A program made the position numbers and the translations under genes. A model generated the notes under the pieces. It did no database searches. It had not been told where the DNA came from and saw nothing but the letters and a program-made list of their open reading frames with translations. DNA of 64,000 nucleotides, taken from positions 62,001 to 126,000 of the forward strand of contig VHCJ01000004.1 of NCBI GenBank assembly GCA_016871755.1, read 5' to 3'. Source of the stretch: Verrucomicrobiota bacterium (GTDB lineage: Bacteria; Verrucomicrobiota; Verrucomicrobiia; Opitutales; Opitutaceae). Positions 1 to 64,000 of this stretch are shown here, in pieces (position 1 is the first letter of the stretch; every line of letters starts with the position of its first letter).

Positions 1-131
1 CCTCAGCGTGCCTTGCACCGGCGCGGACCGCTGAATGTCGGAAGACTCTCATTCGAGACCGGAGCGCGCAAAGGCGAAGGTAGTTATATTGTTAAGCACG
101 CTCTGGCGAGGTCGCTCAAGCGCTAGCCGTC

Positions 132-147
132 TGTGTCGTTTTACACA
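132..147. promoter_or_regulatory. TGTGT-N6-ACACA inverted repeat ahead of the HDOD gene
   Basis: A perfect 5-bp inverted repeat with a 6-nt spacer (TGTGTCGTTTTACACA) ends 19 bp before the chosen ATG at 167. The spacing matches the CRP/FNR-family layout (TGTGA-N6-TCACA), and the site lies in a locally AT-richer stretch. That it is an operator is inference only. Confidence 0.35.
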
Positions 148-166
148 TTACCAACCGCTCTCCGAC

Positions 167-1342
167 ATGGCCCTCTCCATTCTTCAGCGTCTGCTTGCAG
201 TGCTCGGCTTCTCCAAGGGGAGAGCCGCGGCGGCACCCGTGGCGAGCGATGCGGCGAAGGCTCCGGCGCCGACTCCGGCGGAGAAGCCCGCTGCCGAACC
301 GGCACCGATCGCTGCCAGCGGGGCTGCGGCGGCTGAATCCAAGCCTCGTCCTTCCCAGCGGCCCGAAAACGACGACCAGGCGGTCAAGCCGGAGGTCGCA
401 ATCCGGCAGATGTTGAAGGTGAAGTCGCTGGCGGATGCGGCGCGGCCGCAATCCCCGGAGGATGTCCGGGCCCAAACCCTGAACGACCTGAAGGCGCTCA
501 AGGAACTGCCGGCGCTCAAGTCACTCGCGCAGGGATTTGCGCGGATCGTCTCCCGCCCGGACGTCGACGTGGACGAGGTGGTGGAGTCGATTTCCAAGGA
601 TCAGGGTCTTTCCGTGCGCATCCTCCGCATGGCGAATTCGGCGGAGGTCAGTTCCGAGCAGCGCATCGACAGCCTCGACGTGGCGGCGCAGATGCTCGGC
701 GTGGACCGGGTGCGGCAGGCGGCGGACGCCGTGTCGATCCTCGGCCTTCCGAGCAGCGCGGGCGACTCGCTCGACTGGAAGCACCTCTGGATCCACGCGC
801 TGGGCACGGCGGCGATCAGCGAGCGTCTTGAGGGATTGATCCGCGGCGAGCGCACTTCGGCGGTCTACGTTGCGGGGTTGCTGCACGACGCCGGCAAGAT
901 CGTGCTCTCGACGCTGCAGCCCGACGCGTATCGCGGGGTGCTGCTCGATGCGTGGAATGAACTGGAGCCGCTCGAGAGCCTGGAGGTCGCGCGTTTCGGG
1001 GTGGATCATGCCGAGGCGGGCGTGAATTTCGCCCGCCAGAACGTCATGGGCGAAATCATCGTGCAGGCGATCGCCCATCACGGCCGGCCGGACCGCGCCG
1101 AGACCCACCGTCTGGAGGTCGCGCTGGTGGCGCTGGGCAACTTCCTCGCCAAGGCCTACGGCGTGGGCTTCAGCGGTTCGCGTCTGACCGAGCGGGACGG
1201 CGAGTTCGCCGATCACCCCGCATGGGCGATCATCGAACAGGAAATTGGACGCCGCCCGGACATCGAGCACGTCTCTGACCAGATGAAGGTCTTCATCAAG
1301 CGGCTGCGCACGCAACTCGCGGCGCTGCGCGAGGGCCTTTAG
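167..1342 (+). CDS. HDOD-domain signalling protein
   Basis: This 391-residue protein has a disordered Ala/Pro-rich N-terminus (about residues 15-100) and then an HDOD domain from about residue 105 to 345. HDOD proteins are HD-GYP relatives that usually act as signalling adaptors. HD-like motifs are visible: GLLHDAGKI near residue 240 and AHHGRP near 304. No second output domain is present. The reading frame is open from 35, but ATG 167 (MALSILQRLL) is preferred because the extra 44 residues are low in hydrophobicity, carry no motif and overlap the palindrome at 132-147. It stands alone, convergent with nagB. The partner and signal are unknown. Confidence 0.8.
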   Translation: MALSILQRLLAVLGFSKGRAAAAPVASDAAKAPAPTPAEKPAAEPAPIAASGAAAAESKPRPSQRPENDDQAVKPEVAIRQMLKVKSLADAARPQSPEDVRAQTLNDLKALKELPALKSLAQGFARIVSRPDVDVDEVVESISKDQGLSVRILRMANSAEVSSEQRIDSLDVAAQMLGVDRVRQAADAVSILGLPSSAGDSLDWKHLWIHALGTAAISERLEGLIRGERTSAVYVAGLLHDAGKIVLSTLQPDAYRGVLLDAWNELEPLESLEVARFGVDHAEAGVNFARQNVMGEIIVQAIAHHGRPDRAETHRLEVALVALGNFLAKAYGVGFSGSRLTERDGEFADHPAWAIIEQEIGRRPDIEHVSDQMKVFIKRLRTQLAALREGL

Positions 1343-1462
1343 TCCGCTCCAGCGTCGACTCTCGTCGGGGCGCGCCGGGGTGTGTTGGTTACCGCCTGAC
1401 CGCAGTGCGGTTCACGGTGACGGCCTCGCCCGGCGCGCGCCGGTGACGACGCGGCCTCGCCG

Positions 1463-2266
1463 TCACGCCTCAAGCGGCGGCGGTTGCTGAAGGAGGGCGG
1501 CGGAGTCGGGATCGAGGAAGACCGTGGCCTGCGGATGCCGGCGCACGAGGGAGGCCGGGCACGCGGTGCTGATCGGCCCCTCGAGGGCGTCCCGGACGGC
1601 CTGCGCCTTGCGGGCTTCCGGCACGCAACAGACCCACGCGGCGGCGCGGAACAGGCCGGTGCAGGTCACGGTGATGGCCTCGCGCGGCACGGCGTCGAGG
1701 TGGGGAAAGTGGCCCTCGCCGACCTGCTGGCGGCGGCAGGCCTCGTCGAGGGTCACGACCTTGAGCATGGCCGGGTCGTTGAAATCGGCGACCGGCGGGT
1801 CGTTGAAGGCGATGTGGCCGTTCTCGCCGAAGCCCACGAAGGCGACGTCGATCGGACCCGCGGACAGCAACGCGGTGTAGCGCGCGATCTCGGCGGCGGG
1901 CGAGGGTGCGTCGCCCGCGATCAGGTGCATCGCCCGCAGCGGACGTCGTCCTGCCACGCGGGTGTTGAGCCAGAGGCGGAAGCTGGCGGAGTGCGTCGCG
2001 GGCAGGCCGACGTATTCGTCCATGTGGAAGGCCTCGACCCGGTCCCACGCGATGTAGTCGTCGGCCATCAAAGCGTCGATCAAGGCGAGTTGGGAGTTTC
2101 CGGTGGCGACCATGATCCGGGCGCTTCCGCGGGCCGCCAGGGCGGCGCGGATGAGGGCGGCGGCGGTTGCGGCGGCGGCGGAGCCGGATGCGGTGCGGGT
2201 GGCATGCCGACGGACGCGGGCGGTGCCGGCGTGGGTGAGGGTCGGCGGAAGAGGCGGGGTGGACAT
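1463..2266 (-). CDS. nagB: Glucosamine-6-phosphate deaminase
   Basis: This 267-residue protein matches the usual NagB length. NagB converts glucosamine 6-phosphate to fructose 6-phosphate and ammonia in the cytoplasm. Visible family signatures are the HMDEYVG motif with the catalytic Asp and the GFGENGHIAFNDPP active-site segment with its catalytic His. An upstream extension to 2437 is open but Pro/Arg-rich and unlike the family, so ATG 2266 is used. The gene diverges from the aldolase gene at 2380 with 113 bp between them, so the two may share a promoter region. No nagA or N-acetylglucosamine transporter is next to it. Confidence 0.88.
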   Translation of the reverse strand: MSTPPLPPTLTHAGTARVRRHATRTASGSAAAATAAALIRAALAARGSARIMVATGNSQLALIDALMADDYIAWDRVEAFHMDEYVGLPATHSASFRLWLNTRVAGRRPLRAMHLIAGDAPSPAAEIARYTALLSAGPIDVAFVGFGENGHIAFNDPPVADFNDPAMLKVVTLDEACRRQQVGEGHFPHLDAVPREAITVTCTGLFRAAAWVCCVPEARKAQAVRDALEGPISTACPASLVRRHPQATVFLDPDSAALLQQPPPLEA

Positions 2267-2379
2267 CGAGGGGAAGTGTCGGCTGGGTTCCCGGCGGTCG
2301 TCAAGCGGCGGCACCCGCGGCTCCGGGCGGTCTGCCGGGTTGCGTTTGGGCGCCGATGCTGCCTGCATCGGCGCGCCCC

Positions 2380-3174
2380 ATGTTTCCCTCCCGAGTACGC
2401 CAGAAGCTGACCGCCGGAGAGCCGGTGATCTGCGCAAAGAGTTCCTACCTCCATCCGGAGATCGTCGAAATGCTCTGCACCTTCGGCTTCGACGGCATCT
2501 GGCTCTGCCTGGAGCACAAACGGATCGACCCCGCGCAGGTCGCGGCGCTCATCCAGGCCTGCCGCCTGCGTGGAACGGATGCGATCATGCGGGTGAAGCC
2601 GGCCAACTACACGGACGTCCTGTGGCTGCTTGAGACGGGCGCGCGCGGCATCATGCTCCCGCGGGTTCGGGACGTGGAGGAAGTGCGGGAGGCGGTTTCG
2701 ATGATGAAGTTTCCGCCGGTCGGCCGCCGCGGCTACGACGGCGTGCAGCCCGAGGCGGGATTCGGCCGGATGGTGCCGGCGGAGTACATTGCGGAGGCCA
2801 ACCGCGACACCTTCCTGGTGGTGCAGATCGAGGAGGTGGACGTCGTGCCGCAGATCGACGCCATCGCGGCGACCCCGGGCGTGGACGTTCTCTTCGTGGG
2901 GCCCAGCGATCTGACCCTCGGCATGGGGCGCTTTGGGCGCACCGAGGATCCCGAGGTGCAGGCGATCCTCCGGGAGGTGGTGGCGGCCTGCGCGCGCCAC
3001 GGCAAGACGGCCGGCATCCCCTGCGCGGCGGAGCAGGTGGACCTGTACCGGCGGATGGGTTTCCGGTTCCTGAACGTGATCAGCGACTATCGCTGCGTGA
3101 GCGCCGGCCTGCGCAAGGTGCAGGCGGACCTCGCCGCGGCGGGCATCGAGCTCAAGGCTCCGTTTGCTCCGTAG
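2380..3174 (+). CDS. HpcH/HpaI-family class II aldolase
   Basis: This 264-residue metal-dependent aldolase belongs to the family that cleaves 2-keto-3-deoxy acids to pyruvate and an aldehyde (as in HpcH, GarL and RhmA). The expected active-site pieces are visible in order: LEHKRID (His), MRVKP (Arg), VQIEEVD (metal Glu) and VGPSDLT (metal Asp). ATG 2380 starts directly at the conserved region, and ATG 2356 would add eight residues. A DapA-family gene follows after 8 bp and then an MFS transporter, so this looks like the first gene of a three-gene sugar-acid module. The true substrate cannot be read from the sequence. Confidence 0.85.
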   Translation: MFPSRVRQKLTAGEPVICAKSSYLHPEIVEMLCTFGFDGIWLCLEHKRIDPAQVAALIQACRLRGTDAIMRVKPANYTDVLWLLETGARGIMLPRVRDVEEVREAVSMMKFPPVGRRGYDGVQPEAGFGRMVPAEYIAEANRDTFLVVQIEEVDVVPQIDAIAATPGVDVLFVGPSDLTLGMGRFGRTEDPEVQAILREVVAACARHGKTAGIPCAAEQVDLYRRMGFRFLNVISDYRCVSAGLRKVQADLAAAGIELKAPFAP

Positions 3175-3182
3175 TCCGCAGT

Positions 3183-4121
3183 ATGCGCACGCTGGATACG
3201 CAGACGCTGCGGGGCCTCTGGGCGGCGGTGCCGACGCCCTTCGTGGGCGGAGGCGCGATTGACTTCGGCCGGTTGGCGGAGAACTGCCGGACGCTGCAGC
3301 GCGTCGGGGCGGACGGCATCTACACGACCGACAGCGATGGGGAGTTCTATGCGCTGGAGATGCCGGAGTTCGCCCGCCTGGCCCGCGGGTTCGGCGGGAT
3401 CATGGCGGACCTCGGCGGCGATGCGCAGATGGGGGTGACGTGGATCAACACCGCCGGCGTGATCGACCGGATGAGAGCCAGTGTGGACGCGGGGATCACG
3501 ACGGTGCACGTGGCGCTGCCGTTCTTCATGCCGTTGGTGATGGCGGACGTGCTGCGGTTCTTCGAGGCGCTGGCGCGGGCGGTGCCCGAGGCTCGATGGG
3601 TGTATTACGCGCATCCCAGCTGCCTGCCCCTGCTGAAAGGACGCGACCTAGCCAAGCTGGCGCAGGCGTTTCCGCAGCAGTTGATCGGCACGAAGCTCAA
3701 TGCCTACGACCTGCCGGACCTGACCGACGTCTTCCTGCACGCGCCGGGCCTCGCGCACTTCGGCGGCGAGCGCAACCTCTTCAGCGCGGGGCCGCTGGGG
3801 GCGGTGGGCTGCTACAGTTACTGGATCAACTCGCTGCCGCGCTGGACCCGGCGCTTCTTCGACGCGTGCCTCGCCGGAGACATGGTGCAGGCGCGCGAGT
3901 GGCACCTCAAGCTGCAGCGCTGGGAGACCGTCCATCTGGCCGAGGCCCGGGCGCAGGGTTACCGCTACGGCGTCCTGAGCAAGGCGAAGGGGGCGGTGGC
4001 GGGACTGCTGCGTGACGACGGATCGACGCGGGCTCCGTACCACCCGATGCCTCCGGAAATGCTGGAGCGCCTGCGGTGTGACTTTCTGGAGTACTGGCGC
4101 GAGGAGCAGGCGGCCGAATGA
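3183..4121 (+). CDS. DapA/NanA-family pyruvate lyase
   Basis: This 312-residue TIM-barrel protein belongs to the dihydrodipicolinate synthase/N-acetylneuraminate lyase superfamily. The Schiff-base Lys is in IGTKLNAYD, the YYAHPS segment holds the usual Tyr, and YTTDSDGEF corresponds to the TTGE substrate loop. Family members add or remove pyruvate on sugar acids or aldehydes. It follows the HpcH/HpaI aldolase by 8 bp and overlaps the transporter by ATGA, which points to a catabolic rather than lysine-biosynthetic role. A keto-deoxy sugar acid or sialic acid substrate is possible but not shown. Confidence 0.8.
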   Translation: MRTLDTQTLRGLWAAVPTPFVGGGAIDFGRLAENCRTLQRVGADGIYTTDSDGEFYALEMPEFARLARGFGGIMADLGGDAQMGVTWINTAGVIDRMRASVDAGITTVHVALPFFMPLVMADVLRFFEALARAVPEARWVYYAHPSCLPLLKGRDLAKLAQAFPQQLIGTKLNAYDLPDLTDVFLHAPGLAHFGGERNLFSAGPLGAVGCYSYWINSLPRWTRRFFDACLAGDMVQAREWHLKLQRWETVHLAEARAQGYRYGVLSKAKGAVAGLLRDDGSTRAPYHPMPPEMLERLRCDFLEYWREEQAAE

Positions 4122-5398
4122 GCGCGGCGGCGGCATCGGCAAGCGGGGGCGAGGGTGGATTGCTGGCCCGGCGCTGGCGCGTGACCGGATTCCTGATGGT
4201 GGCGGCTGCGATCAATTACGCGGATCGGGTCGCCATCTCGGCCGTGTTCCCGGCGCTCCGGGAGGAACTGGGACTCTCGGATGTGACCCTCGGGCTGGTG
4301 GGGTCGCTTTTCCTGTGGAGTTACGCGCTGGCCTCGCCGATCGCCGGGGTGGTGGCGGACCGCCTGCCCCGGACCACGGTGATCCTCGGGGCCCTGACCC
4401 TGTGGAGCGTGGTGACCGGACTGATCGGCCTCAGCACCGGGCTGATCATGCTCTGCGTGCTCCGGGCCCTTCTGGGTGTTCTGGAGAGCCCCTACCTGCC
4501 GGCGGCGGTGGCCCTGCTCGGGCAGCACCACACTCCGGCGACGCGGGCGCGGGCGATGAGCGCGCACTCCATCGGGCTAAATGCCGGGGTGATCTTCGGC
4601 GGCGGGTTTGCGGGGTTTCTCGCCGAACATTACGGTTGGCGGACGGGATTCGTGATCCTTGGCGGGCTCGGTCTGATCTGGGCCTTCTTCGGCCGGCGGT
4701 GGCTGACGGAGCCGCTGCCGGTCCGCCCGTCAGCGAACCCCGCGGCCTCGGGCTCGTGGCTCGCTGCCGTGCGTCGCGTGGTGGCGATCCCGTCGTTCCG
4801 TTTGCTGCTGCTGGCGGAAATGCTCACCGGCGTGACCACGTGGATCTTCCTGAACTGGCTCCCGCTCTATTTCCGCGAAACCTTCCAGATGAGCCTGGGT
4901 ACGGCGGGACTGGTGGGTGCGCTCATGCTGCAGGGCGCGATGGTGACCGGGATCGCGGTGGGCGGGTGGTTCTCGGATCGCTACGCGCGGGAGGACGGGC
5001 GCCGCCGCATGCTGCTGCTGGCGGGCAGCTACCTGGTCGTCTCGCCGGTGCTCCTGCTCTTCCTCACCCGACCGGGCTTCGCGCTGGTGGTGGCGACGAT
5101 CGCAACCTTTTCTTTCCTGCGGGGGTTTGGCGAGGCGAGCGAGAAGGCCGCCCTGTGTGAGATCGTACCGCCGCACGGACGCGCGACGGCGATGGGGTGC
5201 ATGAACACGCTTGCGACGGCGGCGGGGGGCATCGGGGTGTTTCTCGCGGGGTGGTTCAAGGGTGATCTGGGACTGAACGTCGTGTTCAGTGCCTCGTCGG
5301 TGCTGCTGCTGATCAGTGGCCTCAGCCTGTTTTACGCGTACCGCGTCACGATGCGGCAGGACATGGCCCGCGTCGCCGCCGGCGGAATGGACGGCTGA
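4118..5398 (+). CDS. MFS transporter, probable organic-acid importer
   Basis: This 426-residue protein has about 12 hydrophobic segments and begins with the NYADRVAISAVFP pattern of the anion:cation symporter branch of the major facilitator superfamily. That branch imports sugar acids and other organic anions. A central cytoplasmic loop (about residues 195-225) separates the two six-helix halves. It overlaps the upstream lyase by the four bases ATGA, so translation is probably coupled. The natural reading is uptake of the acid that the two upstream aldolases cleave. Confidence 0.83.
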   Translation: MSAAAASASGGEGGLLARRWRVTGFLMVAAAINYADRVAISAVFPALREELGLSDVTLGLVGSLFLWSYALASPIAGVVADRLPRTTVILGALTLWSVVTGLIGLSTGLIMLCVLRALLGVLESPYLPAAVALLGQHHTPATRARAMSAHSIGLNAGVIFGGGFAGFLAEHYGWRTGFVILGGLGLIWAFFGRRWLTEPLPVRPSANPAASGSWLAAVRRVVAIPSFRLLLLAEMLTGVTTWIFLNWLPLYFRETFQMSLGTAGLVGALMLQGAMVTGIAVGGWFSDRYAREDGRRRMLLLAGSYLVVSPVLLLFLTRPGFALVVATIATFSFLRGFGEASEKAALCEIVPPHGRATAMGCMNTLATAAGGIGVFLAGWFKGDLGLNVVFSASSVLLLISGLSLFYAYRVTMRQDMARVAAGGMDG

Positions 5399-5441
5399 GT
5401 CCGCGCTTCCGTCCCGCCGCCGGCTGCGCTTTGCTCGGGGC

Positions 5442-5969
5442 GTGACCTCCTCTCCGCCTTCCCCCGCCTTCGGCCTTCGCGCCGCCTTGCCCGACGACGT
5501 CCCGGCGATTCTCGGGCTCATTGCGGAATTGGCGGCCTTCGAACATCTCAGCGCGCAGATGGAGGCGACGGAGGAACGGTTGCGGCGGCATCTCTTCGGA
5601 CCCCGGCCCGCGGCGGAGTGCTGGGTCGCCGAAGTCGACGGGGTGGTCGTGGCCTACGCCATCTACTTTCACAACTTCTCCACCTTCCTCGCGCAGCCCG
5701 GTCTCTACCTCGAGGACGTGTACGTCCAACCGGCGTTTCGGGGCCGAGGCATCGGCGGGGCGCTGCTGCGCGCGCTGGGGCGACTCGCGGTGGAGCGCGG
5801 ATGCGGTCGCTTCGAGTGGACGGTGCTCGACTGGAACGAGGGGGCGATCCGGTTCTATCGCGGCCTCGGTGCTGCGGTTCTGCCCGACTGGCGGGTCTGC
5901 CGCATGGAGGGGGAAACCCTCCGCGCGTTTGGCGAGGGCGCGGGGCCGAAGGTGTCCGGCAGGGCGTGA
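5442..5969 (+). CDS. GNAT-family N-acetyltransferase
   Basis: This 175-residue single-domain acetyltransferase carries the acetyl-CoA loop QPAFRGRGIGGALL and, after it, the WNEGAIRFYRGLGA region. The EDVYV strand and the FEW.VLDWN segment resemble diamine (spermidine/spermine-like) acetyltransferases. No ATG lies ahead of the conserved start, so GTG 5442 (VTSSPPSPAFGLR) is proposed. A longer reading would overlap the transporter gene in another frame. It starts 43 bp after the transporter and may be cotranscribed. The acceptor amine is unknown. Confidence 0.72.
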   Translation: MTSSPPSPAFGLRAALPDDVPAILGLIAELAAFEHLSAQMEATEERLRRHLFGPRPAAECWVAEVDGVVVAYAIYFHNFSTFLAQPGLYLEDVYVQPAFRGRGIGGALLRALGRLAVERGCGRFEWTVLDWNEGAIRFYRGLGAAVLPDWRVCRMEGETLRAFGEGAGPKVSGRA

Positions 5970-6004
5970 CGGCTGCCTTGGGTCGGCGGCCCCCCCGGAC
6001 TTCG

Positions 6005-7045
6005 CTAGCGGCGGCGCGGCGGAAGAAGATCGGTGCGGACCACTTGGTCAACCGAGAGCTTCCCGGCGGGCAGGATGCCGAGTGACTCCAGTTGGGCGAT
6101 CTGGTTGCGGAAGCGCTCCTCCGTGACCTGGCCGGTGAGGTCGCCTTGGGCGGGATCGCGGCCGGTCACGAGGCGCTCGCGGATGATCTGCTCCCGCGAG
6201 TAGGTGAGGAAGGCGTCGCTGGCGTTGGGGTTGCCCTGCTGCATCAGCGCGTGCGCCGCGGTGGGGTCGCCTTCGAGGTAATCGGTCCAGCCCCGGATGT
6301 AGGCGGCGAGGAAGGCCCGGGCGGTCGCGGCATTACGTTCGACCCACGGACGATTCGCGGCGAGCACGGTGTAGGCGTCGAACCCCGCGTCCCACGCATA
6401 CAGGAACTTCGGCGGCTGGGCTCCGCCCTGCACGATGTGGAACGGCTCCGCGATGTAGTAGCCCTGTTGGATGAAGTCCCGGTTCCCGATGAAGTTCGCG
6501 ACGGAGAAGTTCTGCGGGATCAGTTTGAAGTCGATGCCGTACTTCTTCTTCACGAAGGGAAGGAAGGCCCACTCCGGGCGCGCCATGAGTGTCTTGCCGT
6601 TGAGATCTTCGAACCGGCTGACGGGATTGTCAGCGTGCAGCATGAGCACGGAAGGATCGTTCTGGAACACGGCCCCAATGTGGATCACCGGCAGGCCCTC
6701 GGCGATGGCGAGGAGCACGTTCGTGCTGTCCTGCTGCGCGATGTCCGCCTGCCCGGTGGCGATCTTCGGCAGCGCAAAGGCGTTGGGTCCTCCGGGCAGC
6801 AGGACAACTTCAAGTCCCGCCTCGCGGAAGAACCCACGGGCTTGCGCCTGATAGAACCCGCCGTGCTCGGGCTCTGGGATCCAGTCGAGTTGAACGGTCA
6901 CGCGAGTCAACGTCGCGGCAGCCGGAGTCGTCGCCGGCTTGTCCGCCGCGGGTGCTCCGTCGGACGCGCGTCGACAGGCCGGGGCAAGGATGCCGAGACC
7001 GAGCAAGGCGCTGAGGACGACGAGGCGGGGGAGAAGGCGGCGCAT
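6005..7045 (-). CDS. ABC transporter substrate-binding lipoprotein, NMT1/THI5-like
   Basis: This 346-residue periplasmic binding protein has an N-terminal signal (MRRLLPRLVVLSALLG) ending in a lipobox-like APAC, so it is probably a lipoprotein. The mature part opens with VQLDWIPEPEHGGFYQA, typical of NMT1/ThiY-SsuA-type binding proteins for pyrimidine precursors, sulfonates or related small molecules. It is the last gene of a minus-strand importer operon (ATPase, permease, remnant binding protein, amidohydrolase, this gene). An upstream reading to 7162 would overlap the amidohydrolase, so ATG 7045 is used. Confidence 0.83.
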   Translation of the reverse strand: MRRLLPRLVVLSALLGLGILAPACRRASDGAPAADKPATTPAAATLTRVTVQLDWIPEPEHGGFYQAQARGFFREAGLEVVLLPGGPNAFALPKIATGQADIAQQDSTNVLLAIAEGLPVIHIGAVFQNDPSVLMLHADNPVSRFEDLNGKTLMARPEWAFLPFVKKKYGIDFKLIPQNFSVANFIGNRDFIQQGYYIAEPFHIVQGGAQPPKFLYAWDAGFDAYTVLAANRPWVERNAATARAFLAAYIRGWTDYLEGDPTAAHALMQQGNPNASDAFLTYSREQIIRERLVTGRDPAQGDLTGQVTEERFRNQIAQLESLGILPAGKLSVDQVVRTDLLPPRRR

Positions 7046-7148
7046 TCCGACACCATAGCGGGCCCTCGCGGCCCGGCAACCTGTGTTTCCGGATCCGCTT
7101 CCGGCGCCGCGTCCGAAGGTGGTCCGGGAGACCGATCGCGCGCGCCGC

Positions 7149-8033
7149 TCAGGCCCACCCAAAGACCCGCGCGGCGTTGCCGCCGAGAATCAGCGTCTCT
7201 TCGTGCGCGGAGAGACCCGCGGTGCGTACATCGTCGAGGTCCAGCGCGAACCCCGGCTTGCGGGCACGGCGCGGGTGGGTGAGCAGCGGGTAGTCCGTAC
7301 CCCACAGGATGCGCTCGGGTCCGATGACATCGCAGACGCGGCGATAGATCGCCTTGTTGTAGAGCAGCGCCGAGGCAGCGGTGTCATAGAGCACATTCTG
7401 CAGGTCGCGGCTCACCCGAGTGCTGAGTTCGTAGAAGGGCAGGCCTCCACCCCAGTGGGCGAGGATGAACCGGACCTCTGGAAAGCGCCGGGCGAGTGCG
7501 CGATATTCGTCCAAGGGGGGCATCTTGCCCGCGGGTCCGGGTGGGGCAATGACGGGATCAGAGACGTGAAGGGTGACGGGGACGCGGTACTCGCGCGCGA
7601 GGGACATGAGGGCGTCCCACTCCGGCGAGGCGAAGGCGGTTTGGTGTACCTGCGGACAGAGTTCCCCGAGACCGATGAAGCCGGCGTCGAGTCGGCGTCG
7701 CGTCGCCGCGAGGGCGGGGGCGTCGGGCCGGGCCACGGCGGCGAAGGCGGAAAGGCGGTCGGGGTGCGCCTGAATCCACCTGTGGTACCAGTCGTTCTGC
7801 TCATCGGCGGTGGCCTGGTGCTGCCAGTACCAGCCTTGCAGAATGGCCCGGTCCACCCCGGCGTCATCCATGTGACGCAGCAGTTCGTCCACCGTGGCCC
7901 ATCCCTGCAGCGACGGCCGCTCGGCCGGGGCTACGCAGGTGCTCCAACCCAATTCTCCGCGCGTGGCGGCCCATCCCCGCGGATCGCGCGCGACCTCGCT
8001 GGGATAAAGGTGCAAGTGCGAGTCGATGATCAT
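7149..8033 (-). CDS. Amidohydrolase-family TIM-barrel hydrolase
   Basis: This 294-residue protein belongs to the amidohydrolase-2 family (metal-dependent hydrolases and decarboxylases). Metal and catalytic positions are visible: DSHLHLY at the start, TLHVSD, LAHWGG and GTDYPL near the end. ATG 8033 places the HxH motif six residues from the N-terminus, as is normal for the family. It sits inside an ABC importer operon between the remnant and the intact binding-protein genes, so it may act on the imported compound. It is not the MetDA/YlmB-type deformylase known from thiamin-precursor salvage. The substrate is unknown. Confidence 0.8.
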   Translation of the reverse strand: MIIDSHLHLYPSEVARDPRGWAATRGELGWSTCVAPAERPSLQGWATVDELLRHMDDAGVDRAILQGWYWQHQATADEQNDWYHRWIQAHPDRLSAFAAVARPDAPALAATRRRLDAGFIGLGELCPQVHQTAFASPEWDALMSLAREYRVPVTLHVSDPVIAPPGPAGKMPPLDEYRALARRFPEVRFILAHWGGGLPFYELSTRVSRDLQNVLYDTAASALLYNKAIYRRVCDVIGPERILWGTDYPLLTHPRRARKPGFALDLDDVRTAGLSAHEETLILGGNAARVFGWA

Positions 8034-8061
8034 GGTCGGGGAGGTCTGCTGGGCAGTCGGA

Positions 8062-8388
8062 TCAACGGGCCGACGCCGGTGGGGCTGTCGTGGCGTCACC
8101 CTGAGGGACGGCCCTGCGGGACTGAATCACGAACGACACCGCCACCTCGAGGCCCGCCTGCCGGTAGAACCCGAGGGCGAGTGCGTGGTAGAAACCGCCG
8201 TGTTCGGCTTGCGGAGACCCGTCCGACCGCAGACGGATCGCCTGCCGTGCCGCCGCAGGTGGCTGGGTGATGGCGCCGGGTGATGGCCTGCCCGGGGCGC
8301 AGCCGGCCAGCGCGCGGACGGCGGCCCACCCGAGGTCGATGCCCGACCAGGCGTTCAGGTATCGCTGCGGCTGTAGGAGTCGTGCCAT
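8062..8388 (-). pseudogene. Truncated second NMT1-like substrate-binding lipoprotein
   Basis: The frame from ATG 8388 encodes about 108 residues with a lipobox (RALAGC) and then PQAEHGGFYHALALGFYRQA, closely matching the start of the intact binding protein at 6005-7045 (PEPEHGGFYQAQARGFFREA). After GLEV the similarity stops and the frame ends at 8062, so about two thirds of a normal binding protein is missing and the next 28 bases lead into the amidohydrolase. Its first 34 bases overlap the permease gene, which suits a former operon member. It is probably a deletion remnant. A short secreted peptide is a less likely reading. Confidence 0.65.
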
Positions 8389-9149
8389 CGATGCAGGCAG
8401 AACCAGCTCAGCGCCACGACGGCGCCGGCGAAGAGGAAACCGAGGGCGCAACTTGAGACGGCCGTGGCGAAGAGCGCGGCGATCTTGAATTGCGAGCTGT
8501 AGATGATGGTGAGGAAGCCGAGCCCACCCTGGCCCCCGGCGGAGTTGCCGGCGTAGAAATCACCCACGATCGCGCCGATCGGCGCGAGGGTCGCGGCGAT
8601 GCGCAGCCCGGTGAAGAAGTAAGGCAGGGCCCCGGGGGCGCGCAGGAGGAGGAGTTCCTGGGTGCGCGAGGCGCGGCTCATCCGGAAGAGGTCGACAAGG
8701 TTCCGGTCCGTCGAAATCAGTCCCTGAGTCGTGTTGACCACGAGGGGGAAGAAGCAGATCAGGAACGTGATGATCGTGACACTGATGATCCCGGCACCGG
8801 CCCAGAGGACGAGGATCGGGGCGATGACGATGATGGGAGTGAGTTGAAGGATCATCAGGTACGGGTACAGGCTGGCCCGGACGAGTGGTGTGAGCGACAA
8901 CACCACCGCCGCGAGCGAACTCCCGACCGCGGCGGCCCCGAAGCCGAGCAGGGCGCCCTGGAGCGTGTTCAGCGCGGCGCTCCACAGGGCGGGGCCGTGA
9001 TCGTGGAAGGCCCGCAGCACCGCGTGCGGCGGGGGGAGCAGGAAACGGCGCTCGCTCGCGAGGAGTGCGTGGGCGGCGTACCAGAGCGCGATGAACAGCA
9101 CGCCGGTGAACGCCGGAAGGAGCCGGTGGGGCAGCGAGCGAGGGTTCAT
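8355..9149 (-). CDS. ABC transporter permease (SsuC/TauC/ThiX type)
   Basis: This 264-residue inner-membrane protein has about six hydrophobic segments and a central permease loop of the binding-protein-dependent type (FRMSRASRTQELLLLRAPGALPY), which contacts the ATPase. The length and motif order fit the SsuC/TauC/ThiX permease family. Its ATG overlaps the stop of the ATPase gene (ATGA, 9146-9149). A much longer upstream frame is only a shadow of the ATPase gene. It should form an importer with that ATPase and the binding protein at 6005-7045. Confidence 0.85.
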   Translation of the reverse strand: MNPRSLPHRLLPAFTGVLFIALWYAAHALLASERRFLLPPPHAVLRAFHDHGPALWSAALNTLQGALLGFGAAAVGSSLAAVVLSLTPLVRASLYPYLMILQLTPIIVIAPILVLWAGAGIISVTIITFLICFFPLVVNTTQGLISTDRNLVDLFRMSRASRTQELLLLRAPGALPYFFTGLRIAATLAPIGAIVGDFYAGNSAGGQGGLGFLTIIYSSQFKIAALFATAVSSCALGFLFAGAVVALSWFCLHRWHDSYSRSDT

Positions 9150-9928
9150 GGCCTCACGGCGGCGTCCGCCGCAGGGGACGGCAAGGCCCGCAGTTCCTGG
9201 GAGACGGAGGCCACCAGCGATTGGAACGCCGGATTCAGGCGCGTCTCTGCGGTCCGGGGATAGGGCAGGTCGATGGGAATCTCGCGGTGGATCCGCCCCG
9301 GGTTCGCCGCGAGCAGAACGATGCGATTCGACAGGAAGACTGCTTCCGCGACGGCGTGCGTGACGAACAGCGCCGTCCAGCCGTGCTCGGCCCGGATGGC
9401 CAGCAGTTCCTCGTTCAGCCGATCGCGCGTCATCTCGTCGAGCGCGCCGAAGGGTTCGTCGAGGAGAAGGAGCTTGGGCGACAGGGACAGCGCGCGCGCA
9501 ATGGAGACGCGCATGCGCTGTCCCCCCGAGAGCTGGCGCGGGTAATACTGGGCGCGCTCGGTGAGGCCGACGAGCGCGAGGGCCGCGCGGGCCCGCTCCC
9601 GCCGCCGTTCCTTGCTCTCGCCGCGGAGTCGCAGGGGCACCTCGACATTGCGCTCGACGTTCAGCCACGGCAGCAGCGTCGGCTCTTGAAACACGAACGC
9701 CAGTTCCGGGGTCGCGAGCGCGGGGGCGTGGTCGTCGACGGTGAGCGTGCCGGAGGTCACCGGACTCAGGCCGGCAACGAGCTTGAGCAGCGTCGATTTT
9801 CCGCAACCGCTCGGACCGATGAAACTGACGAATTCCCCGGGCGCGATCCGGAGGCTGATGCGCTCGAGGATGGCTGGGCCGTCGCCGTAGCGTTTCGAGA
9901 CAGCGTCAAAGGCGACGGAGGGGCGCAT
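9146..9928 (-). CDS. ABC transporter ATP-binding protein (SsuB/TauB/ThiZ type)
   Basis: This 260-residue ATPase has Walker A (GPSGCGKST, near residues 39-47), a Q-loop (FVFQEPTLLPW), the signature LSGGQRMRV, Walker B with [12 protein letters not shown], and the switch FVTHAV. The sequence places it with importers of nitrate, sulfonate, taurine or thiamin precursors. It is the first gene of the minus-strand operon and overlaps the permease by four bases. It starts 29 bp after the TPR gene stop, so read-through from that gene is possible. Confidence 0.87.
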   Translation of the reverse strand: MRPSVAFDAVSKRYGDGPAILERISLRIAPGEFVSFIGPSGCGKSTLLKLVAGLSPVTSGTLTVDDHAPALATPELAFVFQEPTLLPWLNVERNVEVPLRLRGESKERRRERARAALALVGLTERAQYYPRQLSGGQRMRVSIARALSLSPKLLLLDEPFGALDEMTRDRLNEELLAIRAEHGWTALFVTHAVAEAVFLSNRIVLLAANPGRIHREIPIDLPYPRTAETRLNPAFQSLVASVSQELRALPSPAADAAVRP

Positions 9929-9957
9929 GATGGGATCGAGAGCGGCGCCGCCGGGGG

Positions 9958-10983
9958 CTAGGCGGCCGGGGCCTTGCCATCGAGGCGGGCGACTGCCTCG
10001 CGGCTGGGCCGGTGGTTGGGATCGGCCGACAGGGCGTCGCCGTACGCGGCCCTCGCTTCATCCCGCTGGCCGGTCTTCTCCAGCAGATTGCCGAGACGGA
10101 AGCAGGCCTGCGCCTTCGGCGTGTCTCCCGGTGAAGGCGGGGTGGCGAGAAAACGTCGCAGGGAGGCGATTCCCGCCTCGACGTTCAGGCCCGAGAGCGC
10201 CGCGAGTCGTCCGAACTGGTACTCCGCCTCGCGCAAACCGGGGGACTGCTCGAGCAGGCGGGCGAGTTCGGCGAAGGCCGCCGTCCATTGCTTGCCGGCC
10301 ACGTGGACGCCGATCACGGTGAGGCTACCCCGGACCGGATCCAGGCCGCGCAGTTCCTCCGCCGCGGCGAGGGCCTTGTCGGTGCCGCCACCCGCGACGC
10401 CGGGGGCGCTTTGATAGTAGGCGATCAGGCTGAGGCGGTACTCCACGTGCTGGGGAGCCAAGGCGACCGCCCGTTGGTAGCTGGCGAGGCATTTGCGCGC
10501 GAGGCCCAGCTTGCTGAAGAGCGAGGCTCGAGCCGCGGAAAGCCCATAGGCATGGCCGAGGTTGTGGTGGGTGCGGGCGGCGTTGGGCGCGAGAGCGAGG
10601 GCCTTCTCCAGGAGCGGCACCGCCGCTTCGGGCTCTCCGCGACGCAGGGCGAGCACGCCGAGTTGGTAGGCGGACTCGAGGTGCTGCGGCTCACGGGCGA
10701 GGATGCGTTCGAACGCAGCCTGAGCTTCGGCAAAGCGACGCTGTTCGATCAAGGCGAGGCCTTCGGCTGCCGCCGCGTCGGCGGTGGCAGGCGCCGCCGA
10801 CGCGGCGGCCGAAGTCGCAGGCGGCGGGCCCGACTCCGCCGGGGCCGCTTCGCCGGCTGCGGGCGCGCGGGCGGAGGTCAGGGCCAGCAGGGCGGCGAGG
10901 AGAAGCATCCGGCGGCGCGCCCCGTCGCGGGCAGTGACAACGGAGCGGACGGTGACCGAGGTGCGCATCGAGTGGGAGAGCAT
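9958..10983 (-). CDS. Secreted TPR-repeat protein
   Basis: This protein of about 341 residues has a basic N-terminus followed by the hydrophobic stretch MLLLAALLALTSARAPA, a probable signal peptide, then an Ala/Pro-rich linker and several tetratricopeptide repeats (for example FAEAQAAFERILAREPQHLESAY and PEAAVPLLEKALALAPNAARTHH). TPR arrays act as protein-binding scaffolds. The start is uncertain: ATGs at 10983, 10968 and 10908 are all in frame and none has a clear ribosome-binding site. It lies between the M42 peptidase and the ABC importer, and no partner is evident. Confidence 0.72.
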   Translation of the reverse strand: MLSHSMRTSVTVRSVVTARDGARRRMLLLAALLALTSARAPAAGEAAPAESGPPPATSAAASAAPATADAAAAEGLALIEQRRFAEAQAAFERILAREPQHLESAYQLGVLALRRGEPEAAVPLLEKALALAPNAARTHHNLGHAYGLSAARASLFSKLGLARKCLASYQRAVALAPQHVEYRLSLIAYYQSAPGVAGGGTDKALAAAEELRGLDPVRGSLTVIGVHVAGKQWTAAFAELARLLEQSPGLREAEYQFGRLAALSGLNVEAGIASLRRFLATPPSPGDTPKAQACFRLGNLLEKTGQRDEARAAYGDALSADPNHRPSREAVARLDGKAPAA

Positions 10984-11036
10984 GGCGCGTGGGTAAAATG
11001 GCGGCGGCGCGGGACGCGGCGGACGATCGGCGGAGA

Positions 11037-12107
11037 TCACCAGTGGGCGCGCTCGCCGCGCTTCAGGCCCAGCGCGAACTCGGTCAGGAGGAGCACGCAG
11101 CGTTCGACGTCCTCGAGGTCCACGAGTTCGCTTGGAGTGTGCATGTAGCGCAGCGGGATGCTGACGAGCCCGGTGGCGACGCCGGCGCGCCCGACCTGGA
11201 TGGCGCGGGCGTCGGTCCCGGTCGGGCGCGGGTCCGCCTCGATCTGGTAGGGAATCTGCGCGCGCTTCGCCGCGGCGACGAGGGCGTCGAATATCCGGGG
11301 GTTGATGTTGGCGCCGCGGCAGATCATCGGCCCGCCACCGAGCGTCGATCCGCCATGCTTGCGCGGATCGCAGTCAGGGTGGTCGGTGGCGTGGCCGACA
11401 TCGACGGCGACGGCGATGTGCGGATCGACGGCGTACACGGCGGTGGTCGCGCCCCGCACCCCGATTTCCTCCTGGGTGGTGGCGACGCTGACGACGCGGG
11501 CCGCAAGTTTACGGCGGGACTTGGCGAGGCGGATGAGGGTCTCACCCACGACGTAGGCTCCCACCTTGTCATCGAACGCGCGGGCGGCCCCGATGCTCCC
11601 GTGGATCAATTCAAAACCGTGATCGTAGGTGGCCACATCGCCGATCGCCACGCGGGCCAGCGTCTCGGCCTTCGACTTGGCCCCGATGTCGATCCACAGC
11701 TCGTGGATCTCGGGGACCTTCTTGCGGTCGGCCTCGTCCATCATGTGGACGGCGCGCTTGCCGGTGACGCCCTTGATGATGCCGCTGGCGGTCTGGATCT
11801 GGACGCGGCGGCCCGGGATCATTATCCGGTCGTGACCGCCGATCGTCTCGAAGTAGATGAAGCCCTTCTCGTTGACGTAGGTGATGATCAGGCCGAGTTC
11901 GTCGATGTGGCCGGCCAGCATCAGTGTCGGGTCGCCCTTCGGGTTGAGCGTGGCGAGCCGGTTGCCGAGCGCATCCTTCGCGTAGGCGTCGGCGGCGGGC
12001 TCGACGTGACGGTCGAACACGGCTTGAGCCTCGGCCTCGTAGCCCGAGGGGGAGCGGGCGGCGAGGAGTTCGGTGAGGAAGGCGGGCGGGAGGTACGGTT
12101 TACTCAT
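11037..12107 (-). CDS. M42-family metallopeptidase (glutamyl aminopeptidase/endoglucanase-like)
   Basis: This 356-residue cytosolic aminopeptidase-type enzyme shows the M42 metal and catalytic motifs in order: LAGHIDELG, FDDKVGAYVV, TTQEEIGVRGA, VDVGHATD and TLGGGPMI, and near the end RYMHTPSE with the last metal-binding His. M42 enzymes form dodecameric dinuclear-metal peptidases that trim short peptides. ATG 12107 is preferred over a longer frame from 12203, since the family begins close to the PPAFLTELLAARSPSG segment. It is divergent from hisA with 76 bp between the start codons. Confidence 0.88.
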   Translation of the reverse strand: MSKPYLPPAFLTELLAARSPSGYEAEAQAVFDRHVEPAADAYAKDALGNRLATLNPKGDPTLMLAGHIDELGLIITYVNEKGFIYFETIGGHDRIMIPGRRVQIQTASGIIKGVTGKRAVHMMDEADRKKVPEIHELWIDIGAKSKAETLARVAIGDVATYDHGFELIHGSIGAARAFDDKVGAYVVGETLIRLAKSRRKLAARVVSVATTQEEIGVRGATTAVYAVDPHIAVAVDVGHATDHPDCDPRKHGGSTLGGGPMICRGANINPRIFDALVAAAKRAQIPYQIEADPRPTGTDARAIQVGRAGVATGLVSIPLRYMHTPSELVDLEDVERCVLLLTEFALGLKRGERAHW

Positions 12108-12183
12108 TTCGGAGGAGTGAATTCGAAGTTTGCCTTGGTTCCACCGCGAAATCGAGACTGTCCCGGATTCACTTTCCCGCGCC

Positions 12184-12912
12184 ATGACGATTTTTCCCGC
12201 CATTGATCTGAAGGGTGGCCGCTGCGTGCGGCTGACACAGGGTCGCGCCGACCAGGAGACCGTCTATGCGACGGACCCGCGCGCGGTGGCGGCGGAGTTC
12301 AAGGCGGCCGGCAGTCGCTGGATCCACGTGGTCGATCTGGATGGAGCCTTCGAAGGTGAGCCGCGCAACCTGGCGGCGGTCGAGGCGATCCTGCAGGAGG
12401 GGTTGAACGTGGAACTGGGCGGCGGCCTGCGCAACCGGGCCGTCGTCGACCGGGTGCTGGCGCTGGGCGTCCAGCGGGCCGTGATCGGCACGCGCGCCGC
12501 CGAAAGCGAGGCCTTCGTGGGCGAGTTGGTGCAGGCGCATGGCAGCAGGATCGCGGTCGGGATCGACGCCAAGAACGGACAGGTGGCGGTCAAGGGGTGG
12601 GTCGACACGACGCCGCTGGCCGCCCTGACGTTGGCGCAGCGGATGGATGCCCTGGGTGTCGCGGCATTGATCTACACGGACATTGGCACGGACGGCATGC
12701 TGACCGGGCCGAACCTCGCCGCGCAGGAGGCCATGCTCGCGGCGGTGCGCTGCCGCGTGATCGCCAGCGGCGGCGTCAGTCGCCGCGAGGATGTCCAGGC
12801 GCTGGCCGCGCTGGCCCGGCGCCATCCGACGCTGGAGGGCGTGATCGTGGGGAAGGCGCTTTACGAGAAGCGGGTTGACCTGCGCGATCTCCTCGCCCTC
12901 GCGGCGGGCTGA
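12184..12912 (+). CDS. hisA: Phosphoribosylformimino-5-aminoimidazole carboxamide ribotide isomerase
   Basis: This 242-residue (beta/alpha)8 enzyme performs the fourth step of histidine synthesis, isomerising ProFAR to PRFAR. The family signatures are clear: FPAIDLKGGRCVRL with the catalytic Asp at the start, VDLDGAF, ELGGGLRN, TDIGTDGML with the second catalytic Asp, and ASGGVSR phosphate binding. ATG 12184 is the natural start and has no Shine-Dalgarno sequence. No other his gene is in the window. It is convergent with the flavin reductase, with only 10 bp between the stops. Confidence 0.93.
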   Translation: MTIFPAIDLKGGRCVRLTQGRADQETVYATDPRAVAAEFKAAGSRWIHVVDLDGAFEGEPRNLAAVEAILQEGLNVELGGGLRNRAVVDRVLALGVQRAVIGTRAAESEAFVGELVQAHGSRIAVGIDAKNGQVAVKGWVDTTPLAALTLAQRMDALGVAALIYTDIGTDGMLTGPNLAAQEAMLAAVRCRVIASGGVSRREDVQALAALARRHPTLEGVIVGKALYEKRVDLRDLLALAAG

Positions 12913-12922
12913 GTGGGGTCGG

Positions 12923-14320
12923 TCAACCGACTTGGTCGGCGATTTCCTCAAGCGGGTACGTGATGATCTCAGCCAGCGTGGGATGGTACCACGGGGCCCG
13001 GAAAAGGTCGAAGACCGTTGCCCGCATCGCGAGCGGGCCGCTGAAGCAGTGGATCAGTTCGCCGGCTTCGGGCCCGACGATTTCGGCGCCGAGGATGCGG
13101 CCGCGGGCGGGCTCGGCGAAGACGCGGACGAATCCCCGGTTGGCCTCCATGAGAATGGACTTGCCGTGGTCGTTGAACGGGTAGCTCGCGGCGAGATAGG
13201 GTCGGCCGGCCGCGCGCAGCCCCGCCTCACTCGCGCCGATCGCCGCCACCGGCGGATCGGTGAAGACGACGGACAGCAGCGGCAGCGCGGCCACGGGTCG
13301 CAGGCCGCGGGCGCCCGCGGCGTGCCGGGCGGCCAACTCGCCCTGGGCGACGGCGAGATGGACGATGTCGTGCGGTCCGCACACATCGCCGCCGGCGTAG
13401 ATCGAAGGGGATGAGGTTTGCTGCCAGCGGTTCACCCGGATGCGTCCGTCGGGTCCGCAGGCGACACCGGCGGCCCCGAGGTTCAAGCCTGCGGTCGCGG
13501 GCTCGCGGCCGAGGGCGTTGAAGAGATGGCGGGCGCGCCGGACGACTCGGCGATCGCCGTGCCGGAACGTCACTTCGACGCCGGAGGCGATCGCGCGGAT
13601 GGACTCGATTTGCGTCCCCGTGAAGACGGTGATGCCCTCAGCCCGGAACGCCTCCTCGACCACCGTGGCGGCCTCCGGCGAGTGTTCGCGCAGCACGTGC
13701 GGGCTGCGCTGGATCACCGTCACGCGGGCTCCAACCCGGCCGAGGTACTGGGCAAGTTCGCAGGCCACGATCCCGCCCCCGAGCACGATCACGCTCTCCG
13801 GAGCGCGGTCGAGATCGAGCACCTCGTCGCTGGTCCAGAACGGCGTGGTGGCGAGTCCCGGGATCGGCGGAGTGCTGACGCGGGAGCCCGTGGCGATGAG
13901 GATCGAGGGCGCGGTGAGACGGCGACCGCCGGAAAGCTCCAGCGTGTGGGCGTCGACGAACCGGGCGTGCTCCCGGAAGAGCGTGTAGCGCCCGGACTCC
14001 AGTTGCCGGACGCGGTAGTCGGCGAATTCGCCGATGATGCGGCGCTTGCGTGCCTGCAACGCCTTCATGTCGACCTCCGCCTGCGGGATGCGCAGTCCGA
14101 GGACCCGGCCATGGCGGGCGCGGTGGAGTACATCGGTGCTGTGCAGCAGCGTCTTCGAGGGCATGCAACCCCGGAGGATGCAAAGTCCACCCAGCGCGGC
14201 TCCCGCGTCGATGATGGCGACCTTGCGGCCCAGACTGGCGGCGACGCGGGCGGCGTTGAAGCCGGCGGAGCCACCGCCGATGGCGATGAAGTCAAAGGAC
14301 CGGGTTCGGCGAGAAGACAT
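12923..14320 (-). CDS. FAD-dependent pyridine nucleotide-disulfide oxidoreductase (Lpd/MerA-like)
   Basis: This 465-residue class I flavin disulfide reductase has the FAD fold GGGSAGFNAAR, a redox pair in GGLCILRGCMPSK (CxxxxC), the NAD(P) fold VLGGGIVACELAQ, the second FAD motif YAGGDV and the C-terminal YHPTLAE catalytic His-Glu. Dihydrolipoamide dehydrogenases and mercuric reductases share this frame. CILRGC departs from the usual CLNVGC and no lipoyl or 2-oxoacid dehydrogenase genes are adjacent, so the substrate is open. There is no N-terminal HMA domain or C-terminal Cys pair, which argues against mercuric reductase. An extension to 14359 is possible. Confidence 0.85.
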   Translation of the reverse strand: MSSRRTRSFDFIAIGGGSAGFNAARVAASLGRKVAIIDAGAALGGLCILRGCMPSKTLLHSTDVLHRARHGRVLGLRIPQAEVDMKALQARKRRIIGEFADYRVRQLESGRYTLFREHARFVDAHTLELSGGRRLTAPSILIATGSRVSTPPIPGLATTPFWTSDEVLDLDRAPESVIVLGGGIVACELAQYLGRVGARVTVIQRSPHVLREHSPEAATVVEEAFRAEGITVFTGTQIESIRAIASGVEVTFRHGDRRVVRRARHLFNALGREPATAGLNLGAAGVACGPDGRIRVNRWQQTSSPSIYAGGDVCGPHDIVHLAVAQGELAARHAAGARGLRPVAALPLLSVVFTDPPVAAIGASEAGLRAAGRPYLAASYPFNDHGKSILMEANRGFVRVFAEPARGRILGAEIVGPEAGELIHCFSGPLAMRATVFDLFRAPWYHPTLAEIITYPLEEIADQVG

Positions 14321-14395
14321 GCGCAGGGTGACGAAGCGAAGGAAAGAGACGACCTCCACGAAGGGAGGAGGCGAAAGGTGGGGCGGATGGCGAAC

Positions 14396-14941
14396 TCAGG
14401 CGCAGATCGCCGCTGCGATCTCCGCTCGTTTTTCCGGCGAGACGAGCACCTCAATCAACTCAAGTCCGAAGTCGAGCGCGGTTCCGGCACCGCGGGAGGT
14501 GATGATGCGGCCGTGGCGCACGACACGCGCCTCAGGAAGGCGACCGGGCAACTCTCCCGCCGTCGAAGGGTGGGACGTGTAGCGCGCTCCTGGGGGGAGG
14601 AGTCCGGCGTCGTGAAGAACCAGCGGGGCGGCACAGATCGCGCCGATCCAGCGTCCCTCGGCGTCGCAGGCGCGCGCCCGTGCGACGATCCGGGGATCGT
14701 CACGGAGTACCCGCACCCCGGGGCCACCCGGAAGGATGAGGGCATCAAATGCCTCTCCGTCGCCAAGCGCGGCCAGCGGCAGGTCCGCGTGAAGCGTGAT
14801 GCCGCTTCGGCCCGTCACATGGATGCCCGGGCCGAGGGCGGCGACGACGACCTCCACTCCGGCGCGCCGGAGCAGATCGATGGGCGTAACCGTCTCGATT
14901 TCCTCGAAACCCTCCGGCAGGGGGAGCAGGGCGCGGGGCAT
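14396..14941 (-). CDS. DJ-1/PfpI-family protein (YajL-like)
   Basis: This 181-residue single-domain protein matches the DJ-1/YajL length. It begins LLPLPEGFEEIE with the conserved Glu and has the nucleophile elbow AICAAPLVL with the reactive Cys near residue 100, plus TSHPST and TSRGAGTALDF as in YajL. Family members protect against carbonyl or oxidative damage or act as glyoxalases, and which activity applies here cannot be told. It lies upstream of the flavin disulfide reductase on the same strand (75 bp gap), a plausible redox-stress pair. Confidence 0.85.
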   Translation of the reverse strand: MPRALLPLPEGFEEIETVTPIDLLRRAGVEVVVAALGPGIHVTGRSGITLHADLPLAALGDGEAFDALILPGGPGVRVLRDDPRIVARARACDAEGRWIGAICAAPLVLHDAGLLPPGARYTSHPSTAGELPGRLPEARVVRHGRIITSRGAGTALDFGLELIEVLVSPEKRAEIAAAICA

Positions 14942-15037
14942 GGTGGAAAAGAGGGAGGGGGGGCGGACCATCACCCAGGCTCGAGCCGGGCGAGGTGCGG
15001 GCAAAGCATCCCGGGAGACGCAGGCCCGCGGGGCGGG

Positions 15038-17320
15038 TCAGCTCTTGGGCTCGAGTTGCGCGGTGAGCGGGGCGCGGTCTCCGGCCCAGAGTTCGCGTTG
15101 TTCGCCCAGCGCGAGCGCGTCGGCGACGACCCGGAGGGTTTCGCGGAGGTGCACGTCGAGTTTTGCGAAGTGGGCATCGTCGTCCTCGTCAGTGCTCTCG
15201 ATCTCGTCGCTGCCCGCAGGAGGGGCGCCAGCCGGGTCCGCGGTCGCCCGGTCCGCCGGCGGGACTGCCGGCTCGCGGATGCGCTTCGGCGGGGGCGGAG
15301 CGAGAAGGAATTCGCGGTAGGGGAAGTCGGAGGCGGCGAGTTTCGCCTTCTCGGCGTCGAGCGCCTTGCGGAACGCGTCATCCTCGGCCTTCTGGCGGCG
15401 CCGGTCCTCAAGGTTGAGCGAGGCGAGCTTCTGGTCCTGCTTCGCGCGGAAGAAGTCGATCGACCGGCGGAGGTGGCCGAACTCCGCGAGGGAGTGCTGG
15501 CGCTCTGCGCTCTTGGTCCTCAGGGGTTCGAGAAGTCCGGGGGCCAGCGGACGACCGTCGAAGAAGCTGGTCGGGATTTCGTCCCAGACCAACGCATGGG
15601 GCAGGTCCTTCTCCCCGATGGGAAGAAAGTCCTCGATGGCCGGCAGGCTGATGTCCGGGACCACTCCGTTCAACTGGGTGGAGGCGCCGTTGGGCAGGTA
15701 GAACTTCTGCACGGTGAACTTGGCGGCGCCGGTCTTGATCGGGGAGCGCGCGAGCGCGGGGATCAGGTTGCGCATCTCGACCACGGTCTGCACCGAACCC
15801 TTGCCGTGCGTGGAACTGTCGCCCACGACGATCGCGCGGCCGTAATTCTGCAGCGCGCCCGCGACGATCTCCGAGGCGGAGGCGCTGAACCGGGACACCA
15901 GCACCGCGAGGGGGCCGTCGTAGGCGATGCGCGCATCCTCGTCCTCATCGACCTTGATCTCGCCGTAGTAGGAACGCACCTGCACGACGGGACCACGACG
16001 GATGAAGAGTCCGGTGAGGTCGATCGCCTCCGAGAGCAGTCCGCCACCGTTGCGGCGCAGGTCGAGAACGAGGCCGCGGATGCCGGCGGCCTGAAGTTGC
16101 GTGATCAGCCGCGCCACATCGCCCGAGGCCGAGGTTCCTTCGCCCTCCGGGGTCGAGCCATCCGGCCCGTAGAACGCGGGAAGCGAAATCACCCCGATCG
16201 GCACGGTGACGTCGGGGTTGCGGGCGTCGGGGACCTGGAACACGGCCCCGAAGGCCCGCGCGTTGTCGAGCTTGACGACGTCGCGGGTCAGCACGACCTC
16301 CTTGCGGGACGACGAATCGGTTGCGTCGCCGGGTTGCACGACCAGGCGGACCTGTGTGCCTTTGGCGCCGCGGATCATGTCGACGATCTTCCGCAGCTTC
16401 ATGCCCACGACTTCGATGGGTTCGGCGCCGACCTGGCCGACGGCGTGGATGCGGTCGTTGGGCTTGATTTGCTTGCTCAGGTCGGCGGGCCCTCCCGGCA
16501 CGATCTCGCGCACGATGCAGACGTCGTCCTCGAGGGAGAGCATAGCTCCGATCCCGACCAGTTGGAGACGCATCTGGATGTTGAAGTCCTCAAAGGTATC
16601 CGCGGAGAAGTACGTCGAGTGCGGGTCGTAGATCCGCGCCAAGGTGCTGAGAAAAGTCTCGGCGAGATCGAGTGACTCGATTTCCGAGATGTTCTTGAGC
16701 ATGCGCTCGTAGCGCTTGCGGACGTGGGTGCGGGCTTCCTCCAAGGCGATGGCGGGATCCGAGGACGCCTTCTTGCCCAGCATCTCCGTCACGATCTCGA
16801 AGGTCAGGCGGCGCCGCCACAGTTCATCGGCTTCGACTGGCGTGGCGGGCCACTCCGCCTTCGACCGGTCGAACGCGTAGGCTTCGGCGGAGGCAAGGTT
16901 GATCGGCTTCTGCAGTTCCTCGAAGATCCAGGCGACGCGGGCGCGGACGCGCTCGTCGTAGCGGTTGAAGATGTCGTAGGCGTAGTCCACGCGGCCGAGC
17001 GTGGAGATGTTCCAGTACAGCCGGTCCGGGGGAGTGGCGGCCATGAATTCCCGCTTGTCTGATTGCAGGAAGAAGAGCCGCTGACCGTCGAGCTCGGCCA
17101 TGTAATCGGGGAGGAGGTCGGCGTACGCCTTCGGCTTCACCGCATCGCGGTTGTAATGGACTTCCTCCAGCAGGCGCACGAACTGCGAGACCTCCTTGGT
17201 CAGCGTCGGGGAACTGCGGAAGGCGCGGTCCCGGGGCGCCGTCTCGGCCGGAAGGGCGAGGGGCAGGGCGACGGCGAGAAGGGCGCAGGAGAGCAGGTGC
17301 CGGAGAGTCGGAGACATCAT
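15038..17320 (-). CDS. prc: Carboxy-terminal processing protease (Tsp/Prc, S41A)
   Basis: This 760-residue periplasmic protease has an N-terminal signal peptide (HLLSCALLAVALPLALPAE), a Tsp N-terminal domain, a PDZ domain (about LQLVGIGAMLSLED to VGQVGAEPIEVVGMKL), and the S41 catalytic core with the nucleophile Ser in SASASEIV and the general-base Lys in STHGKGSVQT. A Tsp-type C-terminal domain follows, rich in charged residues. Prc degrades tagged or misfolded envelope proteins and trims C-termini. Two tandem ATGs (17320 and 17317) are possible starts. It starts 58 bp after the rhomboid gene on the same strand. Confidence 0.9.
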   Translation of the reverse strand: MMSPTLRHLLSCALLAVALPLALPAETAPRDRAFRSSPTLTKEVSQFVRLLEEVHYNRDAVKPKAYADLLPDYMAELDGQRLFFLQSDKREFMAATPPDRLYWNISTLGRVDYAYDIFNRYDERVRARVAWIFEELQKPINLASAEAYAFDRSKAEWPATPVEADELWRRRLTFEIVTEMLGKKASSDPAIALEEARTHVRKRYERMLKNISEIESLDLAETFLSTLARIYDPHSTYFSADTFEDFNIQMRLQLVGIGAMLSLEDDVCIVREIVPGGPADLSKQIKPNDRIHAVGQVGAEPIEVVGMKLRKIVDMIRGAKGTQVRLVVQPGDATDSSSRKEVVLTRDVVKLDNARAFGAVFQVPDARNPDVTVPIGVISLPAFYGPDGSTPEGEGTSASGDVARLITQLQAAGIRGLVLDLRRNGGGLLSEAIDLTGLFIRRGPVVQVRSYYGEIKVDEDEDARIAYDGPLAVLVSRFSASASEIVAGALQNYGRAIVVGDSSTHGKGSVQTVVEMRNLIPALARSPIKTGAAKFTVQKFYLPNGASTQLNGVVPDISLPAIEDFLPIGEKDLPHALVWDEIPTSFFDGRPLAPGLLEPLRTKSAERQHSLAEFGHLRRSIDFFRAKQDQKLASLNLEDRRRQKAEDDAFRKALDAEKAKLAASDFPYREFLLAPPPPKRIREPAVPPADRATADPAGAPPAGSDEIESTDEDDDAHFAKLDVHLRETLRVVADALALGEQRELWAGDRAPLTAQLEPKS

Positions 17321-17378
17321 CTTCGCGAGAGTAGGAAACGAAAGAGGGGGAGAGGTTTCGGGCAAGTTCCGCCGGACC

Positions 17379-18296
17379 CTACACCGACTTCCCCAGCTGC
17401 GAGCGCGCGCGGTCGAGGACCTGACGCTCGGCCGGGGAAAGGGCGGCAAAGCCGTCGGCGTTGATCTTGTCCAGAATGCGGTCGACCTCGACCTTCAACT
17501 CGCCGGGCGTCCGGAAGACCCCGGCGGGAACCTCCGGCACCGGCGCGGCAGCGGGTGCCGGCGGAGGCGCCGGCCTCCGCCGCAGCCACGGCGGGAAGCC
17601 GAGCTCGGGCGGTCGGTCGGGCGTGCGCCACTCCCGGAGGTGCACCCAGCGGAAGTAAATCCAGCCGGCCGCCATGCCTCCGAGGTGAGCCGAGTGGGCC
17701 CATGCCAGCGGGGACGTCCTGCCCAGGACCTCGAAGGCGACGAAGCCGGCCAGATCCAGCACTGCGAGCGCCAGCATCAGGTACTTCGCCACGAACGTGA
17801 CCGGGACGAAAAAGAGCAGAATGCGGAAGCGATGGTTGGGATGGATACAGGTGAACGTCATCAGGAGCGCCATCACCCCGGCCGACGCCCCAATGATTTC
17901 GCCTCCATCCCGCCAGTGAATCCCGACAAAGGTCAGGCCCCCGAGCGCAATCCCGCCGAACCACAGGGAAAGGAATCGACCGGAGCCCAGCAGGGTGAGC
18001 AACTCTTTGCCCAGCAACCACAACCAAAGTGTATTGAGGAGGAGGTGCAGGAGGATGAAACCCCCGGTATCGTGCAGAAAGCTGTAGGTCAGGATGGTCC
18101 ATAGTCTCCCGGCCTGCAGGCTGTCCGGGCTGAGAACGAGGAAGCGGTCAAATGCGGCCCCCGCTCGCGGACCGAGGATGAAATGGAAGAACAGTTGCAG
18201 GACGAAGCCGGCGATCAGGGCGGACAACAGCCAGACGAGGACCGAGGTCGAGGGTCGTCGGGAAGGGCCCAGCAGGTAAGTCCGGTCCGAGAGCAT
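17379..18296 (-). CDS. Rhomboid intramembrane serine protease
   Basis: This 305-residue membrane protein has about six hydrophobic segments. The catalytic Ser is in GASAG (S138), the catalytic His in HSAHLGG (H204), and the LLHLLLNTLWLW helix carries the conserved His and Asn. After the membrane domain comes a Pro/Ala linker and a soluble tail (VDRILDKINADGFAALSPAE) like the short helical domain found on many PVC-group rhomboids. Rhomboids cleave transmembrane substrates, none of which can be named here. It lies upstream of prc on the same strand, pairing two membrane-associated proteases. Confidence 0.88.
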   Translation of the reverse strand: MLSDRTYLLGPSRRPSTSVLVWLLSALIAGFVLQLFFHFILGPRAGAAFDRFLVLSPDSLQAGRLWTILTYSFLHDTGGFILLHLLLNTLWLWLLGKELLTLLGSGRFLSLWFGGIALGGLTFVGIHWRDGGEIIGASAGVMALLMTFTCIHPNHRFRILLFFVPVTFVAKYLMLALAVLDLAGFVAFEVLGRTSPLAWAHSAHLGGMAAGWIYFRWVHLREWRTPDRPPELGFPPWLRRRPAPPPAPAAAPVPEVPAGVFRTPGELKVEVDRILDKINADGFAALSPAERQVLDRARSQLGKSV

Positions 18297-18441
18297 GGGT
18301 TCGCCTCCACGCTGGCAGACTGGGGGCGTGCATCAAGCGTGAGTGGCGAAAACTGGCCGGAATCAGCCGGATCCGGCCAGCGATCCGGGGGAGCCATGGG
18401 CTTGACACCCCTCGGACCCATCCTGTTCGCTCGTGGCAATC

Positions 18442-18678
18442 ATGGCCAACAAAGCTGAAAAGTACGACCACAACGCGCCGGGCAAGTTCTACGTCGACCA
18501 ACAGTGCATCGACTGTGATCTCTGCCGCGAGACGGCGCCGAACTTCTTCACGCGCCACGACGACGGCGGTCACTCCTACGTCTTCAAGCAACCGTCGACG
18601 CAGGAAGAGATCGACCAGTGCATGGAAGCCCTCGAGGGCTGCCCGGTCGAGGCGATCGGCTCGGACGGCGATCAGTAA
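18442..18678 (+). CDS. Single-cluster [4Fe-4S] ferredoxin
   Basis: This 78-residue acidic electron carrier has three Cys in QQCIDCDLCRETAPNFF and a fourth in the C-terminal GCPVEAIG, the pattern of monocluster ferredoxins. ATG 18442 is used. An in-frame GTG at 18433 would add three residues. It is divergent from the rhomboid gene (145 bp) and has no obvious redox partner next to it. Confidence 0.85.
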   Translation: MANKAEKYDHNAPGKFYVDQQCIDCDLCRETAPNFFTRHDDGGHSYVFKQPSTQEEIDQCMEALEGCPVEAIGSDGDQ

Positions 18679-18783
18679 GCCGCCGGATCGGTCGGCGCCG
18701 CGGCCCCGCCTCGAAAGAGCGGTCCGGTGGCGAGGGATGTCCGCGTCCCGCCCCTTCGCTCGGAACTCCGATGGGCAAGGGGC

Positions 18784-18814
18784 TTGTTAAGCGTTTTTGA
18801 TTCTCACTTAACAA
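18784..18814. promoter_or_regulatory. TTGTTAAG-N15-CTTAACAA inverted repeat upstream of a TonB receptor
   Basis: Perfect 8-bp arms separated by 15 nt lie in the only AT-rich stretch between the ferredoxin and the receptor gene, ending 40 bp before ATG 18855. The position and symmetry suit a dimeric-repressor operator. As a ferredoxin terminator it would be weak, since the stem is mostly A/T and no T-run follows on the plus strand. Confidence 0.35.
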
Positions 18815-18854
18815 AAGACTTGGCGGCGAGGTTTCCGCCGTGTGTGGTGGCGGG

Positions 18855-20732
18855 ATGACCGCCTGCGCGACCGCGTTGTTGTCCCGCTTCCGCCCCGTCT
18901 GCGTCGGAGGGTGGATCGGGCTTTGTTGGGGTGCGCTGGGGTTGGTGGGTCAACCTGCTCCGCTGTCCCTGCCGGGGGTGGACGTGCAGGGAATGCGCGT
19001 GGCGAATGAAGAACCGGTGGGCACGTTCGCGATGCCGGTCTCGGCGCTCCGCTTCGAGCCGCTCGTGGATGTCCAGTCGCGCAATCTGGCCGAGGGTCAG
19101 GCGGACGTGGCGATCCGCGCGGGGCTCTTCGAGCAGACGGGCTTTCGGATCGGGGTGCTGCCGCTCTTTGATCCGCAGACCGGTCATTACTTCGCGGAGT
19201 TGCCCTTGCCTCCGGAGGTTTTGTCGCGCCCGCAGGTGCTGACGGGGGTGGCGCACGCCCTCGCCGGCTGGAACGCGGGGGCGGGAACGGTGGCGTACGG
19301 CTGGAAGCCGATCCGGCGTTCCCGCACCGTGCAGGTCGCGGCGGGCGAGGATCACACCCGGCGGGCGTCGTGGTATGAAGGGTGGACGACCGCAACGCGC
19401 GGGGGGGCGACGCTCGGGGCCGATCTCTCCTTCGCTACGTCGCGCTCCGCGGGTTCGGTTCCTCTCGGCGACCACGACTTTCGCCGGGTGCACGGACGCG
19501 TCCAGCGTCGCGCGCAATCGGCTCAGACTGATCTTTTCGCGGGGTATCAGGCGAAGTTCTTCGGCTGGCCGAATCTGTACACGCCCTTCAATTCCGCGGA
19601 GTCGGAGAACCTCCAGACGGTCTTGCTGGCCCTGAATCATCGGGAGGACTGGGGTGGCGACGATGGGATCGAGTTCGGTGCGTATTACCGGCGGAACAAG
19701 GATGACTACGCCTTCAATCGGTTCGCGCCCCTCGGCCCGGTGCATCCCTTCCAGCACACCACCTGGGTGCGGGCCGCCGCGGCGGAGGTCCGGCACACGT
19801 GGGCCGGAGCGCGGTGGCGCGCCCGGGCGGTGGTTCTCGGGGACCGCCTCGTCTCCTCGTCGCTCACCGCGGGGCGCTACCGCGACCGGCTTCACCGCAC
19901 GCTGGCCCTCGCACCCGAGTGGCGCGGAGTCCGACCGGGCGGCGGATCGTGGGAGGCGCGGCTGGGTGCGACCTACGACGACACCAACCGCGACGGCTCC
20001 GCATGGTCTCCGTTGGCGGAAGTCGTGCTGGATCGCGGGGCCTTGGTTTCCGGCCCGCAACGGCTGCACCTCGGGTACGGTTTCTCGACGCAGACGGCCA
20101 CCTACACCGCGCTGAATGCGGCCACTGGGGCCGGCTTGTTCCGCGGCAATCCCAACCTCGGTCGGCAGACCGCCCGCACCCTCGAGGCCGGGGTGGCGGG
20201 AGTCGCCGCAGGCTGGATCGGAAATCTCACGGTGTTCCAGCGCTGGGACGATGCGCTTGTCGACTGGACCTATCGCCGGGGTGTGACCGCGCGCACGGCC
20301 AGCGCCGTGGACCTCGGCACGACCGGAGCGGAGGCAGTGTTCCGGCGTTCGGTCGACCGATGGGATTTCGTGCTCGGCCTCACGGCGTACGCCCGTCGGT
20401 CCGATTATCGCGGCGCGGCGGTCGACGCCAGTTTCTACGCCTTGAACTTTCCCCGCCTCCGCGCCACCGCAGCGGTGGTGGCCCGCGTCGGGCGCGGATG
20501 GGAGGTGCGACTCGACAATGAAGTGCGGCGGCAGGAGGCGAACCTCCTGCGCCGATCGGCGCGCCGGAATGCCTTTCTGAGTTCCGGTTCTGTTTCCTTC
20601 ACGCCGCCGGCGTTTCGGGATTTCTCCTTCGCCCTGCAGGCCGAGAACCTCTGGAACGACGCCTTCGAGGAGGTCCCGGCCGTGCCGGCCGCGCGGCGGC
20701 AGGTGGTCTTCAGCGTGACCTACCGGCGCTGA
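18855..20732 (+). CDS. TonB-dependent outer-membrane receptor
   Basis: This protein of about 625 residues has a hydrophobic signal segment, a plug-like region (NEEPVGTFAMPVSALRFEP through VDVQGM and the LPLPPEVL segment) and a long beta-rich C-terminal half of alternating aromatic strands that ends VVFSVTYRR, a typical outer-membrane barrel terminus. TonB receptors import chelated metals, vitamins or glycans. The best comparison is a short BtuB-like receptor without the carboxypeptidase-like N-terminal domain seen in the receptor at 62135. GTG 18840 is a possible earlier start. No cobalamin riboswitch or binding-protein gene is adjacent. The ligand is unknown. Confidence 0.78.
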   Translation: MTACATALLSRFRPVCVGGWIGLCWGALGLVGQPAPLSLPGVDVQGMRVANEEPVGTFAMPVSALRFEPLVDVQSRNLAEGQADVAIRAGLFEQTGFRIGVLPLFDPQTGHYFAELPLPPEVLSRPQVLTGVAHALAGWNAGAGTVAYGWKPIRRSRTVQVAAGEDHTRRASWYEGWTTATRGGATLGADLSFATSRSAGSVPLGDHDFRRVHGRVQRRAQSAQTDLFAGYQAKFFGWPNLYTPFNSAESENLQTVLLALNHREDWGGDDGIEFGAYYRRNKDDYAFNRFAPLGPVHPFQHTTWVRAAAAEVRHTWAGARWRARAVVLGDRLVSSSLTAGRYRDRLHRTLALAPEWRGVRPGGGSWEARLGATYDDTNRDGSAWSPLAEVVLDRGALVSGPQRLHLGYGFSTQTATYTALNAATGAGLFRGNPNLGRQTARTLEAGVAGVAAGWIGNLTVFQRWDDALVDWTYRRGVTARTASAVDLGTTGAEAVFRRSVDRWDFVLGLTAYARRSDYRGAAVDASFYALNFPRLRATAAVVARVGRGWEVRLDNEVRRQEANLLRRSARRNAFLSSGSVSFTPPAFRDFSFALQAENLWNDAFEEVPAVPAARRQVVFSVTYRR

Positions 20733-20806
20733 GGCGCGAGGGACGTCCGCGGCCAGGATCGGTCACTCCATGGCGGAAGGGGGATTGGGCCTCCCGCCAC
20801 GCTTCA

Positions 20807-20834
20807 CCCGCCACCGTGATTGGAACGTGGCGGG
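20807..20834. terminator. GC-rich hairpin after the TonB receptor
   Basis: Perfect 8-bp arms (CCCGCCAC and GTGGCGGG) with a 12-nt loop lie 74 bp after the receptor stop and 72 bp before the next gene. There is no T-run, so it may be a factor-dependent terminator or chance in GC-rich DNA. Confidence 0.25.
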
Positions 20835-20906
20835 GGCGGGCAAAACGGCGAACGGGACTGGCGCACGGCGGCGAAACGCGCATGATGGGAAACCTTTCTG
20901 CTGACC

Positions 20907-21395
20907 ATGGCTACACCCAAGACCCGCAAAGCCCGCCCCGCTCCTGCCCAACGCGCCGCGAAGCCGGCGACCCGCCGACCCGTCGCGAAGGCGGTCTCGG
21001 CCGCTCGGTCGCCCGCCGTCGGAGCCGACGTCGACAGCCGGGCGCTGCTGTTGGAGGCGGCGGCGAAGGTCGGGTACGCGGAAATTTCCGCGGTCATCCG
21101 GGGCTCCAAGGAAATCGAGGAGAAGGCAGGACGCGGGCTGCTGGCGCCGTTCCTCGGCCACGTGCGCGATCTGCTGGGTCTTCTGACGGACTACTCGCGC
21201 GGGCGCTATCGGGCGATTCCCCTCGGGAGCATCGCGGTGATCGCGGGCGCGCTGGGGTACCTGCTGTCGCCGCTAGACCTGATCCCGGACTTCATTCCCG
21301 GGCTGGGCCTGGTGGATGATGCCGGTGTGATCGGCGCCTGCCTGAAGGTCGTGCGTCCGCAGTTGGAGCGCTACAAGGCGGCCCGGCGTTCGTAG
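20907..21395 (+). CDS. YkvA-like DUF1232 membrane protein
   Basis: This 162-residue protein has a Lys/Arg/Ala-rich N-terminus of about 45 residues, then a helical region and the DUF1232 signature GYLLSPLDLIPDFIPGLGLV with DDAGVIG after it. The family is small, membrane-associated and of unknown function. The ATG is preceded by TTTCTGCTGACC rather than a Shine-Dalgarno sequence. It is convergent with the enolase-like gene (11 bp between stops). Confidence 0.8.
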   Translation: MATPKTRKARPAPAQRAAKPATRRPVAKAVSAARSPAVGADVDSRALLLEAAAKVGYAEISAVIRGSKEIEEKAGRGLLAPFLGHVRDLLGLLTDYSRGRYRAIPLGSIAVIAGALGYLLSPLDLIPDFIPGLGLVDDAGVIGACLKVVRPQLERYKAARRS

Positions 21396-21406
21396 CGTTC
21401 GGCCGC

Positions 21407-22708
21407 TCAGCGGAAGGGCAGGGTGATCCCGGCGTCGGCAAACAGGGCGGCGCCGACGAAGCGGGCGCGCGTCCCGAGTTCGTGCTCGATCCGCAGCACC
21501 TCGTTCCACTTCGCCATCCGTTCGCCGCGGGTGAATGAGCCCACCTTGAGTTGGCCGGCGTTCATGGCCACGGCCAGATGCGCGATGAAGGCGTCCTCGG
21601 TCTCGCCGCTGCGGGCCGAGACCACGGGCAGCCAGCCGGCGGCCTGGGTGCGGCGGATCGCGGCCTGCGTCTCGGTCACGGTCCCGATCTGGTTGAGCTT
21701 GATGAGGACGCTGTTGGCCGTCTGGGCGGCGATGCCGCGTTCGATGCGGGCAAGGTTCGTCGTGAAGTGGTCGTCGCCGATCAACTGGCAGCGGTGGGCG
21801 ACGGCTTGCCGGATGCGCCGCCACCCGTCCCAGTCATCCTCCGCGCACGGATCTTCGACGGAGGCGATGGGGTACTTCTCGATCCACGCGGTGATGAGGT
21901 CGGTGAACGCTTCGCTGGAGAAGCGCCGGCGTTCGGATCCAAAGTCGTAGGTTCCGTCGCGGAAGAGATCGGTCGCCGCGATGTCGAGGGAGAGGGCGAC
22001 GTCGCGGCCGGGCGCGTAGCCGGCATCACTGATCGCCTCGACCAGCGTGGCGAGGGCGTCCTCATTGGAATCGAACTCCGGCCAGAATCCGCCCTCGTCC
22101 GCCACGCCGGCCAGCCGTCCGCGGCGGCGGAGCAGGTCGCCGGCGGCCTGGTAGACGTTGAACGTCATCTCCAGCGCCTCCGGGTAGCTCCGCGCGCCGA
22201 TCGCCATCACCATGAAGTCCTGCACGTCGATGCGGCCGCCGGCATGCTTCCCGCCGCCGAAGATCTGGATTTCCGGCAGGGGCAGTAGATCACCGCGGCC
22301 CTCGCCGAGATGGACAAAGAGGGGCTGGCGGCGGGCCGCCGCCGCCGCCGCGGCGACGGCAAGGGAGACCGCGAGGAGCGCGTTGGCGCCGAGGCGGGAC
22401 TTGTTCGGCGTGCCGTCGAGGGCGATGAGGGCGGCGTCCAGGCCCGCCTGATCGAGCGCGTCGCGTCCGATCACGGTGCGCGCGATCTCGCCCTCAATGT
22501 GCTGGATCGCGCGGTGCACGGACCGGCCCCGGAATCGGCGGGGATCGCCGTCGCGCAGTTCCAGGGCCTCGTGGTGGCCGGTGGATGCGCCGGAGGGCAC
22601 GAGGCCGCGGCCGCGGGCGCCGCCGGACAGCGTCACCTCGGCCTCAATCGTCGGATTGCCGCGGCTGTCGAAGATTTGCAGGGCCCGGAGGCCGGAGAGG
22701 GTGGTCAT
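21407..22708 (-). CDS. Enolase-like protein with altered active site
   Basis: This 433-residue protein aligns over its whole length with phosphopyruvate hydratase: FDSRGNPTIEAEV, PSGASTGHHEALELRDGD, metal ligands in LSLDIAA, VEDPCAEDDW and LIGDDHF, the catalytic Lys in IKLNQIGTVTET, and GQLKVGS near the end. Several canonical positions differ. The usual SHRSGETED is SARSGETED (active-site His replaced by Ala), the NGG before the His loop is FGG, the QEF Glu is Asp (VQDFMV), and GDEGG is ADEGG. It follows a kinase-like gene by 13 bp on the same strand. It may be a paralogue with a different 2-phospho acid substrate, or a divergent true enolase. Confidence 0.8.
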   Translation of the reverse strand: MTTLSGLRALQIFDSRGNPTIEAEVTLSGGARGRGLVPSGASTGHHEALELRDGDPRRFRGRSVHRAIQHIEGEIARTVIGRDALDQAGLDAALIALDGTPNKSRLGANALLAVSLAVAAAAAAARRQPLFVHLGEGRGDLLPLPEIQIFGGGKHAGGRIDVQDFMVMAIGARSYPEALEMTFNVYQAAGDLLRRRGRLAGVADEGGFWPEFDSNEDALATLVEAISDAGYAPGRDVALSLDIAATDLFRDGTYDFGSERRRFSSEAFTDLITAWIEKYPIASVEDPCAEDDWDGWRRIRQAVAHRCQLIGDDHFTTNLARIERGIAAQTANSVLIKLNQIGTVTETQAAIRRTQAAGWLPVVSARSGETEDAFIAHLAVAMNAGQLKVGSFTRGERMAKWNEVLRIEHELGTRARFVGAALFADAGITLPFR

Positions 22709-22721
22709 GGCGAAGCGGTTC

Positions 22722-23738
22722 TCACGCGAGGAGGGGCTCCCAGCGACGGACGAGTTCGCCGATCCCGCGGGGCGGTGCCGGGGAGACGGTCCTCACGAAG
22801 CCGGTCACGGCGTCCCGCGACGCAGCCCCGAGGTACTCCAACGGCGACTTGCCGTGCACCCGGGCGAGGAGGAGGGCGAGCGCGAGTTCCACGGCGCGCC
22901 CTTCCACGGCGGCGGCGGCGTTCGCCGGCAATTGGTCCGCGTACGCCCGCACGAACGTCGCCGGCAGGGCGAGGATGTCGCCTGCGATGGTTTTCCCCGC
23001 GTGATGGAGAGCCTTGAGGAGCAGGTGATGGACGAGGAAGGCGACGTCGAAGGCCGGATCGCCGTACCAGGCCACCTCGGCGTCGAGGATCACGAGGCGA
23101 CCGGGGCGGACGAGGAGGTTCTTGGGACTGAAGTCGCCGTGGACGAGGGCCTGCTTCTGCGCCGCGAGCCGGACGCAGAGATCGCTCAGCCACGGGGCGA
23201 GGTCGGGCAGGCGCTGCGCGCAGGTGACGAAGTAAGGATCGATCCGCAGCTCCGTGAAGTTACGGAGCGTGTCGAATTGCTCCGCGATCGCCGGCGCGCC
23301 CCACGTCGCGCGGTGCAGGTGCCCCAGCGTCGCCCCCGCCTCGAGGGCGGGCAGCGGATCGGCCTCGCCGGCCATCAGGGCCTGCTTCCACGTTCCCCAG
23401 CCATCGCCGAAGTACTCCATCGCGAACCAGCCCTCGTCGGGAGCGGCGAGCAGGATTCGCGGCACGTTCGCGGGTGCCAACTCGGACGCGAGTTGGAGCC
23501 AGGCCTGCTCATACGCGTTGCGGCGCGGATCCGCGCGCCAGTCGTCGGCGACCTTGAGGCGCTCGAGGGCCCGCTTGACGACCACGTGTCTGCCGTCGTC
23601 GTCGCGCGCGAGCAGGACGTCGCTCGACACCCCGCCCCCGAGCGGTTCGACGCGGACGCCGTGGCCGAGACATCCCGCCGCGACGAGGCGGTCGAGGACG
23701 GCGCGGTCATCCGGCGGAGGGTGTGGCGCGGTGGTCAC
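22722..23738 (-). CDS. Aminoglycoside phosphotransferase-family small-molecule kinase
   Basis: This 338-residue kinase-fold protein has the APH/choline-kinase catalytic motif LVHGDFSPKNLLV and the metal motif ILDAEVAWYGDPAFD, with an N-terminal lobe containing HVVVKRAL. No ATG lies near the conserved start, so GTG 23738 (VTTAPHPPPDDRAVL) is proposed. ATG 23828 would add 30 Pro/Gly-rich residues. The enolase-like gene follows after 13 bp, so the two are almost certainly cotranscribed. A kinase making the phosphorylated substrate of the enolase-like enzyme is an attractive inference. Antibiotic resistance is not indicated. Confidence 0.75.
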   Translation of the reverse strand: MTTAPHPPPDDRAVLDRLVAAGCLGHGVRVEPLGGGVSSDVLLARDDDGRHVVVKRALERLKVADDWRADPRRNAYEQAWLQLASELAPANVPRILLAAPDEGWFAMEYFGDGWGTWKQALMAGEADPLPALEAGATLGHLHRATWGAPAIAEQFDTLRNFTELRIDPYFVTCAQRLPDLAPWLSDLCVRLAAQKQALVHGDFSPKNLLVRPGRLVILDAEVAWYGDPAFDVAFLVHHLLLKALHHAGKTIAGDILALPATFVRAYADQLPANAAAAVEGRAVELALALLLARVHGKSPLEYLGAASRDAVTGFVRTVSPAPPRGIGELVRRWEPLLA

Positions 23739-23922
23739 CGGCGAGCAGCAAACGCCCCCCCCGACCGGGAGCCAAGCCGTTTCCGGGCCGCGCGGACCGG
23801 GTGCGAGTGGGGAGACAGGCCGCGGCAATGCGTTCCGCCGAGAAGGAATGGTGGGGCACCTCTTCGCCTCGTGCGGGCGGCGCGGGCGACGCGACGCGAC
23901 GTGGCAAGTCCCGAGCCCCCGG

Positions 23923-25005
23923 CTAGATCCCGCTGCCGGCGTCGCGGCTGGCGGAGGGCTCCGAGGGGAGGTCTTCCTCGCGGAAGCCCTCGACGGGGAA
24001 GAGGCGGACGTGACGGAAGACGAGGTTCACGCGGTCGCCGTCCTGCAGGTTCAGCTCACGCAATTGCTGCCGCGGCACCTCGGCCTCGATCGTGTCGCCG
24101 GTGTCGCTGCGGGTGAGGCTGACCCGGCCGGTGTTGCCGGCGGAGAACACATGGAGCACGCGGGCGGGAACGGCGTGCTCGCCCGCGAACGCGCGGCGGA
24201 TGTCGATGTCGTGCGGGCGAACGTAGAGCACGCTCTTGTTCGCGACGCGGCCGCGCTCAAGGCGGTTCACGTTGCCGAGGAATTCGATCACGAAGGGCGA
24301 CGCGGGGCGGTCGTACACCTCCTGGGGTGGTCCGACCTGCTCGACCTTGGCTTGATTCATGACCACGACCTCGTCGGCGAGTTCGAGGGCTTCCTCCTGG
24401 TCGTGGGTGACGAACACCGTGGTGACGTGGAGTTTCTCGTGCAGGGAGCGCAGCCAGCGACGCAGGTCCTTGCGGACGCGGGCGTCGAGCGCCCCGAAGG
24501 GCTCGTCGAGCAGCAGCACGCGCGGTTGCACCGCGAGCGCCCGCGCGAGGGCGACGCGTTGCCGCTGGCCTCCGGAAAGCTGATCCGGATAGCGACCCCC
24601 GAGTCCCGCGAGCTGGATCAGATCGAGTAGCTCGTTGACGCGCTCCGCGATCTGCTTGGCCGATGGTCGATCGCGTCGCGACCGCACGGAGAGTCCGAAG
24701 GCGATGTTGTCGAAGACGGTCAGGTGGCGGAACAGCGCGTAGTGTTGGAAGACGAAACCGACGCCACGGCGGCCCGCAGGCACATTCGAGACATCCTCGC
24801 CGTGGAAAAGAACCTTGCCGGATTCCGGATCGGGCGTGGCGTCGGGGGACTCGAGTCCAGCGATGATGCGCAGGAGTGTGGTCTTGCCGGAGCCGGAGGG
24901 GCCGAGTAGGGCGGTGAGGCGGCCGGAGGGGACGGAGAGATTCACGCCGGCGAGGGCGGTGAACGTGCCGAAGCGTTTCCAGGCGTGGCGGACTTCGATG
25001 CTCAT
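23923..25005 (-). CDS. cysA: Sulfate/thiosulfate ABC transporter ATP-binding protein
   Basis: This 360-residue ATPase has Walker A (GPSGSGKTT), the Q-loop [11 protein letters not shown], the signature LSGGQRQRV, Walker [24 protein letters not shown] and the H-switch FVTHDQEEA, followed by the C-terminal TOBE-type regulatory domain containing [11 protein letters not shown], characteristic of CysA. It energises sulfate import with CysT and CysW. ATG 25005 overlaps the cysW stop by ATGA. It is the last gene of the cys operon. Confidence 0.92.
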
Positions 25006-25907
25006 GAGGCGAAGGTGCGGGTTTCGGCGTGGGCAGCGGCGAGCAGGGCGCGGCGGTGGCGCCATTCGATTATGCTCTTCAGCAGCATGGTGAGCAGGGC
25101 GAGGAGCGTGAGCAGGGAGGCGACCGCGAAGGCGGCCTGCGTCTGGTACTCGTTGTACAGAATCTCCACGTGGAGCGGAATCGTGTTGGTCTCGCCCCGA
25201 ATGTGTCCGGAGACGACGGAAACGGCACCGAATTCACCCATCGCGCGGGCGTTGCAGAGCACGACGCCATAGAAGAGGCCCCACTTGGCGTTGGGCAGCG
25301 TGACCCGCCAGAAGGTCTTCCACCCACCGGCGCCCAGTGTAAGCGCCGCGAGTTCCTCATCACGACCCTGGGCCTGCATGAGCGGGATCAGTTCGCGCGC
25401 CACGAGCGGGAAGGTCACGAAGATCGTGGCGAGCACGATGCCGGGAGTGGCGAAGATGATCCGGAGGTCCCGATCGGCGAGCCACTCGCCCATCCAGCCC
25501 TGCGCGCCAAACATTAGCACGTAGACGAGGCCCGCGATGACCGGCGACACCGCGAAGGGGAGATCGATCAGCGTGGTCAGGACCGATTTGCCGCGGAAGT
25601 CGAACTTCGCGATGGTCCACGCGGCGGCGAGACCGAAGATCACGTTGCAGGGCACGGCGATCCCGGCGGCCAGAAGGGTGAGCCACACGGCGGAAAGCGC
25701 GTCGGGTTCGGTCAGCGCCGCCCCGTAGAGCCGCAGGCCGCCGCGCAGCGCCTCGACGAAGACCGCGGCGAGCGGAATGACGAGGAAGAGACCGACGAAG
25801 CCGAGCGCGATGGTCAGCAGGATCCGCTTCAGCCACGGTGGGTCCGCGAGGGTCCGGCGCCGGTGCGGCGCGGCGACGTGGACGAGGGTGGAGGCGGTCG
25901 CGGACAT
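25002..25907 (-). CDS. cysW: Sulfate ABC transporter permease CysW
   Basis: This 301-residue inner-membrane permease has about six transmembrane segments, the sulfate-permease loop [20 protein letters not shown] and [17 protein letters not shown], both diagnostic of CysW. It pairs with CysT as the membrane channel. The start is 21 bp after the cysT stop, and its stop overlaps the cysA start by ATGA. Confidence 0.92.
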
Positions 25908-25928
25908 GACGAGGGCGGTGGGGGCCGG

Positions 25929-26795
25929 TCAGCGGCCGTGGCGTTCCGGCGAGAAGAACCAGCGTTGCAGGACTTGGACGCCGAAGAGCAGCGTGAACGA
26001 AACGACGAGCATGACCACCGCGAGCGCGGTCGCCCCGGCGTAGTCGTACTGCTCCAGCTTGGTCACGATCAGCAGCGGGGTGATCTCGGTTCGCAGCGGC
26101 ATGTTGCCGGAGATGAACACAACCGACCCGTACTCGCCGATGCCGCGTGCGAGAGCGAGGGTGAAGCCGGTGCAGGTCGCCGGCAGCAGCGCCGGGAGGA
26201 CGACCCGCGCGAGCGTTTGGAGGCGCGTGGCACCGAGCGTCGCCGCCGCCTCCTCCAACTCCGGCTCCAATTCCTCGAGCACGGGCTGCACGGTGCGGAC
26301 GATGAAGGGCAGGCCGATGAACGTCAGCGCGACCCAGATTCCCAGCGGCGTGTACGCCACCTTGACGCCAAGCGGATCGAGGGCGCGCCCGATCCAACCC
26401 GTCGGCGCGTAGAGCGCGGTCAGGGCGATTCCGGCCACGGCGGTGGGCAGGGCGAACGGCAGGTCGACGAGGGCGTCGACGATTTTCCGGCCGGGGAACT
26501 CGTAGCGTACGAGCACCCAGGCAACGATCACGCCGAAGAACGCGTTCGCGGCCGCCGCGGCGAGCGCCGCGCCGAAGGTCAGCCGATAGGACGCGAGGAC
26601 GCGGGGTGACGTCACCTGCGCCCAAAACTCATCCCACGTCAGGCCCGCGGTCCGGATGAACGCCGCCGACAGCGGCAGGAGCACGATCAGGCTGAGGAAG
26701 AGCAGGGTCGTCCCGAGCGTCAGCCCGAACCCCGGCAGTACCCGATGGCGACGGGTGCGGAGGGGTGGAGGTGATTCGGGGTGGGGCGTGCGCAT
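25929..26795 (-). CDS. cysT: Sulfate ABC transporter permease CysT
   Basis: This 288-residue permease has FGLTLGTTLLFLSLIVLLPL as the first membrane segment, the EEAAATLGATRLQTLARVV loop and ARGIGEYGSVVFISGNMP, the CysT/CysU counterpart of the CysW motif. ATG 26795 gives the normal length. The open frame continues upstream into Ser/Pro/Arg-rich sequence encoded by an intergenic repeat and is rejected. 206 bp separate it from sbp, longer than the other gaps in this operon. Confidence 0.9.
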   Translation of the reverse strand: MRTPHPESPPPLRTRRHRVLPGFGLTLGTTLLFLSLIVLLPLSAAFIRTAGLTWDEFWAQVTSPRVLASYRLTFGAALAAAAANAFFGVIVAWVLVRYEFPGRKIVDALVDLPFALPTAVAGIALTALYAPTGWIGRALDPLGVKVAYTPLGIWVALTFIGLPFIVRTVQPVLEELEPELEEAAATLGATRLQTLARVVLPALLPATCTGFTLALARGIGEYGSVVFISGNMPLRTEITPLLIVTKLEQYDYAGATALAVVMLVVSFTLLFGVQVLQRWFFSPERHGR

Positions 26796-26828
26796 GCGGG
26801 GGCAGATCGCAGGGTGACGACTGGGCGT

Positions 26829-26864
26829 GAAGAGCGGTGAAGACCGGGAAGACCGGGAAGAGCG
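26829..26864. repeat. Short GAAGAnCGG tandem repeat between sbp and cysT
   Basis: Four imperfect copies of a 9-10-bp unit (GAAGAGCGGT, GAAGACCGG twice, GAAGAGCG) lie in the 206-bp sbp-cysT gap. The rest of the gap is GC-rich with no gene or strong hairpin that I can see. It may reflect replication slippage. Confidence 0.5.
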
Positions 26865-27001
26865 TGTAGAGCGGGGAGGGTGGGGACGGTGGGAGCGGAC
26901 GGGCGATAAGTGACGGGCGGGGGTGGGAGTGGGGCGGATGCGCCGGGAGGCGGACGCGGCGCGGGCCGACGCAGCCCGCGCGAGCGGTGTAGGCTGATTC
27001 C

Positions 27002-28009
27002 CTAACGCAGGTAGATCTGGTCGAACGTCGCCCCGTCGGCGAAGTGGTCTTGGTGAGCTTGCTGCCAACCGCCGAACACCTCGTCGATGGTGAAGAGCGT
27101 GATCTCGGGAAACTGCTTGGCGTACCGGGACAGCACGTCGGGCAGGCGGGGCCGGTAGAAGTGGCGGGCGAAGATTTCCTGACCTTCCGGCGAGTAGAGA
27201 AATTCAAGGTAGGCGCGGGCGACGACCTCGGTGCCGCGGCGCTTCACGACCCGGTCCACCCAGGCGACGGTCGGTTCGGCGAGGATGCTCACCGATGGGA
27301 CAACGATCTCGAAGTCATCCGGGCGCAGTTGACGGGTGAGCAGCAACTCGTTCTCCCAGTTGACCAGCACATCGCCGATGCGTCGCTCCACGAAGGTGGT
27401 GGACGCGCCGCGCGCCCCGGAGTCGAGCACGGGGACGTTGCGGTAGAGGGCGGTGACGAAGGCGCGGGCCTTCTCCGCCTCGCCGCCGTTCGCGCGCAGG
27501 GCGTAGCCGTAGGCGGCGAGGTAATTCCAGCGCGCCGCCCCGGATGTCTTGGGGTTGGGAGTGATGACGGAGACGCCGGCGCGGACGAGGTCGGACCAGT
27601 CGCGGATGCCCTTGGGATTTCCCTTCCGGACGAGGAGCGCGAGGGTCGAATAGTAGGGCGCCGAGTTATGGGGCAGGCGCGTTTGCCAGTCGGCCGGGAG
27701 GAGCCGCCCGTTCCGTTGAATCGCATCGATGTCGTAGGCCAGTGCGAGGGAAACCACGTCGGCCCGAAGCCCATCGATGACGGCCCGGGCCTGCTTGGAG
27801 GACCCGCCGTGCGACTGACGGATCGAAACGGTGTCGCCGGTTTTCGCGCGCCAGTGGGCGGCGAAGGCCTGGTTGAAGGCGACGTAGACCTCGCGGGTCG
27901 GATCGTAGGAAACGTTGAGCAGTTCGATGCGCTTCGCGTGCGCTCCGGCGGGGGCGAGGAGGAGTGCGATTCCAACCGCGATGAAGAGGAGGAGGGACGG
28001 GCGCGACAT
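27002..28009 (-). CDS. sbp: Periplasmic sulfate-binding protein
   Basis: This 335-residue protein has a clear signal peptide ([21 protein letters not shown]) and the sulfate-binding family start [46 protein letters not shown] and VNWENE are further Sbp/CysP signatures that line the oxyanion pocket. It delivers sulfate or thiosulfate to CysTWA. It follows the small DUF2292 gene by 52 bp and precedes cysT on the minus strand. Confidence 0.92.
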
Positions 28010-28061
28010 GGCGACGGGAGGTCGGCGCGGGTGGGGACGGGCGGCGTCGGGGGAAGCGGAC

Positions 28062-28232
28062 TTAACCGAGCCGGGTCCGCTCGGTGAACTCGATCTGGGT
28101 CACCCGCCCATCGTGCACCACAAGGACCACGCTGCCGAAGCGAAGCTCCTGCAGCTTCGGCAGCAACCACTGCAGCCACGCCGGGGAAGCGGCGTCGGAG
28201 GGCGCGGAGTCGGGGTTGGAGGACGGGGGCAT
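28062..28232 (-). CDS. DUF2292 (YezD-like) small protein at the head of the cys operon
   Basis: This 56-residue protein reads [11 protein letters not shown] at its start, then [20 protein letters not shown] and [18 protein letters not shown]. The pattern of a short amphipathic helix, then G-S-V[13 protein letters not shown] and a basic end is that of DUF2292, a family often found with sulfate or sulfonate assimilation genes. Its molecular role is not established. ATG 28232 is preceded by a locally AT-rich leader. It is probably the first gene of the cys transcript. Confidence 0.75.
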
Positions 28233-28300
28233 GTTGATTGGAGACAGTTAAAATGTAGATTGAAGTGATAGGATTTGAGCAAGTGCAATATGAGTATTTG

Positions 28301-28341
28301 GGTAAAGTTTACCGCATCCTTTCTTTAATCCCTGATTAAAG
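28301..28341. promoter_or_regulatory. Two palindromes in the cys operon control region
   Basis: GGTAAAGTTTACC (28301-28313, perfect 6-bp arms around one base) and CTTTAATCCCTGATTAAAG (28323-28341, perfect 8-bp arms around three bases) lie 68-109 bp upstream of the DUF2292 start in a markedly AT-rich region shared with the divergent gene at 28477. Both look like dimer-binding operators. Which regulator would bind is not known. Confidence 0.5.
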
Positions 28342-28476
28342 GTTATTTATATCGGTAATCGGCTGACTGGCTTGGCCTTGGCTTCTTCTGGCGGCGGACC
28401 TCCTCCGCCGCGGGGCATACCCTCTCCAGCCAATGCGGAGGATTGACCTGCCTCGAAGGCTGCAAAGGCTCGCGCG

Positions 28477-29352
28477 ATGGCAGATAAACGCTTCCCTCGC
28501 TGCCTCGCTTGGCGGCCGCTCGGCCTTGTTGGGATCGCGCTCGGTCTCTTGATGCTGTCCACGGTGCGCGGCTCTCCGGAACTGTTTGCCTTCGACAACG
28601 GGGTCGGCCGCGAGCAGCGCTGGACGCCGGTCCGGCAGGCGGCGGTGCTGCAGGAACGGGGCTATGCGGGTATCGGTTACACCGGCGTGAATGACTTGGA
28701 GGCGCGGGTGGCGGCGTTTGCGGCGGCCGGGCTCCGCATTTACAGCGTCTACGTCGGACTGGTCCTTGACGGCAGTCCCGACGACGGCCCGGCGATTCGA
28801 GCCGCGTTGCCCCTCCTCGGGAAGTCCGGGATCGACGTCTGGCTGACCCTGCGCGGGCGCGCGGTGGATGACGCGACCGCGGTCCGGGCGGTGCGCGACC
28901 TGGCGGACGCGGCGGCGGCGCACGGGGTCCGGATTGTCCTCTATCCGCACAAAGGGTTCGTTGTGGCCACTGCCGAGGAAGGACTGCGCGTCGTCCGGGA
29001 GGTTGGACGGAGCAATGTCGGAGTGACCTTCAACCTCGCGCACGAACTTGCGGCCGGCCACGCCTCCCGTCTCGACGACGTGCTGCGGGCCTGCGGTGAG
29101 CACCTGTTCCTCGTGTCGGTCAACGGAGCCGATCCCGAGGGCGGCTGGGATCGCCTGATCCGACCGTTGGACGAAGGTACGGTCGACGTGCGTGGCCTCG
29201 TGGAGCGTGCGGTCCGCGCCGGCTACCGCGGGCCGATCGGCCTCCAGTGTTACGCGATCAAGGGTGAACCCGAGATCCTCCTGTCGCGCTCGATGACCGC
29301 ATGGCGCGCCTGGGGCCACGGACCGCGAGCGGCGCGCGAGACGTCGCGATAG
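28477..29352 (+). CDS. Secreted sugar phosphate isomerase/epimerase-like TIM-barrel protein
   Basis: This 291-residue protein has a hydrophobic signal-like segment (LGLVGIALGLLMLSTVRGSP) and an AP-endonuclease-2/xylose-isomerase-like barrel (ERGYAGIGYTGVNDLEARV, GLRIYSVYVGL, VLYPHKGF, VTFNLAHELA). PVC-group bacteria carry many exported members of this family, presumed to act on sugars. The metal ligands are less obvious than in cytosolic isomerases, so catalysis is unproven. It starts 136 bp from the palindromes and is divergent from the cys operon. Confidence 0.72.
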   Translation: MADKRFPRCLAWRPLGLVGIALGLLMLSTVRGSPELFAFDNGVGREQRWTPVRQAAVLQERGYAGIGYTGVNDLEARVAAFAAAGLRIYSVYVGLVLDGSPDDGPAIRAALPLLGKSGIDVWLTLRGRAVDDATAVRAVRDLADAAAAHGVRIVLYPHKGFVVATAEEGLRVVREVGRSNVGVTFNLAHELAAGHASRLDDVLRACGEHLFLVSVNGADPEGGWDRLIRPLDEGTVDVRGLVERAVRAGYRGPIGLQCYAIKGEPEILLSRSMTAWRAWGHGPRAARETSR

Positions 29353-29369
29353 CCGATCTACGATCGGCT
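29351..29369 (+). terminator. Hairpin overlapping the stop of the isomerase-like gene
   Basis: AGCCGATCTACGATCGGCT forms perfect 8-bp arms with a 3-nt loop and includes the TAG stop codon. CTCTTACAG follows, a weak T-tract, so termination efficiency is uncertain. Confidence 0.4.
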
Positions 29370-29404
29370 CTTACAGACCCAGTCCCCAATCTTTGGTGTA
29401 GACC
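29370..29404. repeat. 35-bp repeat, copy 1, downstream of tRNA-Pro
   Basis: This sequence is identical over 35 bp to 47724-47758. It begins CTTACAGACCCAG and ends TTTGGTGTAGACC. It lies 17 bp beyond the 3' end of the minus-strand tRNA-Pro gene. The second copy adjoins a transposase tail, so this may be a solitary insertion-sequence end. Confidence 0.8.
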
Positions 29405-29421
29405 TCACCGCTACCTTGAAA

Positions 29422-29498
<77 letters not shown>

Positions 29499-29611
29499 AT
29501 CTCTTCATTTCTCCCATCCCGTGACAGGAAAGGTGAGGAAAAGGGGCGGCGGCGACGGCAGCAAGAGGAAAAGCGGGAATCGTTCAGAGTTCGATGCTCC
29601 GCCCTCTGCAC

Positions 29612-31354
29612 TCAAGGACTGCGGACGCGGCGCAATTCCCAGTCCTCGGTCGAGGCGACGAGCGTCGAGACCTCGTCGAGGAAGGGGCGGTTGAGGTCGG
29701 GGAAGGCGGCCCGTTCCATGGGCCCGACCACGATCCAGCCAGCTCGGCTCGCGGCGAGGCCCTCGCGGGCACCGGGCCCGCCGCGGTAGATCGCCGCCAC
29801 GGCGTCGACGCGGGCGGGCATGCCGGGCACCCCGTGCAGCGTCAGGCCGGAGGGGTTTGCCGCGACCACCCGACGGCCCCCGAGAATCAGGGCGGGGTGG
29901 TTCAATTGCGGACCGGTGAGGAGCAGGGCATCGGGAGGCGTGCGCGCGCGCACCAGGGCCGCGAACTGCTGCTCGACGGCGTTGGCGATCACGGCCGGTC
30001 GGCGCCATTCGGACACGATCGACTGGAGCCCGGAGGCGCTGATCAGGATCGCGAGTACGACGGAGGCGCCGCGGCCGGCGGGACCGGCCCGCCAGGCCCG
30101 GACGAGCCACCGGGCGCAGCCAGCAGCGGCGGCCAGAGCTGCCGCCGCAAAGAGTTTCAGGTTGTCGAAGAGAAAGGGTTGGAACGCCCACAGGTAGCCA
30201 AGCGGCAGGATGATCCACCACCCAGCGGTTTCGCGACGGAAGTGCCGTCCGGCGAACACGGTCGCGGCGGCGCCGAGCGTGACCCAGACCCCGGTGTTCC
30301 ACGCCCAGTGCTCGGCGAGGGTGGCCCAGGGCCGCTCACCCCCGAATCCCGCCATCCATCCGGGCGACCAGCGGAGAAAGGGAGGCTCCGACTGAGTCAG
30401 CTGGAGGCGAGTCCAAGCGAGTTGTGGCAGGGCCTCGGCGGCTCCGATCAGCGTGGCGGCGATCCATCCGGCCCGGCGTCGCCATGGCTGGTGACGTAGC
30501 GCAACGGGCATTACGGTGCAGGCGAGGATCACGAGCGCGTGGGCGCTCACCCATGGAAAAGCGCCGGCGGTGGCGCCGGCCACGACGAAACCGGCGAGCC
30601 GCGGGCGGGAGCCGACGACGAGGGTGCGGAGCAGCAGCGTGAGGGCGACGGCGGCGGCGAGGCCGAAGAACGCGACGCGCATCGGCCAGACGATCGCGGT
30701 GGTGAGGTTGTGAAAGTGCAGGCCCAGTTCCCAGTCGTTGGCGTAGTCGCGGGCGAGCAGGGCGCTCGCCCACGAAGGCGAGTCCGAGCCGAGGACGGCG
30801 ATGGCGGCGAGCCCGAATCCGCCGGCGAGATGCCAGACGAGGAGCGCCACGAGGCTGGCCGCGCGCGAGCGCAGCCAGGATCGCAACAGCGCCGCCACCG
30901 CAACGAGAAAGACGCCGGACGCGAGAAGGTTGCCGAACCAGAAGGCCTGCGGGAGCGAGGCCCCGGCGACGTGCAGCCAGCCGGCTTGGAAGTCCGGAAG
31001 AAACGGGTATCCCAGCGGCCACTCCGGCAGGTGCGGGTAGCTCAGCCGATTCAGGTTGTCGCCGTACGCGAACGACGTGGCGAGTGCGGCATGGAACGAT
31101 TGGTCCTCCCATCCGGCGCCGGCGCTCCAGAGTGCACCGTCGCGGGGGTGGAGGCTGTGCAAGCCGTGCCCCCACGCATGGAAGACTCCCAGCGCCAGCA
31201 GCCCGAGGGAAGGCACCGAAACCGCTCGCGCAAGCATCGGTCGGATCATCCTGCGGGTGCGTCGTCGTCGCGGCACGGATCGGTACCACGCCACCGCCTC
31301 TCCAGCGCAGAGCAGGCCGAGCACCCCGAAGGTCGCGGGGACGGAGGACTCCAT
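29612..31354 (-). CDS. Large integral membrane protein, main part after an in-frame TAG
   Basis: This 580-residue stretch has about ten hydrophobic segments and a soluble C-terminal part (AVEQQFAALVRARTPPDALLL onward), an architecture like bacterial GT-C-type membrane glycosyltransferase relatives, but no diagnostic motif is visible. ATG 31354 is only the first Met after a TAG at 31427-31429. The same frame continues upstream through that TAG to an ATG at 31519 that overlaps rdgB by ATGA, and the codons between encode a normal membrane segment. The intact protein would be about 635 residues. The gene is probably broken, or restarts at 31354. Confidence 0.7.
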   Translation of the reverse strand: MESSVPATFGVLGLLCAGEAVAWYRSVPRRRRTRRMIRPMLARAVSVPSLGLLALGVFHAWGHGLHSLHPRDGALWSAGAGWEDQSFHAALATSFAYGDNLNRLSYPHLPEWPLGYPFLPDFQAGWLHVAGASLPQAFWFGNLLASGVFLVAVAALLRSWLRSRAASLVALLVWHLAGGFGLAAIAVLGSDSPSWASALLARDYANDWELGLHFHNLTTAIVWPMRVAFFGLAAAVALTLLLRTLVVGSRPRLAGFVVAGATAGAFPWVSAHALVILACTVMPVALRHQPWRRRAGWIAATLIGAAEALPQLAWTRLQLTQSEPPFLRWSPGWMAGFGGERPWATLAEHWAWNTGVWVTLGAAATVFAGRHFRRETAGWWIILPLGYLWAFQPFLFDNLKLFAAAALAAAAGCARWLVRAWRAGPAGRGASVVLAILISASGLQSIVSEWRRPAVIANAVEQQFAALVRARTPPDALLLTGPQLNHPALILGGRRVVAANPSGLTLHGVPGMPARVDAVAAIYRGGPGAREGLAASRAGWIVVGPMERAAFPDLNRPFLDEVSTLVASTEDWELRRVRSP

Positions 31355-31426
31355 GCCGAGGACGCGCGCGAGCGCGAAGGGCAGCCAGCAGGAGACCGCC
31401 AGCAGCAGGGCCCCGGCGGCGCCGAG

Positions 31427-31519
31427 CTAGGGCGCAAGCGAAAGCCCCGGGATGAGTCGGCGCACGAGGAGCAGCGCCCACGCCCCGCCCAAGCCGAAGA
31501 AGGCGAGGGCCGCGATCAT
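31427..31519 (-). pseudogene. 5' fragment of the membrane-protein gene, ended by TAG
   Basis: From ATG 31519 the frame reads MIAALAFFGLGGAWALLLVR, then RLIPGLSLAP and TAG at 31427-31429. After the TAG the same frame continues with LGAAGALLLAVSCWLPFALA and joins the downstream gene without a shift. The ATG overlaps the rdgB stop by ATGA, which marks it as the original start. A single base change (for example CAG to TAG) or a sequencing error would explain it. Confidence 0.6.
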
Positions 31520-32145
31520 GGGGCCGGGAGCGACGACTGCGCCGGGAGCAGGGTGCGGAGATGGAGGTCGAGCGCCTGCCACGCCCGGGCGCGATGGCTG
31601 ATGCGGTTCTTCTCCGACTCCGGCATCTCGGCGAAGGTACGACTCTCGCCTTCGGGAATGAAGAGCGGATCGTAGCCGAAGCCGGACCCGCCCGCGGGAG
31701 TTTCGCGGAGGTGGCCGCGGCAAACCCCGGTGAAGCGGCGGGGCGGAAATCCGCTTCCGGCGAGGACGAGCACGCAGTGAAACGACGCGCCTCGCTGCGC
31801 GGGGGGAAACGGACGCATCTGCTCGATCAGTTTGCGCAGGTTGGCTGCGGGGTCACCGGCGGGACCGGCGTAGTAGGCGGACTCCACGCCGGGATCGCCG
31901 TGCAGCGCGTCCACGCACAGCCCGCTGTCGTCCGCGAGCACCCAGGCCGGCGCGGGTACGCGCTCCAGCAGCGCGAGCGCCTTCTTCGTCGCGTTGCCCG
32001 CGAAGGTGCCCGTGTCCTCCTCGACCGGCGGCATGCCCCCGGCCGCGCGGGCCGAGACGATCTCGACCGGCAGGCCGGAGGAGCGGACGAGCTCCTGAAA
32101 TTCGGCCACCTTGTGGGCGTTACCCGAGGCTAAAAACAGTCTCAT
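31516..32145 (-). CDS. rdgB: XTP/dITP diphosphatase (RdgB/HAM1)
   Basis: This 209-residue protein begins LFLASGNAHKVAEFQELV, the HAM1 substrate motif, and contains EEDTGTFAGNATKKA, VLADDSGLCVDAL, GSGFGYDPLFIP and NRISHRARA, all conserved in RdgB. It removes non-canonical purine nucleotides (XTP, dITP) from the pool. ATG 32145 overlaps the ribD 3' end by 26 bp. The gene is part of a tight minus-strand run of MBL hydrolase, ribD, rdgB and the membrane protein. Confidence 0.92.
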   Translation of the reverse strand: MRLFLASGNAHKVAEFQELVRSSGLPVEIVSARAAGGMPPVEEDTGTFAGNATKKALALLERVPAPAWVLADDSGLCVDALHGDPGVESAYYAGPAGDPAANLRKLIEQMRPFPPAQRGASFHCVLVLAGSGFPPRRFTGVCRGHLRETPAGGSGFGYDPLFIPEGESRTFAEMPESEKNRISHRARAWQALDLHLRTLLPAQSSLPAP

Positions 32146-33286
32146 CGACGGACATTTTCGCCGGGTACACGGTGTGCCCGCGGGTGAGGAAGTCCTCGCC
32201 GAAGGTCTCGTGGCGGACGTCACACAGGCGGACGGCGTTGACCAGGCGTTCGGTGCGCAGGCCGCTGAAGGCGCTCTTCGCGCGGTCGTCGGCGAAGAGC
32301 ATCGGGGAGCGGTACACCATGAGGTAGTCGAGTTCCCGCAGCTGGATCAGCTCGCTGATTAACTGGGACCCGCCCTCAATGAAGACGCCGCTGATCTTCT
32401 CGTCGACGCAGCGACGCCGGAACTCGGCGATATTCACGCGCTGGCTGGCCGAGGGTACGATCCAAACCTGCACGCCGATGTCGCGCAGCTTGCGGACGTA
32501 GCCGAGGCCGCCGTGCTGGGTGGTGACGACGATCGTGCGGTGGCGGTGGTGATCGGTGAAGACGCCGGGAAGGCTGCGCTCGCTCCAGAGTCGGAGCCGC
32601 CCATCGAATACGAAGCGCCACGGGCACCACTCCTCGTCGCCGAGTCGCGCGGTCAGCCGCGGGTTGTCAGCGGCGACCGTGCCCGCCCCGACGGCAATGG
32701 CGGGAAACAGGCGGCGCCACCGGTGCACGTCCGCCCTTGCCCGCTCGCCCGTGATCCATTTCGAGTCGGCCATCCGCGTGGCGATCTTGCCGTCCAGCGT
32801 CGTGGCGACCTTCGCCGCCAGCAACGGCGTGCCGCGGGCGGCCCAGTGATTGAACATCAGGTTGAGGTCCGTGCACTCGTCCTTGAGTACGCCCGACACC
32901 ACCTCGATCCCCGCCTCCCGCAGGATGGCGAAACCGCGGCCGGCGTGACTCGGCAGCGGGTCGGTCGCTCCAATCACCACCCGGCGCACGCCGGCGGCCC
33001 GGATCCGCTCGCAGCACGACCCGGTCCTCCCCACGGTGGAGCACGGCTCAAGCGTCACGTAGAGCGTGGCGTTGGGCGCGGGCGCCCGTCCCAGTGCCTC
33101 CAGCGCGACGCGCTCCGCGTGCGGACCGCCGTCCTGCGCGTGGAATCCCTCGGCGACGATGCGGCCGTCCTCCACGATGACGGCGCCGACGAGAGGATTC
33201 GGGGCCGTGTGTCCCCAGCCCCGGCGCGCCAGTTCGAGCGCGCGGCGCATGAATCCCTCGTGGACGGCGTCCTCGGCTGGGTTCAT
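32120..33286 (-). CDS. ribD: Bifunctional riboflavin deaminase/reductase
   Basis: This 388-residue protein has an N-terminal zinc deaminase domain (PNPLVGAV, PHAERVALE and the zinc Cys pair in TLEPCSTVGRTGSCC, spaced by eight residues as usual) and a C-terminal reductase domain (KVATTLDGKIAT, SKWITGERARADVH, FIEGGSQLI). It catalyses the second and third steps of riboflavin synthesis. The deaminase loop has CSTVG in place of the common CSHxG. The start overlaps the MBL gene stop by ATGA. No other rib gene is in the window. Confidence 0.92.
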   Translation of the reverse strand: MNPAEDAVHEGFMRRALELARRGWGHTAPNPLVGAVIVEDGRIVAEGFHAQDGGPHAERVALEALGRAPAPNATLYVTLEPCSTVGRTGSCCERIRAAGVRRVVIGATDPLPSHAGRGFAILREAGIEVVSGVLKDECTDLNLMFNHWAARGTPLLAAKVATTLDGKIATRMADSKWITGERARADVHRWRRLFPAIAVGAGTVAADNPRLTARLGDEEWCPWRFVFDGRLRLWSERSLPGVFTDHHRHRTIVVTTQHGGLGYVRKLRDIGVQVWIVPSASQRVNIAEFRRRCVDEKISGVFIEGGSQLISELIQLRELDYLMVYRSPMLFADDRAKSAFSGLRTERLVNAVRLCDVRHETFGEDFLTRGHTVYPAKMSVDETVFSLG

Positions 33287-33918
33287 GCCGGCACGAAGGG
33301 GTTTCCGACCTTTTCGTCGCCCACTTGGGTCGCGGGGCCATGGCCGGGATGAACGACGGTGTAGTCCGGCAACGTGTAGATCTGCGACCGGATGCTCTGA
33401 GCGAGGACGGTGGCGCTGCCGCCGGGAAGGTCGGTGCGGCCGACTCCCCCGGCGAAGAGGGCGTCCCCGACGAAGGCGGCGCTGAGCGAGGGGAAGTAGA
33501 ACAGCACGTTCCCTGGGCAATGCCCGGGCACGTGTCGGCACTCGACCGCCCGGCCAAGCGCCTCCCAGCGCTCGCCGGCGCCGAGCCAAAGATCGACGTG
33601 GATCGGATCGACGCGGATGCCGCCGCGCAGGAAGACTGTCATGACCTCCGGAGTCTCGATCAGTGCCTGATCGGCGCGATGGGCGCGCACCCGGGCTCCG
33701 GAGTGCCGGACCACCTCGGCCCCGCCCTGCGTGTGGTCCCAGTGCCCGTGCGTGATCCAGAGTTCCCGCAGGGCGGCGCCGTGGACGGCGAGAAGCGGCT
33801 GGATCTTGGCCCAGATGCCCTCCGGCGCATCAATCAGAATGGCCTCCTGCCGCGCGGGGTCGATGAGCAGGTAGGCGTTGGTCTGGATCGGACCCGAGGG
33901 CAGGACGTGCAGCTCCAT
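33283..33918 (-). CDS. Metallo-beta-lactamase-fold hydrolase (glyoxalase II-like)
   Basis: This 211-residue protein has the MBL metal motif ITHGHWDHTQGG (HxHxDH), VPGHCPGNV with the next metal His, the bridging Asp in FVGDALF, and the last His in VHPGHGP. These features and the length match the GloB-like YcbL branch, which hydrolyses small thioesters. It is the first gene of the minus-strand run with ribD and rdgB, and it is divergent from the Gfo/Idh gene with 192 bp between starts that hold no recognisable element. Confidence 0.88.
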   Translation of the reverse strand: MELHVLPSGPIQTNAYLLIDPARQEAILIDAPEGIWAKIQPLLAVHGAALRELWITHGHWDHTQGGAEVVRHSGARVRAHRADQALIETPEVMTVFLRGGIRVDPIHVDLWLGAGERWEALGRAVECRHVPGHCPGNVLFYFPSLSAAFVGDALFAGGVGRTDLPGGSATVLAQSIRSQIYTLPDYTVVHPGHGPATQVGDEKVGNPFVPA

Positions 33919-34110
33919 CGCAGGCAGAGGCTTTGACTGCGGTTGAGTTCGGGCAATCCCAAACCGACCGACCTCGGGGACTTCCGGAAGCGAGGGGGGC
34001 GAGGCCGGGCTGTTGGCGAAGGCTTGCGCGGGGAGGGGATTGGCTCACCGTAGAGGTGCCGTTGGGCGTCGCGGACCCCGGTGGCTTGCTCAACCCTTTC
34101 TTTCCTCCCC

Positions 34111-35505
34111 ATGCCTACTGACTTCACCCTAAGTCGTCGTTCCTTTCTCCAGACCGCCTCGGTTGCCGCGGGGGCCCTGTCGTTCCCGGCCGTGCTGCGC
34201 TCGCAGCCGGCGGGCACGCCCTCGCCGATGAACCGCCTGAATGTTGCGGTGATCGGCGTGGGAGGCCGCGGCGGTGCTGCGGTCGAGGGCGTGCGCAACG
34301 AGAACATCGTCGCCCTGTGCGACGTCGATTCCGAGCGGGCGGACGCTTCGCTGAAGAGGTTCAGCGAGCGCCACGCGGAGCCGGCCGCGCGGGCGGCGGG
34401 GGCGGAACGCTTCGATGATTTCCGGCGCATGTTCGACAAGCTCGGCAACCAGATCGATGCGGTGACGATCTCCACCCCGGACCACATGCATTACCCGGCG
34501 GCCCTCGCGGCGCTGCGTCTCGGGAAGCACGTGTTCGTGGAGAAACCATTGACGCACACCATTTGGGAGTCGCGGGAGCTCACGCGGCTGGCCCGCGAAA
34601 AGAAGGTGGTCACCCAAATGGGCAACCAAGGTCATGCCGGCGACGGCTGCCGCCTCCTGAAGGAGTGGGTCGATGCGGGGGTTCTCGGCGAGGTGCGCGA
34701 GGTGGTGAGTTGGACGGACCGTCCGTTCTATCCGCCTTGGCGCGCGCCGGTGGGTTCATTTGCGAAGCCCGATCACTCGAAGTTCCTTCCCGTGGTGCCG
34801 TCGACGCTGAACTGGGATGCGTGGCTCGGCGTGGCTTCGGAACGCAACTACGATCCCGCGTACCTGCCCTTCAAGTGGCGCGGCTGGTGGGATTTCGGGA
34901 CTGGTGCCTTCGGCGACGTCGCCTGTCACATCATGGACGGTGCCTACTGGGCCCTCAACCTCGGCGCGCCCACGGCGGTGGAGGCGATTTCGACGGGCGC
35001 CTCGGACGTGGCCTCGCCGCTGGCCTCCGTGGTGACCAACTACTTCCCGGCGCGCGGGAAGATGCCGGCCGTCAAGTACACGTGGTCGGATGGTGGACTG
35101 CTCCCCGTGCTGCCGCCGGATCTCGAAATGGGCCGCGATCTCAACCCCGAGGCCGGCACGATCCTATTCGGGTCGAAGGCTACGGTGCTGTGCAGCTTCT
35201 ACTACGATTCCGTGCGCATCATTCCGGAAATCAAGATGCGCGAACTCGCTCCCAGCCTCCCGCCGAAGACGATCCCGCGGGTCAAGGACGGTCCGTTCGC
35301 CGAGTGGCTCCTGGGCTGCAAGGGCGGGCCGCTTCCCGGCTCCAACTTTGAATATTCAGGTCCCTTCACGGAGTCCGTGCTGCTCGCCAACGTCGCGATT
35401 CGTTCGCGGCGGCGGATCGAGTGGGACGCGGCGGCCCTGCGCGTCACGAATCTGCCGGAGGCGAATCGTTTCGTGACGAAGGAGTACCGGCCGGGTTGGC
35501 TCTGA
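34111..35505 (+). CDS. Secreted Gfo/Idh/MocA-family oxidoreductase
   Basis: This 464-residue protein has a Tat signal (LSRRSFLQTASVAAGALSFP) followed by an NAD(P) Rossmann fold (VAVIGVGGRGGAAVEG) and the EKPLTHT motif with the catalytic Lys region of Gfo/Idh/MocA enzymes. PVC-group bacteria have many exported members, thought to oxidise or rearrange sugars. The ATG follows a pyrimidine-rich leader (CTTTCTTTCCTCCCC). It is 75 bp upstream of the PSCyt1/DUF1549 gene on the same strand and may share its operon. The substrate is unknown. Confidence 0.85.
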   Translation: MPTDFTLSRRSFLQTASVAAGALSFPAVLRSQPAGTPSPMNRLNVAVIGVGGRGGAAVEGVRNENIVALCDVDSERADASLKRFSERHAEPAARAAGAERFDDFRRMFDKLGNQIDAVTISTPDHMHYPAALAALRLGKHVFVEKPLTHTIWESRELTRLAREKKVVTQMGNQGHAGDGCRLLKEWVDAGVLGEVREVVSWTDRPFYPPWRAPVGSFAKPDHSKFLPVVPSTLNWDAWLGVASERNYDPAYLPFKWRGWWDFGTGAFGDVACHIMDGAYWALNLGAPTAVEAISTGASDVASPLASVVTNYFPARGKMPAVKYTWSDGGLLPVLPPDLEMGRDLNPEAGTILFGSKATVLCSFYYDSVRIIPEIKMRELAPSLPPKTIPRVKDGPFAEWLLGCKGGPLPGSNFEYSGPFTESVLLANVAIRSRRRIEWDAAALRVTNLPEANRFVTKEYRPGWL

Positions 35506-35580
35506 CCGGTTGGAGTTTTCGCGCTCCGTTTCAGCGCGGGAAACGTTGCGTGCGTCTCGCGGCACGCTACGGTTTGGCTC

Positions 35581-38133
35581 ATGGTTGGAAGCCTTCGCCA
35601 TTACTGTCTCTCGTCCGGATTGGCCGTGCTCGTCCTGCTTGGGGCCGGGGCCCACGCCGGGCGTGGTGCGGAGGCACCGATTCACTTCAATCGACAGGTC
35701 CTCCCGATCCTGTCCGACGCGTGCTTTCACTGTCACGGTCCCGATGCCGCGACGCGCAAGGCGGACCTGCGGCTGGACCAGAAGGAGGGACTCTTCCGGA
35801 CCAAGGACGGTCTTTCCGTGGTGGTGCCCGGATCGTCGGAGGAGAGCGATCTGTACCAGCGCCTGATCAGCCCGCACGAGGACGAACGGATGCCGTTGCC
35901 GGAGTCGGCGCGGCAACTCAAGCCCGCGGAGATCGCCATCATCAAGGCGTGGATTGAACAGGGAGCGCCGTGGTCCTCCCACTGGGCCTTCAGCCCGCCG
36001 GTGCGGGCCGCGGTTCCGGCGATCCCTGATGCCCGACTCTCCGCGCGCGTCCGGACGCCGATTGACGCCTTTGTGTTTTCCCGTCTCGCGGCGGAGCATC
36101 TGGAGCCCTCGCCTGAGGCGAGCCGGGTGGAACTGCTGCGACGCGTCTCGCTGGATCTCACCGGCGTCCCTCCGAGCCCGGAGGAGGTGGAGGCCTTTCT
36201 CGCGGATGCGGCTCCGGACGCCTACGAACGGCAGGTGGATCGATTGCTCGCATCGCCGCGGTACGGACAGCGCTGGGCTTGGGATTGGCTGGACCTTGCG
36301 CGCTATGCGGACACGAACGGATTCCAAGGCGACCCGGAGCGCACGATGTGGCCGTGGCGGGACTGGGTGGTGGACGCACTGAACGCCCACCAGCCCTACG
36401 ACCAGTTCAGCATCGAGCAACTGGCGGGCGACCTCCTGCCCGATGCGACGGTCGCGCAGCGCGTGGCCAGCGGGTTTCACCGCAATGCGATGTTCAACGG
36501 CGAAGGCGGGCGCATCCCGGAGGAAACCCGGGTGGAGAACGTCTTCGATCGCGTGGAGACGACGGCGACCGTGTGGATGGGGCTGACGATGGCGTGCGCC
36601 CGATGCCACGACCACAAGTTCGACCCGATCAAGCACACCGACTACTTCTCGCTCTTCGACATCTTCAATCAGATGTCCGAAACGGGGGCGCAGCCGAGCG
36701 GCCGTTCCGGCCAGGTTCCGCCCTTGCTGGAGTTGCCGACGCCGGCGGAGTCGCTCGCGGTGCAGGGGGCGCGCGAACGAATCGCCGTGATCGGGCGGGA
36801 GGTGGAGGAGCGGGAGCGAGCGGTGTTCGCGCGGGCGGCGGGCGAGCCGGTGACGGCCTCATCGGCGGCGCAATCACTTCCCGGCAAGCTGCCGGAAAGC
36901 TTCGCGGCGGTGGGGCCGGAGGATCGCTCGGTCGTGGCGATCAACGAAGCGATTGCCCATTTCAAGGCTCACGGCGACCCCGACTACGTGGCGGCCCTTG
37001 AGCGGCTGGCGAAGGCGGCGCGGGAACGGGAGGATGCGCTGCGGCAGGTGACGCGGGTGATGATCATGGATGAGGTGTCTGAGCGTCGGGAGACGGTGGT
37101 GCTTGCCCGGGGGAATTATGAGGCGAGGACGACCACGCGGGTCGAAGGAGCGATCCCCGAGGTCTTCCGTTCACCGGGCGAGCCGACGAAGCGGATGAAC
37201 CGCCTCGACCTCGCGCGCTGGTTGGTGTCGCCGGCGAATCCCCTCGGAGCACGGACGGCGGTGAACCGCGCGTGGCAGGCGTTCTTCGGCGTGGGATTCG
37301 TCAAGACGGCGGAGGACTTTGGCGTGCAGAGTGAACCGCCCTCGCATCCGGAACTGCTGGATTGGCTGGCGACCGAGTACGTGCGCCTCGGCTGGAATAC
37401 GAAGGCACTGCACCGTCTGATCGTGACGAGCGCGGTGTACCGGCAGTCGTCGCGGGTTTCTCCGTCCCTGCTGGAGAAGGACCCCGAGAATCGGTTGCTG
37501 GCGCGTGGGGTGCGGCATCGCTTGCCCTCGTGGATGCTGCGGGATCAGGCCCTGTCCGCGGCGGGCTTGCTGGTGGATCGCGCGGGCGGACCTGGCGTTT
37601 TGCCCTATCAGCCCGCCGGCATCTGGGAGGAAGCCACGTTCGGCGTGAAGAAGTATGTGCAGAGCAAGGGCGATGACCTGCACCGACGGAGTTTGTACGT
37701 CTTCTGGCGCCGGATCGTTGGGCCGACCTCTTTCTTCGACTCCGGAGCCCGTCAGGTCTGCACCGTGAAGGTGGCGCGGACGAATACTCCCATGCACGCG
37801 CTCGTCACCCTGAACGATCCGGCCTACGTCGAGGCGGCCCGGGTCCTGGCGCAACGCGTCCTGCAGACCGCGCCGCCGGATGATGCCTCCCGGATCGACC
37901 GCATCTACCGCCTCGCCCTCGCGCGCCCGGCGCGGGCGGAGGAACTGCGCATCCTGGGCGCGCGTCTGGCCACGTTGCGGACCCAGTACGGCGCCGACCC
38001 GGCGGAGGCGCGCTTGCTCGTCCGTTCGGGAGAGGCGCCCCGGCCGACGGAGCTCGACCCCGTGGAGCACGCGGCGTGGACCGCGGTTTGCGCTCTCGTG
38101 CTCAATCTCGACGAAACCCTCTCCAAGGAGTGA
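35581..38133 (+). CDS. Planctomycete-type cytochrome PSCyt1/DUF1549/DUF1553 protein, copy A
   Basis: This 850-residue exported protein has a signal peptide (about residues 1-27), a PSCyt1 domain with a CxxCH haem site (CFHCHGPDA, residues 48-52), the DUF1549 domain (LDLTGVPPSPEEVEAFL, RYGQRWAWDWLDLARYADTN), a second CxxCH (CARCHDHKFDP, near residue 339) and the C-terminal DUF1553 domain (NRLDLARWLVSPANPLGART). Such proteins occur with DUF1501 partners in planctomycetes and verrucomicrobia and are implicated in polymer or sugar degradation, though no activity is established. The DUF1501 gene starts 4 bp after its stop. Confidence 0.88.
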   Translation: MVGSLRHYCLSSGLAVLVLLGAGAHAGRGAEAPIHFNRQVLPILSDACFHCHGPDAATRKADLRLDQKEGLFRTKDGLSVVVPGSSEESDLYQRLISPHEDERMPLPESARQLKPAEIAIIKAWIEQGAPWSSHWAFSPPVRAAVPAIPDARLSARVRTPIDAFVFSRLAAEHLEPSPEASRVELLRRVSLDLTGVPPSPEEVEAFLADAAPDAYERQVDRLLASPRYGQRWAWDWLDLARYADTNGFQGDPERTMWPWRDWVVDALNAHQPYDQFSIEQLAGDLLPDATVAQRVASGFHRNAMFNGEGGRIPEETRVENVFDRVETTATVWMGLTMACARCHDHKFDPIKHTDYFSLFDIFNQMSETGAQPSGRSGQVPPLLELPTPAESLAVQGARERIAVIGREVEERERAVFARAAGEPVTASSAAQSLPGKLPESFAAVGPEDRSVVAINEAIAHFKAHGDPDYVAALERLAKAAREREDALRQVTRVMIMDEVSERRETVVLARGNYEARTTTRVEGAIPEVFRSPGEPTKRMNRLDLARWLVSPANPLGARTAVNRAWQAFFGVGFVKTAEDFGVQSEPPSHPELLDWLATEYVRLGWNTKALHRLIVTSAVYRQSSRVSPSLLEKDPENRLLARGVRHRLPSWMLRDQALSAAGLLVDRAGGPGVLPYQPAGIWEEATFGVKKYVQSKGDDLHRRSLYVFWRRIVGPTSFFDSGARQVCTVKVARTNTPMHALVTLNDPAYVEAARVLAQRVLQTAPPDDASRIDRIYRLALARPARAEELRILGARLATLRTQYGADPAEARLLVRSGEAPRPTELDPVEHAAWTAVCALVLNLDETLSKE

Positions 38134-38137
38134 ACCC

Positions 38138-39604
38138 ATGGATCCCCTGACCGAAGGTCACGCCCTCTTCACCCGCCGCCAGTTCTTCGGCCGATCCGCC
38201 CTCGGACTCGGTACGGCGGCGCTTTCGTCGCTGCTTGGCCGCGACGGCCTTCTCGCGGCTCCCCCCGCACGGCGTGGAGTCCCAGGACTGCCTGAGCTTC
38301 CGCACTTCGCCCCCAAGGCGAAGCGCGTGATCTACCTCTTCCAGAACGGAGCGCCGTCCCACGTGGACCTCTTTGACTACAAGCCCGCGCTCAAGCAGTG
38401 GCATGGCCGGCAGATCCCCGACGCCGTCGTCGGCGGCAAGCGGTTCTCGACCATGACGGGCAGCCAGACGGATCGGCCGGTGCTCGGTGAAATCACGCAG
38501 TTCGCGCAGCATGGACAGTCGGGGGCGTGGGTCTCCAGCTTCCTGCCCCGGACGGCGGAGATCGCCGATGACTTGTGCTTCGTGAAGTCGATGCACACGG
38601 AGTCGGTGAACCACGCTCCGGGAATTACCTATTTTCTCACCGGCTCGGAAATGGCGGGGCGCCCCTCGATGGGCGCGTGGCTCAGCTACGGCCTCGGCAG
38701 CGAGAATGAGGACTTGCCGTCGTTCGTGGTCATGACCTCGCGCGACAAGGAGGCGAGCTGCGGGCAGATCTTCTACGACTTCTACTGGGGCAGCGGCTTC
38801 CTGCCGACCAAGTACCAGGGCGCGGCGTTCCGTGGCAGCGGCGATCCGGTGCTTTACCTCTCCAACCCTCCCGGGATGAGTCGCGAGGTGAGGCGCGGCC
38901 TGCTCGACGACCTTGCGCACCTGAACGAGATCAAGCGCGAGGACTTCGGCGATCCAGAGATCACCACGCGCATTGCGGCCTACGAGATGGCCTATCGCAT
39001 GCAGACCAGCGTGCCGGAGTTGACTGACTTCTCCCGCGAGCCCGCGGCGGTGATGGACATGTACGGGCCGGATGTGCGCCGCCAGGGCAGCTTTGCCTAC
39101 AACTGCCTGATGGCGCGGCGCCTCGCCGAGCGCGGCGTCCGCTTCATTCAGGTCATGCACGCCGGCTGGGACCAGCACCGGAACCTGAATTCGCAGTTGA
39201 AGATTCAGTGCGAGGACACGGACGCACCGTCCGCAGCGCTCATTCGCGACCTCAAGCAACGCGGGTTGCTCGAGGATACCTTGGTCATCTGGGGAGGCGA
39301 GTTCGGGCGCACCCCGTTCCTCCAGGGGAAGATCGACGACGTGAAGAACTGGGGCCGCGATCATCATCCCTATGCGTTTTCGCTCTGGATGGCGGGTGGG
39401 GGTGTGAAGCCTGGCGTGAGCTACGGGGCGACCGACGAGTTCGGCTTCAACGCCATCGACCGCCGCGTCCATGTGCACGACTTCCAAGCCACCGTCATGC
39501 ACCTGCTCGGGATCAACCATGAACGCCTGACCTACAAGTTCCAGGGCCGGAACTTCCGGCTCACCGACGTGCACGGGCACGTCGTGCGCGACATCCTCGC
39601 CTGA
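38138..39604 (+). CDS. DUF1501 sulfatase-like protein, copy A
   Basis: This 488-residue protein starts with a Tat-like signal (FTRRQFFGRSALGLGTAALS) and shows the DUF1501 pattern: AKRVIYLFQNGAPSHVDLFD, FAQHGQSGAWVS, WGGEFGRTPF, GRDHHPYAFSLWMAGGGVK and FGFNAIDRRVHVHDFQAT. DUF1501 belongs to the alkaline-phosphatase/sulfatase superfamily but lacks the sulfatase CxPxR modification site. AAGGAG lies 8 nt before ATG 38138, one of few clear Shine-Dalgarno sequences here. It follows copy A of the PSCyt1 gene by 4 bp and is convergent with the second DUF1501 gene. Confidence 0.88.
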   Translation: MDPLTEGHALFTRRQFFGRSALGLGTAALSSLLGRDGLLAAPPARRGVPGLPELPHFAPKAKRVIYLFQNGAPSHVDLFDYKPALKQWHGRQIPDAVVGGKRFSTMTGSQTDRPVLGEITQFAQHGQSGAWVSSFLPRTAEIADDLCFVKSMHTESVNHAPGITYFLTGSEMAGRPSMGAWLSYGLGSENEDLPSFVVMTSRDKEASCGQIFYDFYWGSGFLPTKYQGAAFRGSGDPVLYLSNPPGMSREVRRGLLDDLAHLNEIKREDFGDPEITTRIAAYEMAYRMQTSVPELTDFSREPAAVMDMYGPDVRRQGSFAYNCLMARRLAERGVRFIQVMHAGWDQHRNLNSQLKIQCEDTDAPSAALIRDLKQRGLLEDTLVIWGGEFGRTPFLQGKIDDVKNWGRDHHPYAFSLWMAGGGVKPGVSYGATDEFGFNAIDRRVHVHDFQATVMHLLGINHERLTYKFQGRNFRLTDVHGHVVRDILA

Positions 39605-39624
39605 CGCGCCGCCGCCTCGGCGCG
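39605..39624. terminator. Hairpin between the two convergent DUF1501 genes
   Basis: Perfect 7-bp arms CGCGCCG and CGGCGCG flank a 6-nt loop directly after the plus-strand stop codon. There is no T-run. It could act on both strands between the converging operons, or be chance. Confidence 0.3.
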
Positions 39625-39709
39625 CGTGGACCGGACCCTTGCCCCCGAACGGCGTAGGGGCTGATGGGCGCGGCGCCAGCCGGTCCGATCGGGTTGGGCG
39701 CGCGGGGCT

Positions 39710-41172
39710 TCAGGCCAGCAGTGGCTGAATGAGATTGCCGTGCACGTCGGTGAGTCGGAAGTCGCGTCCCTGAAAGCGGAACGTGAGCCGTCGGTGATCG
39801 AGCCCCAGAAGGTGGAGGACGGTGGCGTGCAGATCGTGGACGTGGGCGCGATCCTTGACGGCGTTGAAACCCAATTCGTCCGTCTCGCCGATGATCCGCC
39901 CTGCAGGCGTCCCACCGCCGGCGAACCACATGGTGAAGGCGTCGATGTGATGGTTGCGCCCGGTGGTGTCGCGATTCTCACCCATCGGCGTGCGTCCAAA
40001 CTCGCCGCCCCAGATGACCACGGTGTCCTTGAGCAGTCCGCGCTGCTTGAGATCGGTCACGAGGGCCGCCTGTGCCCGGTCGACCTCGCGGCAGCGCGCC
40101 TCGAAGTCGCCCTGCAGGTTCTCGCCCGGCCCGCCGTGGCTGTCCCAGTTCGTGTGATAAAGCTGGACGAAGCGTGTGCCGCGCTCGGCGAGTCGACGCG
40201 CGAGGAGGCAGTTGCGGGCGAACGAAGGTGCCTCGTCCTCGATGCCGTAGAGGGCGCGCGTCGCGGGACTCTCCCCGCGCAGATCGACCAATTCGGGAGC
40301 ACTGGTCTGCATGCGGCTCGCCATTTCGTAGGCGGCGATGCGGGTGTGAATCTCGGCGTCGCCGGTGGCGACGGCCTGCTGGAGGTTGAGGTCGCGGAGC
40401 GCGTCGAGGGTCTGGCGCTGCCGCGTGGCCGAAACGCCGGCGGGATTCGTCAGGTTGAGGATGGGGTCGCCCTGGCCGCGGAACGGAACTCCTTGAAACG
40501 TGGTGGGGAGGAAGCCGGTGCCCCAGTTCACGGCGCCGCCGCGGGGACCGCGGGGACCGGACTGCAGCACGACGAAACCCGGCAGGTTGCGCGACTCCGT
40601 GCCGAGGCCGTAGGTGATCCACGACCCCATGCTGGGCCGGCCGAACTGCCCGGAGCCCGTGTTCATGAAGAGCTTTGCCGGAGCGTGGTTGAACAGGTCG
40701 GCGGCGCAGGACTTCACGATGGCGAGGTCATCCACGATCCGCGCGGTGTGCGGCATCAGGTCGGAGACCCACGCCCCGCTCTGGCCGTGGCGGGTGAAGG
40801 TCCGTCGCGACCCAAGCAACTGCGAGCCATGGCTCGTGGTCATGAACGCGAAGCGCTTTCCCGCCACGAGCGAATCGGGAACCGGCTGGCCGTTGAGTTC
40901 GTTGAGCCTAGGTTTGTAGTCGAAGAGGTCGAGTTGGCTGGGTCCGCCGGCCATGAACAGAAAGATCACGGACTTGGCGCGGGCAGGGAAGTGTGGCGGC
41001 TTCGGCTCGGTCGGGTCGGTCGCCGACGACGCAGGCGCGGCGCGGGCCGTCTGGTCCAGCAGCGCCGCGAGCGCGACGCCGCCGAGTCCGATCGCGCAGC
41101 GGCTGAGGAAGTGGCGCCGGGTCAGCGCGTGGAGGCGGGCCGCCGCCTCCGGCGAGAGGGAGTCGAAGGCAC

Positions 41173-41176
<4 letters not shown>
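39710..41176 (-). CDS. DUF1501 sulfatase-like protein, copy B
   Basis: This 488-residue protein has exactly the length of copy A and the same order of motifs: a twin-arginine start (LTRRHFLSRCAIGLGGVALA), SVIFLFMAGGPSQLDLFD, FTRHGQSGAWVSDL, GDPILNLTNPAG, WGGEFGRTPMG, GRNHHIDAFTMWFAGGG and FGFNAVKDRAHVHDL-type sequence. The two copies are clearly related but differ at many positions, so they are old paralogues and not a recent duplication. ATG 41176 overlaps the stop of the upstream PSCyt1 gene by ATGA. Confidence 0.88.
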
Positions 41177-43617
<2,441 letters not shown>

Positions 43618-43692
43618 GTTCCGGCCCCGAGCATGCCGTCCGGCTTTCCGTACTGGCAACCCCCTTTCGCGGGTGAATGTTCAGGGCAGTTT

Positions 43693-44508
43693 CTACACCA
43701 CGAGGTCCGACGCCGTCCGGCGCCGAACGCTGCCAGGGCTGCATCCGAAGCGCCGCCGAAAGCTCTTATTGAACGCCGACCGGTCGCGCCACCCGAGTCG
43801 GGCCGCCGCATCGGCGGCGGTCGTTCCGCCCGCCTCGAGCAGGGCGTACGCTTGAGTCAGCCGAAGTTCCTGAAGGACGCGCTTGGGAGAGTTCCCGAGT
43901 TGGCGGAGAAAGAGGCTGCGGAGATGGGCGGCGCTGAGTCCGACGAAGCGGGCGAGGGCGTCGAGACGCACCGGCGTGCCGAGGTGCCGGTGAAGCCAGG
44001 CAAGCGCATCGACGAGGCGGGGATCCAGACGGGAGGCCGGGAGGCGGTCGCCGAACGCCCGGGTCAGCCAGAGCTCCATCCAGCGATTCGCGCTGGCGCT
44101 GCCTGCGGCGGAATGCTGCAACCACGCGGTGATCGCGTGCTCAAACAGGCGGTCGAGTTCCGCGGGAAGGGCGGGGCTGAGCGGCAGGTCCGGAGCGAGG
44201 AGGCTGAGCGCGTCGCGTTGGTCCGGCGTCGTCCACGCGACGTGCACCACCGCGAGTCGGAGACCCTCGCCGCTGAGCGAGTGGGCCTCGCGCGCCGGAA
44301 GCACCAGCCACGCCGGGGCGCGGAACGCAGCGCGACGAGCGCCGCTTCGCGCCACGCCCGTGCCGGCGAGAACGTGGATGATGTCGTGGCAGGGCAGCGT
44401 GCGCCGGGGAAGGCTCCACCCGGCGGGCATCGTCTGGATGCCGGCCACGGTGACCCGGGCCCGGATCTGGTCGAGAAAGAGCGAGGAGGAGTCCTGACGG
44501 AGGTTCAC
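43693..44508 (-). CDS. AraC-family transcriptional regulator
   Basis: This 271-residue regulator has an N-terminal ligand-binding region and a C-terminal AraC domain with two helix-turn-helix units (LDALARFVGLSAAHLRSLF and AADAAARLGWRDRSAFNKSF) ending in RRRFGCSPGSVRR. GTG 44508 is proposed because it overlaps the ferritin-like gene stop as GTGA and gives the normal family length. An upstream ATG at 44694 lies inside that gene. It is placed between the ferritin-like gene and PSCyt1 copy B and is the only regulator of its kind in the window, so it probably controls this cluster. Confidence 0.82.
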   Translation of the reverse strand: MNLRQDSSSLFLDQIRARVTVAGIQTMPAGWSLPRRTLPCHDIIHVLAGTGVARSGARRAAFRAPAWLVLPAREAHSLSGEGLRLAVVHVAWTTPDQRDALSLLAPDLPLSPALPAELDRLFEHAITAWLQHSAAGSASANRWMELWLTRAFGDRLPASRLDPRLVDALAWLHRHLGTPVRLDALARFVGLSAAHLRSLFLRQLGNSPKRVLQELRLTQAYALLEAGGTTAADAAARLGWRDRSAFNKSFRRRFGCSPGSVRRRTASDLVV

Positions 44509-45743
44509 GCGACCGACAACGTCGCGATCGAATCGGGCCGGTAGGTGACGGCGAGGACATTCGCGCGCCAGTTTTCCGCATCCGAGCGGACTTGGTCCGG
44601 GCTCCGGGGGTCCCCGGCGGCCTTGATGAGGCCGGGCAGCCACTTTTGACCGAAGCGGACATGCTGGGTCTCGTCGGCGATGTCGTAGCTCCACGTCATG
44701 GCTCCCACGGTGTCGTGGTGTTCCAGCGCTGCTTTCAGACCCTGGTGCTTCCCTGGGAAAGCGTCGGCTTCCTGAGTCGTGAGGGCCGCGTAGCGATCGT
44801 GGGGGGTGAGCGTCTGGCGGAGTCGGTAGGCCGTGGTGGAGAGCGGGACCTCGTGAAACGGGATGCCCAGGGACTTCAGCTTGAGTTCACCGAAGGTGGC
44901 GTGGCGTGACTCGTCCCACATGTGCCGCGCGGCGTCGAAGTAGAAGTCCCACGGCATGTCGGGTGCCTCGAAGAGGATGGAGGCGCAGGAGTCGGTGGCC
45001 TGCATTTCCATCATGAAGTTTATCGCGAAGAAACGCTCGCGCTCTCCATACGGCCGATCGGGCGTCGGAGCCTTGGGCAGCGTCGCCCGGGCGGAGAATC
45101 CGTGGGGCAAGGCACCATCCGCAAGCGGCAGCCGACCGATCCGGCGGGCCAGGCGCACTGGCTCGCTCCGCCGACGCTCGAGGATGGCCAACTCCGACTC
45201 CAATTCACCGAGGGCCATCAGGACTTTTGCCTGATACAGGGCATCCGGCTCCCCGAGTCGCGGGCGGGCCTCGCTCGCCCAAGCGATCTGGGCTCGCAGC
45301 AAATCCCGGTTGGCCTCCAACAAGGGAGCGCTGGGCAGGTCGTACACGCTGCGGGTCGCCTGGAGGAATGCCTCGATCCACTTCAACAACTGCGGTTTGA
45401 CCTGCAGGTAGACGGCTTCGATGGCATCAGCGGACGAAGGGGCCTCGCAGAGGCAGTCCAGAAGGCTCCGGGCGGGCACGGATGTGCTGAGATGGGTCTC
45501 CGTCGGGATCACGCCGAGTTCCCGTTGCCGAACCCGCAGGTCCTGAACCATGCGGAAGTCCGAGAACAGGTGGAGCGGCAGACCGCAGCGCAGGTCCCAC
45601 TCAGCCAGAGCGGGGACAAAGCCGGCGGCCACGCGGGCGAGTTCGGTCTGGAAGTCGGCGAGATTCCGGAGCGCGAGGCCGCGTTCGCGCGGAGGGCTCA
45701 CGGAAAGGACGGGGAGTTCGGGGGCGGGCGAAGGGGAATTCAT
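44505..45743 (-). CDS. Ferritin-like di-iron domain protein
   Basis: This 412-residue protein has a C-terminal four-helix region with ferritin-like metal motifs: INFMMEMQATD, HMWDESRHATFGELKLK (a DExxH-like site) and DIADETQHVRFGQKWLPG. Similar long ferritin-like proteins are of unknown function. The N-terminal 180 residues are helical with no recognised domain. ATG 45743 is preferred over a frame from 45881 because the added residues cross the palindrome at 45811-45839. It is the first gene of a run with the AraC gene (GTGA overlap) and the PSCyt1/DUF1501 pair. Confidence 0.75.
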   Translation of the reverse strand: MNSPSPAPELPVLSVSPPRERGLALRNLADFQTELARVAAGFVPALAEWDLRCGLPLHLFSDFRMVQDLRVRQRELGVIPTETHLSTSVPARSLLDCLCEAPSSADAIEAVYLQVKPQLLKWIEAFLQATRSVYDLPSAPLLEANRDLLRAQIAWASEARPRLGEPDALYQAKVLMALGELESELAILERRRSEPVRLARRIGRLPLADGALPHGFSARATLPKAPTPDRPYGERERFFAINFMMEMQATDSCASILFEAPDMPWDFYFDAARHMWDESRHATFGELKLKSLGIPFHEVPLSTTAYRLRQTLTPHDRYAALTTQEADAFPGKHQGLKAALEHHDTVGAMTWSYDIADETQHVRFGQKWLPGLIKAAGDPRSPDQVRSDAENWRANVLAVTYRPDSIATLSVA

Positions 45744-45810
45744 GTGGGAATTGGTCTGCTTGGCTTTTCTTGTAGGCGAAAACCCTTCGGTTGTCAGGAG
45801 AGAAGAAGCG

Positions 45811-45839
45811 CGGAAAAGTGAGGCAAAATCGCTTTTCCG
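45811..45839. promoter_or_regulatory. CGGAAAAG-N13-CTTTTCCG inverted repeat upstream of the ferritin-like gene
   Basis: Perfect 8-bp arms with a 13-nt spacer end 68 bp before ATG 45743 of the minus-strand ferritin-like/AraC run. No T-run follows on the minus strand, so an operator is more likely than a terminator. The regulator is not known. The cotranscribed AraC protein is one candidate, though that family more often binds direct repeats. Confidence 0.4.
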
Positions 45840-45974
45840 GATGAATCGACCGGTTCCGTCAACGGTCCGATGCCCCTTCAATCAAGACTCCCCTGACTCT
45901 CGTTTCGGATGGAAATCCGTGTCCCGTCCTTGGCGGGAAATCGAACATCGTGAGTTCCCGGAAGGGTCTCGCGA

Positions 45975-46895
45975 TTAGGATTGACGCTGGGGCGCGAGCG
46001 CCTGGCGCAGGGCGCGGGTCTCCTCCAAGAGTTCGTGGGCGGCATCCCGTATGGCGGAATCGCCGGGAGCGGGCGAGGGAGCGTCGTCCGGGTCCCCCAA
46101 GCCGACCTCGCGGAACGCGCGGAGCCGGTCGAGGATGAGATCGCGGATTTCCACGGCGTTGTCGACCCCGTGAAAGACGCCCGCGTGCAAGGAGTCGGAG
46201 AGTCCCTTCTCCTGCGCGTCCCCGCCGCCGGCGGACTGGACTTGGAGGTCGGCGATGCCGAGCAGGCGCTGGAGGGGATTCTGGCGCACCACGACCTGCT
46301 GGATGTTCGCGAAGCTCATCGTCATCTCGTGCAGTCGCGTGATGCCTTGTCGGATCCGCAGGCTGCGGTCGGTGACGAGGTACCAGCGGAGTTCGTAGTC
46401 GAGGCGGACGATCGCGTAGGTGAACGGGAGCGAGGCGAGGAAACCGAGCAACACGAGCGACTCGACGACGGTGGCGAGGGGGAAGGCCCACGGGGGCAGT
46501 TTGCGAGCCAGCACGGCGGTCGTTTCGACCGGACCGCGCCCGGCGCGAATTCCCCGTCGGGGCCGTTGGGACGACGGTGTGGACGCGGCGCTCGGAGCGC
46601 CCGGCTCGGCCGCCACCGCGGGTGGCGCTCCGGCTGGCACGGTCGCTGCCGCAGCGGGTGGGGGGAGCGAGTCGAGACGTTTCACCTCGTCGCGCACCAG
46701 CTTCAGGAAGGCGAACGAGAAGAGGATGCCGCCAAGGGCAGCGGCTTGGGCGAGCGCCCATGCCCCCACGCGGAGATGGTAGAAACGCCGGCCGGCGCGG
46801 AACGTTCCCAGCGAGCCGACCGCGCCGGCCGGTGCCGCCGGAGCGGCCGGGACTCGGAGGGTGCGTAGCACATACTCACGAAGGCGCGCGTTCAT
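45975..46895 (-). CDS. PH-domain membrane protein (bPH2), second of a pair
   Basis: This 306-residue protein has a membrane segment (VGAWALAQAAALGGILFSFAF), a Pro/Ala-rich loop, a second hydrophobic segment (PPWAFPLATVVESLVLLGFL) and then the bacterial PH domain YELRWYLVTDRSLRIRQGI with FANIQQVVVRQNPLQRLLG. The C-terminal tail is predicted to be helical. bPH2 proteins (YdbS/YdbT-like) occur as pairs with unknown function at the membrane. It overlaps the upstream PH gene by ATGA. Confidence 0.78.
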   Translation of the reverse strand: MNARLREYVLRTLRVPAAPAAPAGAVGSLGTFRAGRRFYHLRVGAWALAQAAALGGILFSFAFLKLVRDEVKRLDSLPPPAAAATVPAGAPPAVAAEPGAPSAASTPSSQRPRRGIRAGRGPVETTAVLARKLPPWAFPLATVVESLVLLGFLASLPFTYAIVRLDYELRWYLVTDRSLRIRQGITRLHEMTMSFANIQQVVVRQNPLQRLLGIADLQVQSAGGGDAQEKGLSDSLHAGVFHGVDNAVEIRDLILDRLRAFREVGLGDPDDAPSPAPGDSAIRDAAHELLEETRALRQALAPQRQS

Positions 46896-47452
46896 GGCTG
46901 AGGAGGCGTGGACTCGGGAGCGGAGCCCGTCGGGGGGCGCAGCGCGAGACGCAGGTCGCGGAGCTCGGTGGCCGCGGCGCGGAGCGTTGCGATCAATTCG
47001 GCGTCTGTTGCCGCTCCCGCAGGGTTCCCGGCGGCGGACGCGGCGCGACCGCCCGTCCGCACCCCGCGCATGCGGCTGTAAAGGAAGTCGCGGATGGCCT
47101 CAAACTCCCGGAAACCCTCCAGGGTCATTTCGGCACCCGCGTTGCCGCTGGCGGTTTGGATCTGGACCCGCGCCAAGCCCAGCCAGCGCTCGACGATGTT
47201 AGAGCGGAGATGAATGTCCTGGATGCGGGCGTAGTGGATGATCACCTGCCGTCGAAACAGGATGCCCCAACTCATGGAGATTCCCTCGTCGGAGAACCGG
47301 TAGCGAAGCGTCTGGTACCGGAACCAAGACGGCAGGATCAGGATGGGAAAAAGCGGCGGGACGGCGAGGCAGCGGAGCAGGTAGTACGTCCAGAGGCTCG
47401 CGTGAGGGCGTTCCAAGGCGAGGATCGCGGCCTCGTCGGTTGGGGAGTCCAT
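46892..47452 (-). CDS. PH-domain membrane protein (bPH2), first of a pair
   Basis: This 186-residue protein has one hydrophobic segment pair (YYLLRCLAVPPLFPILILPSW) and a bacterial PH domain: LRYRFSDEGISMSWGILFRR, VIIHYARIQDIHLRSNIVER and GLARVQIQTASGNAGAEMTLEGF. It is shorter than its partner and lacks the partner's long linker. The stop/start ATGA overlap implies a coupled membrane complex. ATG 47452 begins at the acidic start of the family, and the upstream 32 residues of open frame cross GC-rich intergenic sequence. Confidence 0.78.
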   Translation of the reverse strand: MDSPTDEAAILALERPHASLWTYYLLRCLAVPPLFPILILPSWFRYQTLRYRFSDEGISMSWGILFRRQVIIHYARIQDIHLRSNIVERWLGLARVQIQTASGNAGAEMTLEGFREFEAIRDFLYSRMRGVRTGGRAASAAGNPAGAATDAELIATLRAAATELRDLRLALRPPTGSAPESTPPQP

Positions 47453-47723
47453 GGTTCGATAAAAAACAACGGGCCTTCGGTCCTCAACACTGGAGCTGAC
47501 CCATGGGATGGCTTCGCTTCGCCGAGCCGAGGCTCGTCCCGCGGTCACCCGTGATCGTGCGGCGCGATTGACCCAACCGGCAACCCCACCTCCACCGGCC
47601 CGGCTCCCGATCTTTGGAGCAGACCCAACTCATCCAACGGCGAGCCTATGGCTTCCGCTCCTTCCCCAACTACCGCCTGCGCGTCATCGCTCAGTGCGGC
47701 TAACCCAACCCTAAAATCCTACC

Positions 47724-47758
47724 CTTACAGACCCAGTCCCCAATCTTTGGTGTAGACC
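47724..47758. repeat. 35-bp repeat, copy 2, beside the transposase tail
   Basis: Identical to 29370-29404 and in the same orientation. It starts 21 bp after the transposase-tail stop codon, where an insertion-sequence inverted repeat would be expected, and lies 65 bp from the 3' end of tRNA-Arg. A full IS end is not proven, because no left end is visible. Confidence 0.8.
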
Positions 47759-47778
47759 CAATCTTCGGTGTAGACCCC
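47759..47778. repeat. Degenerate partial copy of the same repeat
   Basis: Directly after copy 2, CAATCTTCGGTGTAGACCCC repeats the last 20 bases of the unit with a T-to-C change at the eighth base, giving a short tandem array at the tRNA-Arg 3' side. Confidence 0.65.
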
Positions 47779-47823
47779 CTTTTCGCTGGGGAGCAGCCGG
47801 CTTTGACGCGGCCGAAGCGGGGG

Positions 47824-47898
47824 TGGTGCGAGCGGCGGGAATCGAACCCACATCAACGGCTTCGGAGACCGCTACACTATCCATTGTGCTACGCCCGC
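47824..47898 (-). tRNA. tRNA-Arg (CCG)
   Basis: The 75-nt gene has acceptor arms GCGGGCG and CGCTCGC (one G-T pair), an anticodon loop CTCCGAA closed by GCGGT/GCCGT, and a T arm with GGTTCGATTCC. The discriminator base is A and the 3' CCA is encoded. Anticodon CCG reads CGG. Confidence 0.93.
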
Positions 47899-47988
47899 AG
47901 ACTGCCACCCTGACGCGCCAAACGGTGGGGCTTGCGTCCCCGGCGGCAACCCCAAAATGCGCCTCCCTCACCGGACCCACGCGCGCAC

Positions 47989-48014
47989 AAAAAAGGCCGG
48001 CGGATGCCGGCCTT
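47989..48014 (-). terminator. Strong Rho-independent terminator of the rimO operon
   Basis: On the minus strand AAGGCCGGC and GCCGGCCTT form a perfect 9-bp stem around a 4-nt loop, followed by a run of T. It begins 23 bp after the small basic protein stop and insulates the downstream tRNA-Arg. Confidence 0.9.
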
Positions 48015-48037
48015 GGGAAAGGGGGAGGATGCGAAGA

Positions 48038-48193
48038 TCAAACGTCCGGCTTGGTCTTGCGGAGACCTTGGACGCGTTCGCCTTCCTTCCACTGGCCGCG
48101 CTTCTTGAGCAGCTCGACGCGCTCGAAGCGCTTCAGGACGTTGCGCTTCACGACAATACCGGAGGAGCCTTGCAGGCTTTTGTGCTGGGACAT
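48038..48193 (-). CDS. Small basic protein (Verrucomicrobia/Chlamydiae family)
   Basis: This 51-residue protein begins MSQHKSLQGSSGIVVKRNVL, continues KRFERVELLKKRGQWKEGER and ends VQGLRKTKPDV. It matches the short, Lys/Arg-rich protein family conserved in Verrucomicrobia and Chlamydiae (recalled as TIGR04137, function unknown). ATG 48193 is the family start and is preceded by a pyrimidine-rich leader instead of a Shine-Dalgarno sequence. It lies 19 bp after cutA and is followed by a strong terminator, so it ends the rimO-cutA operon. Its size and charge suggest association with RNA or the ribosome, which is inference. Confidence 0.8.
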   Translation of the reverse strand: MSQHKSLQGSSGIVVKRNVLKRFERVELLKKRGQWKEGERVQGLRKTKPDV

Positions 48194-48212
48194 GGCGGAG
48201 AGGAGGAGACGG

Positions 48213-48542
48213 TTACGGTTGGAAACGGTCAGACTGAACGGTCGACTGGCTCCATGACAAGTACTTTTCGGCAACCCGGTCGGCCTGCACCACCACCCAT
48301 TCGGGCGTCTGGTACGGGTGATGGGCCCGCACGTACGCTTCCGCCTCAGCAAGGAGGGCCGTCGGGAGCTTGATCATGAGGCGGTGCTCGTCCGCTTCCT
48401 CGGTCCGGCCCTCCCAGCGATAGACCGAGCGGAGGGGGCCCTCGATCTGGACGCAGGCGGCGAGGCCTGCCGAGACCAACCCTCTCGCCAGACGCTCGGC
48501 GTCGGCCCGCTGCGCGGTCGTGGTCCAAGCGATCGAGAGCAT
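48213..48542 (-). CDS. cutA: CutA1-family divalent-ion tolerance protein
   Basis: This 109-residue protein has the CutA trimer signatures LARGLVSAGLAACVQIEGP, SVYRWEGRTEEADEHRLMIK and AHHPYQTPEWVVV. CutA was named for copper tolerance in E. coli, but its general role is unclear. The start at 48542 gives the usual length. It is 19 bp from the rimO stop and 19 bp from the small basic protein start. Confidence 0.88.
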   Translation of the reverse strand: MLSIAWTTTAQRADAERLARGLVSAGLAACVQIEGPLRSVYRWEGRTEEADEHRLMIKLPTALLAEAEAYVRAHHPYQTPEWVVVQADRVAEKYLSWSQSTVQSDRFQP

Positions 48543-48561
48543 AAGCCGCGGTCTCGTTTGC

Positions 48562-49977
48562 CTACTGGGCCTGCTTGGCGGACTTGTAGGCGGTGGGTTT
48601 CTCGCCCGGCGGGAGGGCGAGCAGATCGTAGTCGCGGTACCCGGTGATCTCCACCTCTGCGAATTGTCCGACCGGCAGCGTCCGCGGCACGTAGACCCGG
48701 CCATCGATGTCGGGTGCGTCCGCTTCGCCGCGGGCGACCCCGGGCTCCTCGACAAGCACCCGCAAGCGGCGGCCGACGAACGACGCGCTGACGCTCGCGG
48801 CGACCTCCCGCTGCAGCGCCATGGTGCGGTGCCAGCGGGCTTCCTTGGTCTTGGCAGGAATCTGCTGCTCCATCTTGGCCGCCCGGGTGCCCTCTTCCTG
48901 AGAGTAGCGGAAGACGCCCAAGCGCTCGAAGCGCGTCTCGCGGATGAAGTCGCACAGCGTATCGACGTCCGCCTCGGTCTCGCCGGGGAAGCCGACGATG
49001 AACGTGGTGCGGATCGCGATGCCGGGAATGCCGGCCCGGATGCGGCGGATGAGGTCGCGGATGTAGACGCCACTCGTCTCGCGCTGCATGCGCTCGAGCA
49101 TTGGCTCGCTGATGTGCTGCAGGGGAATGTCGATGTACCGTGCCACCTTCGGGCATTCCGCGATGGTTTGGATCAGCTCGTCGCTCCAGTGCGCCGGGTG
49201 CGTGTAGAGCAGCCGGATCCAAAAGTCGCCCTCGATTGCGTTCAACTCGCGCAGGAGGGTGGTGAGGGCCGTGCCGCGGCGCGAATCCACGGGCGTCCGC
49301 GGATTGGGCCGTTCCTCCCACGTGTCCATGCCGAAGAACGTGGTGTCCTGGGAGATGAGGTTGATCTCGCGCACCCCCTCGCGCACGAGTTGGCGGGCCT
49401 CCGCGACCACGCTCTCCACCGTGCGACTGCGGTGACGGCCCCGGATCTGCGGAATGATGCAGAAGGTGCAGGGATGGTTGCAGCCCTCGGCGATCTTGAG
49501 GTAGGCGAAGTGGGCGGGCGTGAGCCGGAAGCGCGGCGTGTCGTAGTCCGGGATGTAGGTCGAGCGACCGTTGACGAAGTTCGCGGGCGCGTCCTTCCGC
49601 CCCCGCTCCATTTCGTAGAGTTGCTCGATGATCGGCGCGACTTGGGTGACTTGATCAAGCCCGATGAAGGCATCGACCTCGTCGCTCAACTCGCCCGAGA
49701 GGTCCTTCGAAAACCGCTGCGACATGCAGCCGGCGACGATCAGCTTCTGCTCCCGGCGGCGCTTTCGCAGACCGCGGTCCTGGTGGACCTGCAGGATGTG
49801 GCCGATCGACTCCTCCTTGGAGGAGTCGATGAAGGAGCAGGTGTTGACGATGACGACGTCGGCCCGTTCGGCATCGGGGACCACCGCCATGCCGGCGCGC
49901 TGGAGGTGGCCGACCATGATCTCGCTGTCGACGAGGTTCTTGGCGCAACCGAGAGAGATGAGACTGACTTTGAGCAT
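48562..49977 (-). CDS. rimO: Ribosomal protein S12 methylthiotransferase
   Basis: This 471-residue radical SAM enzyme adds a methylthio group to an aspartate of ribosomal protein S12. It shows the N-terminal UPF0004 domain with cluster cysteines (SLGCAKN, NTCSFID, GCMSQRF), the radical SAM motif EGCNHPCTFCIIP, and a C-terminal TRAM domain. The S12-specific pattern (SLISLGCAKNLVDSE) favours RimO over MiaB. ATG 49977 has no Shine-Dalgarno sequence. It is followed by cutA and the small basic protein gene, and the terminator upstream at 50016-50046 separates it from the preceding operon. Confidence 0.93.
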   Translation of the reverse strand: MLKVSLISLGCAKNLVDSEIMVGHLQRAGMAVVPDAERADVVIVNTCSFIDSSKEESIGHILQVHQDRGLRKRRREQKLIVAGCMSQRFSKDLSGELSDEVDAFIGLDQVTQVAPIIEQLYEMERGRKDAPANFVNGRSTYIPDYDTPRFRLTPAHFAYLKIAEGCNHPCTFCIIPQIRGRHRSRTVESVVAEARQLVREGVREINLISQDTTFFGMDTWEERPNPRTPVDSRRGTALTTLLRELNAIEGDFWIRLLYTHPAHWSDELIQTIAECPKVARYIDIPLQHISEPMLERMQRETSGVYIRDLIRRIRAGIPGIAIRTTFIVGFPGETEADVDTLCDFIRETRFERLGVFRYSQEEGTRAAKMEQQIPAKTKEARWHRTMALQREVAASVSASFVGRRLRVLVEEPGVARGEADAPDIDGRVYVPRTLPVGQFAEVEITGYRDYDLLALPPGEKPTAYKSAKQAQ

Positions 49978-50015
49978 GGAAACGGGTGCCGGCGGCTGCG
50001 GGGGGCTCCGCAAAC

Positions 50016-50046
50016 GAAAAACCCCGCGGGAGTGCTCCCGGGGGGT
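50016..50046 (-). terminator. Rho-independent terminator after the 33-residue gene
   Basis: On the minus strand ACCCC..CGGGAG and CTCCCG.CGGGGT pair with one bulge, followed by TTTTT. It lies 41 bp after the small gene stop and about 40 bp before rimO, and so ends the methyltransferase operon. Confidence 0.8.
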
Positions 50047-50087
50047 GAGGGTTGGGCGGCACGACGCGGAGAGCCGCGCCGCGGGGC

Positions 50088-50189
50088 TTACTTCTTGGCC
50101 TTCGTCGGCTTCTTGGCCGCAGCCTTGCGACGCTTGATGCGCGCCAGACGGCGCTTCCGTTTGATGACCTTGTTGTATTGTTTGCCCAT
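50088..50189 (-). CDS. 33-residue highly basic peptide
   Basis: The peptide reads MGKQYNKVIKRKRRLARIKR then RKAAAKKPTKAKK. More than half of its residues are Lys or Arg. I do not recognise a named family. The composition resembles small ribosomal or RNA-binding peptides such as bTHX, but that is inference. It starts 21 bp after the Rsm22-like gene stop, has a pyrimidine-rich leader (TTTCCTTCCTCACTTCCCC) and is followed by a strong terminator, which supports a real gene. Confidence 0.7.
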   Translation of the reverse strand: MGKQYNKVIKRKRRLARIKRRKAAAKKPTKAKK

Positions 50190-50210
50190 GGGGAAGTGAG
50201 GAAGGAAAGG

Positions 50211-51245
50211 CTAAGCGTCGCCGGGGGCGGCGGGGGAGTCAAGCCCCGGTGCCGCGAGTGCGGGATCACACTCGCCGGCGGTCACCGCGCCGTCGGCGCG
50301 GGTCCAGCGGTACACCAAGGGGCCGCGCGCCCGCTCAATTTGCTTCACGAGGGGGCCCAGGGAGCGCTGGGGCAGCGTGAGGGTGGTCGCGCCGGACTCC
50401 TCACAGCTGAGCACCCGGGCATAGGGCTTGAAGATTTCGGGCCGGCCGATCACCCGGGCGAGACCGGGCACCGTGGGCGGGACTGCGGCGCGATCGATCA
50501 CGAGGCACGCGTAGGGAAGGCTGCGCAGATCGACGCCGGCGCGCTGGGCGAAGCGCACCCAGTTCCGATCGGCGTGGACGCCGGGAGGCGGCACCGCGAA
50601 CTGATGGCACCAGTCCCGCTCCCGACCCGGGACGAGGAGTCCGCAGGCGGCGTGGTGGGTGCACGGAGCGATGACCCGCGCGCCCCCAGCCACCAAGCGG
50701 TCGCGCCATGCCTGGACGGTACGGCTGACCGCGTGGGTGCCGGGCTCAAGCCAAAGCACGGCGGGGGCGCGGGCGAAGAGGGCCTCGAGTCGTGCGAGAT
50801 CGCCCGGCCCGAGTTCGTTCACCACGTGACTCGCGACGACGAGGTCCGGGGTGCCATCGGGGTCCGCATGGGAGACGCGCAGCCCTGGAAAGGCACGCTC
50901 GGCCTCGGAGCGGGCGAAGTCCATCGCCTTCGGAGAGTGGTCCCAGAGCTGCAACTCCGCCACGTGGTCGGCTCCAAGGTGGCGGACGACGCGGCGACCG
51001 GCGACGCCGCTGCCGCAGCCCCAGTCGAGCACCCGCCACGGACGCGCGGGCGGACGCGGCCACGCGCGGCGGCGCAGCTCGCCGAGGAGCGAATCCCATT
51101 TCCAGCCGATCCGTTCACCGTAAGTGAAGTCATACGCCGCGAGATCGGCCGCGCTCTGCCAGTACGGTTCCTCCGCCACGCCGCCGGCGAGAAAGCGCGC
51201 GCGCAGTCGATCCAGTCGCGACCAGTCCAGCGAATCCCAGTTCAT
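50211..51245 (-). CDS. Rsm22-family SAM-dependent methyltransferase
   Basis: This 344-residue protein has the SAM-binding loop VLDWGCGSGVAGRRV and the Rsm22-type segment WLEPGTHAVSR with the Cys/His cluster APCTHHAACGLLVPGRERD followed by WCH, which probably binds a metal or Fe-S cluster. Rsm22 proteins are linked to small-subunit ribosome assembly in mitochondria, and bacterial members are predicted rRNA methyltransferases. It overlaps the upstream methyltransferase by ATGA and is followed after 21 bp by the 33-residue basic gene. Confidence 0.78.
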   Translation of the reverse strand: MNWDSLDWSRLDRLRARFLAGGVAEEPYWQSAADLAAYDFTYGERIGWKWDSLLGELRRRAWPRPPARPWRVLDWGCGSGVAGRRVVRHLGADHVAELQLWDHSPKAMDFARSEAERAFPGLRVSHADPDGTPDLVVASHVVNELGPGDLARLEALFARAPAVLWLEPGTHAVSRTVQAWRDRLVAGGARVIAPCTHHAACGLLVPGRERDWCHQFAVPPPGVHADRNWVRFAQRAGVDLRSLPYACLVIDRAAVPPTVPGLARVIGRPEIFKPYARVLSCEESGATTLTLPQRSLGPLVKQIERARGPLVYRWTRADGAVTAGECDPALAAPGLDSPAAPGDA

Positions 51246-52471
51246 GCGGCGCCGGGCGTCGCGAGTGCGAGGCCGAGATGACGGGCCAGAGCCTGCTCGC
51301 GGATGCCATAGAATGCCGCGAACGCCTCAATCTCCCTCCGCCGGTCTTCATCGCCCGCCGGCCGGGTGCGGATTGCGGCGATCATCACGTTCTTCGGCGT
51401 ATGTTCGGTGGAGATGAATTCGAACACCTTGGTACGGTAGCCGGCCCACTCCAGCAGCAGCGCGCGCAGCGCGTCGGTGACGAACTCCGCCTCGCGCTCC
51501 CGGAAGATGCCGTGCGCGAGTGCGGGTGCGAGCACCGGCGGCGCCACGAGGCGGGGGCGGAGTTCCTGGTGGCAACAGGGGGAGACGATGATGAGGCGGG
51601 CCCCGGCGGCGATGGCCCTCGCGAGGGCATCGTCAGTCGCGGTGTTGCACGCGTGCAGCGCGATGAGCACCGCTGGCGGCGGCTCCAAGGGAGTGTCCGC
51701 GATCTGGCCAGCGACAAAGCGAAGGGACGTGAGCCCGCTGCGGGTTGCCCACTCCGTGGATGCAGCGACCAAGTCGGGACGAGCCTCGACCCCGGTGACG
51801 ACCGCCTGGCGGCCGAGAAGCGTGCTGGTCGCGAACGTGAGGTAGCCTTTGCCGCAGCCCATGTCGACCACGTGGAACGGCACCGCCGGAGCCGGTTCAG
51901 CGGAGGAGGAGGGCAGCCCGGCCTCCTTGAGCAGGTGCTGCAGCGTCTCCGCGAAGCGCTCGATCTGGCGCAGCTTGGGCGCCATGCCTTCGCGAGGTCG
52001 GCCATCGTCGCGCGTCACGCCAAGACCGCGCAGCCACGGCGCGTCGGAAGGTACGATACGCGGTTTGCTGCGATCGTGGTCCGGCGCGCGCGGCAGGGGG
52101 ACTCCGGAGGCGGCCTTGATCCGGAGGCGGCCCGGTCCGTCGGCGCTCAGTTCGACCTGTGCGGTCTGGGTCGGCGTGAACAGGTGCCCGTCGAGGAACT
52201 CGGAGCCAAGAAGGGCGGCAATGACCTCGGCCGCCGCCTCGGCCCGGTGATTGCGGGTCAGGTCGCGCGTCTCATGGCGCCAGACGAAGGAGAGATGCGG
52301 TCCGTCGCGCAGCGCCACGGGCCGGACGAAGACGTTGCGCAGCGTGGCGTCTGCCGCGGTCGGACTCGGCTTGCCGAGCGTCAACTTGACCAAGGATCCA
52401 TTCCGCAGGGCGGCATCGACCAGCGAAAGGAATCGGGCGCGGGCAGGGGGGACGGACACGGCCGGAAGCAT
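51242..52471 (-). CDS. Methyltransferase of the METTL25/Methyltransf_32 type
   Basis: This 409-residue protein has an N-terminal region of about 180 residues with no recognised domain and a C-terminal SAM-dependent fold: KLRQIERFAETLQHLL, VDMGCGKGYLTFA, ALHACNTATDDALARAI and VSPCCHQELRP. These match the METTL25/RRNAD1-like class, which acts on rRNA or ribosomal targets in eukaryotes. It is the first gene of a run with the Rsm22-like gene (ATGA overlap). The target is unknown. Confidence 0.75.
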   Translation of the reverse strand: MLPAVSVPPARARFLSLVDAALRNGSLVKLTLGKPSPTAADATLRNVFVRPVALRDGPHLSFVWRHETRDLTRNHRAEAAAEVIAALLGSEFLDGHLFTPTQTAQVELSADGPGRLRIKAASGVPLPRAPDHDRSKPRIVPSDAPWLRGLGVTRDDGRPREGMAPKLRQIERFAETLQHLLKEAGLPSSSAEPAPAVPFHVVDMGCGKGYLTFATSTLLGRQAVVTGVEARPDLVAASTEWATRSGLTSLRFVAGQIADTPLEPPPAVLIALHACNTATDDALARAIAAGARLIIVSPCCHQELRPRLVAPPVLAPALAHGIFREREAEFVTDALRALLLEWAGYRTKVFEFISTEHTPKNVMIAAIRTRPAGDEDRRREIEAFAAFYGIREQALARHLGLALATPGAA

Positions 52472-52550
52472 GGAGGGCCGGGGGCGGCGGTAAATGCCGA
52501 AGTGCCCGTCGCGGACTTGCGCCGGGCGAGGCAGGGATCACGTTGGACCC

Positions 52551-53978
52551 ATGGTGTACCTGCTTCGCCTTGCCGTGGTCTCCGCGAGTCTTGTTCTCGG
52601 TCTTTCAGGTATTCTGGACGCGTCCCCGGTGCGGCAGGTTCTCCTGATCGCGGGGCCGCCGAGCCACGGTCCCGGCTTGCATGAGTTTCCGCGCGCCTGC
52701 GATCTCTTGGCTGAGGCCTTGAACCAGAGCGGCCTCGCCCTGCGGGCGGAGGTATCCCGAGGCTGGCCGGCGGGCGCGGCCCGGGTGAGGGACGCCGAGG
52801 TCATCGTGATCTACTCCGACGGACTGAAGGACCATGTGGCGCGGGGGCAGGCTGCCGCTCTGGCCGAGCGCACCGCAGCGGGTCGGGGTCTGGTGGTGTT
52901 GCACTTTGCGCTGGAACCGCCGGACGACGATCCAGCGCTGCGGGCGGCCTTGCTCGCGGGCGTGGGCGGGGTGTTCGAGGCCGGTTGGTCGGTCAACCCC
53001 ACGTGGCGACTCGTGCAGCGGGCGTGGCCGCGGCATGACGTCGCGAATGGCTTGGGTCCTTGGGAAATGGAGGACGAATGGTACTTTCATCTGCGGTTCC
53101 TGCCCGGGATCGAACCGGTGCTCGCCGCGGTGGCTCCGACGTCGGCGGTGGAGGCGGATGGTCCGAGGACCGGTAACCCCACGGTGCGTGCGGCGGTCGC
53201 GGCGGGCGTGCCGCAAGTCCTGGCGTGGACGCATCAGGCGTCCGGCGGGGCGCGGGGCTTCGGTTTCACCGGCGGCCATTTTCTCCGCAACTGGTATGAC
53301 GCGGGGTTCCGCACCTTGGTGCTCAACGGAATCGCGTGGACCGCGGGGCTGACGGTGCCGCCCGGCGGCGTACCGCCGGGCGACCCGCGGGAACCGCTCC
53401 ATGCGACGCTCGACGAGTCGATCGCGCGCGGGGACGTGGCCGATGTGCGACGTCACTTGGATCGTGACCCGGCGCTGGTGAACGGTTCGGAGCGGTCGCG
53501 GATGCGACCCCTGCATCAGGCGATTCTCCGGCGGCGGGTCGAGGTGGCTCGCCTGCTGCTGGCACGCGGAGCCGACCCGCGTCTGACCGACGCATCGCAG
53601 CGGTCACCGCTGCACATGGCGGTCGAGCGCGGCGATGCGGCGCTGGTCGATGTGCTGCTCGAAGCGCGCGCCGACGTGAACGTCCGGGACAAGGCGGGTT
53701 GGACGCCGCTGCACCATGCGGGCGCGAAAAACCAACTCGAGATCGCCCGGCATCTCTTAGCTGCAGGAGCCGATGCGCGGGTCCTCAGCGAACTTGGCGG
53801 CACGGCGCTTCACGAGGCGGCGGTCGGCGGCGGGCCCGAGTTGCTCCGACTCTTGATCGACCGCGGGGCGGATCCGGCGGTGGTGTCAAAGACCGGAGTG
53901 ACCGCCTTGGATCTTGCGCGCCAGTACGGCAATGCGGCGGGTGCGGCCTTCCTCGAAGGGGTGACGCCTCCGCGCTAG
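52551..53978 (+). CDS. Exported ThuA-domain protein fused to ankyrin repeats
   Basis: This 475-residue protein has a signal peptide (LLRLAVVSASLVLGLSGILD), a ThuA/glutamine amidotransferase-like domain (VLLIAGPPSHGPGLHEFPRA, LVVLHFALEPPDDDPA, GRGFGFTGGHF-like) to about residue 275, and five or so ankyrin repeats to the C-terminus (RPLHQAILRRRVEVARLLLA, SPLHMAVERGDAALVDVLL, TPLHHAGAKNQLEIARHLLA, TALHEAAVGGGPELLRLLID). PVC-group ThuA proteins are linked to sugar metabolism, and the fused ankyrins suggest a protein-binding role. ATG 52551 is used; the longer frame from 52494 lacks signal-peptide character. Confidence 0.82.
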   Translation: MVYLLRLAVVSASLVLGLSGILDASPVRQVLLIAGPPSHGPGLHEFPRACDLLAEALNQSGLALRAEVSRGWPAGAARVRDAEVIVIYSDGLKDHVARGQAAALAERTAAGRGLVVLHFALEPPDDDPALRAALLAGVGGVFEAGWSVNPTWRLVQRAWPRHDVANGLGPWEMEDEWYFHLRFLPGIEPVLAAVAPTSAVEADGPRTGNPTVRAAVAAGVPQVLAWTHQASGGARGFGFTGGHFLRNWYDAGFRTLVLNGIAWTAGLTVPPGGVPPGDPREPLHATLDESIARGDVADVRRHLDRDPALVNGSERSRMRPLHQAILRRRVEVARLLLARGADPRLTDASQRSPLHMAVERGDAALVDVLLEARADVNVRDKAGWTPLHHAGAKNQLEIARHLLAAGADARVLSELGGTALHEAAVGGGPELLRLLIDRGADPAVVSKTGVTALDLARQYGNAAGAAFLEGVTPPR

Positions 53979-54047
53979 ATGCGGCGCGGCGGCGCGGCCC
54001 GGAACGAGTCGCCCGCACGGCCGGCGAGGGTGAACCTCCCCGGATCG

Positions 54048-55007
54048 CTAGTGTCCGCGGCGGGCGAGTTCACGCCAGCGTGTCCGTTCCGCCTCAAGCG
54101 CGCGTCGGATACCCTCCCACGCGGCGGCGGGCGCGGTGCGTCGCAGCCCGGTGCGGAAGAGCAGGAGGTGCAGCGCGGCGAGCGCAGTCTGCGGGGACCG
54201 CGGTGACGTCCACGTCCGGTCGAGTTCGTCCGCCGCCCAGCGCCGGACGGCGAGGGAGGCAATCGCATCGCTCCAGCGATCAAACAGCCGGCGGGTGTTC
54301 TCCTCGTCGTGGTCTCGCCGTCCGGGTGAGGCGCTCACATGGTGCCGCACGCAACTGTCGAGGGCGACGCCGACGCTCCGGCCGAGGGCGCGGGCGCGCA
54401 GGCAGAGGTCGATGTCCTCGCAGCCATTCCGGTAGCGCTCGTCGAATCCGCCGAGTTGCTGCCAGAGATCCCGGTCGATCAGGAAGCAGGCGCCCGTCAC
54501 CGCGTCGGTCCGCTCGAACCTACCTTGCGTCCGGAAGGGGAGGTCGCGGACGTGTTCGGGTTTGCCCTTGGGTCCGAATCGGATCCCGGCATGGTCGACC
54601 GCGCCGGAGTCCCAGCGGCGCTGGACGTTGCCCGTGATGCCCGCGCTGGCGCCGAGACGGGCGTGGGCGCGGAAAAGCGGCTCGACCCAGCCGGGCGCGA
54701 ACTCCAGGTCATTGTTCAGGAAGAGCAGGTGCCGGCCCGTCGCCGCCTGCGCGCCCCGGTTGTTGGCGACCGCATACCCGTGGTTCGTGTCCAGCAGGAT
54801 CACGCGCTGTTGCGGCCCGACCGGCAGGCGGGCGAGCCACTCCCGGGTGGCGTCCTGGCTCGCATCATCGACGAGGATGAGTTCGTGCGAGACGCTCGCC
54901 GGCCACGTGCTCGCGAGGCTGCGCAGCATCGCCTGCGTCAGCGGCAGGCAGCCGTGGAGACAGACGACGACCGAGACGGCGGGGGCGGCGGGGGTGGGGC
55001 CGTCCAC
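54048..55007 (-). CDS. Family 2 glycosyltransferase
   Basis: This 319-residue GT2 enzyme has VSVVVCLHG, the nucleotide-binding Asp in ELILVDDASQDATREWL, the DXD-like LFLNNDLEFAPGWVEPL and a C-terminal catalytic segment with CEDIDLCLRARALG. GTG 55007 starts 10 bp after rfbA and matches the family N-terminus; an ATG at 55064 would lie inside rfbA. It is the last gene of the dTDP-rhamnose operon, so a rhamnosyl transferase is a natural inference. Confidence 0.82.
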   Translation of the reverse strand: MDGPTPAAPAVSVVVCLHGCLPLTQAMLRSLASTWPASVSHELILVDDASQDATREWLARLPVGPQQRVILLDTNHGYAVANNRGAQAATGRHLLFLNNDLEFAPGWVEPLFRAHARLGASAGITGNVQRRWDSGAVDHAGIRFGPKGKPEHVRDLPFRTQGRFERTDAVTGACFLIDRDLWQQLGGFDERYRNGCEDIDLCLRARALGRSVGVALDSCVRHHVSASPGRRDHDEENTRRLFDRWSDAIASLAVRRWAADELDRTWTSPRSPQTALAALHLLLFRTGLRRTAPAAAWEGIRRALEAERTRWRELARRGH

Positions 55008-55017
55008 GGTGAAGGGC

Positions 55018-55959
55018 CTAGGCGAGGAGACGGCGCAGGTAGTCGCCGTAACCGGACTTGCCAAGGCGCTTGATCTGGGCCTCGAGACCAGCCCGGTCGA
55101 GCCAGCCCTGCCGCCAGGCGATTTCCTCGAGGCAGGCGATCTTCAGGCCCTGACGGTTCTCGATGACGTGGACGAACTGCGCGGCCTCGAGAAGCGAGTC
55201 GTGGGTGCCGGTATCGAGCCACGCGGTGCCGCGGCCGAGCACCTCGACGTTCAGTTGACCGCGCTCGAGGTAGAGTCGGTTCAGGTCGGTGATCTCCAAC
55301 TCGCCGCGGGCGGATGGCTTCAGGTTGCGCGCGAGCGCGACGACCTCGCGATCGTAGAAGTAGAGGCCGGGGACGGCGAAGTTCGACTTTGGTCGGGCGG
55401 GCTTCTCCTCGAGCGAGAGAACGCGACCGTCGGAGGCGAATTCGACGACCCCGTAGGACGTCGGGTTGGCGACGTGGTAGCCGAAGACGGTGGCTCCTTC
55501 CTCACGTGCGCTGGCGGCTTGGACCGAGCGCGCGAAGTCGTGTCCGTAAAAGAGATTGTCGCCGAGCACGAGGGCCGACGGCAGTCCGTCGGTAAGGAAA
55601 CCGCAGTCCGAGGCGATGATGAAGGCTTGGGCGAGGCCGTCGGGACTCGGTTGCTCGGCGTAGGAGAGCTGGAGCCCGAATTGCTCACCGGTTCCGAGCA
55701 GGCGACGGAAGAGCGGCAGGTCCTGCGGCGTGGAGATCACGAGGATCTCGCGGATGCCGGCCAGCATGAGCACCGACAGCGGGTAGTACACCATCGGCTT
55801 GTCGTAGATCGGCATCAGCTGCTTCGAGACCGCGATGGTGAGCGGGAAGAGCCGGGTGCCGGATCCGCCGGCGAGGATGATGCCGCGGCGCGAACCGGAG
55901 CCCGCGGACGTGGACGAGGACGAAGAGGACGAGGGAGTCACGGGTAGGAGGAGGCTCAC
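55018..55959 (-). CDS. rfbA: Glucose-1-phosphate thymidylyltransferase
   Basis: This 313-residue protein makes dTDP-glucose from dTTP and glucose 1-phosphate, the first step of dTDP-L-rhamnose synthesis. It has [16 protein letters not shown], the [17 protein letters not shown] segment, VLGDNLFYG and [16 protein letters not shown] 55959 overlaps the rfbB stop as GTGA; an alternative GTG is at 55941. The N-terminal Ser-rich stretch ([11 protein letters not shown]) is unusual and may be a low-complexity extension. Confidence 0.92.
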
Positions 55960-57023
55960 GGGGCGGTGCCGAGACGCTGGCGCTGGTACTTGCGCCGGGT
56001 GATGTCGGCCGTCCACTCGCGGTGCTGGAGATACCAGTCGACGGTCTTCACGATCCCGGTGTCGAAGTTCTCCTGGGGGGACCAGCCGAGTTCGCGACGG
56101 ATCTTGGTGCTGTCGATTGCGTAGCGGCGGTCGTGGCCGGGGCGATCGGTCACGAAGGTGATCTGCTCGGCGTAGGAGCGGGCGTCGGCGCGCGGGGACT
56201 TTCCGTCGAGGAGGGCGCAGATGCGCCGGACGATCTCGAGGTTGGGGCGTTCGTTGAGTCCGCCGACGTTGTAGGTCTCGCCGACGCGCCCGCCGCGGAG
56301 GGCGAGCCAGATCGCGCTCGCGTGGTCCTCGACGTAAAGCCAGTCGCGGATCTGCTGGCCGTCGCCGTAGACCGGCAGCGGCTTGCCCTCCAGTGCGTTG
56401 AGGATCATCAGCGGGATCAGCTTCTCCGGAAAGTGGTAGGGACCGTAATTGTTGGAGCAGTTGGTCGTGACCACCGGAAGCCCGTAGGTGTGATGGAAGG
56501 CTCGGACCAAGTGATCGCTGGCGGCCTTGGAGGCGGAGTAGGGAGAGTTGGGCTCGTAGGGCTGCGTCTCGTCCCAGGGTGCCTCGCCTGGTTCGAGGGA
56601 ACCATAGACCTCATCCGTCGAGACGTGGAGGAAGCGGAAGGCCCGCCGGAAGTCGGCGTCGAGCGCTGACCAGTGGCGCCGCGTGGCGTTGAGCAGGCGC
56701 AGCGTGCCGACCACGTTGGTCTGGAAGAAAGGTTCAGGCGAATCGATGGAGCGGTCGACGTGGCTCTCGGCGGCGAAGTTGACGATCGCGTCGATCCGAT
56801 GCTCAGCGAGCAGCTTCGCGACGAGCGCCTCGTCGCCGATGTCGCCTTGAACGAAGACGTACCGCGGATCGGACGCGAGATCGGCGAGATTGGCTGGATT
56901 TCCCGCGTAGGTGAGCAGGTCCAGATTAACCAGGCGCTGGACCGATGACGGGGATTCGCTGAGGCGCTGGCGGATGAAGTTGCTGCCGATGAAGCCGCAG
57001 CCGCCGGTGACGAGGAGATGCAT
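55956..57023 (-). CDS. rfbB: dTDP-glucose 4,6-dehydratase
   Basis: This 355-residue short-chain dehydrogenase converts dTDP-glucose to dTDP-4-keto-6-deoxyglucose. It has the NAD motif [12 protein letters not shown], the [12 protein letters not shown] catalytic segment, [14 protein letters not shown] (YxxxK) and [14 protein letters not shown]. It starts 18 bp after the NRS/ER-like gene and overlaps rfbA by four bases (GTGA). Confidence 0.94.
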
Positions 57024-57041
57024 GGGCGGAAAAGGGAGGGG

Positions 57042-57911
57042 TTAGGCCGCCTGCCAGTCGCGCAGCGAACGCCGGACGGCGTCGTGGACCTCGCTGAGGT
57101 GGATCCCGGCGGCAGCGAGCTTGGCGGAACTCATCAGGCAGTTGCTGCGCGGCGTCTTCGCGGCGGTGCGCATGAATTCGGCCTCGTCGGTGAAGAACTC
57201 GAATGACTTCGTGCACACCCCGCTCTCCTGGATCAGGCGGACGACCTCCCGCGTGGTGACGTGGCCCGGGTTGGTGACGTTGTAGGTCCCGAACGGGATG
57301 CGTTTCTCCCAGCAGGCGAAGCAGGAGCCGACGAATTCGTGGAGGTGCGAAATGGAGTTGGCCGCCTCGAGGAGCCGGGAGTAGCGCATCAGCTTGGTGA
57401 GGTAGTTGCGCGGACTGTCGACGTGGTCGAACGGGATGCGGAGACGCCAGACGTAGACGTCGGGATGACCGGCGAGGACCTCCTCGCCGAGTGCCTTCGA
57501 GCCGCTGTAGAACGAGCAGTTGTTCTGACGGAAGGTGAAGTTCGGGGCGTCGTCCTCGGTGAACCCCGAGCCGTCCGCGCGCGCGCCGGTGAAGATGCAG
57601 CCGCTCGAGACGTGACCCCACGGCACCCCGGCATCCTCGCAGGCCTCGGCGATGAGGCCCGGCAGGACGGCGTTGCCCTGCAGGCACTCGGCCTTGTGCA
57701 GCTCGCACGCGTCGACGTTCGGTTTGCCGGTGTAGCCGGCGGCGTTGATCACGAAGGTGGCCCGGTTCTCGCGCAGCGCGGCGGCGAGGAGCGCGGGGTT
57801 GGCGTAGTCCAAGTCTGCCCGGCGGATGTTCCGGAAGGCGACGCCCTTGCGGGCGAGGTGCTGCTGGAAGGCCTGACCAACGTAGCCGGAGCCGCCGAGG
57901 AGGAAGATCAT
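57042..57911 (-). CDS. NRS/ER-like bifunctional epimerase-reductase for dTDP-rhamnose
   Basis: This 289-residue Rossmann protein (LLGGSGYVGQAF) is the first gene of the rhamnose operon. Annotation pipelines would probably call it RmlD. Its motifs follow the plant NRS/ER family (UDP-4-keto-6-deoxyglucose 3,5-epimerase/4-reductase): VSSGCIFTG, GFTEDDAPNFT, SFYSGSKALGEE (YxxxK), PRNYLTKLMRYSRLLEAANS, GTYNVTNPGHVTTREVV and TPRSNCLMSSAKL. No rfbC epimerase gene is in the operon or elsewhere in the window. I infer that this single enzyme replaces RmlC and RmlD. Confidence 0.78.
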   Translation of the reverse strand: MIFLLGGSGYVGQAFQQHLARKGVAFRNIRRADLDYANPALLAAALRENRATFVINAAGYTGKPNVDACELHKAECLQGNAVLPGLIAEACEDAGVPWGHVSSGCIFTGARADGSGFTEDDAPNFTFRQNNCSFYSGSKALGEEVLAGHPDVYVWRLRIPFDHVDSPRNYLTKLMRYSRLLEAANSISHLHEFVGSCFACWEKRIPFGTYNVTNPGHVTTREVVRLIQESGVCTKSFEFFTDEAEFMRTAAKTPRSNCLMSSAKLAAAGIHLSEVHDAVRRSLRDWQAA

Positions 57912-58062
57912 GGGGACTCCACAGCGTTGGGCAGGGAGCCGGAGCGAACAAGGCGAAAGTCCGTCGATCCGCGTCGGGGCGGCGGACCCCTCCCGAGAAA
58001 GGTCTGGCCCCCCGGGAGCCCTCCCGGCACGCTGCCGGGTTTCCGCCGCTGGCGTCGTCGTC

Positions 58063-59346
58063 ATGCTCCTCTGGGCTTACCGCATTCTCTTCGCGCCGGC
58101 GCTGGTGCTGCTCGCGCCGCGCTACCTGTGGCGCATGCGCCGCCGCGGCGGCTACGCGGCGGGGTTCGCGGAGCGATTCGGCGCGACCGCATGGATCCCG
58201 CCGCGCCGGCCCGGCGTGCGGCGACTGTGGATCCAAGCGGTGAGCGTCGGCGAGTTGCTCGCGATCGCTCCCCTCCTCGAGGCACTTGCCAGGGAGCCGG
58301 ACGTGGAGGTGGTGCTGACCTGCACAACCAGCACGGGGCGGGCGCTGGCGGAGCAGCGGTACGCGGGTGTGACTGTGGCGCGCGGGTACTTTCCCCTCGA
58401 TTTCTGGCCCATCGCCGCCCGCGTGTGGTCGGCCCTCTCGCCGGATCTTCTCCTTCTGGCCGAGGGTGAACGCTGGCCCGAGCACCTTGCGCAGGCGCGC
58501 CGACGGGGAGTCAAGGTGCTTTGCTTCAACGCGCGCCTGAGCGACCGCAGCTTCCGGCGGATGCTCGCTCTGCGCTGGGCGGTCCCGCGCCTCCTTCGCG
58601 GCGTCACCCGTGTGCTGGCGGCTTCGCCCGCTGACGCGGCTCGGTTTGCGGAGGTGGGCTTCGACCCCGGCACGGTGAGCGTGACGGGCAACCTGAAGCT
58701 GGACGTGGCTCCGGAGTCCATCACGGGGCCGGAGGCCGAGGCGTTGCGCTCGGACCTGGGATTCGCCGGGAACGACCCGATTCTCCTCGGTTCCTCGACG
58801 TGGCCGGGTGAGGAGGCAGTGTTGCTCGACGTGTTCCAGCGCCTCAAGCAGCGTGGCCACGCGGTCCGGTTGCTGCTGGTTCCGCGGCATGCCGAACGCC
58901 GGGATCAGATCGTTTCCCTGCTGGCGGAGTCCCAGCTGAGCTTTCACGTGCGCTCAAGCGGGCCTGCCCCGGCGGATGCGGAGGTGACGCTGGCGGACAC
59001 GACCGGCGAGTTGCGGCGACTGACTGCGTTGGCGGCGATGGTCTTCGTCGGCAAGAGCCTGCCCCCGCACGGCGAAGGACAAACTCCGATCGAAGCCGCG
59101 GCGGCAGGCCGTCCGATCGCGATGGGTCCGGGCATGTGGAACTTTCGCGAAGTCTCGGCTGGCCTCGTCGCGGCCGGAGGAGCGGTGTGGGTCGGATCGG
59201 CGGCGGAGATTGCGGCCGTGGCGGACCGCTGGCTAAGGGAGCCGGCGGCGCGCGCGGCTGCCGGCTTGGCTGCAAGCGGGTGGCATCGCGTCAACCGGGG
59301 TGCGCTGCAGCGCACCCTGGAAGTGATCCGGGCGGAATGGGGCTGA
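58063..59346 (+). CDS. waaA: 3-deoxy-D-manno-octulosonic acid transferase
   Basis: This 427-residue inner-membrane-associated glycosyltransferase adds Kdo to lipid A precursor, so the organism should make LPS. It has a hydrophobic N-terminus (RILFAPALVLLAPRYL), the catalytic-Glu motif WIQAVSVGELLA, LLLLAEGERWPE, the TGNLKLD segment and the C-terminal acceptor-side motif PPHGEGQTPIEAAAAG in place of the usual GGHNPLEPA. ATG 58063 follows GTCGTCGTC and has no Shine-Dalgarno sequence. It is divergent from the rhamnose operon (151 bp). Confidence 0.9.
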   Translation: MLLWAYRILFAPALVLLAPRYLWRMRRRGGYAAGFAERFGATAWIPPRRPGVRRLWIQAVSVGELLAIAPLLEALAREPDVEVVLTCTTSTGRALAEQRYAGVTVARGYFPLDFWPIAARVWSALSPDLLLLAEGERWPEHLAQARRRGVKVLCFNARLSDRSFRRMLALRWAVPRLLRGVTRVLAASPADAARFAEVGFDPGTVSVTGNLKLDVAPESITGPEAEALRSDLGFAGNDPILLGSSTWPGEEAVLLDVFQRLKQRGHAVRLLLVPRHAERRDQIVSLLAESQLSFHVRSSGPAPADAEVTLADTTGELRRLTALAAMVFVGKSLPPHGEGQTPIEAAAAGRPIAMGPGMWNFREVSAGLVAAGGAVWVGSAAEIAAVADRWLREPAARAAAGLAASGWHRVNRGALQRTLEVIRAEWG

Positions 59347-59411
59347 CGCAAGGAACCGCCGTTTTAAGTTTGCCGGGAGCGGTGGCGGGCGTAGAACCGA
59401 CGTTTTGTCTG

Positions 59412-62039
59412 ATGCAGACTCACGGTCCCAAACGTGTCTACACCCCTCGGTCCGTGGAGTTTTGGTTCGGCAAACTGGCCGGTGAATGGGAGAGCGCGTT
59501 CACGGAAAGGCAGTTGGATGAAGGCGCAAAAATCTACCGCGAAGGCGAAGTGCGGGAGTTGGAGCTCACGGATCACGACGCGATCGTCCACCGCCGGGTG
59601 GAGAAGCGGGATGAGTATGTGGTGATCGAGTGGGATTCGGCCGGCCTGCGGGTCCGATCATCGACCACGGATGCGGAGGTGTCGCGGGCGCTGGCGGTGG
59701 CTGGCTTGCACGAAATTGAGGAGTTGGTGGCGGACGAAATCTCGCCGCTGCCCGATGACTTTCCGGCCGGCGGCGTCCCAGCCGGGGGCGAGAAACCGTC
59801 GCTGGGGTCCCGTCCGCCCCTGCCCCTGCGGGATTCACGTGCCACGGCGCCCGTAAAGCCGGGTCTGGCGCGTCCGGCGGCGGGTCCGGTTGTGGCGGGC
59901 GGCGCGGCGCGGCCCCTTGTTTTGACGTTCGTGACGCGGGTGGAAGGTCTGATCTTCCAGGCGCACTGGCGGAATCCGGATGGCGGCCGCTCGCCGGCGC
60001 ATGGGGCGGCGGCGCATGCCCCGGGCGTTCCGCACGTGTCGTCGGCGGAGCGGGCGAAGTTGATCGGTCTCGCGGCGTATGCCCGCAAGGCGCACTTCGC
60101 GTACCACACCGACGCCGGGAGCTACACGCTCTCCTCGGTGGTGGAGATTCCCAATTTCCTGAAGGTGACGCTCCCGGCATGGAAGCGTCTCTTTGCGGTC
60201 GAACTCGACGAAGCCTCCGTGCGTCTCCTGCGCGGACCGCTGTCGATCGAGGTCGAGGCGGTCGCGGAGCGGCGGGGGGGACGCGGCGGAGCGGCGGGCA
60301 CGCTGGACCTGCGCTGGATTTTCCGAGCGGGCGAGCGCCTGTTGACGGATGAGGAAGTGGCGCTGGTCACGCGCAGCGGCACCAACCCGATGATTCTGCC
60401 CAGCCTCGGCATCGTGACCCTGCCGGCGGAGAAGCTCGCGTCGGTGGCGGCGTGGCAGCGGAACGTGGCGGAGACCCATGCGGATGGATCGCTCTCTCCG
60501 TACCTGATCTTCTCCCTCTTCAACGACACCAAGCTCAAGCTGACGCTGTCGCCGGAACTCGAGGCATGGCGCCAGCGCGTCCTCGCGGCGACCTGCGAAC
60601 CGCCCTCGCTCCCGTCCTGGCTGCGCCCGTACCAGCGCCGCGGCGTCGAGTGGATGAGCCACCTCTGCGACGTCGGATGTCACGGTCTGCTGGCGGACGA
60701 GATGGGTCTCGGCAAGACGCTCCAGGTCCTGTCGCTGCTCGCCTCGCGGGCCGTCGCCGGTCGCCCGCACCTCATCGTGTGCCCCGCGAGCGTGGTTCCG
60801 GTGTGGCGGGAGGAGATCGCCAAGTTCTTCCCGGAGTTCGCGGTCGACGTGCTGAAGACCGGGCATGACTTCGCCCAGCGCAAGGATCCCGTGATCTGGC
60901 TGGCGAGCTACACCCAGCTCCGCAAGCACCGCGCGCTCTTGGAGGGCACGGAGTTCGGCTATGCCATCCTCGACGAGGGGCAGTTCATCAAGAATCCCGA
61001 CGCCAAGGTGACGCAGACCTGCTTTGCGATCCGCGCCCGGCACCGGATCGTCCTCACCGGGACGCCGCTTGAGAACCGGCAACTCGATCTTTGGAGCATC
61101 TTCCGTTTTCTTCTGCCGGGGCTTCTCGGGTCGCGGGCCGGATTTGAGGCGGCGCTTTCCGGCGACCGCGCCGGTACGCTCGAGCGCTTGCGCGCGCAGC
61201 TGGCGCCGTTCATCCTCCGCCGGACCAAGAACGAGGTCGCGACCGAGCTGCCTCCGAAGGTGGAGATGGAGCTGATCTGCCCCATGACCGACGTGCAGCG
61301 CGCGGAGTACGCCCGCATCTGCACCGAGGGCCTGCAGCGTCTGGGTGACGACGTTGGCGCGGCGATGCGCGAGAAGAGCTTCGGTTTCCTCGCGCTTCTC
61401 ACGCGACTTCGGCAGGCCTGCTGCGACCCGGACATGCTGCCCTGGCTGCATGCGCCGCTGAGCGACTCGGGCAAGCTCAACCTTCTCGTCGAGAAACTCG
61501 CGGAGGTCGTCGGCAGCGGGCACAAGGTCGTGATCTTCTCGCAGTTCGTGATGCTGCTCGACCGCGTGCGGCTGGCGCTGGCGCAGAGTTTCCCGGATCT
61601 GCCGCGCTACGAACTCACCGGCATGACGCTTGACCGCCTCAAGCCGGTTCAGGCCTTCCAGACCGCGCCCGGAGCGGCGGTCATGCTCGTCTCGCTCAAG
61701 GCCGCCGGCACGGGCATCACCCTGCACGCGGCGGACTACGTCTTCTTGCTCGACCCGTGGTGGAACCCGGCGGTCGAGGCCCAGGCCGTGGATCGCGTGC
61801 ACCGCATTGGCCAGAAGAGCACCGTCTTCGTGTACCGGATGGTCACGGCGGGCACGATCGAGGAGCGCATCGAGGCGCTCAAGGCCTCGAAGAAGGATCT
61901 CTTCGACCGGCTGGTGGGAGGACTCGGCGGCGACTTCGATCTCAGTCAACATTTTACCTCGTTGCGCGAACTGACTCAGCTGACCAGCGCAGCGACGGAG
62001 ACGACGGAGCAACCAGCCGAGTTTGTCGCCGGATCGTAA
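59412..62039 (+). CDS. SNF2-family DNA helicase/translocase
   Basis: This protein of about 875 residues has an N-terminal region of about 400 residues without a recognised domain (no SWIM Cys motif) and a SNF2 motor: LLADEMGLGKTLQVLSLLAS (motif I, near residue 427), ILDEGQFIKN (motif II, DEGQ instead of DEAH), LTGTPLENRQLDLWSIF (motif III) and the C-terminal lobe with LKAAGTGITLHAADYVFLLD and VDRVHRIGQ (motifs V-VI). Bacterial SNF2 proteins translocate on DNA or remodel protein-DNA complexes. ATG 59412 is chosen; an upstream frame to 59136 overlaps waaA. Confidence 0.9.
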   Translation: MQTHGPKRVYTPRSVEFWFGKLAGEWESAFTERQLDEGAKIYREGEVRELELTDHDAIVHRRVEKRDEYVVIEWDSAGLRVRSSTTDAEVSRALAVAGLHEIEELVADEISPLPDDFPAGGVPAGGEKPSLGSRPPLPLRDSRATAPVKPGLARPAAGPVVAGGAARPLVLTFVTRVEGLIFQAHWRNPDGGRSPAHGAAAHAPGVPHVSSAERAKLIGLAAYARKAHFAYHTDAGSYTLSSVVEIPNFLKVTLPAWKRLFAVELDEASVRLLRGPLSIEVEAVAERRGGRGGAAGTLDLRWIFRAGERLLTDEEVALVTRSGTNPMILPSLGIVTLPAEKLASVAAWQRNVAETHADGSLSPYLIFSLFNDTKLKLTLSPELEAWRQRVLAATCEPPSLPSWLRPYQRRGVEWMSHLCDVGCHGLLADEMGLGKTLQVLSLLASRAVAGRPHLIVCPASVVPVWREEIAKFFPEFAVDVLKTGHDFAQRKDPVIWLASYTQLRKHRALLEGTEFGYAILDEGQFIKNPDAKVTQTCFAIRARHRIVLTGTPLENRQLDLWSIFRFLLPGLLGSRAGFEAALSGDRAGTLERLRAQLAPFILRRTKNEVATELPPKVEMELICPMTDVQRAEYARICTEGLQRLGDDVGAAMREKSFGFLALLTRLRQACCDPDMLPWLHAPLSDSGKLNLLVEKLAEVVGSGHKVVIFSQFVMLLDRVRLALAQSFPDLPRYELTGMTLDRLKPVQAFQTAPGAAVMLVSLKAAGTGITLHAADYVFLLDPWWNPAVEAQAVDRVHRIGQKSTVFVYRMVTAGTIEERIEALKASKKDLFDRLVGGLGGDFDLSQHFTSLRELTQLTSAATETTEQPAEFVAGS

Positions 62040-62073
62040 CGTTTGTGCCGGGACGGTGCCGGCCGCGTAACGT

Positions 62074-62083
62074 GTTCGCGAAC
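62074..62083. promoter_or_regulatory. GTTCGCGAAC palindrome upstream of the second TonB receptor
   Basis: A perfect 10-bp palindrome, overlapped by the palindrome AACCGGTT (62081-62088), lies 52 bp before ATG 62135. Short GC-containing palindromes are common in this DNA, so regulatory meaning is uncertain. Confidence 0.25.
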
Positions 62084-62134
62084 CGGTTGAATTCGGTTTG
62101 TCTGCGGATTTGACCGCCGACGAACTCCGGGCCC

Positions 62135-64000
62135 ATGCCGCTGCGCTGGTCCCGATTCTTCCGACTCTTGGTTTCTCTGCTCTTCCTTGCTGCACTCGCC
62201 GGAGTCTCCGGTGCGTGGGCGCAGGACGCTGCCGCAAATGGTCGGATCGCGGGCAAGATCCTCAACGCCAGCACCGGCATGTCGGTGCCGAGTGCGACGG
62301 TGACGGTCGCGGGGACAGGTCTCAGTGCGACGACGGCCCTCGACGGTTCGTACGTGCTCGATGACGTCCCGGCCGGAACGCAGGATGTATCAGTGACTCG
62401 CGACGGCTACCAAACCGCGAACGTCACCGGGGTGGTGGTCACGGCTGGAGAAACGGCCCGCATTGATGCGCCCCTCAACCCCGTCGCCGAGCAGATCATC
62501 ACCATGGAGGCCTTCTCCGTCGCGGCGGCGGTCGTGCAGCAGTCGGGCCTGGGTCTCCTCCTGACCCGTCAGAAGGCCGTGGCGGTGAGTGACGCGATCG
62601 CCTCCGACGAGATCAGCCGCCTCGCGGTGGGCAATGCCGCAGAGGCGCTTGGCAAGACTCCCGGGACCTCGGTGGTGGACGGAAAGTACGTCGTGATCCG
62701 CGGCCTGGGTGACCGGTACACGAACACGCAGATGAACGGCACCTCGGTCCCGAGCGCGGACCCGGACCGTCGGGCGGTGCAGTTGGATCAATTTCCCAGC
62801 GACGTGATCGACAGCATCACCACGCTCAAGTCGTTCACGCCGGACCAGCCGGGGGCCTTCTCCGGTGGCAGCGTCAACATCAAAACGAAGTCTTTCCCGG
62901 AGGAGTTCTTCCTCACGCTGTCCGCGAAGACGGCCTTCACCACCACCGTGACCGGCGAACCGATCCTCGGGGTGCCGGGCGGCGGCAAGGGTTGGCAGGG
63001 GCGCGACGACGGCACCCGGGGGCTTTCGTCGGCCGTGCCGAATCCGATGCCGCCCTCCCTCACGACCACCACGGCGCAACTCGCGGCGCGGACCGGGAAC
63101 TTCGGTCCGGCGGAGCAACTCGACGCCCTCTCGAAGGGCTTTCACAACGCCACGTTCTTCCCCCGCAGCCGGAAGGCCCGGCCGGACTCGGGCTTCGGCG
63201 TGGCGATTGGGGACAGCATCTCGCTCGAGAACGGACAAACTTACGGTTACGTCGCGAGCCTCTCCTACGAGCGCTCGACGCAACACTACACGGACGGCAT
63301 CACGGGCCGCTACGCGCAGGGCAGCGTCAACCCGGCGAGCCCAAGCTTCGTCGACATCAGCCGCGTCTTCACGACGGACGTCTCGGCCTATAACTTCGCC
63401 GCGGCTTACCGTCAGTTCCCGAACGTTCCCGGAGGAAAGCCGGCGTTCGGCGTCACCCAGAGCTCGGAGAACGTCGACTGGGGGTCGTATCTTCAACTCT
63501 CTTGGCGTCCCCGCTACAATCACGAGTTCGTTGCGACCTTCTTCCACAACCAGTCCGCGGAGGATCGCGTGCAGCGCGGCGTCGGTGAGGCGGTGCGCTC
63601 CGATTCCGGCGGCGAGTTCCGCGAGAACTACGACCTGCTCTATACGGAGCGAGGCGTCACCTCGTTCCAGCTCTCCGGCAAGAGCAACCTCGAGTCGTGG
63701 AACGACGCCACCCTGGAGTGGCGGGCGTCGCTCAGCCGCAGCACGCAGGACCAGCCCGACTACCGCAATTTCGAATTCAAGTGGAGCTTCACCCTGCAGG
63801 AGTTCGATCCCTCGGGGATCACGAACAGTCGCTACTTCCGCGAACTGCAGGAGGAGTCCCGCGACGTCGCGGTGGATTTCACCCGTCCGTTCGCCCTCGC
63901 CGGCGGGCGCAGCTTCACGCTGAAGACCGGATTGGCGCACACGGACGGTGACCGCACGAACCGCGAGCGCGCGTTTTCGATCGAGGGCGCAAATACCCGC
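62135..64000 (+). CDS. TonB-dependent receptor with carboxypeptidase-like domain (3' end outside window)
   Basis: The first 622 residues are inside the window and the frame is open at the edge. There is a signal peptide (FFRLLVSLLFLAALAGVSGA, cleavage near AWA-QD), a CarboxypepD_reg/Ig-like domain (GRIAGKILNASTGMSVPSAT to VTAGETARIDAPL), the plug domain (AEALGKTPGTSVVDGKYVVI, RGLGDRYTNTQMNG, DQFPSDVIDSITTLKSF, GGSVNIKTKS) and the start of the barrel. This architecture is shared with receptors for glycans, siderophores and other large ligands. The ligand cannot be deduced. ATG 62135 lacks a Shine-Dalgarno sequence. Confidence 0.9.
   Translation, partial: MPLRWSRFFRLLVSLLFLAALAGVSGAWAQDAAANGRIAGKILNASTGMSVPSATVTVAGTGLSATTALDGSYVLDDVPAGTQDVSVTRDGYQTANVTGVVVTAGETARIDAPLNPVAEQIITMEAFSVAAAVVQQSGLGLLLTRQKAVAVSDAIASDEISRLAVGNAAEALGKTPGTSVVDGKYVVIRGLGDRYTNTQMNGTSVPSADPDRRAVQLDQFPSDVIDSITTLKSFTPDQPGAFSGGSVNIKTKSFPEEFFLTLSAKTAFTTTVTGEPILGVPGGGKGWQGRDDGTRGLSSAVPNPMPPSLTTTTAQLAARTGNFGPAEQLDALSKGFHNATFFPRSRKARPDSGFGVAIGDSISLENGQTYGYVASLSYERSTQHYTDGITGRYAQGSVNPASPSFVDISRVFTTDVSAYNFAAAYRQFPNVPGGKPAFGVTQSSENVDWGSYLQLSWRPRYNHEFVATFFHNQSAEDRVQRGVGEAVRSDSGGEFRENYDLLYTERGVTSFQLSGKSNLESWNDATLEWRASLSRSTQDQPDYRNFEFKWSFTLQEFDPSGITNSRYFRELQEESRDVAVDFTRPFALAGGRSFTLKTGLAHTDGDRTNRERAFSIEGANTR

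What the first reader, a model, noticed from the sequence alone, without database searches (positions are those of the whole stretch)
29370..29404. Identical 35-bp sequence 3' of both tRNA genes
Seen: 29370-29404 and 47724-47758 are identical over 35 bp, in the same orientation, and both lie just beyond the 3' ends of minus-strand tRNAs. The second copy follows a transposase C-terminal tail. Inferred: an insertion-sequence end with a preference for tRNA 3' flanks, or a tRNA-associated repeat family.
Basis: partly seen in the sequence, partly recalled or inferred. Interest (0 to 1): 0.5.

Follow-up and report, generated by a model that had tools for sequence, protein, structure and literature searches.

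The report
tRNA-seeking jumping gene, worn-down ends
The repeated 35 letters are worn-down tail ends of a bacterial jumping gene from a little-described group whose members land again and again just behind transfer-RNA genes, much as some jumping genes of yeast and slime moulds choose tRNA genes.

Summary
In detail: 29370-29404 and 47724-47758 are identical and both lie on the 3' side of minus-strand tRNA genes. The 35-mer is the right terminus of a degraded ISL3-family insertion sequence. At the second site the last 27 residues of the transposase precede it (85% identical to an intact relative). In the window's own genome all 8 places of the 20-bp tip, at 5 loci, face the 3' end of a tRNA gene. 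Intact relatives (about 1.3 kb, 8-bp target duplications) form one well-supported branch of ISL3 transposases. Of 79 such loci with enough flank, 60 have a tRNA, tmRNA or tRNA 3' part within 500 nt of the transposase stop, always with its 3' end facing the element; of 27 other ISL3 loci, none. In one genome with 33 right ends, 20 lie within 260 nt of a tRNA 3' end, against 0.07 expected. Best reading: an oriented insertion preference for the 3' flank of tRNA/tmRNA genes, a bacterial parallel to Ty and TRE elements. What is recognised is not shown. My ten literature searches found no description of it.

The parts
29370..29404 (+). 35-bp right terminus (solo remnant) of an ISL3-clade element; its outer tip faces tRNA-Pro, 17 bp away
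   Evidence: no transposase tail upstream in the sequence
29422..29498 (-). tRNA-Pro(cgg), the target gene of the first copy
   Evidence: ARAGORN
47609..47625 (+). third, diverged right-tip-like motif (3 mismatches) directly before the transposase tail; probably a later copy stacked into the older one
   Evidence: stacking is inference, by analogy with L034
47620..47703 (+). last 27 codons and stop of an ISL3 transposase (remnant)
   Evidence: (23 of 27 identical to residues 366-392 of P0001)
47724..47758 (+). second copy of the 35-bp right terminus, 65 bp from tRNA-Arg
47760..47776 (+). tandem duplicate of the 18-bp tip (one mismatch), 47 bp from tRNA-Arg
47824..47898 (-). tRNA-Arg(ccg), the target gene of the second copy
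   Evidence: ARAGORN

Best explanation
The 35-mer is the right end of a degraded insertion sequence belonging to one branch of the ISL3 family. Shown: intact members encode one transposase of about 390-400 residues with the ISL3 DDE domain, are bounded by imperfect inverted repeats (left GGCTCTTCATCAAAG..., right ...CTTTGGTGTAGACCC in Opitutaceae), and duplicate 8 bp of mostly A/T-rich target. Shown: copies sit about 7-330 bp downstream of the 3' end of many different tRNA genes and of tmRNA, almost always with the transposase stop codon nearest the tRNA; copies stack inside or beside older ends at the same tRNA. Inferred: the element selects the 3' side of tRNA genes during transposition rather than surviving there by chance. 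Inferred, less surely: the cue is a feature shared by tRNA and tmRNA, the T-arm plus acceptor 3' end as DNA or as nascent RNA, reached by the transposase directly or through a host factor, with a loose distance rule. In this genome no intact copy was found and only right ends remain.
For: Own genome: 8 of 8 tip places at 5 loci lie 3' of Pro, Arg, Gly, Ala and Val tRNAs, tRNA always convergent. Opitutaceae right ends with at most 1 mismatch among the loci I fetched: 25 of 30 next to a tRNA or T-arm, 0 of 30 on the same strand. Loci found by transposase similarity alone (79 plus 9): of 79 with at least 500 nt downstream, 51 have an ARAGORN tRNA/tmRNA on the opposite strand, 60 counting T-arms; same strand 0; other ISL3 branches 0 of 27 (Fisher p 3.5e-13, copies not independent). 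By sequence group (95% identity): 32 of 41 assessable groups against 0 of 13 (counted). Genome G274 holds both kinds: 7 of 7 against 0 of 5. Marseille-Q1082: 20 of 33 right ends within 260 nt of a tRNA 3' end, random mean 0.069, largest 2 in 2,000 trials; 15 of 46 listed tRNA genes occupied. Exact 8-bp duplications in 25 of 66 elements, 19 of these 25 beside a tRNA, tmRNA or T-arm. tmRNA hits L098 and L126. Ten whole genomes: 14 of 18 copies within 500 nt of a tRNA or T-arm.
Against: 19 of 79 loci have no tRNA or T-arm within 500 nt by my rule. L068 and, by reading, L099, L104 and L131 have broken tRNA 3' pieces, but L105, L110, L111, L120 and L125 have exact duplications and no tRNA right beside the right end, and the G125 copy lies inside an epimerase-like gene. 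So targeting is not absolute. One copy (L095) faces its tRNA with the left end. Distances vary widely. Two T-arm-only hits, L093 and L127, are about 400 nt away inside an integrase-like gene. No protein or RNA contact with tRNA was tested. The fold search gave only a general DDE match (best ISCth4, TM 0.36). Copies L099 and L104 share flanking tRNA-Ser sequence, which simple transposition does not explain.
Confidence: 0.82

Rival explanations
1. Insertion is random, and copies persist beside tRNA genes because those intergenic spots are harmless (survivorship, not targeting).
For: tRNA flanks are gene-free; some copies do lie elsewhere.
Against: Other ISL3 branches, one of them in the same genome, show 0 of 27. 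The 5' flanks of tRNA genes are gene-free too, yet in no locus does a tRNA 5' end face the element on either side. Nearly identical copies with intact 8-bp duplications already sit at many tRNA genes.
Confidence: 0.08
2. The element targets intrinsic terminators or A/T-rich stretches, and tRNA genes are merely strong terminator sites.
For: Target duplications are 74% A/T; several insertions sit just beyond a hairpin with a T-run (L101, L119, read by eye).
Against: Protein genes have far more terminators than tRNA genes (general knowledge), yet 60 of 79 loci are at tRNA/tmRNA or T-arms. In L035 the insertion lies between the tRNA and its hairpin, in others beyond it. Rfam found no other RNA gene class beside the 16 tRNA-less loci scanned.
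Confidence: 0.05
3. The copies were brought to tRNA genes by genomic islands or prophages that integrate there, not by their own transposition.
For: Several right ends lie beside tRNA 3' halves typical of attachment-site remnants (L068, L086, L089, L123, L124, L131, L140, L180, L183), two beside an integrase-like gene (L093, L127).
Against: 51 of 79 lie beside complete tRNA/tmRNA genes, and 8-bp duplications directly flank the element at many of them. Nested copies interrupt older ones with their own duplication (L096).
Confidence: 0.04
4. A guide RNA or sequence match between element and tRNA directs insertion (as in IS110 bridge RNAs or CRISPR-associated transposons).
For: Would explain use of many tRNA genes; no specific evidence.
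Against: The longest exact match of an element to its own neighbouring tRNA averages 8.5 bases against 8.3 for other elements' tRNAs (42 elements). Near-identical copies use many different tRNAs.
Confidence: 0.02

Closest known systems
ISL3 family of insertion sequences (Pfam PF01610, NCBIfam NF033550)
   Same: DDE_Tnp_ISL3 domain (E 9.6e-58), zinc ribbon of ISL3 (E 1.6e-5), NCBIfam 271.7 bits against cut-off 180; about 1.3 kb, one gene, 8-bp duplications, GGCTCTTC-type ends.
   Different: Forms its own branch (SH-aLRT 100, branch length 2.05), mostly ends at ...NYRLRV..CG without the C-terminal extension seen in most other ISL3 proteins sampled, and is tied to tRNA 3' flanks, which the other ISL3 loci here are not.
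TRE3 and Skipper-2 retrotransposons of dictyostelids; Ty1/Ty3 of yeast
   Same: Insert near many different tRNA genes within a window; TRE3 40-150 bp and Skipper-2 elements 7-136 bp downstream (passages read of PMC5006619 and PMC5911963).
   Different: Those are retrotransposons, several guided by the RNA polymerase III machinery; this is a bacterial DNA transposon with a DDE transposase. Analogy of behaviour only, not membership.
Tn7-like elements and CRISPR-associated transposons that use tRNA genes as attachment sites
   Same: Bacterial DDE transposons that use diverse tRNA genes (passages read of PMC11406308).
   Different: They need TnsD/TniQ proteins or guide RNAs; here a single-gene 1.3-kb element shows no targeting partner gene between its ends.
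Genomic islands and phages integrating at tRNA genes by tyrosine recombinases
   Same: Same neighbourhood; some copies lie beside tRNA 3' halves probably left by them.
   Different: They recombine inside the tRNA gene (general knowledge); this element inserts beyond its 3' end with an 8-bp target duplication.

Membership tests
ISL3 family | ISL3 DDE transposase domain above curated cut-offs | tested here: met
   PF01610 196.2 bits (cut-off 23), NF033550 271.7 bits (cut-off 180) for the intact relative P0001; the window holds only its last 27 residues
ISL3 family | 8-bp target duplication (feature recalled) | tested here: met
   exact in 25 of 66 elements; not testable at the window's own remnants, whose left ends were not found
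ISL3 family | imperfect terminal inverted repeats starting GG-TC (feature recalled) | tested here: met
   in the elements with well-placed ends, about 12-19 of 20 end positions match
ISL3 family | groups with other ISL3 transposases in a tree | tested here: inconclusive
   a separate, well-supported branch beside other ISL3 proteins; the tree has no outgroup
tRNA-targeting transposon (behaviour) | excess of insertions at tRNA genes over related elements and over random placement | tested here: met
   60 of 79 against 0 of 27; 20 of 33 against a random mean of 0.069
tRNA-targeting transposon (behaviour) | preference shown among unselected new insertions | not testable with these tools
   needs a transposition assay
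Tn7-like / CRISPR-associated transposons | target-selector or AAA+ genes (TnsC, TnsD/TniQ) within the element | tested here: not met
   L035/L065 is 1,284 bp with one transposase ORF between its ends
Intact element in this window | complete transposase gene | tested here: not met
   only residues 366-392 found in the own genome

The most novel reading that the evidence does not exclude
A single-protein bacterial DNA transposase intrinsically finds tRNA and tmRNA genes, probably through the T-arm/acceptor end they share, and inserts with preferred polarity downstream of them at tRNA genes all over the genome: a bacterial counterpart of Ty3/TRE3 that arose independently and spread through Verrucomicrobiota, Legionellales and other groups.
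Probability: 0.5. Interest if true: 0.85.

Novelty: new variant of a known kind. Interest (0 to 1): 0.72.

Why it matters
Targeting of the flanks of tRNA genes as safe havens is a classic story of eukaryotic retrotransposons, several of which rely on the RNA polymerase III machinery. Bacterial elements known to use tRNA genes do so with recombinases, TnsD/TniQ proteins or guide RNAs. A 1.3-kb, one-gene insertion sequence doing so would show that the same strategy evolved in a bacterial DDE transposase, would explain a class of IS remnants behind tRNA genes, and would give a very small system for studying target choice. The branch-specific contrast with other ISL3 elements opens the determinant to domain-swap and mutation tests.

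Tried and rejected
My first protein query was in the wrong reading frame of the remnant (compare); it found a second place only because the DNA is similar. That place, L014 on contig C23, is a transposase-tail fragment without a recognisable tip and without a tRNA.

A left inverted repeat for the ATPase gene next to the tRNA-Val copy (L045) was sought and not found, so I do not call that gene cargo. A left end in the window was sought; the two hits are at chance level, one of them being the right end read backwards. Guide-like matches between elements and tRNAs: none above background. RNA folding of the window remnants: unremarkable, z -1.28 and -0.32. The fold search gave distant DDE matches only. 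The plasmid collection holds 4 relatives, all in Legionella adelaidensis; not followed. Rfam on 16 of the tRNA-less loci found only a group II intron piece and a tRNA, both in L140.

Counting rules: the T-arm rule asked for 5 of 5 stem pairs; searches used 4 of 5 and are slightly looser. In one search the end positions were chosen to maximise inverted-repeat plus duplication score, so a few exact duplications could be chance, and some end placements there (for example L066, L067, L070, L085, L087, L115, L128, L140) are clearly wrong and are not relied on. The Rfam tRNA list is incomplete (it lacks tRNA-Pro(ggg) beside L107, found by ARAGORN), so 20 of 33 is a lower bound. The 9 clade loci with under 500 nt downstream were left out of the 79 (one of them, L071, has a tRNA).

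Literature: ten searches gave no paper that describes an ISL3 or other one-gene IS with a tRNA 3'-flank preference. I read passages of PMC5006619, PMC5911963, PMC11406308 and PMC10322971 (ISAfe1, an ISL3 member; the passages mention no tRNA preference for it); the rest I saw as search listings. ISfinder and subscription journals could not be searched.

Full report
Observation. The two 35-bp copies are present and identical at 29370-29404 and 47724-47758, with no chance expectation in shuffled sequence. The window has two tRNA genes, both on the minus strand, and each has a copy beyond its 3' end. The arrangement reads as right ends stacked towards the tRNA; that this reflects successive insertions is inference.

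Own genome. The 35-mer occurs 4 times with up to 3 mismatches. Its 20-bp tip occurs 8 times at 5 loci. The tips lie 8-65 bp (one diverged tip 198 bp) from the 3' end of a tRNA gene, on the strand opposite to the tRNA: Pro, Arg, Gly, Ala and Val. No intact transposase was found; only the 27-residue tail matches.

Family. In 200 genomes of the same family drawn by the tool, 47 have the 20-mer with up to 3 mismatches. Some of those look like chance matches in genes (by reading). Among the loci that I fetched, ends with at most one mismatch lie beside a tRNA or T-arm in 25 of 30 cases and never beside one on the same strand. It carries the ISL3 DDE domain and zinc ribbon. In an alignment of 26 relatives the blocks around GIDEH, VADRFH and ITEGFH are invariant or nearly so (that they hold the DDE residues is recalled knowledge of such transposases).

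Sampling by protein. I searched 84,980 species genomes with this transposase; the best 80 of 345 relatives gave 79 loci, from Opitutaceae, other Verrucomicrobiota, Legionella and relatives, and a few other groups. The query itself had been found through the tRNA-linked tip, but the relatives were chosen by protein similarity alone. Nine further clade members and 31 other ISL3 loci came from a search of 145 genomes of the phylum with the NCBIfam model. Of the 88 clade loci, 79 have at least 500 nt downstream. In 51 a complete tRNA or tmRNA gene lies there on the opposite strand, 60 counting tRNA T-arms, and none on the same strand. Of the 27 other ISL3 loci with enough flank none has a tRNA or T-arm (Fisher p 3.5e-13, with the caution that copies in one genome are not independent). 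Collapsed at 95% identity, 32 of 41 assessable clade groups have at least one tRNA or T-arm neighbour against 0 of 13 other groups (counted from the labels; six clade and three other groups were cut off at contig ends). A tree separates the two sets with SH-aLRT 100 on a long branch. Genome G274, a single contig, holds both kinds: 7 of 7 clade copies (five tRNA genes, two tRNA 3' halves) against 0 of 5.

Whole-genome tests. In Puniceicoccaceae bacterium Marseille-Q1082 the right tip occurs 33 times and 46 tRNA places were listed. Twenty of 33 tips lie within 260 nt of a tRNA 3' end and face it, against a mean of 0.069 and a maximum of 2 in 2,000 random placements, and 15 of 46 tRNA genes are occupied. 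Two more tips lie beside tmRNA and one beside a tRNA-Pro missing from that list. In ten further genomes, 14 of 18 copies lie within 500 nt of a tRNA or T-arm; most of these 18 were already in the sample above, four are new and three of the four have a tRNA.

How it inserts. Exact 8-bp duplications flank 25 of 66 elements examined, 74% A/T and without a fixed sequence. Distances from right end to tRNA 3' end range from about 7 to 330 bp and differ between host groups: short in Opitutaceae and G274, longer in Legionella and Marseille-Q1082. Copies insert into older copies at the same tRNA with their own duplication (L096), which fits a position set by the tRNA and not by a motif at the insertion point. 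tmRNA is also used (L098, L126). tRNA and tmRNA share the T-arm and acceptor end (established knowledge), which makes that part the likeliest cue. The tRNA 3' halves beside several copies fit this too, but island integration after IS insertion would give the same picture. No guide-like match was found.

Exceptions, told fully. Nineteen of the 79 loci fail my rule. By reading, L068, L099, L104 and L131 have broken tRNA 3' pieces. L095 is inverted beside tRNA-Ser, L125 has a tRNA-Gly some 460-540 nt from its left side, and L111 has tRNA-Pro about 800 nt downstream. L072 is the G125 copy inside an epimerase-like gene. L105, L110 and L120 are plain insertions elsewhere with duplications. L074, L085, L090, L117, L135, L136, L139 and L142 remain unassociated. 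The preference is strong, not absolute.

Comparison. The proteins meet the curated ISL3 criteria, so the element is an ISL3-family member. Its behaviour resembles TRE3 and Skipper-2 of dictyostelids (downstream of tRNA genes; passages of PMC5006619 and PMC5911963) and tRNA-using Tn7-like transposons (passages of PMC11406308) but shares neither retrotransposition nor selector proteins. The ten searches named in Tried and rejected found no prior description. The predicted transposase structure (mean pLDDT 86.3) matches only general DDE enzymes, best ISCth4.

Verdict. The window holds fossils; the value lies in the family behind them: a branch of ISL3 elements with an oriented preference for tRNA and tmRNA 3' flanks.

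Noticed in passing
47742-47776; also L003, L034, L051, L052, L089, L098: The 18-19 bp right tip is often tandemly duplicated. In L098 the 8-bp duplication lies outside the doubled tip, so the double-tipped element seems to have moved as a unit.
   Followed up: partly
L068, L086, L089, L123, L124, L131, L140, L180, L183: Right ends beside tRNA 3' halves, apparently attachment-site remnants of genomic islands, so IS and islands share the same tRNA addresses.
   Followed up: partly
L099 and L104, right flanks: Two copies share about 44 bp of right flank including the 3' tip of a tRNA-Ser and then diverge; perhaps a transposition that carried flanking DNA.
   Followed up: no
L103, both flanks: A direct duplication of about 38 bp containing the terminator hairpin of tRNA-Glu flanks the element, instead of 8 bp.
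   Followed up: no
L095: The one copy seen facing a close tRNA (Ser) with only its left end, with an 8-bp duplication.
   Followed up: no
L011/L045 (own genome, contig C1, about 90600-92095): A 485-residue ATPase-like gene ends just before a double right tip beside tRNA-Val; no left end found upstream.
   Followed up: partly
L058 2695-7586: A copy inside an epimerase-like gene is itself interrupted by genes resembling two other transposases (names recalled: IS1634/IS4-like and IS110-like).
   Followed up: no
29352-29376: GGCTCTT at the start of the first 35-mer matches the first 7 bases of the relatives' left end, which may mark an internal deletion that joined both ends; its first part also belongs to a perfect hairpin.
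   Followed up: no
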